Shown here one piece after another: positions 1 through 64,000 of a DNA stretch of 64,000 bases. Position numbers and translations under genes: made by a program. Under the pieces are notes generated by a model. That model saw only the letters and a list, made by a program, of their open reading frames with translations, was not told the origin of the DNA and searched no databases. The DNA is taken from the NCBI GenBank assembly GCA_021432635.1, contig MU270020.1, forward strand, positions 1,531,415-1,595,414, read 5' to 3'. Each line of letters opens with the position of its first letter. Position 1 is the stretch's first letter. Source of the stretch: Thozetella sp. PMI_491 (taxonomy: Eukaryota; Ascomycota; Sordariomycetes; Chaetosphaeriales; Chaetosphaeriaceae).

Positions 1-1
1 C

Positions 2-1475
2 GCTCCTGAAGAGGTCAGCGTGAGCCATCCCAGCGGGGTCAAGACACTCCTAATCGCTACCCTACCCAAGGCAAGTGACCTGTTTATTTCTATGATAACT
101 TAGAGAACTTATGCCCGGCAGGGAAACTGGTATCGGATTGCCCGCTTCCCCGACTATCGATTCAACACACCATTCTCCATGCTGGACCCAAAGGATAAGA
201 ACGAATGTGCCAAATACATTACTACTGGCTATCTTCTCCACAACATTCTCAAGTGCGAGCCTGCCATGGACAAGAACATCAAGCAGCTGTGGGCTTGGAT
301 GGACAAGTTCGCCATAGAAAAAAGGCCTATGGACCTTGACAAATTCTTCACTTATGTCGCCTTTGATATCACCGGCGAGGTTCTCTTCTCGAAGCCCTTT
401 GGCTTCATTGAGCGGGGACAGGACGTGCGCGGATCCATCTTCATGAACCTTGCCATGGAGATGTACATTTCTTATGTTGGATACTTCCAAATTCTGCACT
501 ACATTTTCGCCAACCCTCTGATCACCTGGCTGGGCGTGCTTCCTCTGGGACATCTGTTCGATACGACGATGCGCGCGTTGGAGGAGAGACAGAAGGATCC
601 GGATGCGCGCCAGGATATCTCTAGCCACTGGTTCCGCGGACTTGAGAAGGCGAAGCAGGACCGGTCCCGGCTATTCGACGAGAGATGTCTAAGAGCGTTT
701 GCGACCGCGAATGTAGGCGCTGGTTCTGACACCGTCTCCACAGGCCTCCAGAGCTTCATCTACCACCTTCTACGGCATCCCAGTGGTTGGCAAAAGATTG
801 TCCACGAGATCGAGACCGCGCGTAAGGAGGGGAGGTGTGAAGGGGATGTCATATCTTACGAAGATGCTTTGCAGCTTCCTTATCTGCAAGCCTGCATCAA
901 GGAAGGACTTCGAAAGTTCAGTCCCGTATCTAGTAAGTCCCAATGATTTTGAAGAACTCAGGCTTCACTTGGTCCTTCCAGCATGCCTCGCTTTTGTTTT
1001 TTTCCCTCTCCGCCTCATCCTAACTTCGGCTCGCAGTGGGTTTACCACGGGTCGCACCCAAAGGGGGCGTAAGCATTGGGGACCAGTTCTTCCCCGAGGG
1101 TATCACCTTGACTGTCAGCCCGTCCGTCGTGCACTCGTCCCTGGAACTCTGGGGTCCCGACGCTCGTGAGTTCAACCCAGACCGCTGGTTCCGCGCCGAC
1201 GCAGCGGCCAAGGAAAAATACTTTATCCCGGTAGGAATTCGCCATTGTAACCTACCATATCTAGAGCTAACAGATGCTATCAGTGGGGTGTCGGGTATGC
1301 ATCCTGCCCAGGCCAGCACATTTCCAGGATCCAGTTATCCAAAATATTGGCCACCATCGTACGAGATTACACAATCAAGCAGGTGAATCCTGCCAAGGAA
1401 TGGGAATGGACTGCCTATTTCACGGCTGTACCCCACAACTGGCCTGTCTATGTCACCAAACGGCCGTCAGTCTAA
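2..1475 (+). CDS. Cytochrome P450 monooxygenase, 5' end cut by window edge
   Basis: Haem-thiolate monooxygenase, normally ER-anchored; substrate unknown. Four exons are visible: <2-70, 122-932, 1037-1230 and 1284-1475, giving 421 residues without the N-terminus. Seen: I-helix oxygen-activation motif GAGSDTVS, K-helix ExxR (KEGLR), the meander FNPDRW, and the haem loop WGVGYASCPGQH with the Cys ligand. The C-terminus ends WPVYVTKRPSV. The haem loop and tail resemble fungal P450s of the pisatin demethylase/benzoate hydroxylase sort, from family knowledge only. The first visible intron (71-121) has the donor AAG|GCAAGT, a GC-AG intron; no GT donor keeps the frame. The usual Arg two residues before the haem Cys is Ala here. 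The membrane anchor and start codon lie outside the window. Confidence 0.93.
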
Positions 1476-2824
1476 GCTCGGTACGAATTGTTTACGCAGA
1501 GCCGGATCGTTATGCGCTGCCAGTAACTCAAATGAGCTTAAACGGAGTGGTGAAGAGTCGAGATATAGGCTCTCTATAGGATGAGCCTTTGTTGGGGTGA
1601 GTGAACGGCAGGCATTCGGTTAATAATGTCTGCAAAGTTTTTATCTCTGCCTTCCGCCTTTTAGCTGAAATTTTCCTTTCAGCACTCTACTAGACAATTC
1701 TAAAAGGATATACATGTACTGGAGTGTGGGTTGGCTAAGGAAGTGGATCAGAGAACGTCTTTCATTAATATAGTGACGACTCTAGGATATGATATAACGA
1801 ATCCATCACCATGACCCAGAATCTTTCTAGATAACAGTAGAGCTACTCTAGTATTATGCTTTTGCCCGGTTAGCTTCGCGGCTTCGAGTCGCCCAGATCA
1901 ACTGGTAACCTTCCGTGACAAACAAATATTGGAATATCCCGGGTGTCTCTTGGTTCGGCCCATGTGAAGTGACTAGTCCTTGCAGTTGAGGCTAGGAACA
2001 GAGTTGCGAACAATGGCAGGATGGAGGGCGATGAGGTGGAATGGGGCACAGTGAGATGACAAGGGAGCCGAAAGAGGCGGGTGGTCGCCTTGCCACGGGC
2101 TTCGCATGCAATATGTTTGGGATCACGTGTAGCGTGTTGGCAGTAGCAGGGATGAAGACGACAGTTTGGTAACGGTTGGGGGCTATCCGTCGGCCTTCTC
2201 CACAGGTAGTAGACCCTAACCCTACGACGGGACTAGAGGTCTGTCTACCAGCATGTTTACCAGCATGTTGGTGGGAGTGATGAGCTCGAATGCGCACCAC
2301 TAGGTGTGCTGAGGTGCCATCCTAAGAGTGTGCTGTTTTCTAACAAACCTAGGACAATCTAAAGCTTGGTGGCAGTCTCGGGATGTTATTTCTGAACGAG
2401 CTGGAGACATAAGGAAAGGGCCTTTGGAGGTTGACCTTCTGTAAGAGAGCCATGGCCTGTCGGCCATCGTGATATACGTGACCAGGTAAGTCACGAGAGA
2501 TGGGGACGGCAAATCGTGCTGGAGTGCATGGGCACTGGGAAGAGGAGATAGAAACAGGGTGAGGTAGGTGTAAGAAGAAACGCAAGCTATCGAGCGACAG
2601 CCAAGGTGCATGGTGAATGTATAGGAGAGAGGGTAACAGGTAGGAAAGGGAAGCTCGCCGGTTAGGCAGGGCTGCGAGGAGTGGCCAAGGTGCTGGCTGC
2701 TCAGGATGACTTCCAGACCGAGCCGTGTGCAATGGATTCTCATGCAGTCGAGGGTGGATAAAACGTGGCGCGGAGGGGGGTGATATGTGCTGGTTCGCCT
2801 TGGGAATGAGAGGGAGACTCTAAA
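1476..2824. other. Gene-free stretch
   Basis: No exon with convincing coding character was found. The 186-codon minus-strand frame at 2300-2860 lacks recognisable motifs and ends inside the likely promoter of the next gene, so it is not called. Confidence 0.6.
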
Positions 2825-2869
2825 CGCTGATTGGTCGGTGCGGGGAAGGTGGTTGTCCAAGCCCAGCGG

Positions 2870-2876
2870 TATAAAG
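2870..2876 (+). promoter_or_regulatory. TATA box with upstream inverted CCAAT box
   Basis: TATAAAG lies about 320 bp before the ATG at 3197. GATTGG (inverted CCAAT) is at 2829-2834, followed by a CT-rich leader from about 2900. Together they look like the core promoter of the small plus-strand gene. Placement is by motif only. Confidence 0.45.
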
Positions 2877-3196
2877 CCCGCATCCCCCCGGCACCCTCCA
2901 ATTTCTCAACCTCTCTCCTCCATCTACTACACACCTTGGTTATCCTATAAAATACCATAAGACTCTTTGATAGTCTCCAGGCCAGCGACACTCGTCACTA
3001 GCAGGCTCGATCAGCTAGTAGAAGCCTTCCAACACACCCTGCTCCGATCGGCTCCCCACCACTCAGACTGCTGAGTGCTCAGCGCCCTAGGTGCGTAAGG
3101 GACTGACTGTCGCTACAATCGTGCGACTAGTCGCCATGTGAAAGTGCTCATGACGCTGTCCAGATATCGTGGTCATCGCACGTCGCTGCCGTCGCA

Positions 3197-3715
3197 ATGG
3201 AGTACCAGCGTGACGTGATCTGGCTGGCCCAGCCACGATGGCAGATTGGAGACAGACTCGCTTCTCGGGATTTCAGCAACATTTCAGAAGATCGTGCGCG
3301 TGCTTCTTTCAGGGGCACGCGCGGTCGCGAACATGAAGGACGCCCGGTCTTCCGCGTTCCCAATCCGCCTGCCTGGTCGTCCGCCACAGCATACCCTTCA
3401 CAGAAATGGGGAGACGAGAGATACGATTTGCCATCGCCATCTCTTATGACTTACAGCACAAAAAGCGATCGAATCGGCTCCAAAGAGCCGTCCAGATCAC
3501 CTCGTCGGCCGACAGTCATCTCCAGCTCTGCCGCTGCCCCGACGAACAGCAACGTGGTCGCTCCACCGCCAACACCAAGGTTCCAAAGGCTGCCGACGCC
3601 GGATCTCGAGCCTCTTGATGGCCCAATTTGCGCCTGTAGGGCTTGCCGTCAAAAAGACAAGTACGTCAAACAAACGGTTAAGCTGGATTCACAGCGTATG
3701 TTCTCTTCCCAGTGA
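3197..3715 (+). CDS. Small hypothetical protein with LPTPDL motif and short Cys cluster
   Basis: 172 residues if unspliced. Function unknown. The N-terminal part is basic and mixed, the middle is rich in Ser/Pro (residues 95-140), and the C-terminal part holds RLPTPDLEPLD followed by CACRAC. The RLPTPDL-acidic-Cys arrangement recalls short fungal proteins of unknown function. The 3' end is uncertain: GT at 3661 and AG at 3712 would make a 52-bp intron changing the tail to a short one ending at 3743 (DNEVVSSDLLV). A TATA box, inverted CCAAT box and CT-rich leader upstream support a transcription unit. It could also be one exon of a longer gene. Confidence 0.5.
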   Translation: MEYQRDVIWLAQPRWQIGDRLASRDFSNISEDRARASFRGTRGREHEGRPVFRVPNPPAWSSATAYPSQKWGDERYDLPSPSLMTYSTKSDRIGSKEPSRSPRRPTVISSSAAAPTNSNVVAPPPTPRFQRLPTPDLEPLDGPICACRACRQKDKYVKQTVKLDSQRMFSSQ

Positions 3716-5419
3716 AGTCGTGTCGTCGGACCTGCTGGTCTGATTGGCCAACAAGTGGTGTAAGATGACTCAGCATTGCTGACTCATCTAGGTGATGCTG
3801 CACTCCGGCACATTAGAGAGTCTTCTACAGTGGACCCCGGAGGCCGCTCCACGATGTCGCTGTCGAGGTCCAAGACTTGAACGCAGTTATGTTGGCGAAT
3901 GCCTTTCTTTCTGTCTTGTTTTTCTTTGTGTAGGATGAATGACCGATTGCTTGGGCGTTGGAATGGCTGGTCACAAATTCCCTCGGATGGATGGTTTGCG
4001 CCGTTGTGCGGTAATGGAGAAATGGTCAATGACTTGCGCTAGTTCGCAGACGCGAATTACTTGGGAGTTGGGGAATGGTAGGTGCACGGGCGAGAAGCAA
4101 TGCTCAGATGCGCAAAAGTAAAGAAAGACGAGAAAGGCGGGAAAGTGGGAATGCGAGAAAGTGGGAACGAGAGTGGGCAATGGGCAGACTCTGGCAGGGG
4201 AGGGTGCCTGGAGAAGAGCCCTGAGTGGCGAAAGGGTGTGAGTTGGCCCGAGCGTTCCACCCCCCAGGCAGCAGTGCAGTATCTACGAGTTCAAGTCCTA
4301 ACGTTTAGTCCTTGGGTCCTAGGGTTGGGGTTTAAAGTGACATAGAAATGTCTGTTAGCATTATACCACTTTTTAACACTTAACCTGCTTCTATCAAGCC
4401 AATACTATTATGTATCGATTCTATGCCATCTTGTAGCGAAGACTCGCTTATTACAGAGCCGCTTCCTGGAAGGCTATCCTACACTCAGACACTTAATTAC
4501 TTAGTTACTCTGTATAGAATAGGTAGGTCTCTGATAGAGAATAAACAAAGTCACGAGAATTCTTCCTTTAAACTTGCAATGAAGAAAAATGAGAAATAAT
4601 ATAGCCCTCGCATAGCTAGCTCTTTTTTTCTGTAACCGGAGAGGCCCATGTAGTTGCACTCCAGCTCCTATTTCCGAAGTATATTAGCATCTTATTCACA
4701 TTGGCCCCTGACTAAGGAGCACTCGCCTGCCACGGTCCACGTCAGGGGCTCTACATGCAACGAACAAGTTAATTTCGCGCCTACAACACCGCATACTTCT
4801 CTCTTCCACAGGAAACAGACAAGCTTTCCATGGTTGTAAATTTGAGGAACAGCGACAAGACACTCACTCGTAGCCATTCTCCCTAAGGAAGGCCTGTTGC
4901 GTGCAACCGCCAAACAGGCATGCCACGTACAAGTAGAGTCTGCCTGGTCGGGCAAGACCTTGCAAGTAGAACTGCACCATATGCTAGCCATGAGCAGCTC
5001 GCTAGTCGCGTTCTTCGCTCAGCGAAAAAGGCCATGCTACCCGCACACGGGTACGAGCAATAGGCAGCAACAACAGAGTGGCAGGCACCGGACAAGGAAA
5101 AAAAATAGAAGGAAACGCTGAAGATACTATGATAGTAAGTTCGGGTCTAGCCGAGGCATCTCTACAGCTAGGGGTATTGATGCTCCTCAAGGAGTGACGA
5201 GGTCACAAGTTCGCGCAAACACCCCTCCAGTACTCTCCGAACCTCTTGAAGAAGTACTGGTAACCATTTTAACATAAATTTCTTTAGGGAAAGTCCAGAA
5301 GAAAAGTACCAATCTCGTATCCCTCTCAGGAGTCGGTGACAGCCCCGTCCTACTCGACGCGTTGTCAACCGCAGCAACCTCCCTTCCTTGTGCTCTGCCT
5401 CTTACGGCATGACGACACC
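3716..5419. other. Gene-free stretch
   Basis: No supported gene. 4330-4640 is noticeably AT-rich compared with its surroundings. Overlapping short frames on both strands carry no motif or splice pattern I could link into a gene. Confidence 0.55.
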
Positions 5420-6112
5420 TCACGAGCAAGGGCTATCACACCGACCAATGTGGTCCTGGTCCGGATTTAGACACTTGCCCCCACACGCACACAACAGCTC
5501 GATCTTGTTGCCTGTGGTGGCGCCGGTGGGTGCAGCCGGGTTCGCCGTTGCCGCAAGGACCTGGCGGTGGCCAAGGAGGCGTGCCAAACGATTCCTGACC
5601 TCATGCTGTGGGGAAGGCGATGCATTATTAGGAAGGCAAACGTAAAGGGCTTGGAAGGGATCCGTCTTCGTCTTTCCGCTGGCGCAGTTGTCCTTTTCTC
5701 CAGAGCAGTAAGCCTTGACGATATCATCTTGTGGATAGTCTGGGTCGAGGCAATCAGCGGTGGAATCTAGGGCAACATCCATTGAGGTAAAAGACTAGAT
5801 GCAGCGGGGCGGAGCTGGGGTTGAGGGAGAAAGTGAATGAACCGGTCAGCGCTTATACGCACTCTGATGATCGCGAAGAATATATCCGCAGTATGTGTAG
5901 CCCTGGCCACAAACCGCCGCTGAACTGCTTGATCCGCCGGTGGCGGCAGGAGGAGCCGCAGGGGCAGTGGCGGAGGCGACAATAGGAACGCTGGCAACCG
6001 GAGAGCCCAATGGGGGTGGGTTAGCTGCTACTGCGCTGGCTGTGACTGTCACGGTGCTTTGAGCAGCAATGACGCGCAGTGCCGCGGACAGAATGAGAAG
6101 ACGATGCTTCAT
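5420..6112 (-). CDS. Small secreted cysteine-rich protein
   Basis: Two exons, 6112-5863 and 5766-5420, joined by a 96-bp intron (donor GTGCGT, acceptor CTAG), giving 198 residues. The N-terminus MKHRLLILSAALRVIAAQ is a signal peptide, followed by an Ala/Pro/Val-rich spacer and then a Cys-rich domain. Landmarks are CGQGYTYCGYIL, DDIVKAYC, ALYVCLP, LLCACGGKC and RCDSPC at the C-terminus. The same order of motifs is familiar from conserved secreted proteins of filamentous ascomycetes whose role is unknown. The intron was placed because it keeps phase and joins DHQ to the downstream Cys domain. Expected location: cell wall or medium. It could be effector-like, but nothing in the sequence proves this. 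Confidence 0.8.
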
Positions 6113-7799
6113 GGTGGCAGAGGAGGTGAGCGGTCTAGGAGAGCTATAACGAGATGGATTGGGTGCAGTTCAAGGCTTCGTCGCCTTGGGAACTGAACTG
6201 AAGATGGCGATTAACTGGGAGAGTCTCCGAGACCGTCGGCATTCTTATACTTTAACGACTTATCTAGGTTAGTGGTCGGATCTCTTTCGTGACAGAGATG
6301 TTGCCTACCGCACCATTGGTAGTTGTCACGACGAAGTCTAAGTTGTAAGCCGCGTTCTCGCCAACGCACAAGAGAATGGACTCGAGCCACGTCGTTGTGC
6401 TCTCGAGGCCAATCATAGCCAGTCGATAGAGCGACTACAGCATCACTCGCTAGCAAGGGATAATTCGATGAGGGTTGTTGACGAAGACATCGAAGTAACT
6501 CCCCGGGTATATCGCCGATGAGCCAATATGCTCGCCGCCATCCAAAGTGTTACCCGGGGTCCTCTGATTCGGAGAAGTCCACGGCAGCCGTGGCGTATCA
6601 CGGATATCATGTGGAACCTGGTCACTGTTGAACATGGACGATGCCCACCCTTGGAAGCGAGGCCGAGGGAGAGAGCAGAGGTAACGCCGGGCGAATCTGG
6701 GCGGTCCGGGGATCGAGGGATCAAGACTGTGATGTACGCGCTATGAAGTCCTTTGATCCGGCGCCGGTGCTACGGTGAAACGTCTCGCAGATCGTGGAGA
6801 AGAGACAGCAGGACAACGTCCACGCGTTTCGTACGGCTCCGAACCACCCCGCCCCCTTGGGCGGCAAGTTCGAGATCTAAGTGATCGACCGCGATGCCAT
6901 TTCGGGCTGTAATTACCTATTTTGCTACCCCGGTCGATGGGACAAGTTGATCTAGGTCGTCCATAAGCTATTTGCTCCTCACATGGAACCCCGTCGAGAA
7001 GCTTCGTACCGGCCCCCGTTGTATGCCCAAGTGTGATGCTGTCTATGTATGCATACACTGTGAATGGGGCATACTAGTGGGGTACAGAAGTAGCAGAAGG
7101 TATGTCACAGTTGTCAGGCAGTAGAGCACAGGCGAAAATGGGATTTCCCCATCGGGCATTTTGATGTCAATTTACAGACAGAGAGTAAACGACACTGGGC
7201 AACCAGTACAACTGCTTGCCCTTTCCCCCTTCTTACGAGGTAGCTCACTCCGCGCCTAAACGTGGTGGAAAAAAAGCAGCAGGCAACCTTTTGCCGCTTC
7301 TTTTCCGGTAAATGTTCCCTTTCCGTCCCTAGGTGACACCGGGAAAGAAATGTGTTCCCTCAAATGCAGCAACTTTCCCTTCCCTTTCCACTCCTTCCTC
7401 GCTTCGGTATAATAGCATTAAATGCAATGCGGGAACACTTAAGGGGTCATGATTCAGTTCCTTGCCTTCTTGCAAGGTATTTGGCTTTGGTACTTGGACA
7501 AAGGAAAGTGTGAGTTGAGTGTGTGTTGTTGCTGAGGGGGGAAAGGAACTTGTCCTGTCCCCTAAGAGCTGAGAAGAAAAGCGGGAAGGGAAGTCACGCT
7601 TATGATGCCCGGTGGCAGCACAAGCACTCCCCCGTCCTACCGCCTTCCAGGCTCAACGCCCTCGGTATTTGGTGCTTTATTCTGGCGTCAACATCCATCC
7701 CTTCCGAATCGGAGGGCTAGAATAGCTATCAGCTATCCTAAGCGTGAGGAGATGAGAAGCGCAGCTCGGTGGTGAAAGAGCAGAGAGGCGGTGGTTGGA
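6113..7799. other. Gene-free stretch
   Basis: It holds the promoter side of the secreted-protein gene and the 3' flank of the GTPase gene. No coding exon, tRNA or repeat was recognised. Confidence 0.55.
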
Positions 7800-8820
7800 T
7801 TAGCATGATTGGTAAAGGAGCAAAGGTTCGCCGACATTTTCGATTTCTGGGATTGTGCACTTGAGATCGAAGGCCTTTGAGAGGACAATCTTGAAGATCT
7901 ATAGCCAAGGTTAGCACACTGGTCATCAACTCGGTCGCTCGAATATACACGTGCCTTCTGGACATTAATGCTATGGCTCGTGCTGCTGAAAATTAGAGCC
8001 GCACGCATTGCCTTTGCAAACCGCCGAGCCTAGAGCTGTTAGCGAGAGAGTGGTTGAGATGGCTAAGTCGCCTTACCTGGTTCGAGATCTCTTCCTGGTC
8101 CTCCCGGGGAAAGTTGACGAAGTGGTCGTACTTGGTTCCTACCAAGATAGGAATCGCCGTCTTGTTGAATCCCCTGCCTTGTCGGTACCATTCCTTGATG
8201 CTGTTGAGGGTGCTCTTTCGCGTGAGATCAAACATGAAGAGAATGGCAACAGCATCATTGCATACGAGCGGCAGCATGTTTACGAACTCACGCTGGCCAC
8301 CCAAGTCCCAGATACTGAACGTGATCTCGGTGTTGCGTATGCTGATCGTTTTCTCCATGAAGTTGACTCCTAGTGTTTGGATGTAGTCTTCATCCCAGCT
8401 GCCCTCGACGTACTTGACCATGAGACTCGTCTTGCCAATCTGTGCGTCGCCCACCATGCCGACCTTGATCACCACGTGGTTGCGCCCGTTGTTCTGGCCC
8501 TCGCTGGCGCCGTTGCTTCCTGCCCGGCTGGCATGGTCCGCACCGTAGCCTCCCTGCCCGGAGAGGCCGGAAGGCGGGCGCGATATCGACATGGCGGAGG
8601 ACTGCGGGATTGGAGGGGTGGTATAACGGGAGTTGGGATCCATGTCCATTCCGTCGGGGTGGTGATGGGATCGTGGGGAGTTGGTCAAGCCCTGGTCGAG
8701 GGACTGGGACTGGCCGTGGCGGCGCTCCTGAAAGCCATTGTTCTGGCCGATGTGGGGGGAGCCCTCGATGCCGCCGAGGGTGTCATCGTGGGCCTCGAGG
8801 GGCATTTGATCTTGCTCCAT
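7800..8820 (-). CDS. spg1: Septum-promoting Ras-like GTPase (Spg1/Tem1 family)
   Basis: Small GTPase expected to switch on the septation initiation/mitotic exit kinase cascade from the spindle pole body. Three exons: 8820-8077, 8029-7955 and 7898-7800; 305 residues. Seen: P-loop GDAQIGKTS, switch I region with LGVNFMEK, G3 DLGGQ, G4 GTKYD, then ARRFAKAM, and the family-typical tail [18 protein letters not shown] with [13 protein letters not shown]. There is no C-terminal prenylation box, as is usual for this family. About 105 residues of Ser/Pro/Gly-rich sequence precede the GTPase core. The start at MEQDQM is a choice, because the frame is open for 130 codons upstream, which reads like leader sequence. 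Intron 2 (7954-7899) uses donor AAG|GCACGT, a GC-AG intron fixed by the conserved protein. Confidence 0.93.
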
Positions 8821-11608
8821 CCTGTCCACGGCGTCGTGAAACTGGGCCGGGGAGCCCGCCGAGAGGGTTGAGGAATCCAGGATGAGGAGGGTTGACCGAG
8901 AGGATCGCAAGTCTCTCGGTCTCGAAGGATAGGGTCGGAGGGGCAGGGTTGAGATCCGGCTAGGGATCGACGAGGGGCAGATGGGCAAACAGCCGCAACT
9001 GAGTCGGGCGGCGTGCTGCAGGGCCGGATCGAAGGAGCGACGGCGGAGAAAGGAAGGACTCGAGGCAGGTCGGCCAAGCCTCAGGCGCACTCCACCGGTT
9101 GCTGGGGGCCGACGATGGCCTCGTGAGGAGATAGTTGCTATCAGTGGTGATCGGCCAGGAACCAAAGGCGGTCGGAATTTGCGCTGCGTCACTGTCTCGC
9201 AGACCTGCACGCTCTAGAGTGGCCGGGGGCTGACGATCAGCGAGTCCGGCTTCGATGCCAGAGGGGTCGTCGGCCGGCTTCCAGAAGGACAAAGAAAAAA
9301 AACAGGCCGTGCGCCACACAAAAGGGATGATTAGACAGTCCTAGGCCTGAAAAGAGGCAGAAGTGGGAAAAGGAAGGAGAGAGTGCTGGAAAAGCGATAC
9401 GGCACCAGTTTGATGAGTAACCGTAGCTATTTCATGGCTCCCATGCCGTTTTGGTGAATTGATTCAATGCTCGTGGACGGGGTGGGCCAGGGGGGGGGGG
9501 AGTGTTGGTGGAGAAAGTGGTGGTGTAAAGCGTGACCGCGGCTTCTCGAAATGGAGCACGCCAGAGACAGGCACGTAACAGTGCGCGAGCGGGGAGGAGG
9601 CACCTTCACAAGCGTCGTCCCGGCGTTCCACGCGCACCCCGAAAGGGCGAAGATGCGGCCTTTTTCTGGCGCTTACGGCAGATACAAGGCCAATGAGGCT
9701 TCTCTGCAGCGCCAAAGCTCAGCACCGACACGGAGCCCGGCCTGGATCTGCGCCTAACCTGGAGCTCGGCTGGCTCCCGCTTGATTATGGGCTGCAGGAG
9801 AGCTGGAGCTGGAAACACGAAAAAGACGCGACGCGACCTGACGCACGAGCGTGCACGAGATAAAGAGCGAGCCCAAAGATGAGAGCATGCAGGACTGTTT
9901 GTTCCAACCCACCACAAAAATACAGGAGAAAAAAAAACGAGGCGACGGGCAGACCACAATGAAGCTAGTGAGAATGCAACTGTCAACATTCGCGAGAAGG
10001 AGAGAGGGGGTGATGAATCCTGCTATTTACATGCTCGTGCCTTGGCCAGGAGAGCCTATGGCAGGTCTCCTCGGCGGCATCGCTTGCCAATATCAAGCCT
10101 TGCTATCAAATTTCCAGATTCCCGACGTCGTGTTTTCAGGGGGGTGACGCGGGGCTGCCCCTCCCGCCAGCTGATTGGGCCACGAGTCTATATGGCGGCA
10201 TGTTTCATGCGGAAGACAACAACGGAGAGAGCTGACATAACCGGATGTTTCCCCCACTCCTGCAAGCCTCTAGGCTCAGCTCTGCAGACTAGAAAGATTG
10301 CGATCCCTCGGCCTCGGGGGCTTTGTGCTGACAACAGAACTAACGTGTGCACTGCGCCGTTGGTGGGAGGGGGGCTTGGGACATGAACAGATAACGGGGC
10401 GGCGAGGGGCAGGGGCTAAGCAAGCCCAGAGGGTGCAGAGTCCCCGAGCCAGCGCCATCTTGTGACACCTTATAGCCTGAATCCTTTACAATGGGTCCTC
10501 GCACGGCGACTTGTGGCCAACTGCATGCTATTCAGAAGCATCACAACGCGCTACCTTAAGTACCCACTAAGAGCAAAGAAGCAATGGTGAGGGGTGTTTA
10601 TCAATAAAGTAGGGCGTAAGCCGCACGGCATTCCGAAGTTCGATAGCTACTAGGCAACCGACCCCGAACGCCGGCTTTCTTTTCTCGTAGTGCCCTGTTT
10701 GCCCTGTGGCACACCCTCTCCTCAGCCCCTTAATAGGTAGGGTGCATATGGTTTCCTTCGCGTTTGCTCACTGACAACCTCTAGGCTGGATATAGGCTCT
10801 CTCGCCCGTGTTGGAGGGCGCCGTCGCCTCTGGACTAGAATCGGTCCACTGAAGGGGTTTCCGAATACATGAACAGCACACGAAACCATGGTCTGCAACA
10901 TAACTAATCTGCAATCTGCAATGCATGCGGTCTTTGTAGGTCGAAGCTGCCATTCAACTTATTTAGGCCGATCATGCATCCATGCAATGCAAATTCACAT
11001 GTCTCGCTAGTCCGAACAATCTGGAGGTGCACCGTGCAGGTCGGTATCGGAGCGGCAGTAGTCGATCTAATATGTCATTACGTGCCGTCTTTTCTTGTCT
11101 TAGAATCAAGGGGCAACTAGATACCCGACACTGTTGAAATCGAGCTTGCTTGGAGTAGACAAGTCTATGGATATTAGATTTTGCAATCATACAGTTTCAA
11201 CCATCTCTAACACTTTCAGAGCGCCACCTGCGTGTGCCATTCGCCCGGGAGGGTCCACGGCAGAACTTGTTCCAGGGCCGGAGATTTGCGGGTGGTAGTG
11301 TGCTGTAAGGACCTGTAAAAGGTAAAGTGCCTAGATGCTGCCCGCGCTCAGAGGCAGTCTGCAGTCCCCTAGCGGAACTCACTGCCCCTCTTGGGCTGCG
11401 GGGTAGACGCTTTGTGTGCCGTGGAGCGGCCAGCAGCGGGCGAAAGCCCCTTACGTAAGTTCCTTATTTTTTTTTCTCCTTCGACCGAGAGCTCTAGCCG
11501 AATCAGCCAGCCGATTGGTCTGACCAGTTTCCCTCGTCATCGAACTATCTCCCGCCCACGAGCACAGGCAGCTTTCGCGACAACTTCAGGCTCGACTATT
11601 CCATCGCA
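8821..11608. other. Long intergenic region between divergent genes
   Basis: It holds the upstream regions of the GTPase (minus) and of the H-protein gene (plus). There is an 11-G run at 9490-9500 and a CT-rich leader just before 11609. The minus-strand frame 9606-9989 has no motif and is not called. Confidence 0.55.
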
Positions 11609-12282
11609 ATGGCTACCGTTGGACGTTTCATGAAGGCGGCTCGCCCGTCGTTCGTCTCGGCCCTCACCAAGGCCGCCCCGGCCGCGCGCCCTCTCCCGGC
11701 TGCTGTCCGGTTCACCGCCGTCCGTGCCTTCTCTGCCACCACCATCAGTGAGCACCCCCCTCCTGCTCTATTCCCCCCTGATGTCACCCCGCTCCAGCGT
11801 GTCAATTGCACATGTCACCGCTGCTTCTACTGCGTCTAGCCCTCGCTGACTCGAGCTCGTCCCTTGCAGACCCTATCCGTAAGTACACCAAGGATCACGA
11901 GTGGATCGACGTGTCGGCCGATAAGAAGACCGGCGTGATCGGCATCAGCGAGTACGCCGCCGAGGCCCTCGGAGACGTCGTGTACGTCGAGCTGCCCGAG
12001 ACAGGAAAGGAGGTGGCTGCCGGCGACGCCATTGGCGCCGTCGAGTCGGTCAAGAGCGCGGCCGACATCAACGCCCCCGTCACCTGCAAGGTCACCCACG
12101 TCAACCTGACGCTGGAGGAGAAGCCCGGCACTATCAACCAGGTCCCCGAGGACGACTCGGCCGGCGGTGGCTGGATTGCCAAAGTGGATCTGGAGCAGGA
12201 CATTGAGAAGGAGCTTGAGGCCCTGATGGACGAAGTGACGTACAAGGCTTTCACGGAAGCCGAGGCGGAGAAAGACGAATAA
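11609..12282 (+). CDS. GCV3: Glycine cleavage system H protein, mitochondrial
   Basis: Lipoyl carrier of the mitochondrial glycine decarboxylase complex; shuttles the methylamine intermediate between P, T and L proteins. Two exons, 11609-11747 and 11870-12282 (122-bp intron, donor GTGAGC, acceptor TTGCAG), 183 residues. Residues 1-45 are rich in Arg, Ala and Ser without acids, a mitochondrial presequence ending around AVRAFSATT. The mature domain opens with KYTKDHEWI, and the lipoylation site is the Lys in GAVESVKSAADI. The C-terminus is acidic (EAEAEKDE). Length and order match the family. Codon use is strongly GC-ending, as in a well expressed gene. The neighbours do not belong to one-carbon metabolism. 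Confidence 0.97.
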
Positions 12283-13026
12283 AGAGCGCCCGAGAGCCCG
12301 TGGCAGTGTATTGGGCCGTTTCTTTTTGTTCGGCACCCTCAAGCCGGACGAAAGAAGCAGCCTAGACCGTCCACGCTCCCCCGCGCCGCGCCGACCGCCG
12401 GCTAGCCACCCACGATGGCGTCTAGGAGAGGAATGGGATTGAATTGGGGTTCCTCCCGGGCCCCTTCCATATGCAACAGTTCAACCTGGAGGAGAGGGAC
12501 AGGCGAATTACCCCGGATTATCGCTCTGTACATACCGTCAACCGGGCTGGCTTGGGAGTTTTTTCTAGAGATGTGCTTGTCTAGACGTGGAATTGCATTT
12601 GCGTCGGGGGACTGCCAAAGGATTTCGCCTTCACCTCTAGACTTGGAATAAGTAATACAATCGGCTCTTTCTATGTCGAGACCGGGTCCCGGCTGTCTTC
12701 GTGGACACGCATCTGTTCTTTAATGCCACAAATCTGTTGGGGCTACGAGCAACACAACCATGTTCCGGTACCGGCACCATGACAAAAACAGCATACACGG
12801 CATCGCCTTGGGTGAACTATCTCCGCGAAGTGTAACGTCGTATGATTAGAGGCATGGACTATAGGTTATCGAGTAGCTTATACTCTACGTAAGAACTGTA
12901 AACCTCAAGAGTCAAGGAATGCCGATTGGTAGTCCCCGAAGCGGAGCTTGCATTCTGCTGTGTCTACTATCCCTTGCATTCTAGGCCATGCACCATCATC
13001 GGCATGCCCTAGTACGTCCCCTTGCA
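12283..13026. other. Intergenic region between convergent genes
   Basis: 3' flanks of the H-protein gene (plus) and the PLAC8 gene (minus). Nothing else is recognised. Confidence 0.6.
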
Positions 13027-15041
13027 TCAATTCCCTCCCTTGCCACTGGATCCAAAGAAATCGTCCAGCAACTGGTTCGCACGTTCCGCTACCGTCTGAT
13101 CTCGCCCGAGTGGATGTACCCCTGGCGGTTGTGAGCTCAGCTCCACAACTTTCTGATCGGCGGCAATCCCATGTTGCTGTGGCGATCGAGGAAGTTCTGG
13201 CACTGCCGCATCTGCATGTATAGGATGCTCGTTCGGCGGCAACACGGCGGCGGTCTTCGTCCGCTCATCGGCATGCAAATCGTGCTCCTCCGAGGCGGGC
13301 TCCGGCGAGCTCACCGTGCGCTCATCAACGGCGATGTCATGTGCGACTGTAGGTAGCAGATCTGAGCTCTGTACTAGGACGTCCTTAGTGATGTCGTGTT
13401 CGCCCTTGAATCGGAAGACCTCGGGAGTTGGGACGCGATCATCTGAGTGGACTGTGTGGCTTTGGGGTGCAAGTAAGCCCGGAAGTGGAACGCGTCGATC
13501 GTTTGAGAGGCTGTGCTGGCGGACCTGCTCTTTGGCTCTCGGATCAGGAACTTGAATGTCATGCTTGATGTCGTGACCCTCGGTGGCAGTGATGTGTGGG
13601 GTGTGAGCCGTATCATGTGTTTCCAGACCACGGCCTTGTTCTGGCGTCTTGTTCTCCGCCACTGGGGAGTCGGGACTCGTGGTATGCTGCCGCGGCTGTA
13701 CCGTCACTTCCAAAATGTCATCCGCTGATATTCTGTGTTCTCGAGTTGGTGTAGCCTTGGAGACGTGGATCACGTCATGTACATCGATCTCATGAGCCCG
13801 AGTTTCCACAGCTTCGGGGATGGCGACTGGAGCATCGTCACTAATGCTATGTTCCCGCGCTGGCACCAACCCTTGAATGGGTGTTTTCGGATGTGACTCT
13901 AGATCGTGGTGTCGAACCGGCTTGATGACCAGCACAGGTCTATAGGACTCGGTGGGGTTTTCACGGCTGTCATGAGAGTGGGGAAGCGCCGCTGAAGCAC
14001 TATCACTGGCCCCTAGCTTGGGCGGCGCCAGTGAGGCGAGGTTCGGGGACTTGGTCCGTGGAGCTTGATGCTCGAATAACGGCAGCGGCTCGTGAGGAAC
14101 GAATGTGGGCGGAGCACCTGGGCCAGGTATCAGAACAAGATGCTTGATAGTGGCCTGGGGGTCCGGGTTTGGAGCCAAGGCAAGTAGCCACTCGAGAATG
14201 CGCGGAATATTACCTGCTAACGGGGTGTTCTCTCCATATCTCGACCGCTCAACATCCTCTCCACCCTCTAGAATAGGAGTCAACATCTTTCCTCTGCGGT
14301 CGGAGGCATCAGGGCCGACGGGTTGGCGAATGCTCTGTAGGCCTCCGCTGTCGGGCCTCATGCCATTGGGGTACACAGGAGTCATCCGAGGGAACCCCAT
14401 TCGATTTTCTGGCAAGGTTTGTCCCGTAATATTGCTGTCAGTAGGTGTCGGAGAGACCACTCTCATGGGCGGCTGTGATTCGTACGGATCTTCTCCTGTC
14501 ATAGCATCCATCGGCCGGTACGTCTCCCCTAAGGGCACGGGAGGCTCCAGATAGCCCGATTCGCGACCTTGTTTCTCGGCTTCGCGGGTACGGACCTCGA
14601 GTTCGTTGCGGATCTGGGAGCAGGGTAGACAAAATATCCCTTTGACCACATCGTCACTGTAGGTCCCGGGTATATCGTACGTCTCTCGGACTCGTCGCGT
14701 CTGCTTGGCAGTATAGACGCCGCTGCCAAAGCCTAACATGGTGGAGGGTTCCCCTGTTAGCTCCCCAGAGCAAATAACAACGAAAATTCGACCAAAATGG
14801 ACGTACCAAGGCCGGCGCAGCAAAGAAAGAACTAATCCTAGCAGCCTGTATTGCAGCCTTGGTAGTCCGAGAGGTCTAGCGCATCTCGATGGCGGTCAAC
14901 TCTGGACAATCGGTATCGTGTGCGGCCGAACTGATCGCAGCCGAGGAAGCAAGCCCTTGGGCAATCTCCTTCTTCGCCTGAGTTTGCGAGGGATATCTTC
15001 CAACCGTTGTTTGGCGGTGCCTGTGTCGTTGACTGAGCCAT
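13027..15041 (-). CDS. PLAC8-domain protein with long 19-residue-repeat tail; two in-frame TAG codons in the domain
   Basis: PLAC8/DUF614 proteins are Cys-rich, often membrane-associated; the role here is unknown. Exon 1 starts at 15041 (MAQSTTQAPPNN) and carries the first half of the domain (DCPRACFLGCDQFGRTRYRL, YQGCNTGC). The same frame then meets TAG GAT TAG (14840-14832), continues FFLCCAGL to a GTACGT donor at 14806, and rejoins at 14732 in phase with GFGSGVYTAKQTRRVRETYD and FCLPCSQIRNELEV. The 74-bp intron has a GCTAAC branch site. After the domain comes a Pro-rich linker, then a tail of about fifteen 19-residue repeats. Frame continuity on both sides of the stops is exact. They may be nonsense mutations, readthrough codons, or lie in a weak 69-nt in-frame GT-AG intron (GTTGAC...GATTAG, about 14900-14832). 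About 645 codons in total. Confidence 0.75.
13060..13908 (-). repeat. Protein-level tandem repeat, about 15 units of 19 residues
   Basis: Within the PLAC8 gene a His recurs 15 times, at intervals of 19, 19, 19, 17, 23, 14, 20, 19, 20, 19, 19, 19, 18 and 19 residues. The unit is roughly [RE]xH-[DSE]-[IL]-x-x-D-x-x-V-x-x-P followed by a variable Pro-rich stretch; examples are REHSISDDAPVAIPE, SHTVHSDDRVPTPE and EHDLHADERT. The units differ strongly from each other at the DNA level, so the array is old and kept at the protein level rather than a recent satellite expansion. Confidence 0.85.
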
Positions 15042-15524
15042 GGCATGAAGGAGCGGAGATACCGGCCGACTCCCCTTGAGATCCTCCAAGATAGACAATG
15101 CTAGCAGCGCAGGATACGAGGCGGCAAGTAAGTGAAAGATATGTTCTGGGTGATGCTACCCGGAGAGAACTCCTTGTTGGGTTTTAATGATAGCCTTTAG
15201 TGGCCGCTCCTTCCATCAAGCGTGTAGTACGCGACTGGTGGCCAGGAGGATAGTGGCTTCCCAAACAACTCTCTCAAGAATCTGTTCAGGTGACTTTCCT
15301 GCCGTCCGCAAGACTGAAATTTTGGGGTGCAGGCGTACTGCCTTCTTTCCCTAAATCGAGACCTGAACGGCCAAGCGGCCAGGAGGCATAACAGGGGCTG
15401 GAAGGATGACATTTTGCAAATTCCTTCGTATTGCCGAACTATGGGAGAGAGTCCAGAGCTACCTATTAATTTCTTGCGCGCCACGTATCGTCGTAAACAA
15501 CAAATGGAGTATTACTTGGCGAGA
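15042..15524. other. Intergenic region
   Basis: Spacer between the PLAC8 gene and the next minus-strand gene. It should hold the PLAC8 promoter; no clear TATA box was seen. Confidence 0.55.
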
Positions 15525-16256
15525 TCACTTAGACTTCTTAGTTTTCTGCGGATGAGTTAGTGTCGAGTGTCGAATGCATTCGTTAGGGTGAGGGGATGTC
15601 ACCTTGCTATCTGAACCCTCGTCTTTTTTTTGCTCGCCTTCTTTACCCTTCGAGTCGCTCTCATCATCTGAGCTATCTGGAGTCGGAGGGGCTTCATCCT
15701 CGCCGCCGCTATCACTGTCCGACTGTGCCTCCTTCGAGTCGTTCGTTCCACTCTGCTGCTCCTTCGAAGACTCGTCCTTCTTGCCCTGATCCTCTGAGCC
15801 CTGCTTGGACTCCGGTTCGGGTTTCTCTTCGGGTTCACTCTTGGAGTTCTCTCCTCCTGCCTCTTCAACCTGCTCCTCCGTCTTTTCCTGGGCAGGCTCT
15901 TCGTGCTCCTCTTCCTTGGCATGGGTAGCGCCGTGCCCCGTGCCGTGGGCGGACTTGGAGGGAGCATTAGACCAAAGATATATGAATCCTGGAACTGACA
16001 CCCCAACTGCACCGAGAGCCCTAGTTCGAAGTTAGCAAGCCCCGCGCGGCGCGATTGTTGCTTGCATGCCCAAGATACCCGCGGCGGGCGGAAAGGCTGC
16101 CTACCATGGGAGATCGCTAGATTTTGTCGAATGGCCTTGTCCGCTCGAGTAAGCACGCCTGGTTGCCTGGCGGCGTAGAAGAACCCGGAAGGGCTGTTTG
16201 GTTGCTGTCCTCACTGCGGAGCGCAGCGCTGGAGCTCTCATCGGTGACATCATCAT
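15525..16256 (-). CDS. Acidic mitochondrial membrane-anchored protein
   Basis: Three exons, 16256-16105, 16020-15603 and 15545-15525, 196 residues. The N-terminus (MMMSPMRAPALRSAVRTATK, then FRVLLRRQATRRAYSSG) is a classic mitochondrial presequence with a likely cleavage next to RRAYSS. SSDLPW is followed by a single hydrophobic segment ALGAVGVSVPGFIYLW. The rest is an extremely Glu/Asp/Lys/Ser-rich low-complexity tail. The order presequence, DLPW, one TM segment, charged tail matches a conserved but uncharacterised protein of filamentous ascomycetes. Exon 1 to 2 joining makes the Trp codon of DLPW across the splice. The last intron (15602-15546) is 57 nt, a multiple of three without a stop, so its retention would only insert 19 residues. 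Confidence 0.8.
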
Positions 16257-17605
16257 CCTGGTTCCTGTAGATTGGTGCTTTGGCTACGGGGGTAGTTCTC
16301 TTGCCCTTGACGGGACAAACCGACCGGGAAAATTGAGGCACTGGCTCGTAGTCACGAAGCACGAATGGAGAGAGATTTAAGGATAGATAGGCGATATGTC
16401 TGCGGCCGAGGGTCTCTTAAGAGAGGATGTTGACGTGGTTGGTCGACAAAACCGGGCGGCTCGCGGCGTCCGATCCGGATTTTTGGTGGCTGGGCTGCTG
16501 CATACATCAACCAGACTACGAACACGGCACGTAATTGCTGTCGAGATTTAGGTAATAGCTTCACAGGGGTTTTATGCCCGTCGAAACGGCGTGCGTCAAT
16601 GATCCAACCCTGCTTCCAGCCTCCCCGACCTGCCGCATTGTCGCAGCATTGGTGAAAAGAAGCACGAGGTGGCATATCGCAGGGGCTTGCAAGGGGAGAA
16701 AGGACGCCTAGTACTGTGTGCATAGGCTACTGTTAGGAGGGGGGCTTCCTGTGTCGGTAGTGTTTGGACAATGGCTAACTTATAGTATTCGAATTGAGGG
16801 GCGGAACACAGGGAGCACAATGTAGAATAAGTCAGGATTCCGAGGTAGAAATATGTGGATAGGAGCGACGAAGACATAGAAATACATAGACATCCGCACC
16901 TTTCCCTACAAAAGTATGTGCGTATCTGCTAATTCGAAATGTCCAAACATAGTGGCTGTCAAGATGCGGCACTTATTCCTGAGCTCTATCCAAGCCCGGT
17001 ACCTAAGGTATAGTAGGTAGGTACCTACCTACCTTGGGGATCACGACAGGGAAGAGAGCTCCGACGTGAGAGTGGCTGCAGTGGCCCGGACATAGGATAT
17101 ACCAGGTAGCAGCCCCACTTCTCACTATTCCGCGTTTTCGCGCCCCGGTTGATGAGAAGATGAGAAAGCAGTGGCCCAAGCTCCCTGCCCTGTGGGCTGT
17201 GGCTAAGCGCGGGGTCAAGCCTCAGCGATTCACAACCCCACCATATCGCTCACCAGCTCTCGACCTTCCCCGGTTTCTGCCTGCTAGGTAATAACAGCAC
17301 CGGAGCTCGGATCTTTCCTTCTCGACACAACCAAAATCTCTCTGGCAGGGAACGTGGCGAGAAGCTCTGATAGACTCCTCGCCAGCAAGACACAACTTCT
17401 CTCCCGAAGAAGACCCCCATCAAGGTCCGGCCCCTTACCCCCAACCTGCACTTTGTGACCTGACCAACCATCGCCCATCTCCCCCCACTGGTGCCCACAC
17501 GACACTCTCGTGGCTGACCTTGGAAGCACATTCCAGAATCTCGGTCGATAAGCCCATCTACGGAGCACGTACAATCTCGGCGCTCCGGAGCGCGACAGCA
17601 TCACG
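16257..17605. other. Intergenic region between divergent genes
   Basis: Shared upstream region of the mitochondrial protein (minus) and CAND1 (plus). It contains a perfect 20-bp palindrome at 17013-17032, listed separately. Confidence 0.6.
17013..17032. repeat. Perfect 20-bp TAGG/CCTA palindrome
   Basis: GTAGGTAGGTACCTACCTAC equals its own reverse complement. Shorter relatives occur at 22333-22348 (arms GGGTAC/GTACCC) and 60350-60365 (ACCTACCTAGGTAGGT), all in spacers. Confidence 0.8.
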
Positions 17606-20600
17606 ATGGCAACGACAATCCCCGCCAACCCGACCGTCGCCACCATCAGCGCGCTGCTGCAGAAGGTCAACGATGCCGACCCCGACTTCCGATTCATGGC
17701 CCTTAGCGACCTGTCCACAGTCCTCAACATCGGCAAGCCGGATCTGCTCCAGCACGATTACAATACCGCATCCCGCACGGCCGACCACGTGGTTAAGGCC
17801 CTAGATGACCAAAACGGCGAGGTGCAGAACCAGGCCATCAAGTGGTAAGAAACTATCCTACCTGGACGGCACCGTGCAATATCTCACTAGTCACAGCCTG
17901 GGCCCGCTTGTCAAGAAGGTCAACTATACCGTCATTGGTCCGATGCTGGAGAAGATTTCTACTCTGAAGCTACAGAACTCGGTCGACATCGCAGTACCCT
18001 TTCTGGCCCTGCGCGCTGTGGTCGAGAACCTCCCTCGGGCCATCGCCGGCCTTCAGTATCAGAGGGATGTGCAGGAGTCGTATCAGGCCATCAGCCGTGT
18101 GCTGATTCCCCGATTCGTCGGGCGTGGGGGATCCAGGAGTGGCAAGTCCGAATCTGGCTTCCTCGACGGCGACGAGCTGATTCCGGAGGCGGTCGATCTC
18201 TTGATTGAAATTGTGCGCTGCTTCGGCATCCTACTCCAGCCGGTCGAGGTCGAGATGCTGCAGCACTCTGTCGTGTCGATCTTGGATGAAGATAAGGGAA
18301 GCTCGGTGGTCAAAAAGCGCGCAGTCGTCGCCATTTCTATGCTGGCACACTACCTCCCCGAAGACCAGCTTATTGCCTTCCTAACGCGAGCTTCTACCGT
18401 TCTCGGTGCTCCCAAACTCGCCCCGGTCACCCGACGTCTTTACATCACTATCTTGGGATCAATGGCCCGGTCCATCCCGCTCCGGATCGGCCCGCACCTG
18501 CCCAGTTTAGTTCCTTTCGTCTTCAAGGCACTGGATGAGGACGAACTACAGGAACAGCTCGAGGAGATCAACGAAGGCGGAGGTGACTCCGGACTTGAAT
18601 TCAACGAAGTTCGCGAGGCAGCCTTGGTGACACTAGAAGCCTTCTTGTCGTCCTGCCCGACCGAGATGAAGCCTTTCACGGACGATTCCATTGACTCCAG
18701 CTTGCGCTATCTCAAGTTCGACCCCAACTATGCGATGGACGAAGATGAGGAGATGGATGAGGACGAAGAAGAAGAGGAGGATGCTTTCGAAGACGATGAC
18801 GAATTCGAGGCAGACGCGGGCTTCGATGACGATGACGATGCCAGCTGGAAAGTCAGGCGCTGTGCCGCCAAGGCTCTCTACACTATCATTTCGACCCGGA
18901 GCAGCGGCGACCTCCTAGAGAGCGGCGTTCTCTACCGCGATGTCGCCCCGGCTCTTGTGAAGCGATTTGAGGAACGCGAGGAGAACGTCCGGCTCGAGGT
19001 GCTTGCGTCCCTCTCTCTCTTGGTTCGCAAGACTGGAGAAGGAATTATCCCCGAATTTTCGGTCGACAACTCACAGAACGAGTACATCAACCAGATGCCC
19101 CAGAGCAGAAAGCGACGGCGTCAGAGCAGCGGAGGTGGTGCTTCCGCTCTCGCGCTATCTATGACTTCTTCGGATCTATCGGGCACTGGCCTGACCTCCC
19201 CGACACTCGAGAAGACCCCGGTAACTGGACCTCGGGCAGACCTTGCTCAGCTGACCAACTCCATCGTCAAGGCCGTTGCTAAGCTCCTCAAAGGCAAGCT
19301 TATTCCCACCAAGCAGGCAGCCGTCAACCTTCTTGATGATATTGTGGTGGTTCAGCGGGGCGGGTTGGATGCCTACTTTGACGCCATCACTGGCCCGATT
19401 ATCGATGCTGTCAAGTCCTCTGGTGCAACATCCACTTCGACTTCCTTGTCGGTTGGTGGAGGAACAGCATCTGCTACTGCCAGTACGCTGAAGATTGTCG
19501 CCCTTCGACTCACTGGTGACATTGCCAAGCACCATTCGTCCTCGGTGTTGCAGCCTTACATCCCTAAGTTCGTCACCGCGGTCGTCAGCGCGGTGCATGA
19601 CCGATTTTACAAGATCTCAGGAGAGGCTGTCCAGGCAGCAGAGGAGGTGGTCAAAACCATCACGCCACCACGGTCGCGCCTGACGGCTCAAAAGTTCAAG
19701 TCGGATTTATTTACTCTCTATGATGTTATTGTGGACCGGACGACCGCCAATGACGCCGATGCAGAGGTCCGCCAGAAGGCGATCCATGCGCTTGGTACGC
19801 TTCTTGCCCGCACATCAGGCCCCGACGGCGCTGGCCTCTTGCCTGAGGATAAACGTGCGGCTGCGCTCGGCCATCTACTTGACCGTCTCAAGAACGAAAC
19901 CACAAGGCTTGCCGCGGTGCGCGCTGTTGACACCGTTGCCGCTCTCTCCTCCGGGGGCGTGCCATTTGAGCCGCAGTGGATACAGCAGGTGGCCGTAGAG
20001 TTAGCTGCCCAACTGAGAAAGGCAAACCGCGCACTGCGAGGGTCGAGCATTGTGGCGCTGAAGCACCTGATTCTGTCTCCAGCGACTAAGGATACCCTCG
20101 ACGATGCGACTGTGCAGAGCCTGGCAACGTCGATCATCTCCATCATCCCGGCCAACGACACGCAGCTTCTAACGCCGGGTCTTCTCGTGCTGGCCCATCT
20201 GACTCAAGAGAAGCCCAAGGTGACGGTCTCGAAGGAACTCACTACTTCGGTCTGCGGTCTCGTGCCGAACCTTGTCGTCGGCACTGTCCTTGATTCGCTA
20301 CTAGTTCTGGTGACGAGCATCGGGCAGAATGGATACGGCAAGCCTTTGATGCAGTCACTGCTCAAGGAGGTGGGCATCGCCGGCGACCCGGCCGTTGTTG
20401 GTAAGGTCATCGGTACGCTTCTTGTGGCAAGCGGCGAGTCGGCCGGCGTTACCATGGATAGCTTTGTTGGCGAGACAAAGGCAAACTCTGGCGACCAGGT
20501 TAGGACCAGCCTTGCACTCACGGTCCTGGGTGAAGCCGGCCTACGACTTGGCCCCAAATTTGGCCTCGGCCCGAGCACCTTCCTCGAGCAATTCCGCGCC

Positions 20601-21845
20601 GGTTTCGACAAGGTCTCGCTGGCAGCTGCAGTCGCGCTTGGCCGCGCCGGTGCCGGGAACATTCCGGAATATCTCCCGGTCATTCTCAAAGCGCTGCAGA
20701 CCACTGGACAGAGCCAGTATTTGTTGCTACAGTCGATCAAGGAGATCCTCCAGCAAGCAGCGCTGTCCTCTGCCGACATTAGCCAGCATTCTACTGCCAT
20801 TTGGGACCAGCTCCTCGCGTCGGCGGGCGCCGAGGACAACAAGGCCGTCTGTGCCGAGTGTATCGGCCGGATGGTGGTTATCGATCCTTCTACTTACCTC
20901 CCGAAGCTGAATGTAGGTCCTAGACTGCCGAGGTCGTTAATCCAGCTCGTACTGATATGCGATATTATAGGCTCTACTAAAGGACAAGTCCTCGACGCTG
21001 AGGGCGATTGCCGTTCAAGCTCTCCGGTACACCCTACCGGACGAGAACGAGGCATTCGACGCGATGCTCAAGACCTTCCTCATCGATATGCTCAAGACGA
21101 TGCTGTCAGACCCAGAGCTTGAGATCCGTCGTCATGCCTTGTCAACACTCAACTCGGCTACGCACAACAAGCCAGAGATCATCCTTGGTCACTTCAATGA
21201 GCTCATGCCATTCGTCATGGACGAGTCGGTTGTTAACAAGGAGCTCATCCGGGAAGTCCAGATGGGCCCGTTCAAGCACCTGATAGATGATGGGCTTGAG
21301 GTTCGCAAGGTACGTGCACCTTCAGTCCCAGATCTGTGAATCCACCTAACTCTGCTAACTCGCGCCAGGCCGCCTACGAAACACTGTACGCGCTCATGGA
21401 GACCGCTTACTCCCGCATCAGCATCATTGACCTTTACGATCGCATCGTGGCTGGCCTGCGGGACGACAACGACATCCGTGCGCTGTGCAACCTGATGGTG
21501 TCAAAGCTTGTCTTCATCGCGCCCGACGAGACCAGCCGTCGGCTCGACGCCATGGCTGACGCCTTCCGTGCGACCCTGTCAACAAAGCTGAAGGACACTG
21601 CCGTCAAGCAGGAACTCGAGAAGCACAACGAGGCCATCAAGAGCGTCCTGCGTGTTACGCTTCTGCTCGGTGACAAATTCAAGGGTTCGACCGGCAGCGC
21701 TAATACGGCCGGTGCCGCGCCTGCTGCAGCGGCGACCGCTGCTGGCGGCTCCAGCCAGAACTGGCTCAACTACTGGGAGTGGGTGAACAAGGACTTCTCA
21801 TCGCAGCTCAAGGCACTGCGAGATGAGAGCAAGGAGAGCAGTTAG
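17606..21845 (+). CDS. CAND1: Cullin-associated NEDD8-dissociated protein 1 (CAND1/TIP120)
   Basis: HEAT-repeat protein that binds un-neddylated cullin-RING ligases and exchanges their substrate receptors; cytosol and nucleus. Four exons: 17606-17844, 17897-20912, 20971-21309 and 21369-21845; 1356 residues, close to the family's usual 1200-1300. The N-terminus has PDFRFMALSDL and CLGPLVKKV, typical CAND1 start repeats; the splice at 17844/17897 restores the Cys of CLGPLVKKV. The C-terminal TIP120 domain is clear (LPDENEAFDAML, NKELIREVQMGPFKH, GLEVRKAAYETLYAL). An acidic tract (about 35 Asp/Glu) interrupts the HEAT repeats near residue 370, and a basic KRRRQ patch follows near 490. The protein is encoded as one chain, unlike Aspergillus, where the two halves are separate genes (family knowledge). 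The tail ends WLNYWEWVNKDFSSQLKALR. Confidence 0.96.
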
Positions 21846-22506
21846 GCGGCGTGTAAGCTCCTGGGGAACTCGCTGACGGAGAAAACAAAAGCAGCCAAGG
21901 TCGCTCCCTTTATTTGCTAAATTCGCTCTTTGGCAAGCGAAAAGCGCCGGACTAAGGCAGCGCCGGCGAGGAGGATTCTGAGAAAAGCTAACACGAGAGC
22001 ACGCGACGGACGAAAAGTTCGGGTGGCTGGCGTCTTGGAGCGTGCTGGGGGCACCAAAATATGACCGTATGCGTGTAGCTAAGCATATCTCTATTTAGAA
22101 CCGCACCTCCAGATACTTTGCTAGATCAACGTGAGAAACCATGAGCTATGAGCCCATTCCTGAAGGAACTCCAGGCAATTACAAGGCGTAAATAGTAGTG
22201 ACCTCTTTGTAGGAGCAGCATCATGAAAAATTGCCAAGCACAGCTGTAATGTGCGGAAGTGATGTCGTGGAATCACTCAGGGGCGTAAATAAAGCAGGGG
22301 GGGTTTCTTTGGGGTCAAGGCACTGGTTGGGTGGGTACCTACGTACCCTGTGCCATGGTGGGTCTCGATCAGCAAGTGCCAAACCTCGAACTTCCAGCTT
22401 CACCACCGCCCAAGGCCAGCACCGCCGCCCACGACCCCGCGTCAACGTCCGCCACCAAAGCCTCCTGCCCCTTGCGCAATCTCTTGAGCACGACGATACC
22501 GACGCA
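21846..22506. other. Intergenic region
   Basis: 3' flank of CAND1 and promoter region of the TRAPP subunit gene. A near-palindrome GGGTAC-CTAC-GTACCC lies at 22333-22348. No extra gene seen. Confidence 0.6.
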
Positions 22507-23257
22507 ATGGCCAGCCTGCCGCCCGGCAAGGGCCCCGGAAAGGAGCAATCGGGGCTGCGGTACCCGTCGAACGGCAAGACCATCTACCAGCGACCGCTGA
22601 ATCGCACCAAGACGTCCGAGCTCAGCCAGTCGAGCTTCGCATACCTGTTCTCTGAGATGGTCAGCTATGCGCAAAAAAGGGTGACGGGAATCCAAGATCT
22701 CGAGAAGAGGTGTGCAGCGTCCAGCTTCCCCGTCGGAGCTCGCGTGCCCGGCCGCCCCTCCTATCCTACTGCCGTTGAGCTAACAATCGCCCCTGTGCGC
22801 TATCAGGCTCAATATCCAGGGCCACTCGATCGGGCTCAAGCTTCTCGACCTGCTCCTGTTCCGCGAGCCGGCGCGGTCGCAAACGCGCTCTCTAACCATC
22901 ATCGCTCTCCTCCACTTCATCAAGATCAACATCTGGCAGCACCTGTTCGGCAGGCAGGCGGACCGGCTCGAGAAGTCGTCGAATCCGGACACGCCGGACG
23001 AGTACATGATCATCGACAACGAGCCGCTGGTCAACGCCTACATCAGCGTGCCGCGGGAAATGAGCCAGCTCAACTGCGCCGCCTACGTGGCGGGCATCGT
23101 CGAGGGCGTCTGCGACGGCGCCGGATTCCCGGCCCGGGTGACGGCGCACAGCGTCGGCGGGAAGGAGGAGGGCGAGATGTGGCCAGGCAAGACGGTGTTC
23201 CTAGTCAAGTTCCAGCCCGAGGTGCTCGAGAGGGAGGCGCTGATTGGGAAGGGCTGA
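22507..23257 (+). CDS. TRS31: TRAPP complex subunit Trs31/TRAPPC5
   Basis: Core subunit of the TRAPP tethering complex, the exchange factor for the Ypt1/Rab1 GTPase in ER-Golgi traffic. Two exons, 22507-22709 and 22807-23257 (97-bp intron, donor GTGTGC, acceptor ATCAG), 217 residues. Seen: IYQRPLNRTKTSELSQSSFA, SEMVSYAQKRV, then across the splice LNIQGHSIGLKLLDLL, FREPARSQTRSL, LLHFIKINIWQHLFGRQAD, and near the end NCAAYVAGIVEGVCDGAGFP with TVFLVKF. These are the familiar blocks of the Bet3-like fold of this subunit. The start at MASLPPG was chosen over upstream in-frame codons because the family begins shortly before the IYQRPL block. Confidence 0.95.
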
Positions 23258-23696
23258 AGAGGGATGCGGGAGAGCTAAGCGGGCTCCCGTGAGAGTCCTT
23301 GAATCGAAACTAGAGCGGGCGTCCCATTTGCATTTGGCCAGGCGTTCCGGACGGGTTCTACTGGGCTCGAGGCCACGGCGTTTCGGGCATAAGGGCCACG
23401 GCCACGCGTGGCGGGGACACACGGGTCGTCTTGGTCCCGACCAGGACGCACAGAGAGCAAGGGTGCAGTGCAGCATCAAATTCATGTCATCTATGAGAAG
23501 GGGGGGTCCTATACCCCGGGTATCAGTCGTGCCTAACGCCATGCCGACCGCCAGCTGCTGAATAAAAAAGCAATCCCGCCAGTGCCCTCTTCCGCTTTGC
23601 CCAATCCGCAGTGTGCCGTCAAATGTCTCCCGTCGACGCTGTGAACCTTAGCGAGGGAGCGAATTGTTGGCGTTGCGCCTCCTGTATGCACTTGTA
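23258..23696. other. Intergenic region between convergent genes
   Basis: 3' flanks only; no further gene recognised. Confidence 0.6.
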
Positions 23697-24439
23697 TCAG
23701 CAAGGTTTCCTAGAGAGCGAGGCCACCCCAGCACAGGGAACACACATGAGGTTGCGCTTCCCGCGTCCCGCGCCGCCCACCGGCGCCGAGCCGGGGCCTT
23801 TGGTCATGAGGTCGGCGAGGCCGAGGTCCTTCCAGGCCGGCTCCTTAGTCTTTTGCGTGGCCTTGGCAATACCGAAGGCGGCATGCTGGTCCGGCACCAC
23901 GTCGTCCTCGTCCTCGGGGTTGATGGGCTGGTGCTGCGGCGGGACATACACCTCGCCTGGTGGGATCTTGTCCTTGCAGAAGTCCTCGAACAGGTCCGCC
24001 AGGCGCGACTCGTGCATGTGCACGTATGTATAACAACCGTCCTTGTTCTGCGCCCGAGACGAGTCAGCGGCACGCTTAGGGGAGGGGAGGGGGGCTGGTA
24101 GAGAAGTGGGCGCGGTAGAGAAGTGGGCGCGGTAGAGGAGGACGCGACTGTGGCAGTTGTCGCGGTGGGCGTTACGCGTGGCAATGGGGTTGTGGGGGGG
24201 CACTGACCATGGTGATGGCAGCTCCAGTGCGCAATTGGGTCGCGAGTCCGCACTCGATGGTTGAATACGGCTGCGAGGACAAGCACGTCCGCGAGAGGGT
24301 CGCCGGGTACCAATGTACGCTTACGAAGTAAATAGCGGAGCGGTAGTCAAGGTGCTTGTCGGCACAAGTTGGATGTGGGGTTAGGTATAGGACAAGTAGA
24401 GGGTTAGGGTTAATTTAACTAAGCACTTACGTTAGACAT
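23697..24439 (-). CDS. Unrecognised four-exon gene, about 150 residues
   Basis: Proposed exons: 24439-24431 (9 nt, Met-Ser-Asn), 24354-24325, 24270-24208 and 24047-23697. Phases agree throughout. The reading is HLDYRSAIYF, PYSTIECGLATQLRTGAAI, then NKDGCYTYVHMHESRLADL, FEDFCKDKIPPGEVYVPP, an acidic stretch PEDEDDVVPDQ and a Gly-rich basic end (GGAGRGKRNLM). I do not recognise the family, and no signal peptide or TM segment is seen. Intron donors are GTAAGT, GTAAGC and GTCAGT; the first acceptor would be the rare AAG form after a CCTAAC branch site, so exon 1 is the weakest part. Intron 3 is 160 bp and holds a 17-bp tandem repeat. The stop may be displaced if a further 3' intron exists. Confidence 0.55.
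24097..24130. repeat. 17-bp tandem duplication
   Basis: GGTAGAGAAGTGGGCGC occurs twice head to tail, with a partial third copy after 24131. It lies in predicted intron 3 of the minus-strand gene. Confidence 0.8.
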
Positions 24440-25009
24440 AGTTCGTTAGGCGAAGGCGACGAACGAGTATAGTAGAGTTTTGATCAAAAAGTAAACGAGT
24501 AACAAGTATTTAACATAGTTTTCTGACGCCCATTTTTTGGTAATTATCCTAATATCCGTGTTATCTCTACAGAACTTGCCCTTAAGGCGTGGACCCTGAT
24601 GCCAGTTTTGTCCTGATACAAGCTGAGTTCTGGCCTACTTTTGTCGCTAACTGGAGAAGCCTCCCGCCTTGACCGTGAGTATTGGCTATGGGTATTGAAA
24701 GGAGAGACAGTATGAGCAAGTATCAGTACCTCTAGAGCTCCGTACTGCTAAGGATAACGCGCGGTCGTTGCTGAAAGGCCCAGACGGAATCTCCGAGTGG
24801 GCCCGGAGCTTTCTCAAAGTCACCCCACCAATCGTTGCGACGACGTCCTGTCTCATGTCCGTGTAAGTGGTTGCGTGTCGCGGCGGCACAGTCCTTCACC
24901 CTCTTCCTCGGACTCAAGTGTTCGCTTGATAATTATGTTTCTCACAGTGCTTCCGAGGGCATTCGGGTCTTGATTGCCGGTCGAGCTGCGTCTAGATGTT
25001 CTACACACC
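24440..25009. other. AT-rich spacer between divergent genes
   Basis: 24440-24660 is AT-rich. No gene is recognised. It holds the upstream regions of the unrecognised gene (minus) and the DJ-1 gene (plus). Confidence 0.55.
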
Positions 25010-25018
25010 TATATAAAT
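25010..25018 (+). promoter_or_regulatory. TATA box of the DJ-1/PfpI gene
   Basis: TATATAAAT sits 110 bp before the ATG at 25120, a usual distance for a fungal core promoter. Confidence 0.55.
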
Positions 25019-25119
25019 AGCAGGCCATGGCCGCCGAAGTAGTGAATTTGAAGAAATCAAGCACATCAGTTACAACTTGACCTTCTTCTTTACCATTCAT
25101 CCAATTAATAACTTTCAAC

Positions 25120-25967
25120 ATGTCTGGAACTATCGACCTCAAGAACCCGGACCGGCCCATCCGAGTCGGCGTCATCCTGATGAACGGGTTAGTTCTTCGT
25201 CTATTTGGCTCACAGCCGCCGGCGCCGGGTTGACCATTGGCATGCTAATACAGCCCCTAGAATGACCGAGATCCTGGATGTTGCCCCTATTGATCTACTC
25301 AACGGGTTGGGCAATACCCTTATCAAGGATTTTCCAGAGGCTCTGATGCCTTCACACCTCAAAGACCAGGCTCTACCTTTCGAGTTTATTTGGGTTTCGG
25401 AGAATGGGGAGCACCCGAGTCAGCTTACGAGCGGTATCAACATTGTGCCCACGGTAAAGCAATCCAGGCCCTCTTTCTGACGGGAAATGGCCACAGGTGC
25501 CTGTCTCCAGCTGTTGCTAACAGATGTGATCTCAGCACTCGTTTGCCACCTGTCCACCTCTGGACATCGTGCTCATCGGTGCGCACAACTTTGGCTACAC
25601 GCCAAACGAGGCCGAGCTCGCCTTCGTTCGCAAGAGCTACGAAGACAGTACCGCATTCTTGACCATCTGCGGAGGCGTCGAGGTGCCGCTGCACGCTGGC
25701 CTCCTGCAGGGAAAGACAGCCACCGGCCCGCGAGCCACACTGCCCATGATGCGGCAGATCGCTCCTACTACGAACTGGGTCGAGAAGCGCTGGGTCCGAG
25801 ACGGCAAGCTCTGGTCGAGCGGCGCGCTGCTCAACGGCCTTGACCTCATGAGCGCCTTCGCGACGGACACTTGGGGCGGCGAGGACACGCTGGTGGAGCA
25901 CATGATCAAGCTCGGGTCGTTCCCCAGCCGGGACGTGGACTATAAGGATGTCCCTTGGGCCATCTAA
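25120..25967 (+). CDS. DJ-1/PfpI family protein
   Basis: Class I glutamine-amidotransferase-like fold; members act as glyoxalases, amidases/hydratases or stress proteins. Three exons: 25120-25187, 25261-25453 and 25536-25967; 230 residues. Seen: the first strand PIRVGVILMNG leading into MTEILDVAPIDLLNG, then PPLDIVLIGAHNFGY, the nucleophile elbow FLTICGGVEVPLHAGLLQG with the likely catalytic Cys, and WSSGALLNGLDLMSAF, the typical helix-turn after the active site. The C-terminus ends DYKDVPWAI. A TATA box lies 110 bp upstream. It is the first of a DJ-1, SDR, regulator, SDR group, which suggests a role in handling reactive carbonyls or in a small catabolic pathway (inference). Confidence 0.88.
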
Positions 25968-26770
25968 GAATTTGTAAGATCGGCGTTCTGCCCTGAATTA
26001 TCTAGACGATGTGCAATTCAACAAGAATTCGTCTTTGGTGCATCGAGGCTTGGTCGCCTGCCTCCTCGCTCAAGCGGTCCGGAGTTCCTTAGTTCCGTAA
26101 ATCCATGCCAAGCTACCTAATCAATTAGATAGAGAGGGGCTGGCAGACTAATGAAGCACTGCTCTGCAACCATGAGCCAACATCGATGCGATGTGGTCCA
26201 TATTATTCCATAGCACGGGATTACGACAGATGGCGAGGCTAGGTCCAGAAGGGTAAAACATGCGACCTAGTCGTCCATCAGGATGGTGCCGCCAGGGGTA
26301 ACCAGGGGGGCTCTCCACTTCCCTGTTCCCTCTGGCTTTGGACCAAGCAGACTTCTTGAAATTACCTGTACTGAGCAGCTCCCCTTCCTGCCGCAGTTTG
26401 GGAAATGGGCGACCAGCTATGAGTTCTTTGGTCGCATCAAGCACTGGGATTGGCTGAGTGTGTGAAGCCATCCCTGAGGTGTGGGGCGGATGACCAAGCG
26501 CGATGCTCTTATACACTTAACGCCGAACGCCGAAAGAAAAGCTGTACTAGAACACATCCTGGCAAGATTAGCAAGCATAGCACGAAAGCGGCTCGAGACC
26601 ATGGGCACAAGTCTACCGAATAAGAGGAAGAAGGTGATTGGCCGACTGCTTTGGCTTCGCCAGTGGTGGATCCTGGCAGTTGGCTGAAGAGACAGCTCCT
26701 CGATGCCTGAATCGAAGTGGCTGCTACTTTTCATGGCGGTAAAGATGCTCCTTGGAAGCGAGACGATGTC
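25968..26770. other. Intergenic region
   Basis: 3' flank of the DJ-1 gene and promoter of the SDR. Short frames on both strands (for example 26148-26516 minus) carry no motif. Confidence 0.55.
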
Positions 26771-26777
26771 TATAAAT
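26771..26777 (+). promoter_or_regulatory. TATA box of the first SDR gene
   Basis: TATAAAT lies 99 bp before the ATG at 26870. Confidence 0.5.
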
Positions 26778-26869
26778 TTTCCAGATGGTCCGTTGGAATC
26801 AAGTCCTGTGCCCCAAGCCTCTGCCCTCTTCAGAAACCCCAAGATATCTCAGATACACAAACCGTCAAC

Positions 26870-28071
26870 ATGGCTCCTACCTATGACAACAACACGAAAG
26901 GCTCTCAGCTGGTCAAAGAGTTGGCTGGGAACATACAAGGAAAGGTGATCCTCATCACCGGGCCTGCCCAAGGTAGCATCGGAGAAGCATATTGCAAAGC
27001 CGTGGCCAAAGCCGCTCCCGCCCTGCTCATCCTCGCAAGTCGGAATGTGGAAGGTCTCGGGAAGACGGCCCAGGCGGTGCAGGAAATTGCCCCCGAGGTG
27101 AAGATCAAGCTTGTGGGCATTGACCTCTCTTCTTTCAAGAGCGTCCGCAAGGCGGCGGACGAGATCAACTCGTGGGCCGATGTGCCCTACATCGACGTCG
27201 CCCTCAACAATGCCGGCATCATGGCTGTCCCGTACGCCAAGACTGAGGACGGCTTCGAGCGCCAGTTCGCGACCAACCATCTCGGGCACTTCCTCTTGAC
27301 CAACCTGATCATGGACAAAATCCTCGCGTCTGCGACGCCACGTGTCGTCAACATCACCAGCAATGGCCATCGCTACAGCCCTATTCGCTGGTGGGACTAC
27401 GGTTTCGAGGTATGTGCTATGGAATTGATGTCCTCGTTGCTCGGGAGCTGCGAGAAAGAAAAGACCACATTTAACGGAGAAATTACAGGATGGCAAATTA
27501 TACAATAGGTGGTCCGCCTACGGACAGGCCAAGACTGCCAACTGCCTCTTCTCTATCTCGCTGGCAGCTAAGTTAGGCGGGCGCGGCCTCCAGGCCTTCA
27601 CCGTGCACCCTGGCGTCTTCTTTAGTAACCTGGGCAAGGACTTGGATTGGGCCGGCGACGCCATGACCACGATGAGTAATGCTACCACATGAACCCCGCC
27701 TACACTGGTGGAGGGAGACCGTTCTCATGCTGACCCGGCCGTCCCACAGTTCAAACTGGACAGGCCATAGGCACGGAGCCTCCTCAGCGACTGGAGATGA
27801 CGGACGAAGATGGAATCATCGCCACCCATATCTTCACTTCCTTTAGTGATGACATTCGAGGTATGTCGTCCATGGCCGCATGTGGCTTTGACACTTTTGC
27901 TATCCCGGGAAGCTCACCAAATTTGCAGGCCACAACGGTGGTTACTTCCTGTCTTGCCAACTAGCGGACCCGTACAAGAATGAAATTCAGTCGTGGGCGA
28001 GGGACCCTATTGAGGCTGATAAGCTCTGGATTCTCAGTGAGAAGTTGGTCGGCCAACAGTTCCGCTATTAG
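26870..28071 (+). CDS. Short-chain dehydrogenase/reductase (WWOX/retinol dehydrogenase-like)
   Basis: NAD(P)-dependent oxidoreductase; substrate unknown. Four exons: 26870-27409, 27489-27675, 27750-27860 and 27929-28071; 326 residues. Seen: nucleotide-binding loop GKVILITGPAQGSIGEAY (a variant of TGxxxGIG), SRN after the second strand, LNNAGIMAVPY (NNAG), NHLGHFLLTNL, the Ser strand RVVNITSNGH, and the catalytic YGQAK in RWSAYGQAKTANCLFS. VHPGVFFSNL follows, as in retinol dehydrogenase-type SDRs. The end has GHNGGYFLSCQ and a soluble C-terminal helix. No TM segment. All introns keep phase. It sits between a DJ-1 gene and a minus-strand regulator gene that converges on it. Confidence 0.9.
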
Positions 28072-28450
28072 CAAGGTCCTCTCGATATCTTGGCCGGTAC
28101 TCTGGTATGGGATAGGATGCTCGAGCTTGCCTACTTTGGTATTTTGGTGCTGAGACGTACGATGGAAACCGGACATACAAAGAAATAGTCGGCAAGGAAT
28201 GATAGAGCAACGTTCGGTCCCTGCAAATATTGGCTTTGATTTCTGTTGTCTTGTTTTGACCAGGGCACTCAACGAAAATGAGATTTGGGAATGACGGATG
28301 CTTGATTAGCGAACTAGGACGCGATGGGACGTGACTAAGTTCATCGCTTTTTGCTTGGACGGTATTAACCTGAGATTTGCCATACCAAATTGCTGTGATG
28401 TCATTAACTTATATTTTTTTTTTCCTTATTCGTGTACAGGTCCTTCTCTA
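28072..28450. other. Intergenic region between convergent genes
   Basis: 3' flanks of the SDR (plus) and the transcription factor (minus); nothing else seen. Confidence 0.6.
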
Positions 28451-31009
28451 TCAGAAGACGACATCGTTACCCGACCATAAGCTATCGTACCATTCCGTCG
28501 TGAATTCCATGTTCGCCCCGGCCTGCTCCGACGCAAAGCTCGGGCTCTCCAGCATGCTGTCTGACAAACTGGCATCGTTCGTGATGAATTGGCCCACCGC
28601 ATCCAAGTCGCGCCACGAGAATCCGTTGAGCGTGTCCAGCCCGACCTGCATGTCGACCCCCCGCACTGACGGCACCATCAGGTGGTCCGTCCCGGCCATC
28701 CCGGGCTCCATCTTGCCCCCCTCCATGCCTCCCGCCAGCCCCATGCTGGCTCCACCGCCGGTCTCGCGCGCCGGCGCGGAACCGTCCTTCGGCTTCCGCC
28801 ACAGCAGATACAGGAGCCGCGCGTACCGATGCCCCGGGCTGTGCGGGCTCACCGCCGAGCTCCGGAGGCGGTCCATAGTCGCGTTGATGGCGCGGCGAAC
28901 GCTCGCGCTAGCCTCGGCGCCGATGGCGCCGGCGAGGCGCGCCTTGAATAAGAACACGGCCGCGTAGATGACGTACAGGTAATACTTGAGCGGCATAAAG
29001 CGTAGGCCGGTAATGGGGTCGATGAAGCTGTTGAGGGTCCCTAGAAGGGAGTTTGCCGCGTCGATCGACTCATAGATGAAGCGCGCGTCCGGCATGGAGG
29101 CAACGTCAGAGAAGAGCGAGCCCGTGTCGATGCCCGCGTTCGAGTTCTGGCGCGCGCGCGAGACAGCCCGGTTGATGGTGGCTTGGAAGGCGAAGGCATT
29201 GATGTAGAGACGGAGGAAGTCGTAAGAGAGGATGAGGGTTGCTTTGATGTGGGGGGTGACTGTGGAGGAGGGTTAGTTGGCATTCCGTCTAGAAGATAAC
29301 GACAGAGAATACTTGCAGCTTAGACTCCCCCAGACTAGCTTCCATTTGCGGAGGGTGGTGTTGAAGTCGTCCTATGCAGGCGCGTCAGTTAACTGAACTA
29401 CGGTGCACTTAGAAGAGACACCGTATCACTCACAATGTAGCGCACGTACTCGCCGCCCGAGTAGAGATGCTCCCGGTGGCTGGTGGAAGAGTAGAGGATC
29501 TCGTGTGAGTTCCCGAAGAGCTGGGTGAGCTCGAGGTGTGCTTGGAACAGCATGGCCAGGTTGTCCGAGCCGGCCGGCTGCGACTTGAGCGACGGGAAGT
29601 CGTCGGCCTGCAGCAAGATGGAGGGCCCTGGGCCTCGGGACCAGAAGCCCTTCCCGACGCGGATTGAGATCTGCCGGTCGCTGATGTAGCACGCGGCCCA
29701 GACCAGGCGCTTTCGCGCCAGGAGGTGGTTGACCGCGGCTTCGTCCTTGGGCATGGGTTGCAGCCCGGTCTGCTCCAGCCGCTGCAGATAGCCGAGGCGG
29801 ACGGCGCAGCCGACCTGCATCCAGGACCCTTGGTCCTCCTCTCCCTTACCGATGGTAGGCTTGCTCTGCAGGCGCTGTGGAGCCCACTCGGCGAGGATGA
29901 GCAACGCCTCGACAGCGCCCACGCTGTTGGACCCCCGGCAGATCAGCTTGGAGATGAGGCTCTCCATGTGCGTCGAGCAGACGGTGTGGGCCTGCGACCA
30001 CGACGGCTCGTCCTTGGACGCTACCGTAAGAACAGCAGTCAGGAGGTGCGGCTCCTTCTGGGCGAGCACTAGAATATCGTCGCTGCCAAAGATGTCCCGC
30101 GATGCGATGGGGAAGTATGGATGGTAGCGCTCGTAGTAGAGGTGCACGAGACGCACGGCGTCGGCGCTCGTGAGGTACCCGTCCGAGACGGGAGGGTAAT
30201 AGGGCATCTGGACGGAGCCGCCGTGGCGCATGTCGGATGAAATGCCGTCCCTCAACGACCCCCGCGAGGCTGGGCCTGAGTCGGGCTCGTCGATGTCATG
30301 GCTGGCTACCTGGGCGAGAAGGTCGAGCGCGTCGGCCGGGTTGAGCAGGTCGGCTGACGCGATTTGTGTCTCGATGTTGCCGGGCTCTGGGTTGCTCTGC
30401 TGAGCATCGGTCATGGCGTCTGACCCAGGTGACTGCCAGTTATGGTCCCAGTCGCGGCCCGGCCGTCCGGGGGACGAGGTCGACCGCGCGGTGGGCGGCG
30501 GCGACCAGGATGCCTGGGCCTTCCTCGCGGCCTTCTTCGCGGCGGCTTCCTTCGCGCTCTGTTGAGGCGTGGCCCCGGCCGGGAGACGGCCGGCGCCGTT
30601 CGGATTCGCGGATGGTGTCACGACGGGCGCGGAATCGGGCGCGCGCGGGCCCGGCCTGGGAATGCCATCAGGGCCGGGCAACTGGAGCGACTTTTTTACC
30701 CGGCGACCGCCCCGCCGTGATGTCGCGAGCACGCATTCCTGCTGCTCCTGGAAGCACCGGCGGCAGGGGGGCTGGCCTGGGGTTCCGTACGAGTCGCTGT
30801 GGGGGTATAAGCCTCCAGAAGCTTGGTGTCTCGCCGGCAGCAGGGCAATTGAAGCATGGCTTCCTTGCCGGCTAGGGCGCCAGGGCGGTGTTGACTTACA
30901 GATCGCATTTGCTTTTGCGCATGCGGCACGAGATGCAGGCCCTCGATACCCGCTTGTCTTTTACCGGGCCGCCGTCGGGCATTTCATCGGCAGCCGAGGA
31001 TCGCCGCAT
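28451..31009 (-). CDS. Zn2Cys6 transcription factor
   Basis: Fungal binuclear zinc-cluster regulator; nuclear. Four exons: 31009-30900, 30796-29434, 29371-29317 and 29259-28451; 778 residues. The zinc cluster spans the first splice: ACISCRMRKSKCDL joined to DSYGTPGQPPCRRCFQEQQEC gives C-x2-C-x6-C-x12-C-x2-C-x6-C, followed by a basic stretch RRGGRRVKK. The middle domain has YHPYFPI, AVLTVASKDEP, EALLILAEWAPQRL, AVRLGYLQRLEQTG and RKRLVWAACYISDRQISI, the fungal-specific regulatory region. The end is acidic with aromatics (EWYDSLWSGNDVVF), a possible activation region. Intron 3 (29316-29260) needs donor AGCT|GCAAGT to keep phase into TPHIKATLILSYDFLRLY, a likely GC-AG intron. The start may also be the second Met at 30982. 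Position between two SDR genes suggests it controls them (inference). Confidence 0.9.
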
Positions 31010-32430
31010 TGGGCCGCGCTTTGCAAAGTCAGGACACAAGCCCGTTCCCGGGCCGGCTGGTCAAGGCGCTCGGCGCCCGCGAGTCCACAGATAAGGCGGT
31101 CGCGCCGAACCGAACCGTCGCCGCAGCCTTCCCCGGGGATCCCCAAACACACACAAAAAAAACCAGACGCTATGTCACGGGCCCCAAAGGCGGAGGCGGC
31201 ATTCGACAGCGCGGGGAGCAAAACAGAGTTCAAGGCCTTCGGGTATTGACTGGGGAAGGAATCTGGGGTTTTGCTGATATAAGTAGCCGATCTCTCCGTC
31301 GGCTACTGGAGACCAGCTGACCTGGGGCCCCATCGGCGTTTGACCGGACCCTAACCACGAAGGGGATGGAGAGCGTTTGTGGGCGAGGCGGGGTATGCCA
31401 ATAGCCTGGGGCTTCCAGGGATGCAGGCCCTGGATCACCCCGGGCGCTTGGTGCTGTTTAGCTGTTCAGGCGTGCGACGGTAGCCCCGAACCCGGGGAAA
31501 AGGGGGGGGAGGGGTTTGCCAGGCTCAGGCCGGCTCATGCAAATTTGGGATGGTCTTCACCTGCCATCGGCTTTTGAGTTCGGCAAGCGTCTCTCTACCT
31601 CTTGTCGAGACACAACATGTAGCACGCTTACTCACTCGCAACGCGGCAGATAGCTTCGTTCTCCTAGAGAAAAAAAAATATAGACGAGCCCTCGAAGAAC
31701 TCGAAGGACAAAGAAAGGCAATTTGAGAGGGGTGCATGGATTTTCGTGGCGTCTCGTGCTCGGGCGGGTGGGCGGACGAAAAGAGTGGCCCTCGTCTGCT
31801 CAACTAGTGCACACGAGTCAGATGCCGACTCCATGAATACATGCAAATTGCTAACCTAGTTTTGAACAAGCCTGGCTTTGCCGAAGCCACCAACCTCCTT
31901 CCTCCCTTTTCCCCTGTCTTTCTCTGCATACGCGTTTAGCAGCATAGTCTGGGCCATTAATTCGCATCATTTGAGCCGGTCCGTTGGCCCCGAGGGCAGG
32001 AACCGCCTGGCCAGGCCTAGCTAAACCTAGCTAGGCTTGTACTGTTATGTTATGTTGGTGATGGCCATTGGCGGTTCTGCGGCGAAACCCAGCTGGAGAG
32101 AGAGCAGATAGTTCAATGCTATCTGACCTACGCTCCCTTCTCAGCTGCGTGCATTGAACATGCGCCTCTGTTTGCCACCATCGGGCCGTTTTCTTCGGGA
32201 AAGGACTGGACAGAGCGCACCGAGGCACATATATGAGCACCTTGGTACCCGAGCAAAATCTAATTGGCAGTACCAGTCCCGCCACGAGCAGCTTGGGATT
32301 CTAGAAATATTCCATGAGGCGCCCTTTTTGCTCTTGGTGTGTCGTACTGACCTGCCGGGTACTGAAGTGGAACGGAGGGGTCGCCAATTCGCCCGGTAAA
32401 CCTATCGCCCGCAAAGCTGCCCACTTTCAT

Positions 32431-32462
<32 letters not shown>

Positions 32463-32934
32463 GAACCGACGGCCGCCAACGGGTGATCGCCGGCGTCGAT
32501 GCATCTAGCTATTTTCCCTTGGCAAATAGCGAAGTGATACCAGATTCCCAAGGCAGGCGTTTCTATTTTCGAGGTACTGCTGGGCGAACACCATGCAGCG
32601 AATTTTGAGCACTCAATTGCTCGCTACTTGCCTTGTTCGGGACAAGAAGCTGAAGTTCTGCGCTTCGGCGCGGCGGACGTGAAAACATGTCCAAGATGCT
32701 GGTCTCAGGTGGTTGTGCTCGGCTGGCTCCAGTCGGCCCCGAGATCGGCTAGACACCTCTGGGCGCCCAAACTTACAGCACCCGCATGACTAGTGCGGTG
32801 CTGGTTTGCCGGTTTCCCCATGTTAAACAAACGAGTCGGGGTTGCCTTCGGATAGTCACAGTATACGAGCCTCACGAACTCGGTTGGACCATTTCTCCCC
32901 GATATCTGTAGTCTCGCGTCGCCTTCGTGTCCTC
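31010..32934. other. Gene-free stretch with long poly-T tract
   Basis: Divergent upstream regions of the transcription factor and the second SDR. A run of 30 T lies at 32432-32461, and a short CCTAGCTAAACCTAGCTAGG repeat near 32016. No gene recognised. Confidence 0.6.
32432..32461. repeat. Poly-T tract (30 nt)
   Basis: Uninterrupted run of 30 thymines in a spacer. It may be a poly(dA:dT) nucleosome-excluding element or the A-tail of a decayed retroposed copy; no body of such an element is visible beside it. Confidence 0.9.
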
Positions 32935-34160
32935 ATGCCTACTTTAAGAGAAGCAGACAACCGAATCAGCGGCCGCCTGGCCCTGGTGACCGGTGGAAGG
33001 TGAGACATCTCGACCGTTGATAGAGAGCCGACGGAAGCCTGACTTCTCTCGCTCAATAGTGGCGGCTTGGGGGCGTCGTGCGTGAAGGGGCTGGCGAGGG
33101 AGGGCTGCGATGTTGCCATTCATTGCGCTTCTAACGTCGTAAGCATCTGCCCCAGGCGAGAATCTCCTAGGCCCCCTTGACCTCCGTCGCTCATTCCGCA
33201 GGCGAAAGCAGAAGCACTGGCAGCCGAGCTAGCACAGCTATACCCGAACCAGGCATTCGGGACGGTCCGCGCGGACCTCACGAACCGAGACGAGACGCGG
33301 TCCCTGGTGCAGCAGGTCCTCCAGCACCCGAAGTTCCAAGGAAAGCACAGCGCCATCTCGATCCTCGTTGCCAATGCTGGCACTGGCCTCCGCATCCGCG
33401 ACCCGGCCGACATTGGGGAGGATGACTGGGACAACATGATGGAGATCAACACCCGCAGCCAGTTCGTCGTCACCAAGGCCGCCGTGGCCGGCATGCGCGC
33501 CCAGAAATGGGGACGCATCATCCTGATGGGGAGCATCGCCGCCAGGGGTGGCGGCCTGAACGGATGCCATTATGCGGCCTCGAAGGGCGCCCTGACGTGA
33601 GTCTTGTCATGTCATGTGCGGCGCCAACATCTGACCGAATTCTTTCCAGATCTATGGGGCTGAACATGGCCACCGTGTTGGCCCCCGAGGGCATCACTGT
33701 CAATATTGTGAGCCCTCTTCTGCCTGCCGAGTCGCAACTCGACGATTCCTAACTGACCCTCCTAGGTCGCACCAGCGATGATCGGAGCCACGGGCATGAT
33801 ACCGGATGCCATTTCCAAGTGAGTCGGCTCAAACTACCGAAGCTATGAAGCCTTCCCCAAGGACATATATTCTAACAGGTGTCAACATCCAGGGAGTGGG
33901 ACGATAACGAGAGCCCCGAGGAAATTAAGAAGCGGGATCTTGGTCTGGGTATTGCCGCGACTGTTCCTATCCACCGACTTGGCCTTCCGGAGGAGGTATC
34001 TAACGCTGTGCTGATGTGAGTTTCCGAGCCTGAGCTTCGGCCTGAGGGCTTGTTCTCTCGAGTTCTTGAGTACGGTTGGTTAACTAGCTAATTTCGCAGG
34101 TTCGCCAAGAGCGGCTACATCACGGGTCAAGATCTCCTAATGGCTGGTGGACTCAAATAG
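32935..34160 (+). CDS. Short-chain dehydrogenase/reductase (FabG-like, classical SDR)
   Basis: NAD(P)H-dependent reductase of the 3-oxoacyl reductase type; substrate unknown. Seven exons: 32935-32999, 33060-33138, 33202-33596, 33650-33707, 33766-33818, 33893-34015 and 34100-34160; 277 residues. Seen: LALVTGG then SGGLGASCVKGLAREG across the first splice (TGGSGGLG cofactor loop), VANAGTG, NTRSQFVVTKAAV, catalytic Ser in GRIILMGSIAARGG, YAASKGALT with the YxxxK pair, APEGITVNIV and the family-typical end GYITGQDLLMAGGL. Introns are 47-84 bp and all keep phase. It is more intron-rich than its neighbours. Divergent from the transcription factor with a 1.9-kb shared upstream region. Confidence 0.92.
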
Positions 34161-35563
34161 AGTCGAGTTCTTCACAACAACGAGATGGAGGTTAAACCCA
34201 AACAGATGGGCACAGGCTAAAAGGTTGCATATGAAATCAAACTGAAATAGAATGGTCTACAAAACTTCCATATTTTCAGGGTCATCTGAGAAATGGAGAT
34301 GTATCTAGTAAGAAAATAACGCAGATCTTTGCTTCCAGGCGACCCCGTGAACATTGACATCTCGATGTGTGGTGGCTCTTTTGAACTGAACGAGTCAGAG
34401 GCAAGCTATGACCTTTTCCCATCTACAAACCTTTCCCATCCACGGATCTTCTCGGTTATCCTGGAACATGCTCAATAACCGCCTACCGCCCTGTAAGCGC
34501 AGAGTATGATCGTAGGTACGAGGTTCCGCTTTCCTACCCCCATCCAGTAACATCTGACACCATCCACTCAACTTTGCATCAAGAGCACCAACTAGCCTAA
34601 CAGCAGCACACATCAGGTCTGTCAGTTTAACTCTGACACTATTTCCTCTCCTAGGAGCTCACTGAGCCTTCTACACCTAAAACTACATATTTTCAACTCC
34701 AACCGGTGACCATATCGGCAAATCTGAAGTTTGGGTAGCCATCCGCATTCTAGTTACCTCCCTCTTTGCAAGCGCGGACAATCAAACTCGTGAGTTTCGC
34801 TTCGTTTCCATTTCATCAACCCCAAACCCCTACAACAGGCGTCCCCTCTCACTTCGCTGCGTCTCACCTGTTTTCCTCTCCATTATCTTCAACCCAAAGC
34901 TCTATAGCGGGCAGCCATTTTTGTTCCGCTACTTCGCGTAGCTTTCCTTTCCGTTGTCTTCTCCAACTCAAACACCACCGCGTAGCAGACGCTCGTTCTT
35001 CAGTCTACCCTGGTTTAGTATCTTGAGTCCTCGAGCTCAGAAAGTAAGTCTTCGATTTGATTTCCTCGTTAGTCTAGCAGCCTCTTTCACCGACCACCGC
35101 CTTCCCATAGCCTTCAAACTGCTGAAAACGATTGCTGAGATCCACCACTCTGAGAGTCCACACTCGATCAGACCACCTTGATCGGCTTGACGTCAGTCAT
35201 CGGTCCCAACCCTTAATCGCATAGTCATCTTCCCTAGCGCTCCTTGCCACCAGCCACCCAGACCTCACTTTCCCCGCCACCAATACTTTTCCTGCAGGCT
35301 GAACACAATATTCTGTGATATAAACCGAGGCCACTGTGACACTTCTTCTCTCTAAAATCGACGAGAAACCCCCCAGAGTCTTTATTTCCTTGTCCCTTTG
35401 AAAAAGAAAAGATTCCTTGGGAAACAGCCGACGTAACTCACATTCAGGCTCAGGGGAAGTCACAAGAGCCTCGCTGACAGCCTTGCTAGCTAGGACGCAT
35501 AAACCCTCGCAAAGAAACAATGGTCTCAGGTCTTTCTTGAGTCGACTCTTCACAGCTCTCAGG
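34161..35563. other. Intergenic region and probable SNF2 leader
   Basis: From about 34760 the sequence is CT-rich and contains GTGAGT (34791) and GTAAGT (35042) donor-like sites, so the SNF2 transcript may have a spliced 5' leader. An in-frame ATG at 35417 could extend the protein by 49 residues. Confidence 0.5.
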
Positions 35564-38500
35564 ATGGCATCCTCCCCAAGCAATGAAAAGCCGGATATTG
35601 ACATGAAGGAAAGTACCCAAACTAGCGAGTCAACAGATGGCGATAGTACCCATCCCAAGACCGAACTCATCACCGCGTTATCACAAAGTCAAAGGACTTC
35701 GAAAATGTTGGAGCCAATTTCTACTAGGCCAAGATCTCTGTCTTTGGGGGAGATCAAGCACTCCCTGTTGCCTGTGAGTCGCGTGCCTCTAGCCGAACCG
35801 AGGGCTGCGTCAGCCAGCCCCAGGGCACTTCGGTGCTCTGACTCGAACCCCAGCGCGGTTAAGAGTTCAGAAGGAGAAGTTATTGCCAGTCCCGAGAACA
35901 TCTCGGCTATCTCACAAGAGCCGGCGTCTAGCGCCCCAGAAGTTGAAGTGCCGCCGACCAGCCCTTTGATCAAAGAGGAGAGCCAGCCCGAACTCCAAGA
36001 TGAGCCTATGGAAGTGTGCCATTCTCACTCTCCTACGGCAAATGGAATATTGGAGCATTCTGAGGAAGAAACCGGTTCCAAGGCCGTGATGCGCTCCAGC
36101 GCCCGCTTGAAGGAAGTGAATTCAAAGAATAAGGAGGATGCTAGCTCCACTACTAACCCTACTACCAAGAAAAGGAAACGGACTCCCGCCGAGTACTGGG
36201 AGGCGGAGTGGAGCAGAATCCAGGCTGAGGATGCTGATACCTTGGACCCGAAAAGGCGTAACAGGATCCTTGACTACGCGGCGAAGCGGAGTAATATCCT
36301 GACAGAGGCTCCCACGGGCATCAGCTCGAGGGCGGAACAGGGCGATGACATCGAATTCATGGAAGATATCGAGGCCAGAAAGAAAGATACGCAGTGGCTT
36401 TTGATCAAGCAGAGCATCGACATGAGTGACCCCGCTATTGTGGCCGATTTACGCGTCGTGGAACAAGCAAGCTTGAGCTTTGGCTTTGCCAAGTGCAAAC
36501 CCACCAACGGCAAGTGGCGTTTGCAGCTAACTAAGAAGGCCAAGATCATGTTTGAGACGCCGCTCTTCCACCACCAGATGGTAGGTGTTTCCTGGATGCT
36601 TGCCAGAGAGCTAGCCCCTCAAGCATCCATCAGAGGGGGTATCCTTGCCGATGAGATGGGCTTGGGCAAGACGCTGGAGATGCTAGCGTGCGCCTCGCTA
36701 AATCCCCCCACGGCTAGAGCCAAGGGCAAGAGAGGTACCCTCGTCCTATGCCCCAGGGGCCTGGTTCTTCAGTGGAAGAGTGAAATTTACAAACATCACG
36801 AAGACAAAAGATGCCCCTCCGTGACCATATACACCCTCAAAAGTGACAAAGATAAAGAGGACTGGCAGCGAGCCGGTTTCGTGTAAGTACATCTCCCAAG
36901 CTATCACATTGCGGCTGTCGGTACTGTATTGACATAGACATATAGCATCGCCACTTACGCTCAGCTCGCCTTAGGTTTTCCTCGGGATAAGGTCATCGAT
37001 CGGGTCGAACGTATGAGAAAAGAAAAAAACAACCAGTGGAAAGCGCTATTCGAAAAACATGCGAGCAACCTATTAAAACACAAATGGTGGAGGGTTGTCC
37101 TTGATGAAGGACACGGTATCAGAAACCGCGATAGCCTAAGGTCCCGTTCTTGCGGCTACATCTCTAGTGCCCATCGCTGGTTCCTCACCGGCACGCCGGT
37201 ACAAAACTCGACTGACGAGCTCTTTCCGGTTTTGCGGTTTCTCATAACCAAGCGTGAAGAACTCCTGAAATATGAGCAATTTCGGAACATTTATGGGGTC
37301 AGTCAGAATATATCCGAGCATTCTGAGAACATGACAAGGCTCCGAACCCTGAATCGAACTATCACGCTGTCCAGAAAAGGCACCGACACACTCATGGGAA
37401 AAGCCATTCTGGAAGTCCCAGCGCCGTACCCGACTGAATTGGAGTCGGTCGAGCTTCGACCACATGAGCGCGAGATTTGGAACGCTCTGCTTAACCCCGA
37501 CAGGAGCCAACCCAAGAGAAATGCCTTTAAGCTGTGCAACCAGATGCGGAAGGCCGCTGCCCACTTTGGAATGGTAGAGCCCAACCCGCTGCCCTCCGAT
37601 GGAACAGAAGCAGCCCAAGATTTTCCCGGTGACTCGATCGAGAGATTCTGCAGGCTATGCTGCAGGGTGCTCCTGTGCCCCTTGATTTCCGCGGTAAGCG
37701 ATGATAACGAACCCCTTAGTAGCTAGGCTAACTTTACCAGTCTTCAGAATGCAGACATGCTTTCTGCAGAAGTTGCATTTCTAGCGCGAAGCGATCTAGC
37801 AAGAAGAAAGTAAAGACTGGCAAGTCAAGCAGTAAGAACGCTGAAAAGACAGGGTTCGAATGTCCCAGCTGCTTGGTTTGGATAACAGACCTCAAGCAAT
37901 GCCGAGATGCCAGCAAGTGTTACCAAGATGGCGAGCGGCCAGACGAAGTTGGGAAGCGCAGGGGCTGGGCAAATTCGCGGAGAACGAAGACGGCCAAGAA
38001 GCGCAAGAGGAAGAATCAGGAGAAAAAGAGACAGCCCGACATCGCACGTCATAGACAGCTGAAGTTGTCAACAGAGAAGCATCGCGTGCCGGGCGATGAT
38101 GAGAATGGTTTCCAGCCCCTTATGAATGCAGTTGATGGCAAGGCACTGGAGTTCCTCAATGAGTACGACAAATTTCCCTGGAACCCGGTCCCACAGAGCG
38201 CGAAGACGAAGAGGGCTATGGAGAAAATACTTGAGTGGCAGCGAGAGGCACCCGGGGAGAAGATAATAGGTAAGCCGCCTACCTCTACTCGTCTCGAGTC
38301 GAAGGAGCTAACCAGACCAGTCTTTGCGAGATGGCTCTTCCCTATGGTAGTTCTAGGACAGACCTTGTTCCAGCATGGGATAAAGTTCCTCTACTACTGG
38401 GGAAACCTGAGACCCGAAGAGAGACAAACGCAGATCGACTCATTTAAAAGCGAGGAGGACATCAAGGTCATGGTAAGAACTCTAGCCCTTGACTTCTAGG

Positions 38501-38971
38501 CACGAGACTCATGTCGACCAGCTCATTTCCATCACCAGCGGCGGAGAGGGGTTGAATCTAACAGCCGCGAGCCGCGCGATCCTCCTCGATCTGTCGTGGC
38601 ACACGGGTGAGGAGCAGCAGGCGTTCGGCCGAATCCACCGAATCGGCCAGACCAAGCGCGTGCATACCGTCAGGATCATCGCGAAGGACACGCTGGACGA
38701 ACGCATTCTGGAAATCCAGGAGAGGAAGCAAGAAAATATATCAGAGATGAGCGAGGGCAAGACCTCGAAGGGACCCACCAAAGGAGACCTCATGCAGCTC
38801 TTCCACCAGTCTGGCCTGATTGGCCATGTCGAATTTGGCACAGATTTTGAGGACGAGCAAGACGAATATGCCCCAGAGAAAGACGAGGGCTCAGAAAGTG
38901 AAGATGAAGGCTCGGAGACTGATGAGTCGGAGTACTCGGGAGGGAGTGTCTCTAGCGGCACGATTGAGTGA
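35564..38971 (+). CDS. SNF2-family ATPase with embedded RING finger (Rad5/Rad16/HLTF type)
   Basis: DNA-dependent ATPase/translocase with probable ubiquitin E3 activity, nuclear. Five exons: 35564-36882, 36946-37693, 37741-38269, 38321-38472 and 38522-38971; 1065 residues. A Ser/Glu-rich N-terminal region with the basic patch KKRKR (about 205) precedes the helicase. Motif I DEMGLGKT starts at residue 363; LCPRGLVLQWKSE; motif II VLDEGHGIRN (DEGH, typical of the Rad5/Rad16 group) near 490; motif III LTGTPVQN; then RING pairs CRLC, CRHAFCRSC and, after a Lys/Ser-rich insert, CPSC. The C-terminal lobe has KFLYYWGNLRPEERQ, TSGGEGLNLTAASRAI and QAFGRIHRIGQTKRVHTV. The tail is acidic. It could be a Rad5-, Rad16- or Ris1-like member; no HIRAN domain was noticed. 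Confidence 0.93.
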
Positions 38972-40906
38972 GCCGTTTACGTCCCGTGTCCGTGAGAGGC
39001 GGAGGCTGCAAGAGATCCCCTCAGGTATTTTGGCACGACTTTGTGCTGCTGGCTGACTATCGAGAAGCAGGCATGCGGAGGAGGGGGAAGGGGGGGTGAC
39101 ACAGGCGTCGCAGGGGCGCCTGCTCAGTAGCTATTATCGCTCTAGATGCACTACATAGCTCTCAGCCTTAGAGATATGGAATCACTGCTTCGACACTCTC
39201 ACGCTTCTCGTTCTCGCACAGGGGGCCGCTCTCAGCGATGATTAACACTACAGGATGCGCCACCTGCGGCTGGATGAGGTGCAGAGGCCTGCCCAACCAT
39301 CTAGATGTCGAGGCGATGTCGCCATGGCGAGGCAGAGTGACCGCATGGGCTATTGCCACGCGGCCCAGTGGCCTGGGACCAGCGGACCCGCACGGCTGCA
39401 CTATTTTAGATATTTTAGAGACATGCTCAGCACGAGGGGGCCCAGAAGGCCGGAAGAGGGGGGGAGGGTGTAGCTGAGGCCACGGCACAGGAAGAGACCG
39501 CCGGCTGACAGGCACGTTTCCCTCCCGCCACCTTCCAATCGGGGAAGGCGGCCCTCAGGCGCGATAGCCAGCGTCGAGAGACGGGGCAAGTAGCTAAAGA
39601 ACGTCAAGCGAGTTGGCAGGAGACGCTTGCGCGCTGGCGGCCCTAGTAGCACACCGAATGCCTACATAGCGCTGGGTAGTTCTACTGTTCGCTGCGGAAG
39701 GCGCAGGAGAAGAAGGATGTACTTGGTAGAACGCCATGCTAGTTCGCGGCCCCCAGGTCTAGACCCCCGTAGGTGGCTAGGGCCAGAAGCGCCCCGCTAA
39801 AAATGCGAACACTGCACTAGTCCCGCTCCGTACTATGTAGGCACAAATGGGTGGGAACGCTGAGCCGCGGGCTCGGGATCTGCCGTTGGGAGGGTTGGCA
39901 CTGGGCGATCGGGCCGGTGTCAGCTGGAGAAGACCGGCGATGACATCAGGAAAGACCGCATTGGCATCGACCTAATACGCGGCTATGCTAAGACGCAAAT
40001 CTTCATTTATTTCGATCAGGCCGCTGCCACCACCGGCCGACATCCGTAATGCGCCGCCGAGAGTAGCTAAATGGGGGACAGGGAGCGGAGGCCGGGATCG
40101 AAGCGAACATGTCTTGCAGGAGTTCGATCCGACGGGGGGTTTTTTTTTTTAACCATTTCTTCTTTTTCGGCAGGCCAAATTTTCATTATCGCCAAAGATG
40201 GCTGATAGAAGTGGAAGGAGCATGGGGAGGAGCAGGCGAGGGAAAGGGGGAAAAGGAAAGTGGGGGAAACAAGCAACGGCGATGAAAACCGGGACGGGGG
40301 CACCAGCGCGTAGCGCAGTGCCAGTGCAGAACGTTAGTACCACCTGGGGCGTTCTTATCGGCCCAACATTCCTAAAGAGGGGGGTTTGTGCCAAGAGCCA
40401 AGCGCCGAGCCAGGCGAGCACATGGGATAGCGGCAAATCGTACAGAGCGCATGTCGTATCGTACATAGTACACGAGAGACGAGAAGGGAAAAAAAAAAAA
40501 AATCAATCAATCCAGCTGCTCAAATGATGGTCACGTCGCGAGACATGAAATCATTCGGTGTTGACGCGACAAAACCTTGGTCGCGCTGGAGGGGACGTTG
40601 CACCTGTCATCCCATCACATGTTTCATGTCTCCAAACCTTTTCATTGTGCTCCAGCAGACACACCACGGGGCGGGTGGGGTGGCGCGAGATTGGGCGCTG
40701 GGACTCGCAAACTCAATTCCCCAACCACCACCGAGCCGAAAAAAAGCCATAAGACCAGACCCAGCGGCCACCCTGCCCCTCCTCTCCCAAAGCCCCAAAG
40801 GCCCGATGGCCCCAGGGCGGTCACGGTCGGCCCAGCGGACCTGCATAAGTGTGGTGGCCAGCCCCCTTCACAGCAGATTGTAGATGATGCACTGTAGATA
40901 AATATA

Positions 40907-40938
40907 TAGATACGTAGATACGTAGATACGTAGATACG
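40907..40938. repeat. Octamer tandem repeat, TAGATACG x4
   Basis: Four perfect copies head to tail, no spacers. Confidence 0.9.
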
Positions 40939-41534
40939 AGGAGGTACGTACCATCCAGTAGAACCAGAAGTACTCCGTACAGGACTCCATAGATAAATGG
41001 TAACATACCCCTCAGCTGGGAAGAGGGCTGGCCCATCGACGGCCACGACGCCAGCCAGTGTCGGTCGACCCGCTCGAGGGGCCGCAGCAGAGACCCTAGT
41101 CGCAAAAGCCACGTTATCGAGAGGGGTTGAAGAAAAAAACAAGAGAGAAACAAAGGCGACGGCATCATGGTTCTCGCCACTGTAGCGTAGGATGCGGCCT
41201 GAGACACGATAACGCTCACCAGTCTCTATTGTTTCCCTGCTCTCTTTGTTCCGCACCGGGTGCGGGTGGTGTGTGCCAGGCGCCTGTATGGACGGCAAAT
41301 CGCGGGCGTGCATTGTTTAATATGCGATGGTAAAACACACTTCCTTGATTGCGGTTCCTTCTCCTCCCTGCTTCCCCCCCCCGGCCACCGAGATTTGAGG
41401 GAGCCTGTCCAGTCTCGCTTTTCGAGGCAGACGGCAAACACGCCCCGGGCAGTGCTGTGGAACACGGCATGCCTCCGACCGCTAGCTGGTGGAGAAGAAA
41501 ACAGTATCTACTTTGCTACTTTTAGTGCGGAATA

Positions 41535-41562
41535 CAGTCAGTCAGTCAATCAGTCAGTCAGG
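41535..41562. repeat. CAGT-type tetranucleotide repeat
   Basis: Six CAGT-like units with one TCAA interruption, in the long upstream region of the gene at 42842. Confidence 0.8.
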
Positions 41563-42841
41563 TCGACATGGCGCGGGGCGTGGAGGCGCACGTCGATGGA
41601 CGAAGTGAGCGATCCGCGGCGCTGGTTGCGAGCTGCGGCTGCTCTCTGGCCTGGTCTAATTAGCAGGCGAGGGCAGCAAAGAGCGAGCGAGCGGGCAGGC
41701 AGTCTGGAAGGGCCTGCAGCGCGGCCACGCACGCCTGCTGTCCAGGCGGCCCTAGTGCTTGCATTGGGGCCGACTTGGGGCCATTGGGGGGGAGCCTGCA
41801 CCCTAGTCGCCTAGCCGGGGAGGGGGTGGGACGCCAACTTAGTGGTGTTGGGGGGCGGGGCTACCCATCCAATGAGGCGGCGGCCACGCGGTCAGATTGG
41901 GAAAGGCCTCGGTCCTCCCCTCGTGCATGCAGCTGTGGGGAGCCGGGCAGGGGTAATTAACGCAAACGCCAACCGCATCCGGACAGGTGCCCTGCTCATC
42001 ATGCGCACGTACCGCCCAAGGTTCGGTAGCCAATTTCCAAAGGCCAATTTGAAGGCAAGGTCGCCCGCTCTCTCCTTGCTCCTACCTGCTTGCTGCTTGC
42101 TGCTCTCTGTGCCTTGCCTTGCTCGCTTTGCACAGCTGCCAGTCTCGACGACATTCCGACTCGGGAGGACCGCTTGCTTGCTCGCCTGCCTGCCTTGTCT
42201 GTCTCGTTCGGCCTTCTTCAACCATTTTTCCTCGTGCGGATCCTCGGTGTCGTCCGGTCGCGTTCCCTTGCTTGGTTCGGAAAGAAACAAGTCACTTGGG
42301 CGGTGTTGATCTCGAGCCACTGGAATTTGCGCCGTGTTATTTGCCCTGCCCTCGCTCCCGCATGACGAACTGCGAGCTCTGAGCCTCGTCATCCACCCGC
42401 TTGTGGAAGACAGCTGAGGCCCTTTCCTGGATTTGCCCATTCCTGCTTGGCTGGCCGGTCCTTTCCAGTCCTTTCCTTCTTGCACCACGCGACTTCGGTT
42501 GGCATTGCCACCATTGTCATTAGGTATGCTCGCCCCGATACTCCTGGCCCCTTCTCCCCGAAGCTCCTTTCCTTTCCGGTCACACCAGCTCCCTCGCCTC
42601 AAGAGCGATGTCGGCCGGCCATTGGAACCTGCCGATTCTCGTGCTAACATCTCTCTGCCTGAAAGACTAAAGACTATCCTCAACATCTGGCTTGCCAGTC
42701 ACGTTTTCCCGCATCACTTTGCAACCCCTCCTCCCAATCCGAGCTCCTCTAGGCTTGCGTCGATCGTATTCTTAAACCGCCAATTTGTTTGTCTCTCCTG
42801 CACGAACCACCAGGTCCGGATCCGGAAAATTTCCTCTCACA

Positions 42842-43330
42842 ATGGCCTCCTCTCCGATCAACGAGAAGGCACCCGTTGTCGGCCTCACGCTGAGCACGAG
42901 CACGGCCAGCCCGACGCTGGCCAACAAGGCATCTCAGGACACCCTTGGTTCAGGCGGTCTGTCCCCCTCCGCTGAGAAAGCCGACGGCCGCCCGCGTCCT
43001 TCGGATGTATCGACTCCGTCTACCGCCCATCTGAACCCCTTTGACACCGACATTGAAGCCATCATCACCACCACCGAGACGAACCACCGCCGGTCGCTCG
43101 AGTGCACCAAGGGTGGCACCGACTGCCACGTCTGGCCCAGCCAGGAGCATTGGAAGGCCAAGGCGAAGAAGGCCAAGCAGCAGCGCCGCAACTGCAACTG
43201 CCTCGGCGGCCTGAGCAAGCGGAACCGCATCATCGCCAAGGCTTTGATCGGTCTGTTGGTTGTGGGCATTGCCGTCGGAGTGGGCTTTGGAGTTAGCAAG
43301 CCCCTCGGCGCTAGCATATGGCACAGCTAA
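42842..43330 (+). CDS. Conserved hypothetical protein with C-terminal TM segment
   Basis: Single exon, 162 residues. The N-terminal 60 residues are Ser/Thr/Pro-rich and disordered. NPFDTDIEAIITTTETNHRR, TDCHVWPSQEHWKAKAKKAK and NCNCLGGLSKRNRIIAK follow, then one TM segment LIGLLVVGIAVGVGFGVS and a short tail KPLGASIW. The layout fits a tail-anchored protein with its basic-flanked helix at the end, and these blocks are familiar from uncharacterised ascomycete proteins. The ATG context CACAATGG is strong. The GC-rich body and a very long CT-rich upstream region suggest a strongly regulated transcript (inference). Confidence 0.8.
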   Translation: MASSPINEKAPVVGLTLSTSTASPTLANKASQDTLGSGGLSPSAEKADGRPRPSDVSTPSTAHLNPFDTDIEAIITTTETNHRRSLECTKGGTDCHVWPSQEHWKAKAKKAKQQRRNCNCLGGLSKRNRIIAKALIGLLVVGIAVGVGFGVSKPLGASIWHS

Positions 43331-44385
43331 GGCGGCACCATACTCTGGTCTCGACCAGTCGTCTCGTCTCACCTCATCGTGCCTTACCATATTCGTGGTG
43401 AACCGCCCTCGCCATGCTCGCTCGCACTCGCCGTACATACCCCCCGCCACAGGGCACCGGCCATCCATCTATCTACCACCCACCGGGCAGCATTGGAGCC
43501 CGCGGCCAACCTCAGCACACCCTCAACTCGTGGGAGCAGCTCAGTATTCCGCATTTGATACCCCACCTGCCGCTTCTCTGTACATATTCCGTTACGATTC
43601 GTCCCCCACGGCTCTTCCGCAGCCCTGGCATCGGGCTCCTCTTTCCTTGGTACTAGACCTCCACCGCATCACGGCGGCCGGCGTTCGGGGTGACTTCTTT
43701 TTACACGTACATCTACTGGTTCTTGTGGTCGCTCGGGAAGGACGCTCAGTCGGGCTTCCAGCTCGCAACCGAGGTGGCCCATTCTGTTAGTTATCGAGGG
43801 ACATGTTCAGAGGGAAAGGAACTGGACACTAATGGCGTACATTGGGGCTATGACACCCGGATGGTTATCGTCTTAGAGAGGGGAATATAGCTTACGAAGA
43901 ATTTGGGCTGGTAGCCGTTGACGATGTCAACGCACCAGATCCCAATTCCCCGCCCACGTTTCTGCCTCCTACGCACCAGTGATGACTTAGCTAACTACCC
44001 TTGCTCACCGACCTCCTCTCCAGGCTATGCGCAGCTCTAGGACAGAACGAACGCCACTTCAGCTTTGCGACCGTCCTTGACGCCTTCAAAGTCAATGGTA
44101 CGCCTCCAACCGATAGATGATTGAAGCTACCAATAGAAATCCGCGTGGCTTGCATGTAGGCCGATACGAGCACGAGGCGCCGCCCTTTTCGGGGTCGTCA
44201 GCCCTTCACAACGGGACACAACAGGACACAAGGGAGGGTCCATGGCTTGAAGGGTTTCCCTGTCGGAAGCAGGTATGCAGGATAGAAAGTGGTAGGAGGA
44301 CTTTCGCGGCGCTAGGCCGAAAAAAGTGAACCATGCCGCCACATGTTCCGGTTTCCAAAGACTATCTATGCAGGGAGAGACCGCC
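43331..44385. other. Intergenic region between convergent genes
   Basis: 3' flanks; no gene recognised. The GC-rich part to about 43800 may be transcribed 3' UTR. Confidence 0.55.
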
Positions 44386-45099
44386 TTACGAGTAAGTACG
44401 CCCTCTCCTCCCCTGGGCTGCTGTCAGATTTCGCCCTGGCCCAGCCCCTTGGAGGGGCTGCTCCTCAAAAGCCTCTGAGGCGGCACCAGATGGGTCTATT
44501 GCCCCTCCTCGGCCCGTGCTACTAGTGCTGACATCGCCGGCCCGCCCTGGGGCTCTGCCGCCGCAAGGCTCCGCTCGCTCGGGAAGCCCCGGCCGGCTGC
44601 TTGGCAGGCTGTACGGCCTGTAGGGGTTGACCATGTCCTCCGGGAGGTCGCGCCCGGCCATGTTCACCTCGTGGCTGGCAGGCCACGGCTCCGCCATCCA
44701 GGCCTTCTTCTTGCCTTTGGGGTCTTGCGTGCTGCTACCGCCGTTAGTCATCCCGCCCACCAGGCTCTGGGGATCGCGCCGAATCCACGACGGTACGCTC
44801 TCCAATGCTAGCGAGCGTGCCTGCACGGGACTCATCGGTACTGCGGGATACGCGGGTGGAGCAGCGCGAGCGACGGATGCAGAGGAGCCCCCGTTGTTTA
44901 CCTGCTTCGTGCTGGGTTCCGCGTCATCGGCTGCCCCAGTCCAAGGAAACCAAAAGCGTCGATAATCCTGCATCTCAAGATCAATCTCCGCGGGGGTCTG
45001 TCTGCTGCGACGCTCCTCGATGGTGGCCCAGATGGCGATACCGACAAATACGACGGGTATCAGGCCGACAATCACGTAGCCTAGTGTCCAGTTTGCCAT
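44386..45099 (-). CDS. Hypothetical single-pass membrane protein
   Basis: Single exon, 237 residues. Residues 5-27 (TLGYVIVGLIPVVFVGIAIW) form one TM helix directly after the start, with basic residues EERRSR behind it, so most of the protein faces the cytosol if the positive-inside rule holds. DLEMQDYRRFWFPW is a short aromatic block, and the remainder is Pro/Gly/Ser-rich and disordered. No family is recognised. The opposite-strand frames in the same place look like shadows, since only this frame has a hydrophobic start and consistent GC-ending codons. Confidence 0.65.
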   Translation of the reverse strand: MANWTLGYVIVGLIPVVFVGIAIWATIEERRSRQTPAEIDLEMQDYRRFWFPWTGAADDAEPSTKQVNNGGSSASVARAAPPAYPAVPMSPVQARSLALESVPSWIRRDPQSLVGGMTNGGSSTQDPKGKKKAWMAEPWPASHEVNMAGRDLPEDMVNPYRPYSLPSSRPGLPERAEPCGGRAPGRAGDVSTSSTGRGGAIDPSGAASEAFEEQPLQGAGPGRNLTAAQGRRGRTYS

Positions 45100-48000
45100 A
45101 GCTGAATAGGTTACTAACGTTAGCCGGTCAAGCAGAGCCAGGAGGCTCTGTACAGGAGTGCTCCGAAAATTTCTCGTTGTAACTATGGGCGAGCGGGCAA
45201 CCTAAGCGTAAGATGCAGGCGCTTGTGCCGGTTACCTCTTCTCGTCTCTCGTATGGTCTCTCAGTAAGTCATCACTTGAGTGACTTGAGCGGTCTGAGTG
45301 ACTTGGGTTAGGAAACGATGCTTAACCCAATGTCCAATGTGTCACAGCACGCTACGTCTTACAAGTGTCCAGCCACTTGCTAGTGAGCATGACTTGCAAC
45401 GAGAAACGGGGAAGCAGAAACAGCACCCTTGGAGGGTTCCTGGGTGTTCTTAAGTCATAGTCATGGATGCAGAGGTCAGCCCAAGGTCATTCTGTCTATC
45501 AGCGCTGCGCCATTCATTTCTCTTTGTTCACAAAATGGGCCTACGCCTGTAATGAGAGAATGTGCGATGTCCACAGAGTGACATGAATGCCATTGGTACT
45601 TCACAAGGAACAAGGCTTTGTCCACATCTTTGTACAGATTGCTGCCTGGAGCCTTTCGGATTGGTCATGGGCCATGCAAACATGCGACAAACTTTCTGGT
45701 CACTCAGGGAAGTCTCCTTTGGTGGCTGCACTCTGAACGGTCCGCAATTCCCGGGTTACCAGTCTAATCGGCAAGATACAATACAGTGACAGTTGGGACT
45801 GCCACTTGTTGAACGTATGGAAAGAGAAAAGTCCATTCGTGCTTCCTTATCTTGTTTCTGCCTCGGTACTGCATGACTAGGTACCGCCTGATGGAGGACC
45901 CCTGAGTGAACCCAAATCTTCGAGCGTAGACTGGGCACGGAGGCCATTCGAGAGAAATAGATAATGAGGAACATCCCAGATCGACCATGCCCTGACTGGA
46001 AGGCTCATGCAGCTGCCAGTGAACATGTCATTGTTCGTAGTGAAAACATACCCCGGTTTGTCGTCTCTGGGAGCTTTGGGAGCTCTGGAAAGAAATCGCA
46101 TAGGACAATTCCCAACATGACTGGACATCATGCCGGGATCGAAAGAGCTTGCCGAGACGTCCGCTCTAGTACACCCTTTCAGTTTGTAACCTACAGCAGG
46201 GGATACATGGCTACCACCAGCTTGCTGATCGTTTACTGTTACTACCTTGATGCGGCGAGTACGAACTGTAATAGAAAGTCGTCCGCGACATCCGCCAAGC
46301 CGCTCTTTCGGAGTGCATGGGCAGCTAGACATTGCGGTGATCTACGCGATCTCTAAGTGGAAAGCGCAGGGGTAAATGGCGGCCGACGTATAAGGAATCT
46401 ATCTAAGAGGGGCTAAGGGCGATTGGTGTGTTGTCCTGGGAGGACCCATTTCCGGGCGTATTTCCGGATGCCTTTGAGGGACTTGCGGAAACTACAAGTT
46501 CTCGGACCAGTTTCTTGTTCCCTGTGCTGGCTGTCTAATCCCTTTCGGCACGAGATAAGGCGAGGATGCAGTAATCAGTGCGACCTGGTTAAATCTTGGG
46601 CACGAATACTATCGACAGCCCCTCCAGAGGCATGGTGCCTCTATCAGTCGTTGGCATCACGAGTTACATGCCAGGGTCTGAGCAACTCTAGGTTGTCTTG
46701 AGGTAGACGTTTTGTCCGCGGAGCGGGTCAGCTGGAGCTCCCTAGGTCTGTTAACACCAATCTCGGACGAAGAATATGCATGCGAGAGAGCACAGAGGTA
46801 TACCTTATGTAGCACGCAAGGGGCAAGGGATACGTGCTGACTGTGGATCGCGATCCTGCATCTCAATACCAGACCCACCAGCCGAGCCGCAAGGAGCATA
46901 TGGGGCGTGTGATGGTCTAGTTACATCCGTAGCTTAATGAATTTGGACTAGGCCCTTAGAAGCTGCTGTGGAGCATGAGCATTCTTCTCTATTGTAGTGT
47001 CTATTTGGTCACATGAATAAGCAGTTCCAACTACTAGACTGCCAAGTATGGTATCCTCGCTGGCCGCTATCAAGTGTCGCGATCCGACTGAGCAGGCTGG
47101 CCGGAATAGCTCCACTACTGAGTGGGATAAGACTTTAGCAAAAACCGCTGGCAACTTGATAGCCAAATGCCAAAGGCCATTTCGAGCATGCCAAAAGAAA
47201 AAGGCATTGTGCCGCATATTTACTATCCTGGATATAACCCAGACGCGATTAGGGCTCTGCTCTCTTGCACAAAAGACAGGGCTGTTTGCACCCCTATTTT
47301 CTTCGCTAGCTAACTCATTTTGATCGGATATAATGTGACACATGACGAGCGACTAATCGTACGAGCCTCAATCTGGGCGACTAAGAGGGTATAGGCCCAG
47401 CTGCCAAGGCGCCACTTCTCGGCACCCCGCGGGAGCCAAGACGGCTAGCCATACCGGATCTCCAGACCTCCCTCCTTCATCTTTTCTTAAGCGCATCCAG
47501 CTTGCTCGGGAGAACGCAATTCTCCGTGGGCGGTAACTGGGTTCCACAAGTACTCCCGGAGCGTATAGTCCAGGGTGCCACGGCATTATCTCTACCGCCA
47601 CTGCACTTCTGTACATCGATAGGGCCAGCATGGCAGCCGTTCTGAGCTCTTGATTGGCCATATAGGTGATGGGTGCACACCAACACGCTGCTCTCATGTG
47701 CGTTGCTCTGAGTGGCTTGCCGGGTACTTTTTTTCTGCAGTCAAAAATAGTGGCTCTCGGGGCGATGTTCGCTACCGAGATGGAATTCGCGGTACGTATT
47801 TGGCCTATCGAATCACAGCCCTCGTTCCCCTTCGCCTCGCATTAGAGGTTTGTCAGGCTCCGAGATAGGGGACCACTGGACCAATCAGCCCGGTTTCGTG
47901 TCGCCTCTCACTATCGGAGAGGTGTAGATTCGCCTCGATGTGGAGGCTAATGCACGTGGTAATCTTGCTGAAGGTGGGCAGCCACCCATCCATCATACCT

Positions 48001-50220
48001 TGGGTTCTCAACAAGTCCCTTCATGCCTTACCTATCCCGGACCTTTGCCGAGGAATTATACGAAGCTGACGGCCGACGAAGCTTTCAACGCAGTGGCTTC
48101 TTGTGACCACGACTCATACCGAAACAGGGGTTCGTGAGGAGGAGACGAGAAGCGAGCCTCAACCAGGCGCCCGTGTCGAGTGTGATCTCAACACAGCCGT
48201 AAGCATGCCATCACATCTCCCTCAGTCTCTCCTTCTGTTTCTCTCTCTTTCTCACATGCTGTCTCTCTCTCTCTGTATGTGTCTTTATCTCGAACGGTGT
48301 CTCTTTCTTTCTTTCGCACCCGGTCTAATTGCTCGGAAAGATGCATGCCACGAATTAGCCTGAAAAATAAAATCTGCACGTTTTGCTTCCCAAAACGGCC
48401 CCCACGTGGATGGGCTTCGCGCCGACGGAGCAACCACGGTAGCCTAATAACGTACTACACGCGGCTTGCAGATCTGCACCACGACGAAGGGGACCGGCCT
48501 CACACGCAACCGCCAATTCCGTGCTGGCGTGCATTAGACGCCGATGGGCTGGGCTGAGCCTCCGATGTCTCGCTTCGACGGTCGGCTCCAGGGAGGTCCC
48601 CTGGAGCGATCCTCGGACTGGCGGCGGTCAAGGGTTTTCTGATCGCAAGAATTTCAGAGCTGACCGATGTTATGCTATCGCACACACACTGCTAGTCATG
48701 GGACCTGTGTTTAGGTAGGGTTGCAGTAGGATCGATCACCCCGAGCCCCGGATCTTAGTGAGGATGGGGTTAGCTCCTCTGGCTAGCCGTACGGCTGAGG
48801 TGGGGACTCATGCTCAGCAAATGTCCGAAAGGCCTCGAACAGTAAGTATTTGGGTTGCGCGAAAAGGATGACCGGCGCAGCGCTGGGAAGCGTTCTGGAC
48901 AACATCCTCTGCGTCAGCGCTGCCCCCCTCCGTGGAGGACGTATTTAAAGGCCTTGGGTCAGCCCTTGACTGTATAAGTCCATCAGCGCCTGCAGGATGG
49001 GATGGGGTCTAAAACCAGCCATGAGCTTCGGCTGTCGTGAGACCGCGAGGGGTTTGGCGGGAGAATAACCGCCACGGAAACCGGCCAGTCGGAGCGCGGC
49101 AGCTTTCCGCCCAATTGACGATCATGACGGCGGCTTAGAGAGCAAATCAGACCGATCCTCAACTCGGGTTATTTTCCCTCCCGGGCCGCGCGTGACCCAG
49201 CGAGCCAGTATCGTCGTTGCCGCGGCGTGTCTCTCCCTTCACCTCTCCCTCCCTTTCTGCTCTCTCTCCCGCGCCGTCCACTTCCAAGCCCCATCCATCG
49301 TCGGCGTCACGGCGCTGTTACGTCGGCTGTTCCCCGGACCGAGGTCCAACGCAGGGGGAGGAGGGGCCAGGCGAGGACCAACGCAGACAGAGAGACGAAT
49401 AGCAAAAGCAAACCCAGCTGGACATACAGCGCTAGCCGCTCAAAGGCCCCGCGGTTGTCGAGCACCGGCCCCCTTTAAATATCTACCTTGTCCGTGAAAG
49501 AAAAAAGTACAGGCATTGGTCCTGCAGGGCAGCTGCAGAGTCTTCATACCCTGCCCCCCAGGCTCTGCTTCCGCCATGGGCCCGTTGGTCAAGGAGCCAA
49601 TGGAGACCCTGGTTGGCGGCTGACGCCCCACGAAGAGGTTACAATTAGGTTCTGTGGGGGGTATTTTTGGGGCCATGGCGGTGCATATTATTCCTCAACT
49701 TGGTAGGTAGGAGCCTTTGGGTAATACTGCATCCGATGTCTCGGCCACGACCAGCGCTTGCCGCTTTTCACTCCGCCGCCGTCTCCGGCCTCTTGGCACC
49801 GTCTTGATTGGCGTGGAATATGCTGCCGTGCTCTAGGTTGGTCTTACGTGCAGCCCAATATTGCGGCCGGGGAGCTCTGGGGCCGGCCTCCTCCCCCTCC
49901 CCCCCCAGGCTGACGAGTGCTACCCTGCTGAGGTTCCCACCGTTTCCGCCGCGTTCTGGATCTTGGGCGCGCACGGCCGGTAGATACTCTACGCCCAGCC
50001 TGGACGCCACTTAAATACTGGCGGAGGGGGCGCAACGCAGGTCTGATAGCCTCGACTCTTGGCATGTCTCTGTAGGCTGGCCCACGGCTTGTGATTGACC
50101 GGACTATCCTGCTTGGTGTCATCCCTCAAGCAAGACTCTGACCCCATCCCGGTGCCTCCAGCGCCCTCGAGCTCTCGTCAATCACCGCTTCGACCTGACC
50201 GCCGCGCCGCCGCAGACACC
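45100..50220. other. 5.1-kb gene-free stretch
   Basis: The longest region without a supported gene. It has TC microsatellite sequence at about 48220-48310 and two TGAGTGACTTG copies near 45277-45305. From 49190 it is CT- and GC-rich as it nears the MFS gene. No transposon reading frame, terminal repeats or tRNA seen. Confidence 0.55.
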
Positions 50221-52105
50221 ATGCAGGAAGAAAAGCTAGCAGCCACGGACAGTGACGCTCCCGTCGTCCAGAACGAGAAGTCGCTGTCAGCCTCTGCATC
50301 GGTCTATGTTGCCGAGACCGAGATCTCGAGGTTCAGCGAGCAGGAGACCAAGAAGCTGCTCAGGAAGTTGGATTGGCACCTCATCCCGTTCATGAGCCTG
50401 ATTTATCTGTGAGTTATCCGCACCCGTCTTGCCGCCAACTTGCGCCCGGAGCTTCTTCGCCAGACGCTGTACTGTATGCTAACATCCTTGTCTCCAGGCT
50501 CTGCTTCTTGGATCGGACCAATATCGGCAATGCTCGCCTCGACAACCTGGAGTTGGACCTCGGGCTTACTGGGATCCAGTACAATGACTGCCTCGCGATC
50601 CTCTTCCCTTTCTACATCGCGGCCGAGATCCCCTCGAACATGATGATGAAGCGCATCCGGCCTTCCATCTGGCTTACCTTCATCATGGTCTGCTGGTCTG
50701 CCTGCATGATCGGGCAGGGCTTCGTCAAGAGCTATTCCGGCCTGATGGCGACCCGCGTGTTCCTCGGTGTGTTCGAGGGCGGCCTCTACCCGGGAGTCAA
50801 CTACTACATCACGCAGTGGTACTGCCGCCACGAGACGGGGTTCCGTATGGCCCTGTTCTTCTCCGCCGCCACCCTTGCAGGCGCTTTCGGCGGAATCCTC
50901 GCCCGCGGAATCGCCGAGATGGCGTACGTCCTGCCTACCCTGCCAATTTTCATCATAATTTTGATTCGGGCTGACCTCCAATCTCAGTGGCATAGGTGGA
51001 CTGTCGGCCTGGTCCTGGATTTTCATCCTCGAGGGTCTGCTCAGCATCATCGTGTCGTTCACATCCTACTGGATGATCTACGATTATCCCGCCACGTAGG
51101 AATCTTCAATAGAGACTGCATCATAGCAGATTACTGACGCTACACAGTGCAAGCTTCTTGACCGACAAGGAGCGCGATGAGGTAGAACGCCGCTTGCTTG
51201 AGGACACTGGCCACCTGTCCAACGACTTCGACGTCAAGTATGTGTGGCAGGCGATTAAAGACTGGAAGGTCTACATTCACATGCTCATCTGCATGGCCGG
51301 CTTCTGCCCCATCTACTCGTTCTCCCTCTTCCTACCCACCATCATCAAGAACATGGGCTACTCTGCCAACAACGCTCAGCTCATGAGCGTAAGCTACTGC
51401 CCCTCATTCCCGTGCGTCGAGCCATGATGCTGATTTCGTCTCCACAGGTTCCGCCTTACGTTTTTGCTTGCATTTTCACCATTGGGGCCAGTTGGTTTGC
51501 GGACAGGGCGAGACAGAGGGGTATCTTCTTGCTGGGTTTCCAGCTTGTTGGGATTCTTGGCTTTGCGCTCCTTGCGGGCAGCGGCAACGCGACCGTGCAG
51601 TACACCGGCACCGTATTTGCTGCCATCGGTAAGTCGACGGTAGACCGCCTACAGGCCTTCAGCTGACCGCAAAATGCAGGCATTTACCCCCAGATCCCGC
51701 TCGGTCTCGCCTGGAACGGAAGCAACGTCGGTGGCAGTCTGAAGCGCGGGACGGCCATCGCCATGCAGGTGATGGGGGGCAACTGTGGCGGCATCATCGC
51801 CTCGTATGTCTACCTCACTAGGGACAGTCCGAGGTTCATCAAGGGCCATTCGATTCTGATTGGCTTTGTGTGGTAAGTCTGGGGCCCGGGCCAGAAACCT
51901 GGCGCAAGCGGCACGAGATGAGTGGCTGACACACTGCAGCATGGCTTTCTTCCTCACTAGCTTTATGTCATGGTGGTGCCGTCAAGAGAACGCGCGCCGA
52001 GACGCCGCAGCAGCAGAGCGGGGTGCCCAGGAGCCGACGGAACAGGAGAAGGCGCTCGAGCGGGAGCTTGCTGACAATGTCCCGTGGTTCCGATATACGA
52101 TCTAG
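50221..52105 (+). CDS. MFS transporter, anion:cation symporter (allantoate/nicotinate permease-like)
   Basis: Plasma-membrane secondary transporter, probably proton-coupled uptake of an organic acid or vitamin-like anion. Seven exons: 50221-50408, 50498-50923, 50988-51095, 51148-51388, 51448-51628, 51680-51872 and 51940-52105; 500 residues, the usual size. Seen: KLDWHLIPFMSLIYLLCFLD and RTNIGNARL at TM1, the hallmark start of this subfamily; YNDCLAILFPFYIAAEIPSN; TRVFLGVFEGGLYPGVNYY; WSWIFILEGLLSI before the central loop; TDKERDEVERRL in the loop; AWNGSNVGGSLKRGTAIAM in the second half. The tail is charged and ends DNVPWFRYTI. All six introns keep phase. The exact substrate cannot be read from sequence. 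Confidence 0.93.
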
Positions 52106-54093
52106 ATGTGAGTCGGCTTTGTCTCCACGCACCTAGACTATTTCCATAATGGGGAGTGAGACACCGAGCTAGATATAGAGGGGGACTGCCTTGCGCGAAA
52201 AGGCCTTTCTAGTTGCAGGGATCAAGATTTTAGTTTCATTTGTCTATAGTCAAAGAAGAATATAACCAGACGGGGACTGGTCGGAATGGTAGATGCTAAA
52301 CTCACACGTTTCGCTGCCGTATCCTCGCTATTGATTCATAGATTCCACATCCACAGCATGAGAGATGGAACGCTTACGAAATGTCTCAGAGTCAACACAG
52401 TCCAATATCGCGTGGAGCGGGAACGCCACTATTCGGCCCCACGTTGGTTGACATGAACCACGGGGTCGAAACATCTGGAACACCCCTGCGCCAAGGTTCA
52501 CTTATTCTCGCGACCCTGTCACCTTGCCAATTTCAAGCATGGTTACCGATTTCTGATCTTTGCTCGCGAGGGGCCGTCGAGGAAGACTCTCCAAAGGCTC
52601 CGGCTATTCTCAGCCGTCAGTCGTGAAGCGCATCTTATGGATGGGGGCCGGCAATTTTTCCAATTAAAGTTAGCATCTCGAGATTCGTCCCCTAAACTAC
52701 CACCTCGTCCCGAGCTTACTGCCGGATTCGTGGGTGGCGACGCACGTAAGCCGGGCTTTGGGATTGGACTGCAGTGAGACTCTCAGACCGATAGTCTCAG
52801 GCCATGCCCAAGCGCTTGCCGTGATCCGGATGTGGAGAGACCTGACTTAGACAACTGCCAATTCCAGAATACATAATGGCCGACTGCCGAATTCTCAATC
52901 TGGCGCGCTTCTCCTTCCGGTCCTCGGCTATGTCTCGGGAACTGCAGAAGTTGTGAATTGCAAGATCGAGTTTGGAACGTGAGAGGGTACAACATCGCAG
53001 AGCTAGCACGCACTATTCCCGGCATTGGAATTCCTAAGTCCGAGAATCGGGGCCCTGACGTTTCTGCGCTAGTGCTTTCGTGTAGGTTACTCCGAAAGGT
53101 AGGCCGATAGTTCTTGTCGTAAGTATGATAGCCACCTAGATCCGGCGTAGGCAAACACGTTGCAATTCCACACCATGTGACCGACCAGTATCTTTAGAGT
53201 AGCATAGTTGACTATACTTACAGCGTGTGTCCTGGAAATTCATGTATAAGTTAAAGCTTAGCTAGCCTACCGCAGCTGAAAAGTCTCTTACGTTGGTCTG
53301 AGGTCAATGTCCTTCGGGAGCTAGAGCGAGCCCTGGGGCGGGAGGCCCTCGTCTACAGATCTGGTGCTGTCGTAATGCTGTCTTACGACCGTACTCATGC
53401 AATGTCATCGTTGGAGCCAAAGATCCAAGGCACCCGACTTCCAACAGACCCAGCGGGCTATTAACCCCAGCCTTGTCAATAACGCATGGAAGTGAGGCGC
53501 TAAGACTGACATTCCACCCTCCATATCCTTGTTAGCTTGGATCAAGACGAATTCCAGTGAGATGACTGCTCTGTATAGGGAAGCAAAGGAAAGTGCTCGT
53601 ATGGGAGAGATCTCGCAATGAGATGTGGTTGCTCGGCGTCTTGGCTTCTGCCGTTAAAACCGCCTCACAGCCAGACTTGAAGGTCGGAAGCTAGTAAAAG
53701 GACCTGTAGACCCGTTGCTAGCCTTGGATGCCAACTGTATCTGGAAAAGGTGCCCACTTCCCCTTTTATCATGGCCTATCATACTAAATTCGAGATGGTG
53801 GCCTAATAGTTCCCACGCCAACAGGAGTTGTCTCGGACAGTGTTTGTCCAGGATGCTGAGTGGAGCCTCGCGCTGAATGCTAGGATTCCATTGGATCGCT
53901 TACCTTTGGAAGCATCGTTACATGGGTTAAGTGTGGCTCTCTCTTGGCTTTGCAGCCTGACCTCTTGCAACCGCCGCCTCTCAGTTCGTGCCCAGAGTAG
54001 GAGGCACCCTTTACAAGACTGTGCCTGGGAATAGAGAGCGGTCTCAGTCCGCCTCTGCTCAGTAATAACTAAGGTAACCAATATAGCACTGCG
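52106..54093. other. 2-kb gene-free stretch
   Basis: 3' flank of the transporter and upstream region of the 2EXR gene. Nothing supported was found. Confidence 0.55.
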
Positions 54094-55530
54094 ATGCAAA
54101 CATTCCACCACTTTCCCAACCTCCCGCCTGAAATCCGGCACGCCATCTTCCTTCTAGCAACACCGCCTCGCATCGTCCATGTCCAAGAGTTTCTGGAAAG
54201 CTACGATGACTTTGTCGAAAGGTTCCAAAATGGTCCCATCTACGAGAACAATATTCACCCGGATATCGCCGACTTTCTACGTCGCCAACTGCCCTTCGTG
54301 GACCTGATAAACTTTAGACAACTCGTCTATCGAACCAATTTCCGCCGTCTCAGGCAGGCCACGTTGCACGGCTACGGCTTCACAAGTGACCAGGCCATTG
54401 CCGCCCCACCATGGGAGTTCGAAGAAAGACTCCCTTTCCACTGGATCATGGAAGACTTGGACTTGGGCTTGCAGATCTTCAGGAAGGGGGCGCTTCGCAG
54501 CACGGCTCCCATACCCTCACTGCTCCACACCTGTGTCGAGTCACGGGCCGTACTGATTGAAAGCGGATATCAACTTGCTTTTGCTACCCGAACCAACGAC
54601 CCCCAAACATGGTTTCACTTCGGCCGAGACGTGTTGCTTGTTGAGTCCGAGTATGGCAACTGGGCGGATCACCGACTGGAGCAACAGCACCGGCTGGAGC
54701 ACGGGCTGGAGCACCGGAGGCGCGGCCATTGGAGGAAATACGAGACACACGAAATGTTCGACTTCCTGCTGAGTGGTGACAACTGGCATGTCGGTCAGTT
54801 TCGCCCGAAGGACCTAGAGAAGGTCCGCAGGCTGGCATTGACCAAATCCACCAATACAGAAGCTTCTTCCCATATCCTTGCACATCTCCCCGAGGTTGAA
54901 GAGCTGTTCCTTGTCAACTGGGACCCATCCGATTGCAAAAATGCTTTGCGTAGAACTGCAATGACACCTCGCGCACATCCCCAGGAACTCGAGCTGCCTA
55001 GCCATCTTGGTGGAAACAAGGAAGGATGGTGCTTTGTCCCAGTAGAGGAGGCCGACTCGTTGTGGACTACCCAAGATGTTGCCATTTTTGGAAGAAACGA
55101 TGATGATGATAATGCAACTATAGATGGGCATGCATATTGGCTGAGGGAGCACAAGATCAGACATGGTGCCTCGAGCGTTTTTCTCGAGTGGGTAGAGACC
55201 AACAGTGGATTCTGGGATGCAAGGGATCGGGCGCTGAGTGCGGATCCTTCGCTTGCGCCCTGGAACATCCCAAGAATCCGTTACGTGCATCTATGCACAC
55301 CCTTTGTGGCCAAGCTAATAGCAGCCAACCGACGGGCCCTCTTGGAGGAAGTTGGAAACATGAAGGAAAGAGAGCTACGAGGCAAGCCATCGCCGCCCGT
55401 GTTCATGACCCAGTGGCGTCAAGAGGACTCCAGCCACTACTTGTGGAACCACAGCAAGATGGTGGATTCGTGGATTCGGCATATCTCTCTTCATCCACGC
55501 TATCCAGGGCTGTTATACATTGACCTTTAG
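54094..55530 (+). CDS. 2EXR-domain protein
   Basis: Single exon, 478 residues. The N-terminus FHHFPNLPPEIRHAIFLLA with PPRIVHV is the F-box-like start of the fungal 2EXR family, and PSLLHTCVESRAVLIESGYQ is its second block. FHFGRDVLLVE, VRRLALT and VEELFLVNW follow in the usual order. A QHRLEHGLEHRRRGH charged stretch lies near residue 205, and DDDDN near 345. These proteins are numerous in filamentous fungi and without an established role. The gene has no introns and lies alone between gene-free spacers, as many members do. Confidence 0.9.
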   Translation: MQTFHHFPNLPPEIRHAIFLLATPPRIVHVQEFLESYDDFVERFQNGPIYENNIHPDIADFLRRQLPFVDLINFRQLVYRTNFRRLRQATLHGYGFTSDQAIAAPPWEFEERLPFHWIMEDLDLGLQIFRKGALRSTAPIPSLLHTCVESRAVLIESGYQLAFATRTNDPQTWFHFGRDVLLVESEYGNWADHRLEQQHRLEHGLEHRRRGHWRKYETHEMFDFLLSGDNWHVGQFRPKDLEKVRRLALTKSTNTEASSHILAHLPEVEELFLVNWDPSDCKNALRRTAMTPRAHPQELELPSHLGGNKEGWCFVPVEEADSLWTTQDVAIFGRNDDDDNATIDGHAYWLREHKIRHGASSVFLEWVETNSGFWDARDRALSADPSLAPWNIPRIRYVHLCTPFVAKLIAANRRALLEEVGNMKERELRGKPSPPVFMTQWRQEDSSHYLWNHSKMVDSWIRHISLHPRYPGLLYIDL

Positions 55531-56204
55531 GCCACTATCTATTTTATTATGGGTCGAATGTATACTGAGACCGGGATGGCAGCGTTGTTTTCTTTTTGCC
55601 CCTGAGCTGATCGGAGTAGGGTGGATCCTAGTCTAGACCATGCCCTCCTGCTTTCGTACAAATAGCCAGAGGATAGCTTTTTTTCTTTTGGGAGATATCA
55701 TCTTCCTCACCACGTTCGCTTTTCACTAGCTTTCTTAGCATCACCAGTGTGCATTGCCTAGACAAGATCGATCAACTAATGTGTCTATTTTGCTTGTATT
55801 AAGGGGTTCATCCCCATTCTACGTCCTTCTTTTCGCCCCGGTCGGTGCCGTGACTTCATCGTCATCCGTTTGTGGCCGTTCCTTTCCATGTACCACTAGG
55901 ATTACGCTGCTTCAGTGGCCCTAGCCAAGAGCTAGTTGATGATTGGTGTATTGGTTCCACGCTGTGGCTACCAGACTACGGTGGTGGTGAGTGTCGTGCT
56001 GTGTGTGTCGATCGTACCAGCTCTGCTTCACGCTTCTCCCCGTTTTCAATGCGTAGGCACTCAGGGAGCTGGATTGAGTGCGATCATAAGAATGGGCTAA
56101 ATCATGGCATGTTAGTCACAGTATCCCCAAGAGCCAATGTTGCTAGCGCAGTGGAAAATCTCACATATACATATGGGCTGGGAGGGTTGCAAAAATAACT
56201 GGGA
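55531..56204. other. Intergenic region between convergent genes
   Basis: 3' flanks of the 2EXR gene and of the microprotein gene. Nothing else seen. Confidence 0.6.
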
Positions 56205-56342
56205 CTAAACGGCATCGAGAGCCTCGTCTTTGGTGCTAGGGTCTGGGTCTGGTGATCGGCTAGTGAGGAAGCCGAGCAGGACGAGGATGAAGATGATGAT
56301 TAAACCGACAACAATGCCGGCCGTGAAGGTCTCGTCGTCCAT
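56205..56342 (-). CDS. 45-residue single-TM microprotein
   Basis: ATG at 56342, TAG at 56207-56205. The protein starts MDDETFTAGIVVG, has one TM helix LIIIFILVLLGFL and ends with an acidic tail (SPDPDPSTKDEALDAV). The acidic N-terminus, clean hydrophobic helix and charged tail are unlikely by chance in a random frame. TGACAATAG directly upstream could be an intron acceptor, so an extra 5' exon is possible. Function unknown. Confidence 0.55.
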   Translation of the reverse strand: MDDETFTAGIVVGLIIIFILVLLGFLTSRSPDPDPSTKDEALDAV

Positions 56343-57332
56343 TTCAATTGCGACGCCGGTGTCGAGCCCCTATTGTCAGGTATTGGGATAGATGCGAAAC
56401 CTGCTACTTAGTCTATATCAATGAAGACTTTAGAGCATAGGACATACGCCAAGTGAGGGCGCAAAAATGCCAGGGTCGAAATGGGATATGTTGGCCAGAT
56501 CGACAAGATTAATATCCGGACATGGAAACTGATATTTAATCTGTGTGATACCTATAGGATGAACCAAAGGTTTACAACAAAGAGCCAGCATCTCAATGGG
56601 GGCTCGGTTGGACAAAGGCGCCTGCGAATCGACCCATTCGGTCTGGTCCATGAAGAACGAGTCAAGGTGTCTGATGGCTTCACGTGCTCCCCACTAGAGC
56701 AATAATTTTATGTCAGATCTGTGTCCTTCTATTGAAGAAGCCTATGACTCCCGAGTGAGATTACGACAACGACATTCTATGTAGTGGGCATGGATCGGTA
56801 TTCATAGATGATTCACCGAACACTTGGTAGTCTGATTGAGCGGCGGCATGCTTTGTCTCCACACCTCGTCCTCCTGCAAAGACCGTGAGCATCTGCCGAC
56901 CTACAATCGACCAAGTCTGACGGTAGCTAAGCAGCTATAGAATATATCTGACCATGATGTGGAGCCGCCCATGCAATTTTCGGTACCCGTTCTAGTCTCC
57001 TAGCACTGATATCCGTTCCTATAGTAGCTGTGCGCATAGATCCTAGTTGTCTCGTTTCTTAGGTATGGCGGTTCCCCGTTATCTAGGATACGCAGTGGAA
57101 TGCCAATATAAATGCTAAATATCTATGATGCCACCAAAGTGACTAGGTGCCCTCGTGAAGAGGAAATATACACCAAATAAATCATGTTGCTGAACCCCCC
57201 CAATCCCACAGTAGGCGAGGCGATGTCTATAGTACGATCCACGCGCGGGTGGCCGGCGCCTCCATGATTTCGCCACATACTTAACATCCGTCCCTAGTTC
57301 CCTCCCCCCTCGCGCCGCAGAGCGGATCCGGA
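56343..57332. other. Intergenic region
   Basis: Upstream of the microprotein and 3' flank of the AA8 gene; no further feature recognised. Confidence 0.55.
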
Positions 57333-58139
57333 TTACCGACCTAGATTCTTCGCCACGAGTGTCTGGAAATCCGTGTTCTTCCCGGCGTTGAAGTCGTGCG
57401 ACCAATAGGCGAAGACATCATGCTCGCTGAAGCTCGACAGGTTCGACGCTGGGTTGGACGGCCGGGAGGCGGCATAGGCAAACGCCAGACGATTCCCGCC
57501 GTTGGGGTTGAGAACTACGTTGCGCCCCGTGTCGGTGGTATATGTTGTACAGCCTGTGCACTTAGCTGTAAACTGCCAATGTGTGCCATTGGACTTGGTC
57601 CCCGTCTTGAAGACGTTCACGGTGGCACCGCTGTACGGAGTCGGGTACGTGTGGCCGCTGAGGCGCGTTAGCCCGAGCCCGGTGGCGGTTGGTAGTAAAT
57701 GTGATGCGCACTTACGGGGAATACCGGGAGGAAACGACTGCTTGGTTGTTGTTCCACCACGCCACCGTCAACGGATTGCGAGCCATGCCCCCTCCCCACG
57801 CGAGGCCAACCCATCCCACGTTCTTCGGGGAGACCACCTGCAAGACTACGTCGAAGCCCGTCCCCGAGGCAGAGGGACTGGGGACCGCCACGCGAAAGAC
57901 CACGACGCTCCCATCTATCGAATACTTTGCCGACGCCTCGGAGAACACGAAGCCCGTCTCGGCATCGTGGTACACGGCATCGGCATCCGCTACCTGGAGC
58001 TCGGCATCGCTGGCTGGGAACCCTGCTGCAGAGCGAGTCAGCACGGCTCGGGTCACGTCAAGCGGTCGGCGGTCGGCCGGAAGAACATACCAACGCCCAC
58101 CAACGCCACCAGCAGCCTCAGCGGGATTGCCCAGCGCAT
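57333..58139 (-). CDS. Secreted CDH-type cytochrome b domain protein (AA8, iron reductase domain), stand-alone
   Basis: Extracellular haem b protein related to the cytochrome domain of cellobiose dehydrogenase; such domains pass electrons to lytic polysaccharide monooxygenases or reduce iron. Three exons: 58139-58091, 58025-57716 and 57657-57333; 227 residues. Residues 1-17 (MRWAIPLRLLVALVGVA) are a signal peptide. Seen: WVGLAWGGGMARNPLTVAWW with the probable Met haem ligand, GHTYPTPYSGATVNVF, WQFTAKCTGCTTY, and SEHDVFAYWSHDF with the probable His ligand. The chain stops soon after the domain (LVAKNLGR), with no flavin, carbohydrate-binding or TM part, so it is a single-domain member. Introns keep phase exactly. 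Confidence 0.9.
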
Positions 58140-60143
58140 CTTGGAGCGGTGCGGGATCAGCGGTCCGGGAAGGAAGATGGATGACGAAGGCCGCTGCGAT
58201 TGGGGCCCGAGGTTGGCGGTCGGTGTGTTCACAAAGCCTGAGGGGGCAGGTGTTCCTCTTCCCGACCGACGCCGCGGGGGTGAGAAGAAGCAGCGGCCGG
58301 AAGGTGTGCCAAGCGGGAAAGCTGTTCAGATCTCAGGACGTCCGCCCTCAGAGGTTCGGCACGTGGACGCCGGCTCTGCGCAGCAATAGGCACAGCAATA
58401 GGCACAGCAGTAGGGGCTGAAAGCCTAGTGGTATAAGACTGGATCGCTATTGGCAAGGCGCTGGGATCCCGAGGCCCGGAGAAAGCCAGAGCAGCGCTGT
58501 GCTACTGGTTGATATCTGCCATTAAATACACTCGCGGCCACCGACACACCCTTCCACGCCAAGCGCACTCATGTGTCTTGTCCGACGGAGACTCATGGGC
58601 GATATGCCACCGTGATATACGAGTGACATGTCCGCCATACCCGATCGGGGGTGCCAGGGGCGGGACGACGGGAGTTGGGGGTGCAGAGAAGGTCCAGTGT
58701 AGAATGACGCTCGATTTATCCGGATATTGGGCTGCGCGCGCGATAGGGAGGGGGGGTAATTGGCCATCCGCCCCGCATCCTGAGGTCCAATGCTTCGTCT
58801 GTGAGCCGCACGTCCGACTGGGCATAGAAGAAGGCGAAAGAAGGAAGGAAGAAGGAGTTTGGAAAAAGGTGGAGGCTCAGGGCCCCTCCAATATGACGAG
58901 GCAATTGAATGCGCCTCATGGGTGGGTAGTGCGAGCAACGAGACTGGCGCCATGATGTCACGGCTCGATGCCCCCAGAGGCCGGCCATGATGCATGTGCT
59001 CTCTCTACCTAGAGAGGGAGAACGACGCATACATCAAGGGCCTGTCCAATAGACTATAGATTCTTGGGCGAAAACGAATGCGCCCCTCCCCAGCGCATCC
59101 CGAAGGAACCAAAAAGCAGCAGAGGGACGCCCAGAGCTCCCTCCCAGGGAGAGGCGTGTCGGACCATGTCATCTGACCATCCGATCAGGCTGAAGAAGGC
59201 CCGTGTGGGTCAGGAGTCCGGCGCCATAACTAGGTCCCTTCCGAACTGAATCCTGGATCGTGCCGTCATGGTCGCACCAAGGCGCCTGAAGAGAGGGGCC
59301 AGGTCCGCGAAGGAGAATTACCTGCACGCGTCTCGGCGACCTGGCTGACGTCCGCGCCGGTATATTAGCCCACCCACGCCCGCCCGCAGCGTCGCCTTGG
59401 GCGCGGAAGTGGAGATTGCAGAGTCCGCGATCCGGGGAAAGAGCATATCCGTATTCCAGACTATTCCACGCCGCACCATCGCCGGGAAGGGAAGGGGGTG
59501 ACACATTGCCCCTCCGCCTGAAGGGCGTCGCGGAGGGGGCATCGTGATCCCACCTCGGGCGACCGATGGGAGGTGTAGGTTCCTTGGCGATTGGGCCTCG
59601 CTGAAGTAAAGCTCGGCGTGGCCGCTGAAGCGAGCTGGGCTACCATCCTAGCCTGAGCGATGCCGTCCAGCCAAGGACCTGCTCCAGGGCTAGGTCTATA
59701 TATAGAAAACGCGCGCAGCGGAGTAGAAGATTCGAAATGTTCTAAGACCTTATATCGCTATTTGCAATCCGCAACAGCGAAGGACGCGGCACGGGCCTAG
59801 CACGAGATAATAGGACTGCCCGGGAGGCTGCGTATACTCGGAGCACTTGGCAAGGGCACGCTGAAGGCCCGGTGCGTTGCAGTTCCTATATGCAGTTGTA
59901 ATGGACGGCACTGCAAAGGGTCTCAGGTCGCATCGGCCTCATCTCGACGCAATTAGTGGCTGCAGCTTTCAAGCAGGATGCCCGATCAAATTTCGGTATA
60001 GCTGTACTGTCTGTCTTGTGACTGGCCCGATGGCCCGGGGACGGCCGGACGACGACACCAAAGAGCCTAGCCTGCACCCAAAAGCGGAAGAGGCAGAAAG
60101 TGAGAGCAAATAGGAAAGAGGCAAAAAGTAACCAGTAACTAGC
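58140..60143. other. 2-kb gene-free stretch
   Basis: Upstream of the AA8 gene. GC-rich to about 59700, then more AT-rich before the tRNA. No gene supported. Confidence 0.55.
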
Positions 60144-60147
60144 AAAA
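60144..60147 (-). terminator. RNA polymerase III terminator
   Basis: TTTT on the minus strand just after the 3' end of the tRNA-Gln gene. Confidence 0.65.
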
Positions 60148-60153
60148 GAAACA

Positions 60154-60239
60154 GCTCAATCCAGGAATCGAACCTGGGTTATTGGAAGACTGGCGATTCA
60201 TCTCAGAATCCAATGTGATAACCGCTACACTAATCAAGC
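60154..60239 (-). tRNA. tRNA-Gln (CUG) with 15-nt intron, copy 1
   Basis: 86-nt gene. The acceptor stem pairs GCTTGAT with ATTGAGC (two G-T pairs). D arm GTGTAGCGGTTATCAC; anticodon stem TTGGA/TCCAA around loop TTCTGA with anticodon CTG; intron of 15 nt after position 37; T arm CCAGG-TTCGATT-CCTGG. The A and B boxes are intact. It is inverted relative to copy 2 at 60801 and differs from it by one base in the intron. Confidence 0.93.
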
Positions 60240-60800
60240 TTGAGCGATGCCATTAGATGCCACAGATTATGGGCTTTGAAACCGCGTCCGAGTGGCAACA
60301 TGGGTCATGTCAACGACAAAGAGAAGACTTGGGCGGGTTTGGGCCATATACCTACCTAGGTAGGTTGCCTTCCAAACAACCGAGCTCAACCTAGCGTAGC
60401 AGAGTTGAGGCTTATTCTCTAGAATAGCAAGTCAAAGCAACGCAAGTAGGTAAGCTGCCTAGGTTGGCTTGCTAGACGTCTTGGGAGGCCCTTGGACTAG
60501 GTCCATCTCTATCTCCTAGCTACCGACCCCCCCGCCGCCTCCCTTCAGATACACAGCGGTCCCTAGCATTAGAGCCCGGTGGATCGAGGTGGAGCGAGGT
60601 CAGAGGCGCTTGCTCCAGAGCAAAAGAACAGACGGGGGTCCGAGGCGAGCCCTTCGGCTAGTTTTGGGGGATCCACGAGGGGGTTTGGCCCTGATGCGCA
60701 CTACGAAGTCCGTGCCGTCGCCGGGGGGCGGCTAGTCGTCCCACTTGGTACCCTTGATCACGTATCAAGAACTCGTTTAGAGTAGGCGAGGTTCATTCGT
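60240..60800. other. Spacer between the inverted tRNA genes
   Basis: Contains the 16-bp palindrome ACCTACCTAGGTAGGT at 60350-60365. No gene seen; no homology extends beyond the tRNA bodies. Confidence 0.6.
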
Positions 60801-60886
60801 GCTTGATTAGTGTAGCGGTTATCACATTGGATTCTGAGATAAATCGCCAGTCTTCCAATAACCCAGGTTCGATTCCTGGATTGAGC
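60801..60886 (+). tRNA. tRNA-Gln (CUG) with 15-nt intron, copy 2
   Basis: Same 86-nt layout as copy 1: anticodon CTG, intron after position 37, intact D and T arms. It differs only by A instead of G in the intron (GAGATAAATC against GAGATGAATC). Confidence 0.93.
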
Positions 60887-63062
60887 TGTTCTTTTTGGCC
60901 CTTTGGTCTCTTTGGTTTTTTTTTTCCTGTCGGGTACCCACTCCTTGGCGAATCTGCATCTCCACATGGCTTATTCTGCAGAGGTTGAATGGAAGGGGCC
61001 CATAGACCTAACTATTCGCTTTGTCGCCGGAGTTAGGGGAGCGTCATTGCTTAAGAGCTGCACTGACAGAGGTTGGTCCGATGATATACGATGAAGCCTA
61101 GCCGTAATGGCTTTCGATGGCCGAGTCGCGAGCTGGTAAGGAAGCACAGCTTGCCTTATTGCACAGTTGGAGCGGCATATGAATGTGACGGCCAGTTTCG
61201 GTCTAAATCATACGTTAACATATTTCATATTCGTTCTCTCTGGTTAAGTGTTGGGTCCGGTAAGAATGAAGTATGCCATGCCCTGCTCTGCGATCTTGCG
61301 CGAGATAAAAACCCTCAATCTGCCGTCGCTGTCCATCGGACTCGGGCGGCACTTTGATTGGAACGACCAGAGTTAGATGGGCATGCCCTGCCGCACACAC
61401 TGTCGATTTCAGCCGATCCCATAGAGACTGCTCGGAAAGATTCCGCCAGACGACGCAGGTTTCACGCGATATCGTTCGCGGGTGACCGAGAGACAAGGTC
61501 AAGCGCTCCGCCTAAGCGGTTCGTTATACCGCCCCAGACACAAAGCCAAGCATAATCACCAGCATGAGAGGAAACAAATGATGGCCGATGAAATTTCATC
61601 GAAGCATGCTGAATATTGTACTGCGCCAGAGCCAAATGTAGAGGTGACGAAAAGGTTGTACAAGTGGCTGGGGCGGCTATCGCGCGCTCGACCGCCCACG
61701 CCCGCATCACCGAGGTGTGAGGACGACGGAGCCGTCAGCAAATGTTTTGAAATACGCGTCGAATCCTTGGTCAAAGGCGCTGGGAGTCCCCTTGACCAAT
61801 TCCAAGCCCCCTCGCGGCGTCCGATCCTACCAAGCGTTTTGCGCGACCCCGGCTGAGAACCTTGATAGCCAACCTTTTCGGCCCAACGCCCTGCACAAGA
61901 ACCATCAAGGTCCCCAGCTCTCGCCGTCTTGGTCTGGCGGTCCAGCACCACGTCAAGACGTCTACTCGCGTATATAACAAGGCGACGATTCCCTGGGTGC
62001 GACGACAAAATCCCTCCTCTTTGGTCTCTTCCGCATTTCTGACTCTCCCGGGCGCAACTCCCGACTGCTTGGCCGACTTCGCATCTTGCGCACTCGCCAT
62101 CCTCAAATCGGCATGGCCCCGGCACCTCAGTGCTCGCCGAAGATCCTCCCGAGGACATAAAATCTGAAAAATGATCGCCCGCTGGCTGAGGCCCCCACGC
62201 TGCTCGGGTACGGCATGATGTGAGTGGGTGAGTCGAGGTAGGTTATCGTTCCATTGCCCCCCGTCACTGTGAAGGCCAACCCTCGGCTCCCTTGGTCCTC
62301 CTACCCACGCTTGCCGCAGCTGCGCATTCCCCTCCCCAAGAAGTCTTGAGAGAACTTTCTTTCATCATGTTCAGATGGTAGTGTTGTTGGTGGCCTTCCA
62401 TTTGGATTACATTCCTCAGGCATGCCTCCTCGCCATCAAGCTCTCCTAAATCCTCCTTCCCAACCCCTCCCACGTCACCGTCCTCTTCCGATGCCTCGAT
62501 CCATGCCGGCTGCTGCCGCTATCACACTTGGCATTTCGGTCTGAAGCCTATCGCACATCGTGGTCGGGCTAGCCGAACAGGCTGACCGACACGTAGCCGC
62601 CGTGAGCGCGCCCCTATTCTCCCCAGGGGCTAGGCATCGCTGTGCAGGCCCCCCCACACTAAAGCCTTCATGTGTTTGTCGCCAGCATGGTCTTCCATGG
62701 TTCTCCTGCATCGCTTCCCAGCTTCCCCGCCCGTGATAGCCCCGAAGACCCCCATGGTGGTGTCAAGATGGCCCATATTTGACACTGCGATATCACTCAA
62801 GTCGCGTTGAACCACCAATAAGCTTGACCCCGTGCTGCCGTGTGATGCGTTGGCGTGCCACTCCCACCCCATTAGCGGCGAGATAGAGGCTCAGCCCAGT
62901 CCTTTTCGTAGCCCAGACTGCAGATTGAACTCGCGAGCCGCGAGTGTTGCGTTCACATGCCTTCATACCGAGGCCTTTTCCGACATTCTCAGTGGCCCGT
63001 CCCCCACGCCTGGCGTCCTCGGTGTCAAAGGTAAGTCGTAGACCGGTGAGAGGCATTAGGGG
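60887..63062. other. 2.2-kb gene-free stretch
   Basis: Upstream region of the metallothionein gene. Long overlapping frames at 61556-62158 (minus) and 61482-61856 (plus) show no motif, TM helix or splice logic. Confidence 0.55.
60892..60896 (+). terminator. RNA polymerase III terminator
   Basis: TTTTT five bases after the tRNA-Gln 3' end. Confidence 0.75.
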
Positions 63063-63070
63063 TATATAAA
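63063..63070 (+). promoter_or_regulatory. TATA box of the metallothionein gene
   Basis: TATATAAA lies 138 bp before the ATG at 63208, followed by a C-rich leader. Confidence 0.6.
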
Positions 63071-63207
63071 ATCCATCGTATCCAGCTTCGGAATACCCTT
63101 TCTCGTCATCCAGTGTCTTGACTTCCAGTTACACTTGTAAACACCCAATCACCTCTTACGTTACCGGCCATCCCCGTTTATTCCAGTCTTCCAGACCATC
63201 TTGCAAA

Positions 63208-63460
63208 ATGTCTCCCTGGTAAGAACTTTGCGCCCTCTACTGTCTTCACATCGGAGATCCGCGGAGTACTCTCTCCTGAACCTTGGCTAATCCAACGGGC
63301 ATGATGGAATAGCTCGTGCACCACCTGCGCCAACAACTGTAGTGGCTCCTGCTCCTCCTGCTCCTGCTCCGGCTGCAGCGTAAGTTTCCTCGATCCACAT
63401 GTTCTGCAGTGACTCTAATACCTTTCGGTACGGAAACTAACGCATATCGGCCAGCACTAA
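63208..63460 (+). CDS. Metallothionein, 27 residues, three tiny exons
   Basis: Cys-rich peptide that chelates copper or other metals in the cytosol. Exons 63208-63218 (11 nt), 63313-63379 and 63455-63460 (His codon plus stop). The protein starts MSPCSCTTCANNC and ends SCSSCSCSGCSH: eight Cys in 27 residues arranged as C-x-C and C-x2-C/C-x3-C groups, as in ascomycete copper metallothioneins. Introns are 94 and 75 bp with donors GTAAGA and GTAAGT, and the second has an ACTAAC branch site. A TATA box lies 138 bp upstream. The joined Cys pattern and the clean stop after the second splice leave little doubt, though transcript evidence is absent. Confidence 0.85.
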
Positions 63461-64000
63461 ATTGACACACGCCGCGGCCCCCATCTATCCTCCCGTCTAG
63501 CTACACTTGTCAATTATGCTGGCGACTCGGTACCGCTACGAGCTCTAAAATAGTAGCCACCATGATCATCTAAGAGGGAGTTGGGCTTTGCCGAAGTTGT
63601 TAATGTTCGAATGTAGAGTTTTGTCTCGATTTCGCACGCGCTGCCGCAGAAGCTGGAAGAACACATGGTTGCAAACATTGTTCCTCTGTCCCGTCCTTAC
63701 AGAAAGAGCCTAGTCTCATCCTAGAAATACGTAAAATTTTCGGGAACCCCCAATATTTGTCTCCCTGTAGTCGCGTTGTGACGAGACCCAGTACTGCCTA
63801 TGCACTCCGCTCCAAACTTCAAACACAACTGGTCAGCCTCCTTGCGTAAGGAGGCTCACACTCTTGCAACCAGCCCCTTCGGCGCATACCTGGTAGAAAA
63901 CGACTCTCGTACCAGACCTTGCCGTGTTGACTCAGTATTTGTGTTTCAAAAGCCACCCGCCTACCGCAAACAGGCGCTGTTCTTTGAGAGACTAACGCGG
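63461..64000. other. 3' flank to window edge
   Basis: 3' region of the metallothionein gene. Nothing else recognised before the window ends. Confidence 0.6.

Follow-up and report, generated by a model that had tools for sequence, protein, structure and literature searches.

The window, by which we mean the whole 64,000-nucleotide stretch of Thozetella sp. PMI_491 contig MU270020.1 that was analysed, carries on its minus strand a gene whose predicted product joins a divergent PLAC8-like domain to a long tail of short repeats. Its features and nearest annotated neighbours are as follows.

14807..15041, minus: exon 1, with the ATG (15041) and the 5' half of the PLAC8-like domain, interrupted by two in-frame TAG codons (sequence and homology)
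14832..14840, minus: TAG-GAT-TAG, nine bases in the exon 1 frame (alignment to paralogues)
14733..14806, minus: putative intron GTACGT...TTAG, 74 nt (donor from the sequence, acceptor by our reading, with 14754 as the end of an alternative intron)
13027..14732, minus: exon 2, with the 3' half of the PLAC8-like domain, a Pro-rich middle and the repeat tail (putative acceptor)
13911..14560, minus: Pro-rich middle without a Pfam match (Pfam and composition)
13060..13908, minus: 15-unit repeat array with the core H-x-[IL]-x-x-D-x-x-V, units usually 19 residues apart (motif and spacing counts)
13027-13029, minus: TGA stop of exon 2
11782-12282: glycine cleavage H-protein (Pfam match)
from 17805: CAND1 (Pfam match)

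The acceptor of exon 2 was picked by homology and by a CTAAC lying about 20 nt upstream. Among the frames scanned, those of the glycine cleavage H-protein and CAND1 are the nearest to the array gene that have Pfam matches. Elsewhere in the window, PDB 7zm7, presumably the Chaetomium thermophilum protein, is the nearest match to a 249-residue piece of the complex I 49-kDa subunit (235/249 identical), and a Ras-type GTPase domain at 7993-9213 follows about 250 residues of open frame that have no Pfam match. The region 40642-43790 holds six overlapping or closely spaced open frames of 180 to 268 codons on both strands, none of which matched Pfam at E up to 0.01, and includes a perfect four-copy TAGATACG microsatellite (40907-40938). 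At 57478-58420, a plus-strand frame of 303 codons overlaps one of 252 codons on the same strand, neither with a Pfam match, and the pair ends at a short CAGCAATAGGCA repeat; a 30-base run of T lies at 32432-32461.

An earlier note on this DNA had described a His-centred array of 15 units, mostly spaced by 19 residues, and the array was confirmed. It begins at residue 330 of a minus-strand frame that runs for 622 codons from stop to stop, with units starting at the following positions.

Units 1-8, minus: 13908, 13851, 13794, 13737, 13686, 13617, 13575, 13515
Units 9-15, minus: 13458, 13398, 13341, 13284, 13227, 13173, 13116

The 14 unit-to-unit spacings are 19, 19, 19, 17, 23, 14, 20, 19, 20, 19, 19, 19, 18 and 19 residues; 8 are exactly 19, 11 lie between 18 and 20, and the range of 14 to 23 has its lower end at unit 6, which is 14 residues long. 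Among lags of 3 to 59 residues, self-identity of the tail peaks at 19 (0.186, versus 0.115 for the runner-up), and the pattern H-x-[ILVT]-x-x-D occurs 12 times in the tail, compared with a mean of 0.6 and a maximum of 5 in 20,000 residue shuffles. The frame is the sole one with two H-x-[ILV]-x-x-D motifs among 739 window frames of at least 50 residues. The array is real.

Conservation is concentrated in a few columns. Counted from the His, which is present in 15/15 units by definition, the +2 residue is Ile or Leu in 12/15, the +5 residue Asp in 12/15 and the +8 residue Val in 9/15; by residue class, hydrophobic residues fill +2 in 13/15 units and +8 in 12/15. Across 22 offsets (-8 to +13), column information at -2 (Arg), 0, +2, +5 and +8 was unmatched by any of 20,000 draws from the tail composition, the value at 0 being high by construction. 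Weaker signals were seen at -4 (0.008), -3 (0.042) and +1 (0.049), and most of the other 17/22 offsets resemble random tail draws. After Bonferroni correction by residue class (132 tests), +2, +5 and +8 survive and Arg at -2 fails (0.19).

Units differ in how closely they follow this consensus. In a leave-one-out scan, 9/15 scored above all 4,083 nine-residue windows from neighbouring proteins, and the remaining six were equalled or exceeded by between 1 and 19 windows, with unit 3 faring worst. Four units break the consensus: Asp at +5 is absent from units 1, 3 and 6, two of which have His in its place, and Thr occupies +2 in units 5 and 6. Units 9, 12 and 13 contain HxxH. Among the eight units of exactly 19 residues, hydrophobic residues occupy +2 in 8/8, +8 in 5/8 and +14 in 5/8, and Pro occupies +15 in 5/8; the last two positions hint that the conserved core could extend beyond nine residues.

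At the DNA level the units resemble one another little. None of the nine Tandem Repeats Finder rows falls at the array, and no tandem repeat was detected there. Mean identity between units is 0.43 over the 27-base cores (best pair, 0.70) and 0.32 over the linkers. Conserved residues are written with mixed codons (His as CAT in 8 units and CAC in 7, Asp as GAT in 9 and GAC in 3, Val with all four GTN). The array frame has a codon usage score of 0.123, slightly under the 0.133-0.252 of the four neighbouring training frames listed, and the other five frames score negative. Given that the synonymous bases have lost their order and that most columns outside the motif are free to vary, the protein motif was held while the DNA drifted, as the earlier note had claimed. 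The constraint shown is a past one, present-day selection being a matter for orthologues. Judged by their divergence, the units are old, with few residues held.

We looked for relatives of the tail in several collections. Searched with all 294 residues at E up to 5, neither Pfam-A (24,736 models) nor the PDB sequences returned a match, in line with the proposal that this is not a described repeat family. The repeat profile (A2) was built from 12/15 units; a profile of six two-unit rows matched one PDB sequence, a Mediator subunit (E 0.27), which we took as chance. Within the 72.3-Mb assembly (157 contigs), the 622-residue frame gave no hit besides its own locus at E up to 1, and the tail found itself and one other place, L009, at E 2.99. 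We rejected the latter as a second array and regard the match as chance because its 441-residue frame contains no H-x-[ILVT]-x-x-D and, on visual inspection, resembles a 2OG-Fe(II) dioxygenase. No convincing second array locus was thus found in this genome by single-sequence search, a method that could miss a diverged array. Pattern scans gave 52 stretches in bacterial and archaeal contigs and 3 in viral contigs, none of them confirmed; since the collections are bacterial, archaeal and viral, these scans are weak evidence of absence. The literature matches listed, as titles and abstract starts, included no fungal PLAC8 protein with a tail or with repeats. On present evidence the array could be assigned to no known family and is not categorically new.

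Composition places the tail on the disordered side. Its 293 residues include 4 aromatics and no Cys, and its charge-hydropathy value is 0.415 against a boundary of 0.441. On a disorder scale, linkers average 0.316 and cores 0.155, and every 100-residue tail window (minimum, 0.185) lies above all control windows from CAND1, P450, TIP120 and SNF2 (maximum, 0.183). The Pro-rich middle counts as disordered on the same scale (0.224) and falls just on the ordered side by charge-hydropathy (0.424 versus 0.418). All of these disorder calls draw on composition only.

Repeated docking motifs typically show a short conserved core set among freely varying linkers, and we therefore propose that the tail may be a mostly disordered chain of 15 docking motifs for one partner, placed behind a PLAC8-like domain; we put the probability of this reading at roughly 0.45. 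Some fifteen copies of a short linear motif, (R)-x-H-x-[IL]-x-x-D-x-x-V, would be strung along variable linkers rich in Pro, Glu and Ser, and the small Cys-containing domain would tether the protein to a membrane or some other site. Each motif would bind weakly to the same pocket of a single partner protein, and the many copies would provide avidity and clustering. The docking tail is favoured because the core recurs while spacing ranges from 14 to 23 residues and because the signal lies at few columns; the mixed codons at these columns, the disorder-type composition and the codon usage of the frame count for it too. It is disfavoured because 11/14 spacings fall within 18-20, which is steadier than a free docking array needs, because +14 and +15 suggest a core longer than nine residues, and because this copy of the gene may be broken.

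The latter concern arises from the 5' part of the gene. Alone, the 622-residue frame scores 22.3 bits against PLAC8 (PF04749; Pfam cut-off, 34.4), over the second half of the model only, and exon 1 up to its first stop has no Pfam match by itself. When the exons are joined and the stops are read as X, the score rises to 42.4 bits across the full model. A hypothetical 69-base in-frame intron (14900-14832) would likewise open the frame, at 38.0 bits. Its donor, GTTGAC, we take to be weak. The cut-off is reached solely by reading across both TAG codons or by assuming this intron. The earlier note's fusion of the array to a PLAC8 domain is therefore less secure than the array: the domain is split by an intron and interrupted by two in-frame TAG codons, which the note does not mention. 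It fits the full model when read across the stops and is divergent.

This divergence is visible in an alignment of the window domain with three paralogues from the same genome (L001, L002 and L004; the fourth, L003, was left out). PLAC8 domains are expected to carry a Cys-Pro-Cys type motif in their first half. The window domain has FLGC where the three aligned paralogues have CLPC, FLPC or CIPC; the outer Cys align and the Pro before the Cys of [LI]PC is lost, and for this reason we call the domain PLAC8-like and not a firm member of the family. In the second half, C113 and C116 (C-x2-C) and the acidic E124 that follows are invariant in all four sequences.

A recently disabled gene, in which the array was once selected and the present allele makes either no fused protein or a shorter one, is an unlikely explanation but the best placed of the alternatives. 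The TAG-GAT-TAG stretch falls in a gap common to the three aligned paralogues and lies one codon from the site of the phase-0 intron of L004. TAG also works as a stop here, because the CAND1 frame ends at a TAG 18 residues past its TIP120 match, and on that ground we rejected TAG reassignment. Against a disabled gene, the remaining 567-codon frame is open, the weak-donor intron would remove both stops with the PLAC8 match kept, and the stops could be an assembly error. TAG-GAT-TAG could be the remnant of an intron in an allele that has been disabled, the mark of an unusual splice or a fault of the assembly; it may record the loss of an intron. Repeat-induced point mutation is not supported as the origin of the stops, and the genome search turned up no second copy. 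The dinucleotide indices for this process are not raised over the whole gene (0.59 and 1.18, versus 0.74 and 1.23 for the window); those of the short stretch 14700-15041 are raised (0.81 and 1.36), among the highest or the highest when set against the 4-kb blocks (0.66-0.93 and 1.16-1.35).

The tail could instead be a rigid stalk, its units coiling every 19 residues into a regular beta-solenoid with three faces, one of which would bear stacked ladders of His and Asp. In the units of exact length, hydrophobic residues do come back at intervals of roughly six residues (+2, +8 and +14), and hydropathy power is elevated at a period of 6.33 residues (p 0.004, or about 0.06 when corrected for the 15 periods tried) and at 19 (p 0.039). 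There is none at 6.0 (p 0.32) or 2.0 (p 0.79), however, and 6/14 spacings differ from 19, over a range of 14-23, in a tail with Pro-rich linkers and disorder-type composition. We consider such a stalk distinctly unlikely. Its boldest version, an undescribed fold of filamentous fungi in which a continuous stacked His/Asp ladder on a membrane-linked fibre would make a metal- or proton-responsive stalk, seems to us very improbable.

The earlier note had also raised a metal-binding platform, and the residue counts weaken that idea. In a metal-binding tail, each His-Asp pair would hold zinc or cadmium together with partners in other units and support metal tolerance of the kind reported for FCR1 and FCR2, whose genes increase cadmium resistance in yeast according to PMC6488628. 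His in 15/15 units, Asp in 12/15, His at +5 in two of the three units lacking Asp and the HxxH motifs of units 9, 12 and 13 are all compatible with this. Outside the unit-start column, however, His is at background level (9/278, p 0.37), as is Asp outside its own column (15/263, p 0.50). A tail acting as a His-rich metal sink should be enriched in His beyond one column, which is not the case here, and Cys is absent altogether. The hydrophobic residues at +2 (13/15) and +8 (12/15) are moreover as strict as the Asp and are left unexplained by metal. We regard metal binding as quite improbable. That the tail is an unselected spacer whose pattern is a mere leftover of duplication is hardly credible, since +2, +5 and +8 survive correction despite the mixed codons there, even though most linker columns are freely variable.

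If the array does bind one partner fifteen times, that partner would be a first handle on the role of a tailed fungal PLAC8-like protein, and the motif is explicit enough for searches of fungal proteomes. Should this copy be disabled or the tail be a plain disordered scaffold, the significance would be modest.

Among known systems, the window gene, when read across its stops, shares a PLAC8-type Cys-rich domain with FCR1 and FCR2 of Oidiodendron maius and with plant proteins of the PCR/FW2.2 type. The excerpted text of PMC6488628 (2019) names only two characterised fungal PLAC8 genes and describes FCR1 as a small, single-domain protein, whereas the window gene carries a long repeat tail. The same source reports that FCR1 binds Mlh3p in yeast, and that plant PCR1 is found at the plasma membrane, in contrast to FCR1 and mouse Onzin, which are nuclear in yeast, so the putative anchoring site could be the membrane or elsewhere. 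Within its own genome the window gene also differs from the four other PLAC8 genes found, which have short tails and contain two H-x-[ILV]-x-x-D motifs in none of the three gene-strand frames read.

The tail can also be compared with known repeat architectures. His-rich metal-binding tails resemble it in that every window unit has a His, but here the excess is confined to one column and there is no Cys. A left-handed hexapeptide beta-helix is expected to place a small residue at i+4. The window units share the six-residue recurrence of hydrophobics with this fold and with beta-solenoids when their length is exact; unlike the hexapeptide helix, they are irregularly spaced and joined by Pro-rich linkers, and a small residue is not evident at +6. 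To our knowledge, H-x-[IL]-x-x-D-x-x-V matches no described docking motif. Disordered tails with many docking sites include the DPF repeats of EPS15, the APC repeats and the FG nucleoporins. The array resembles these in its short conserved core, variable linkers, many copies and disorder-type composition.
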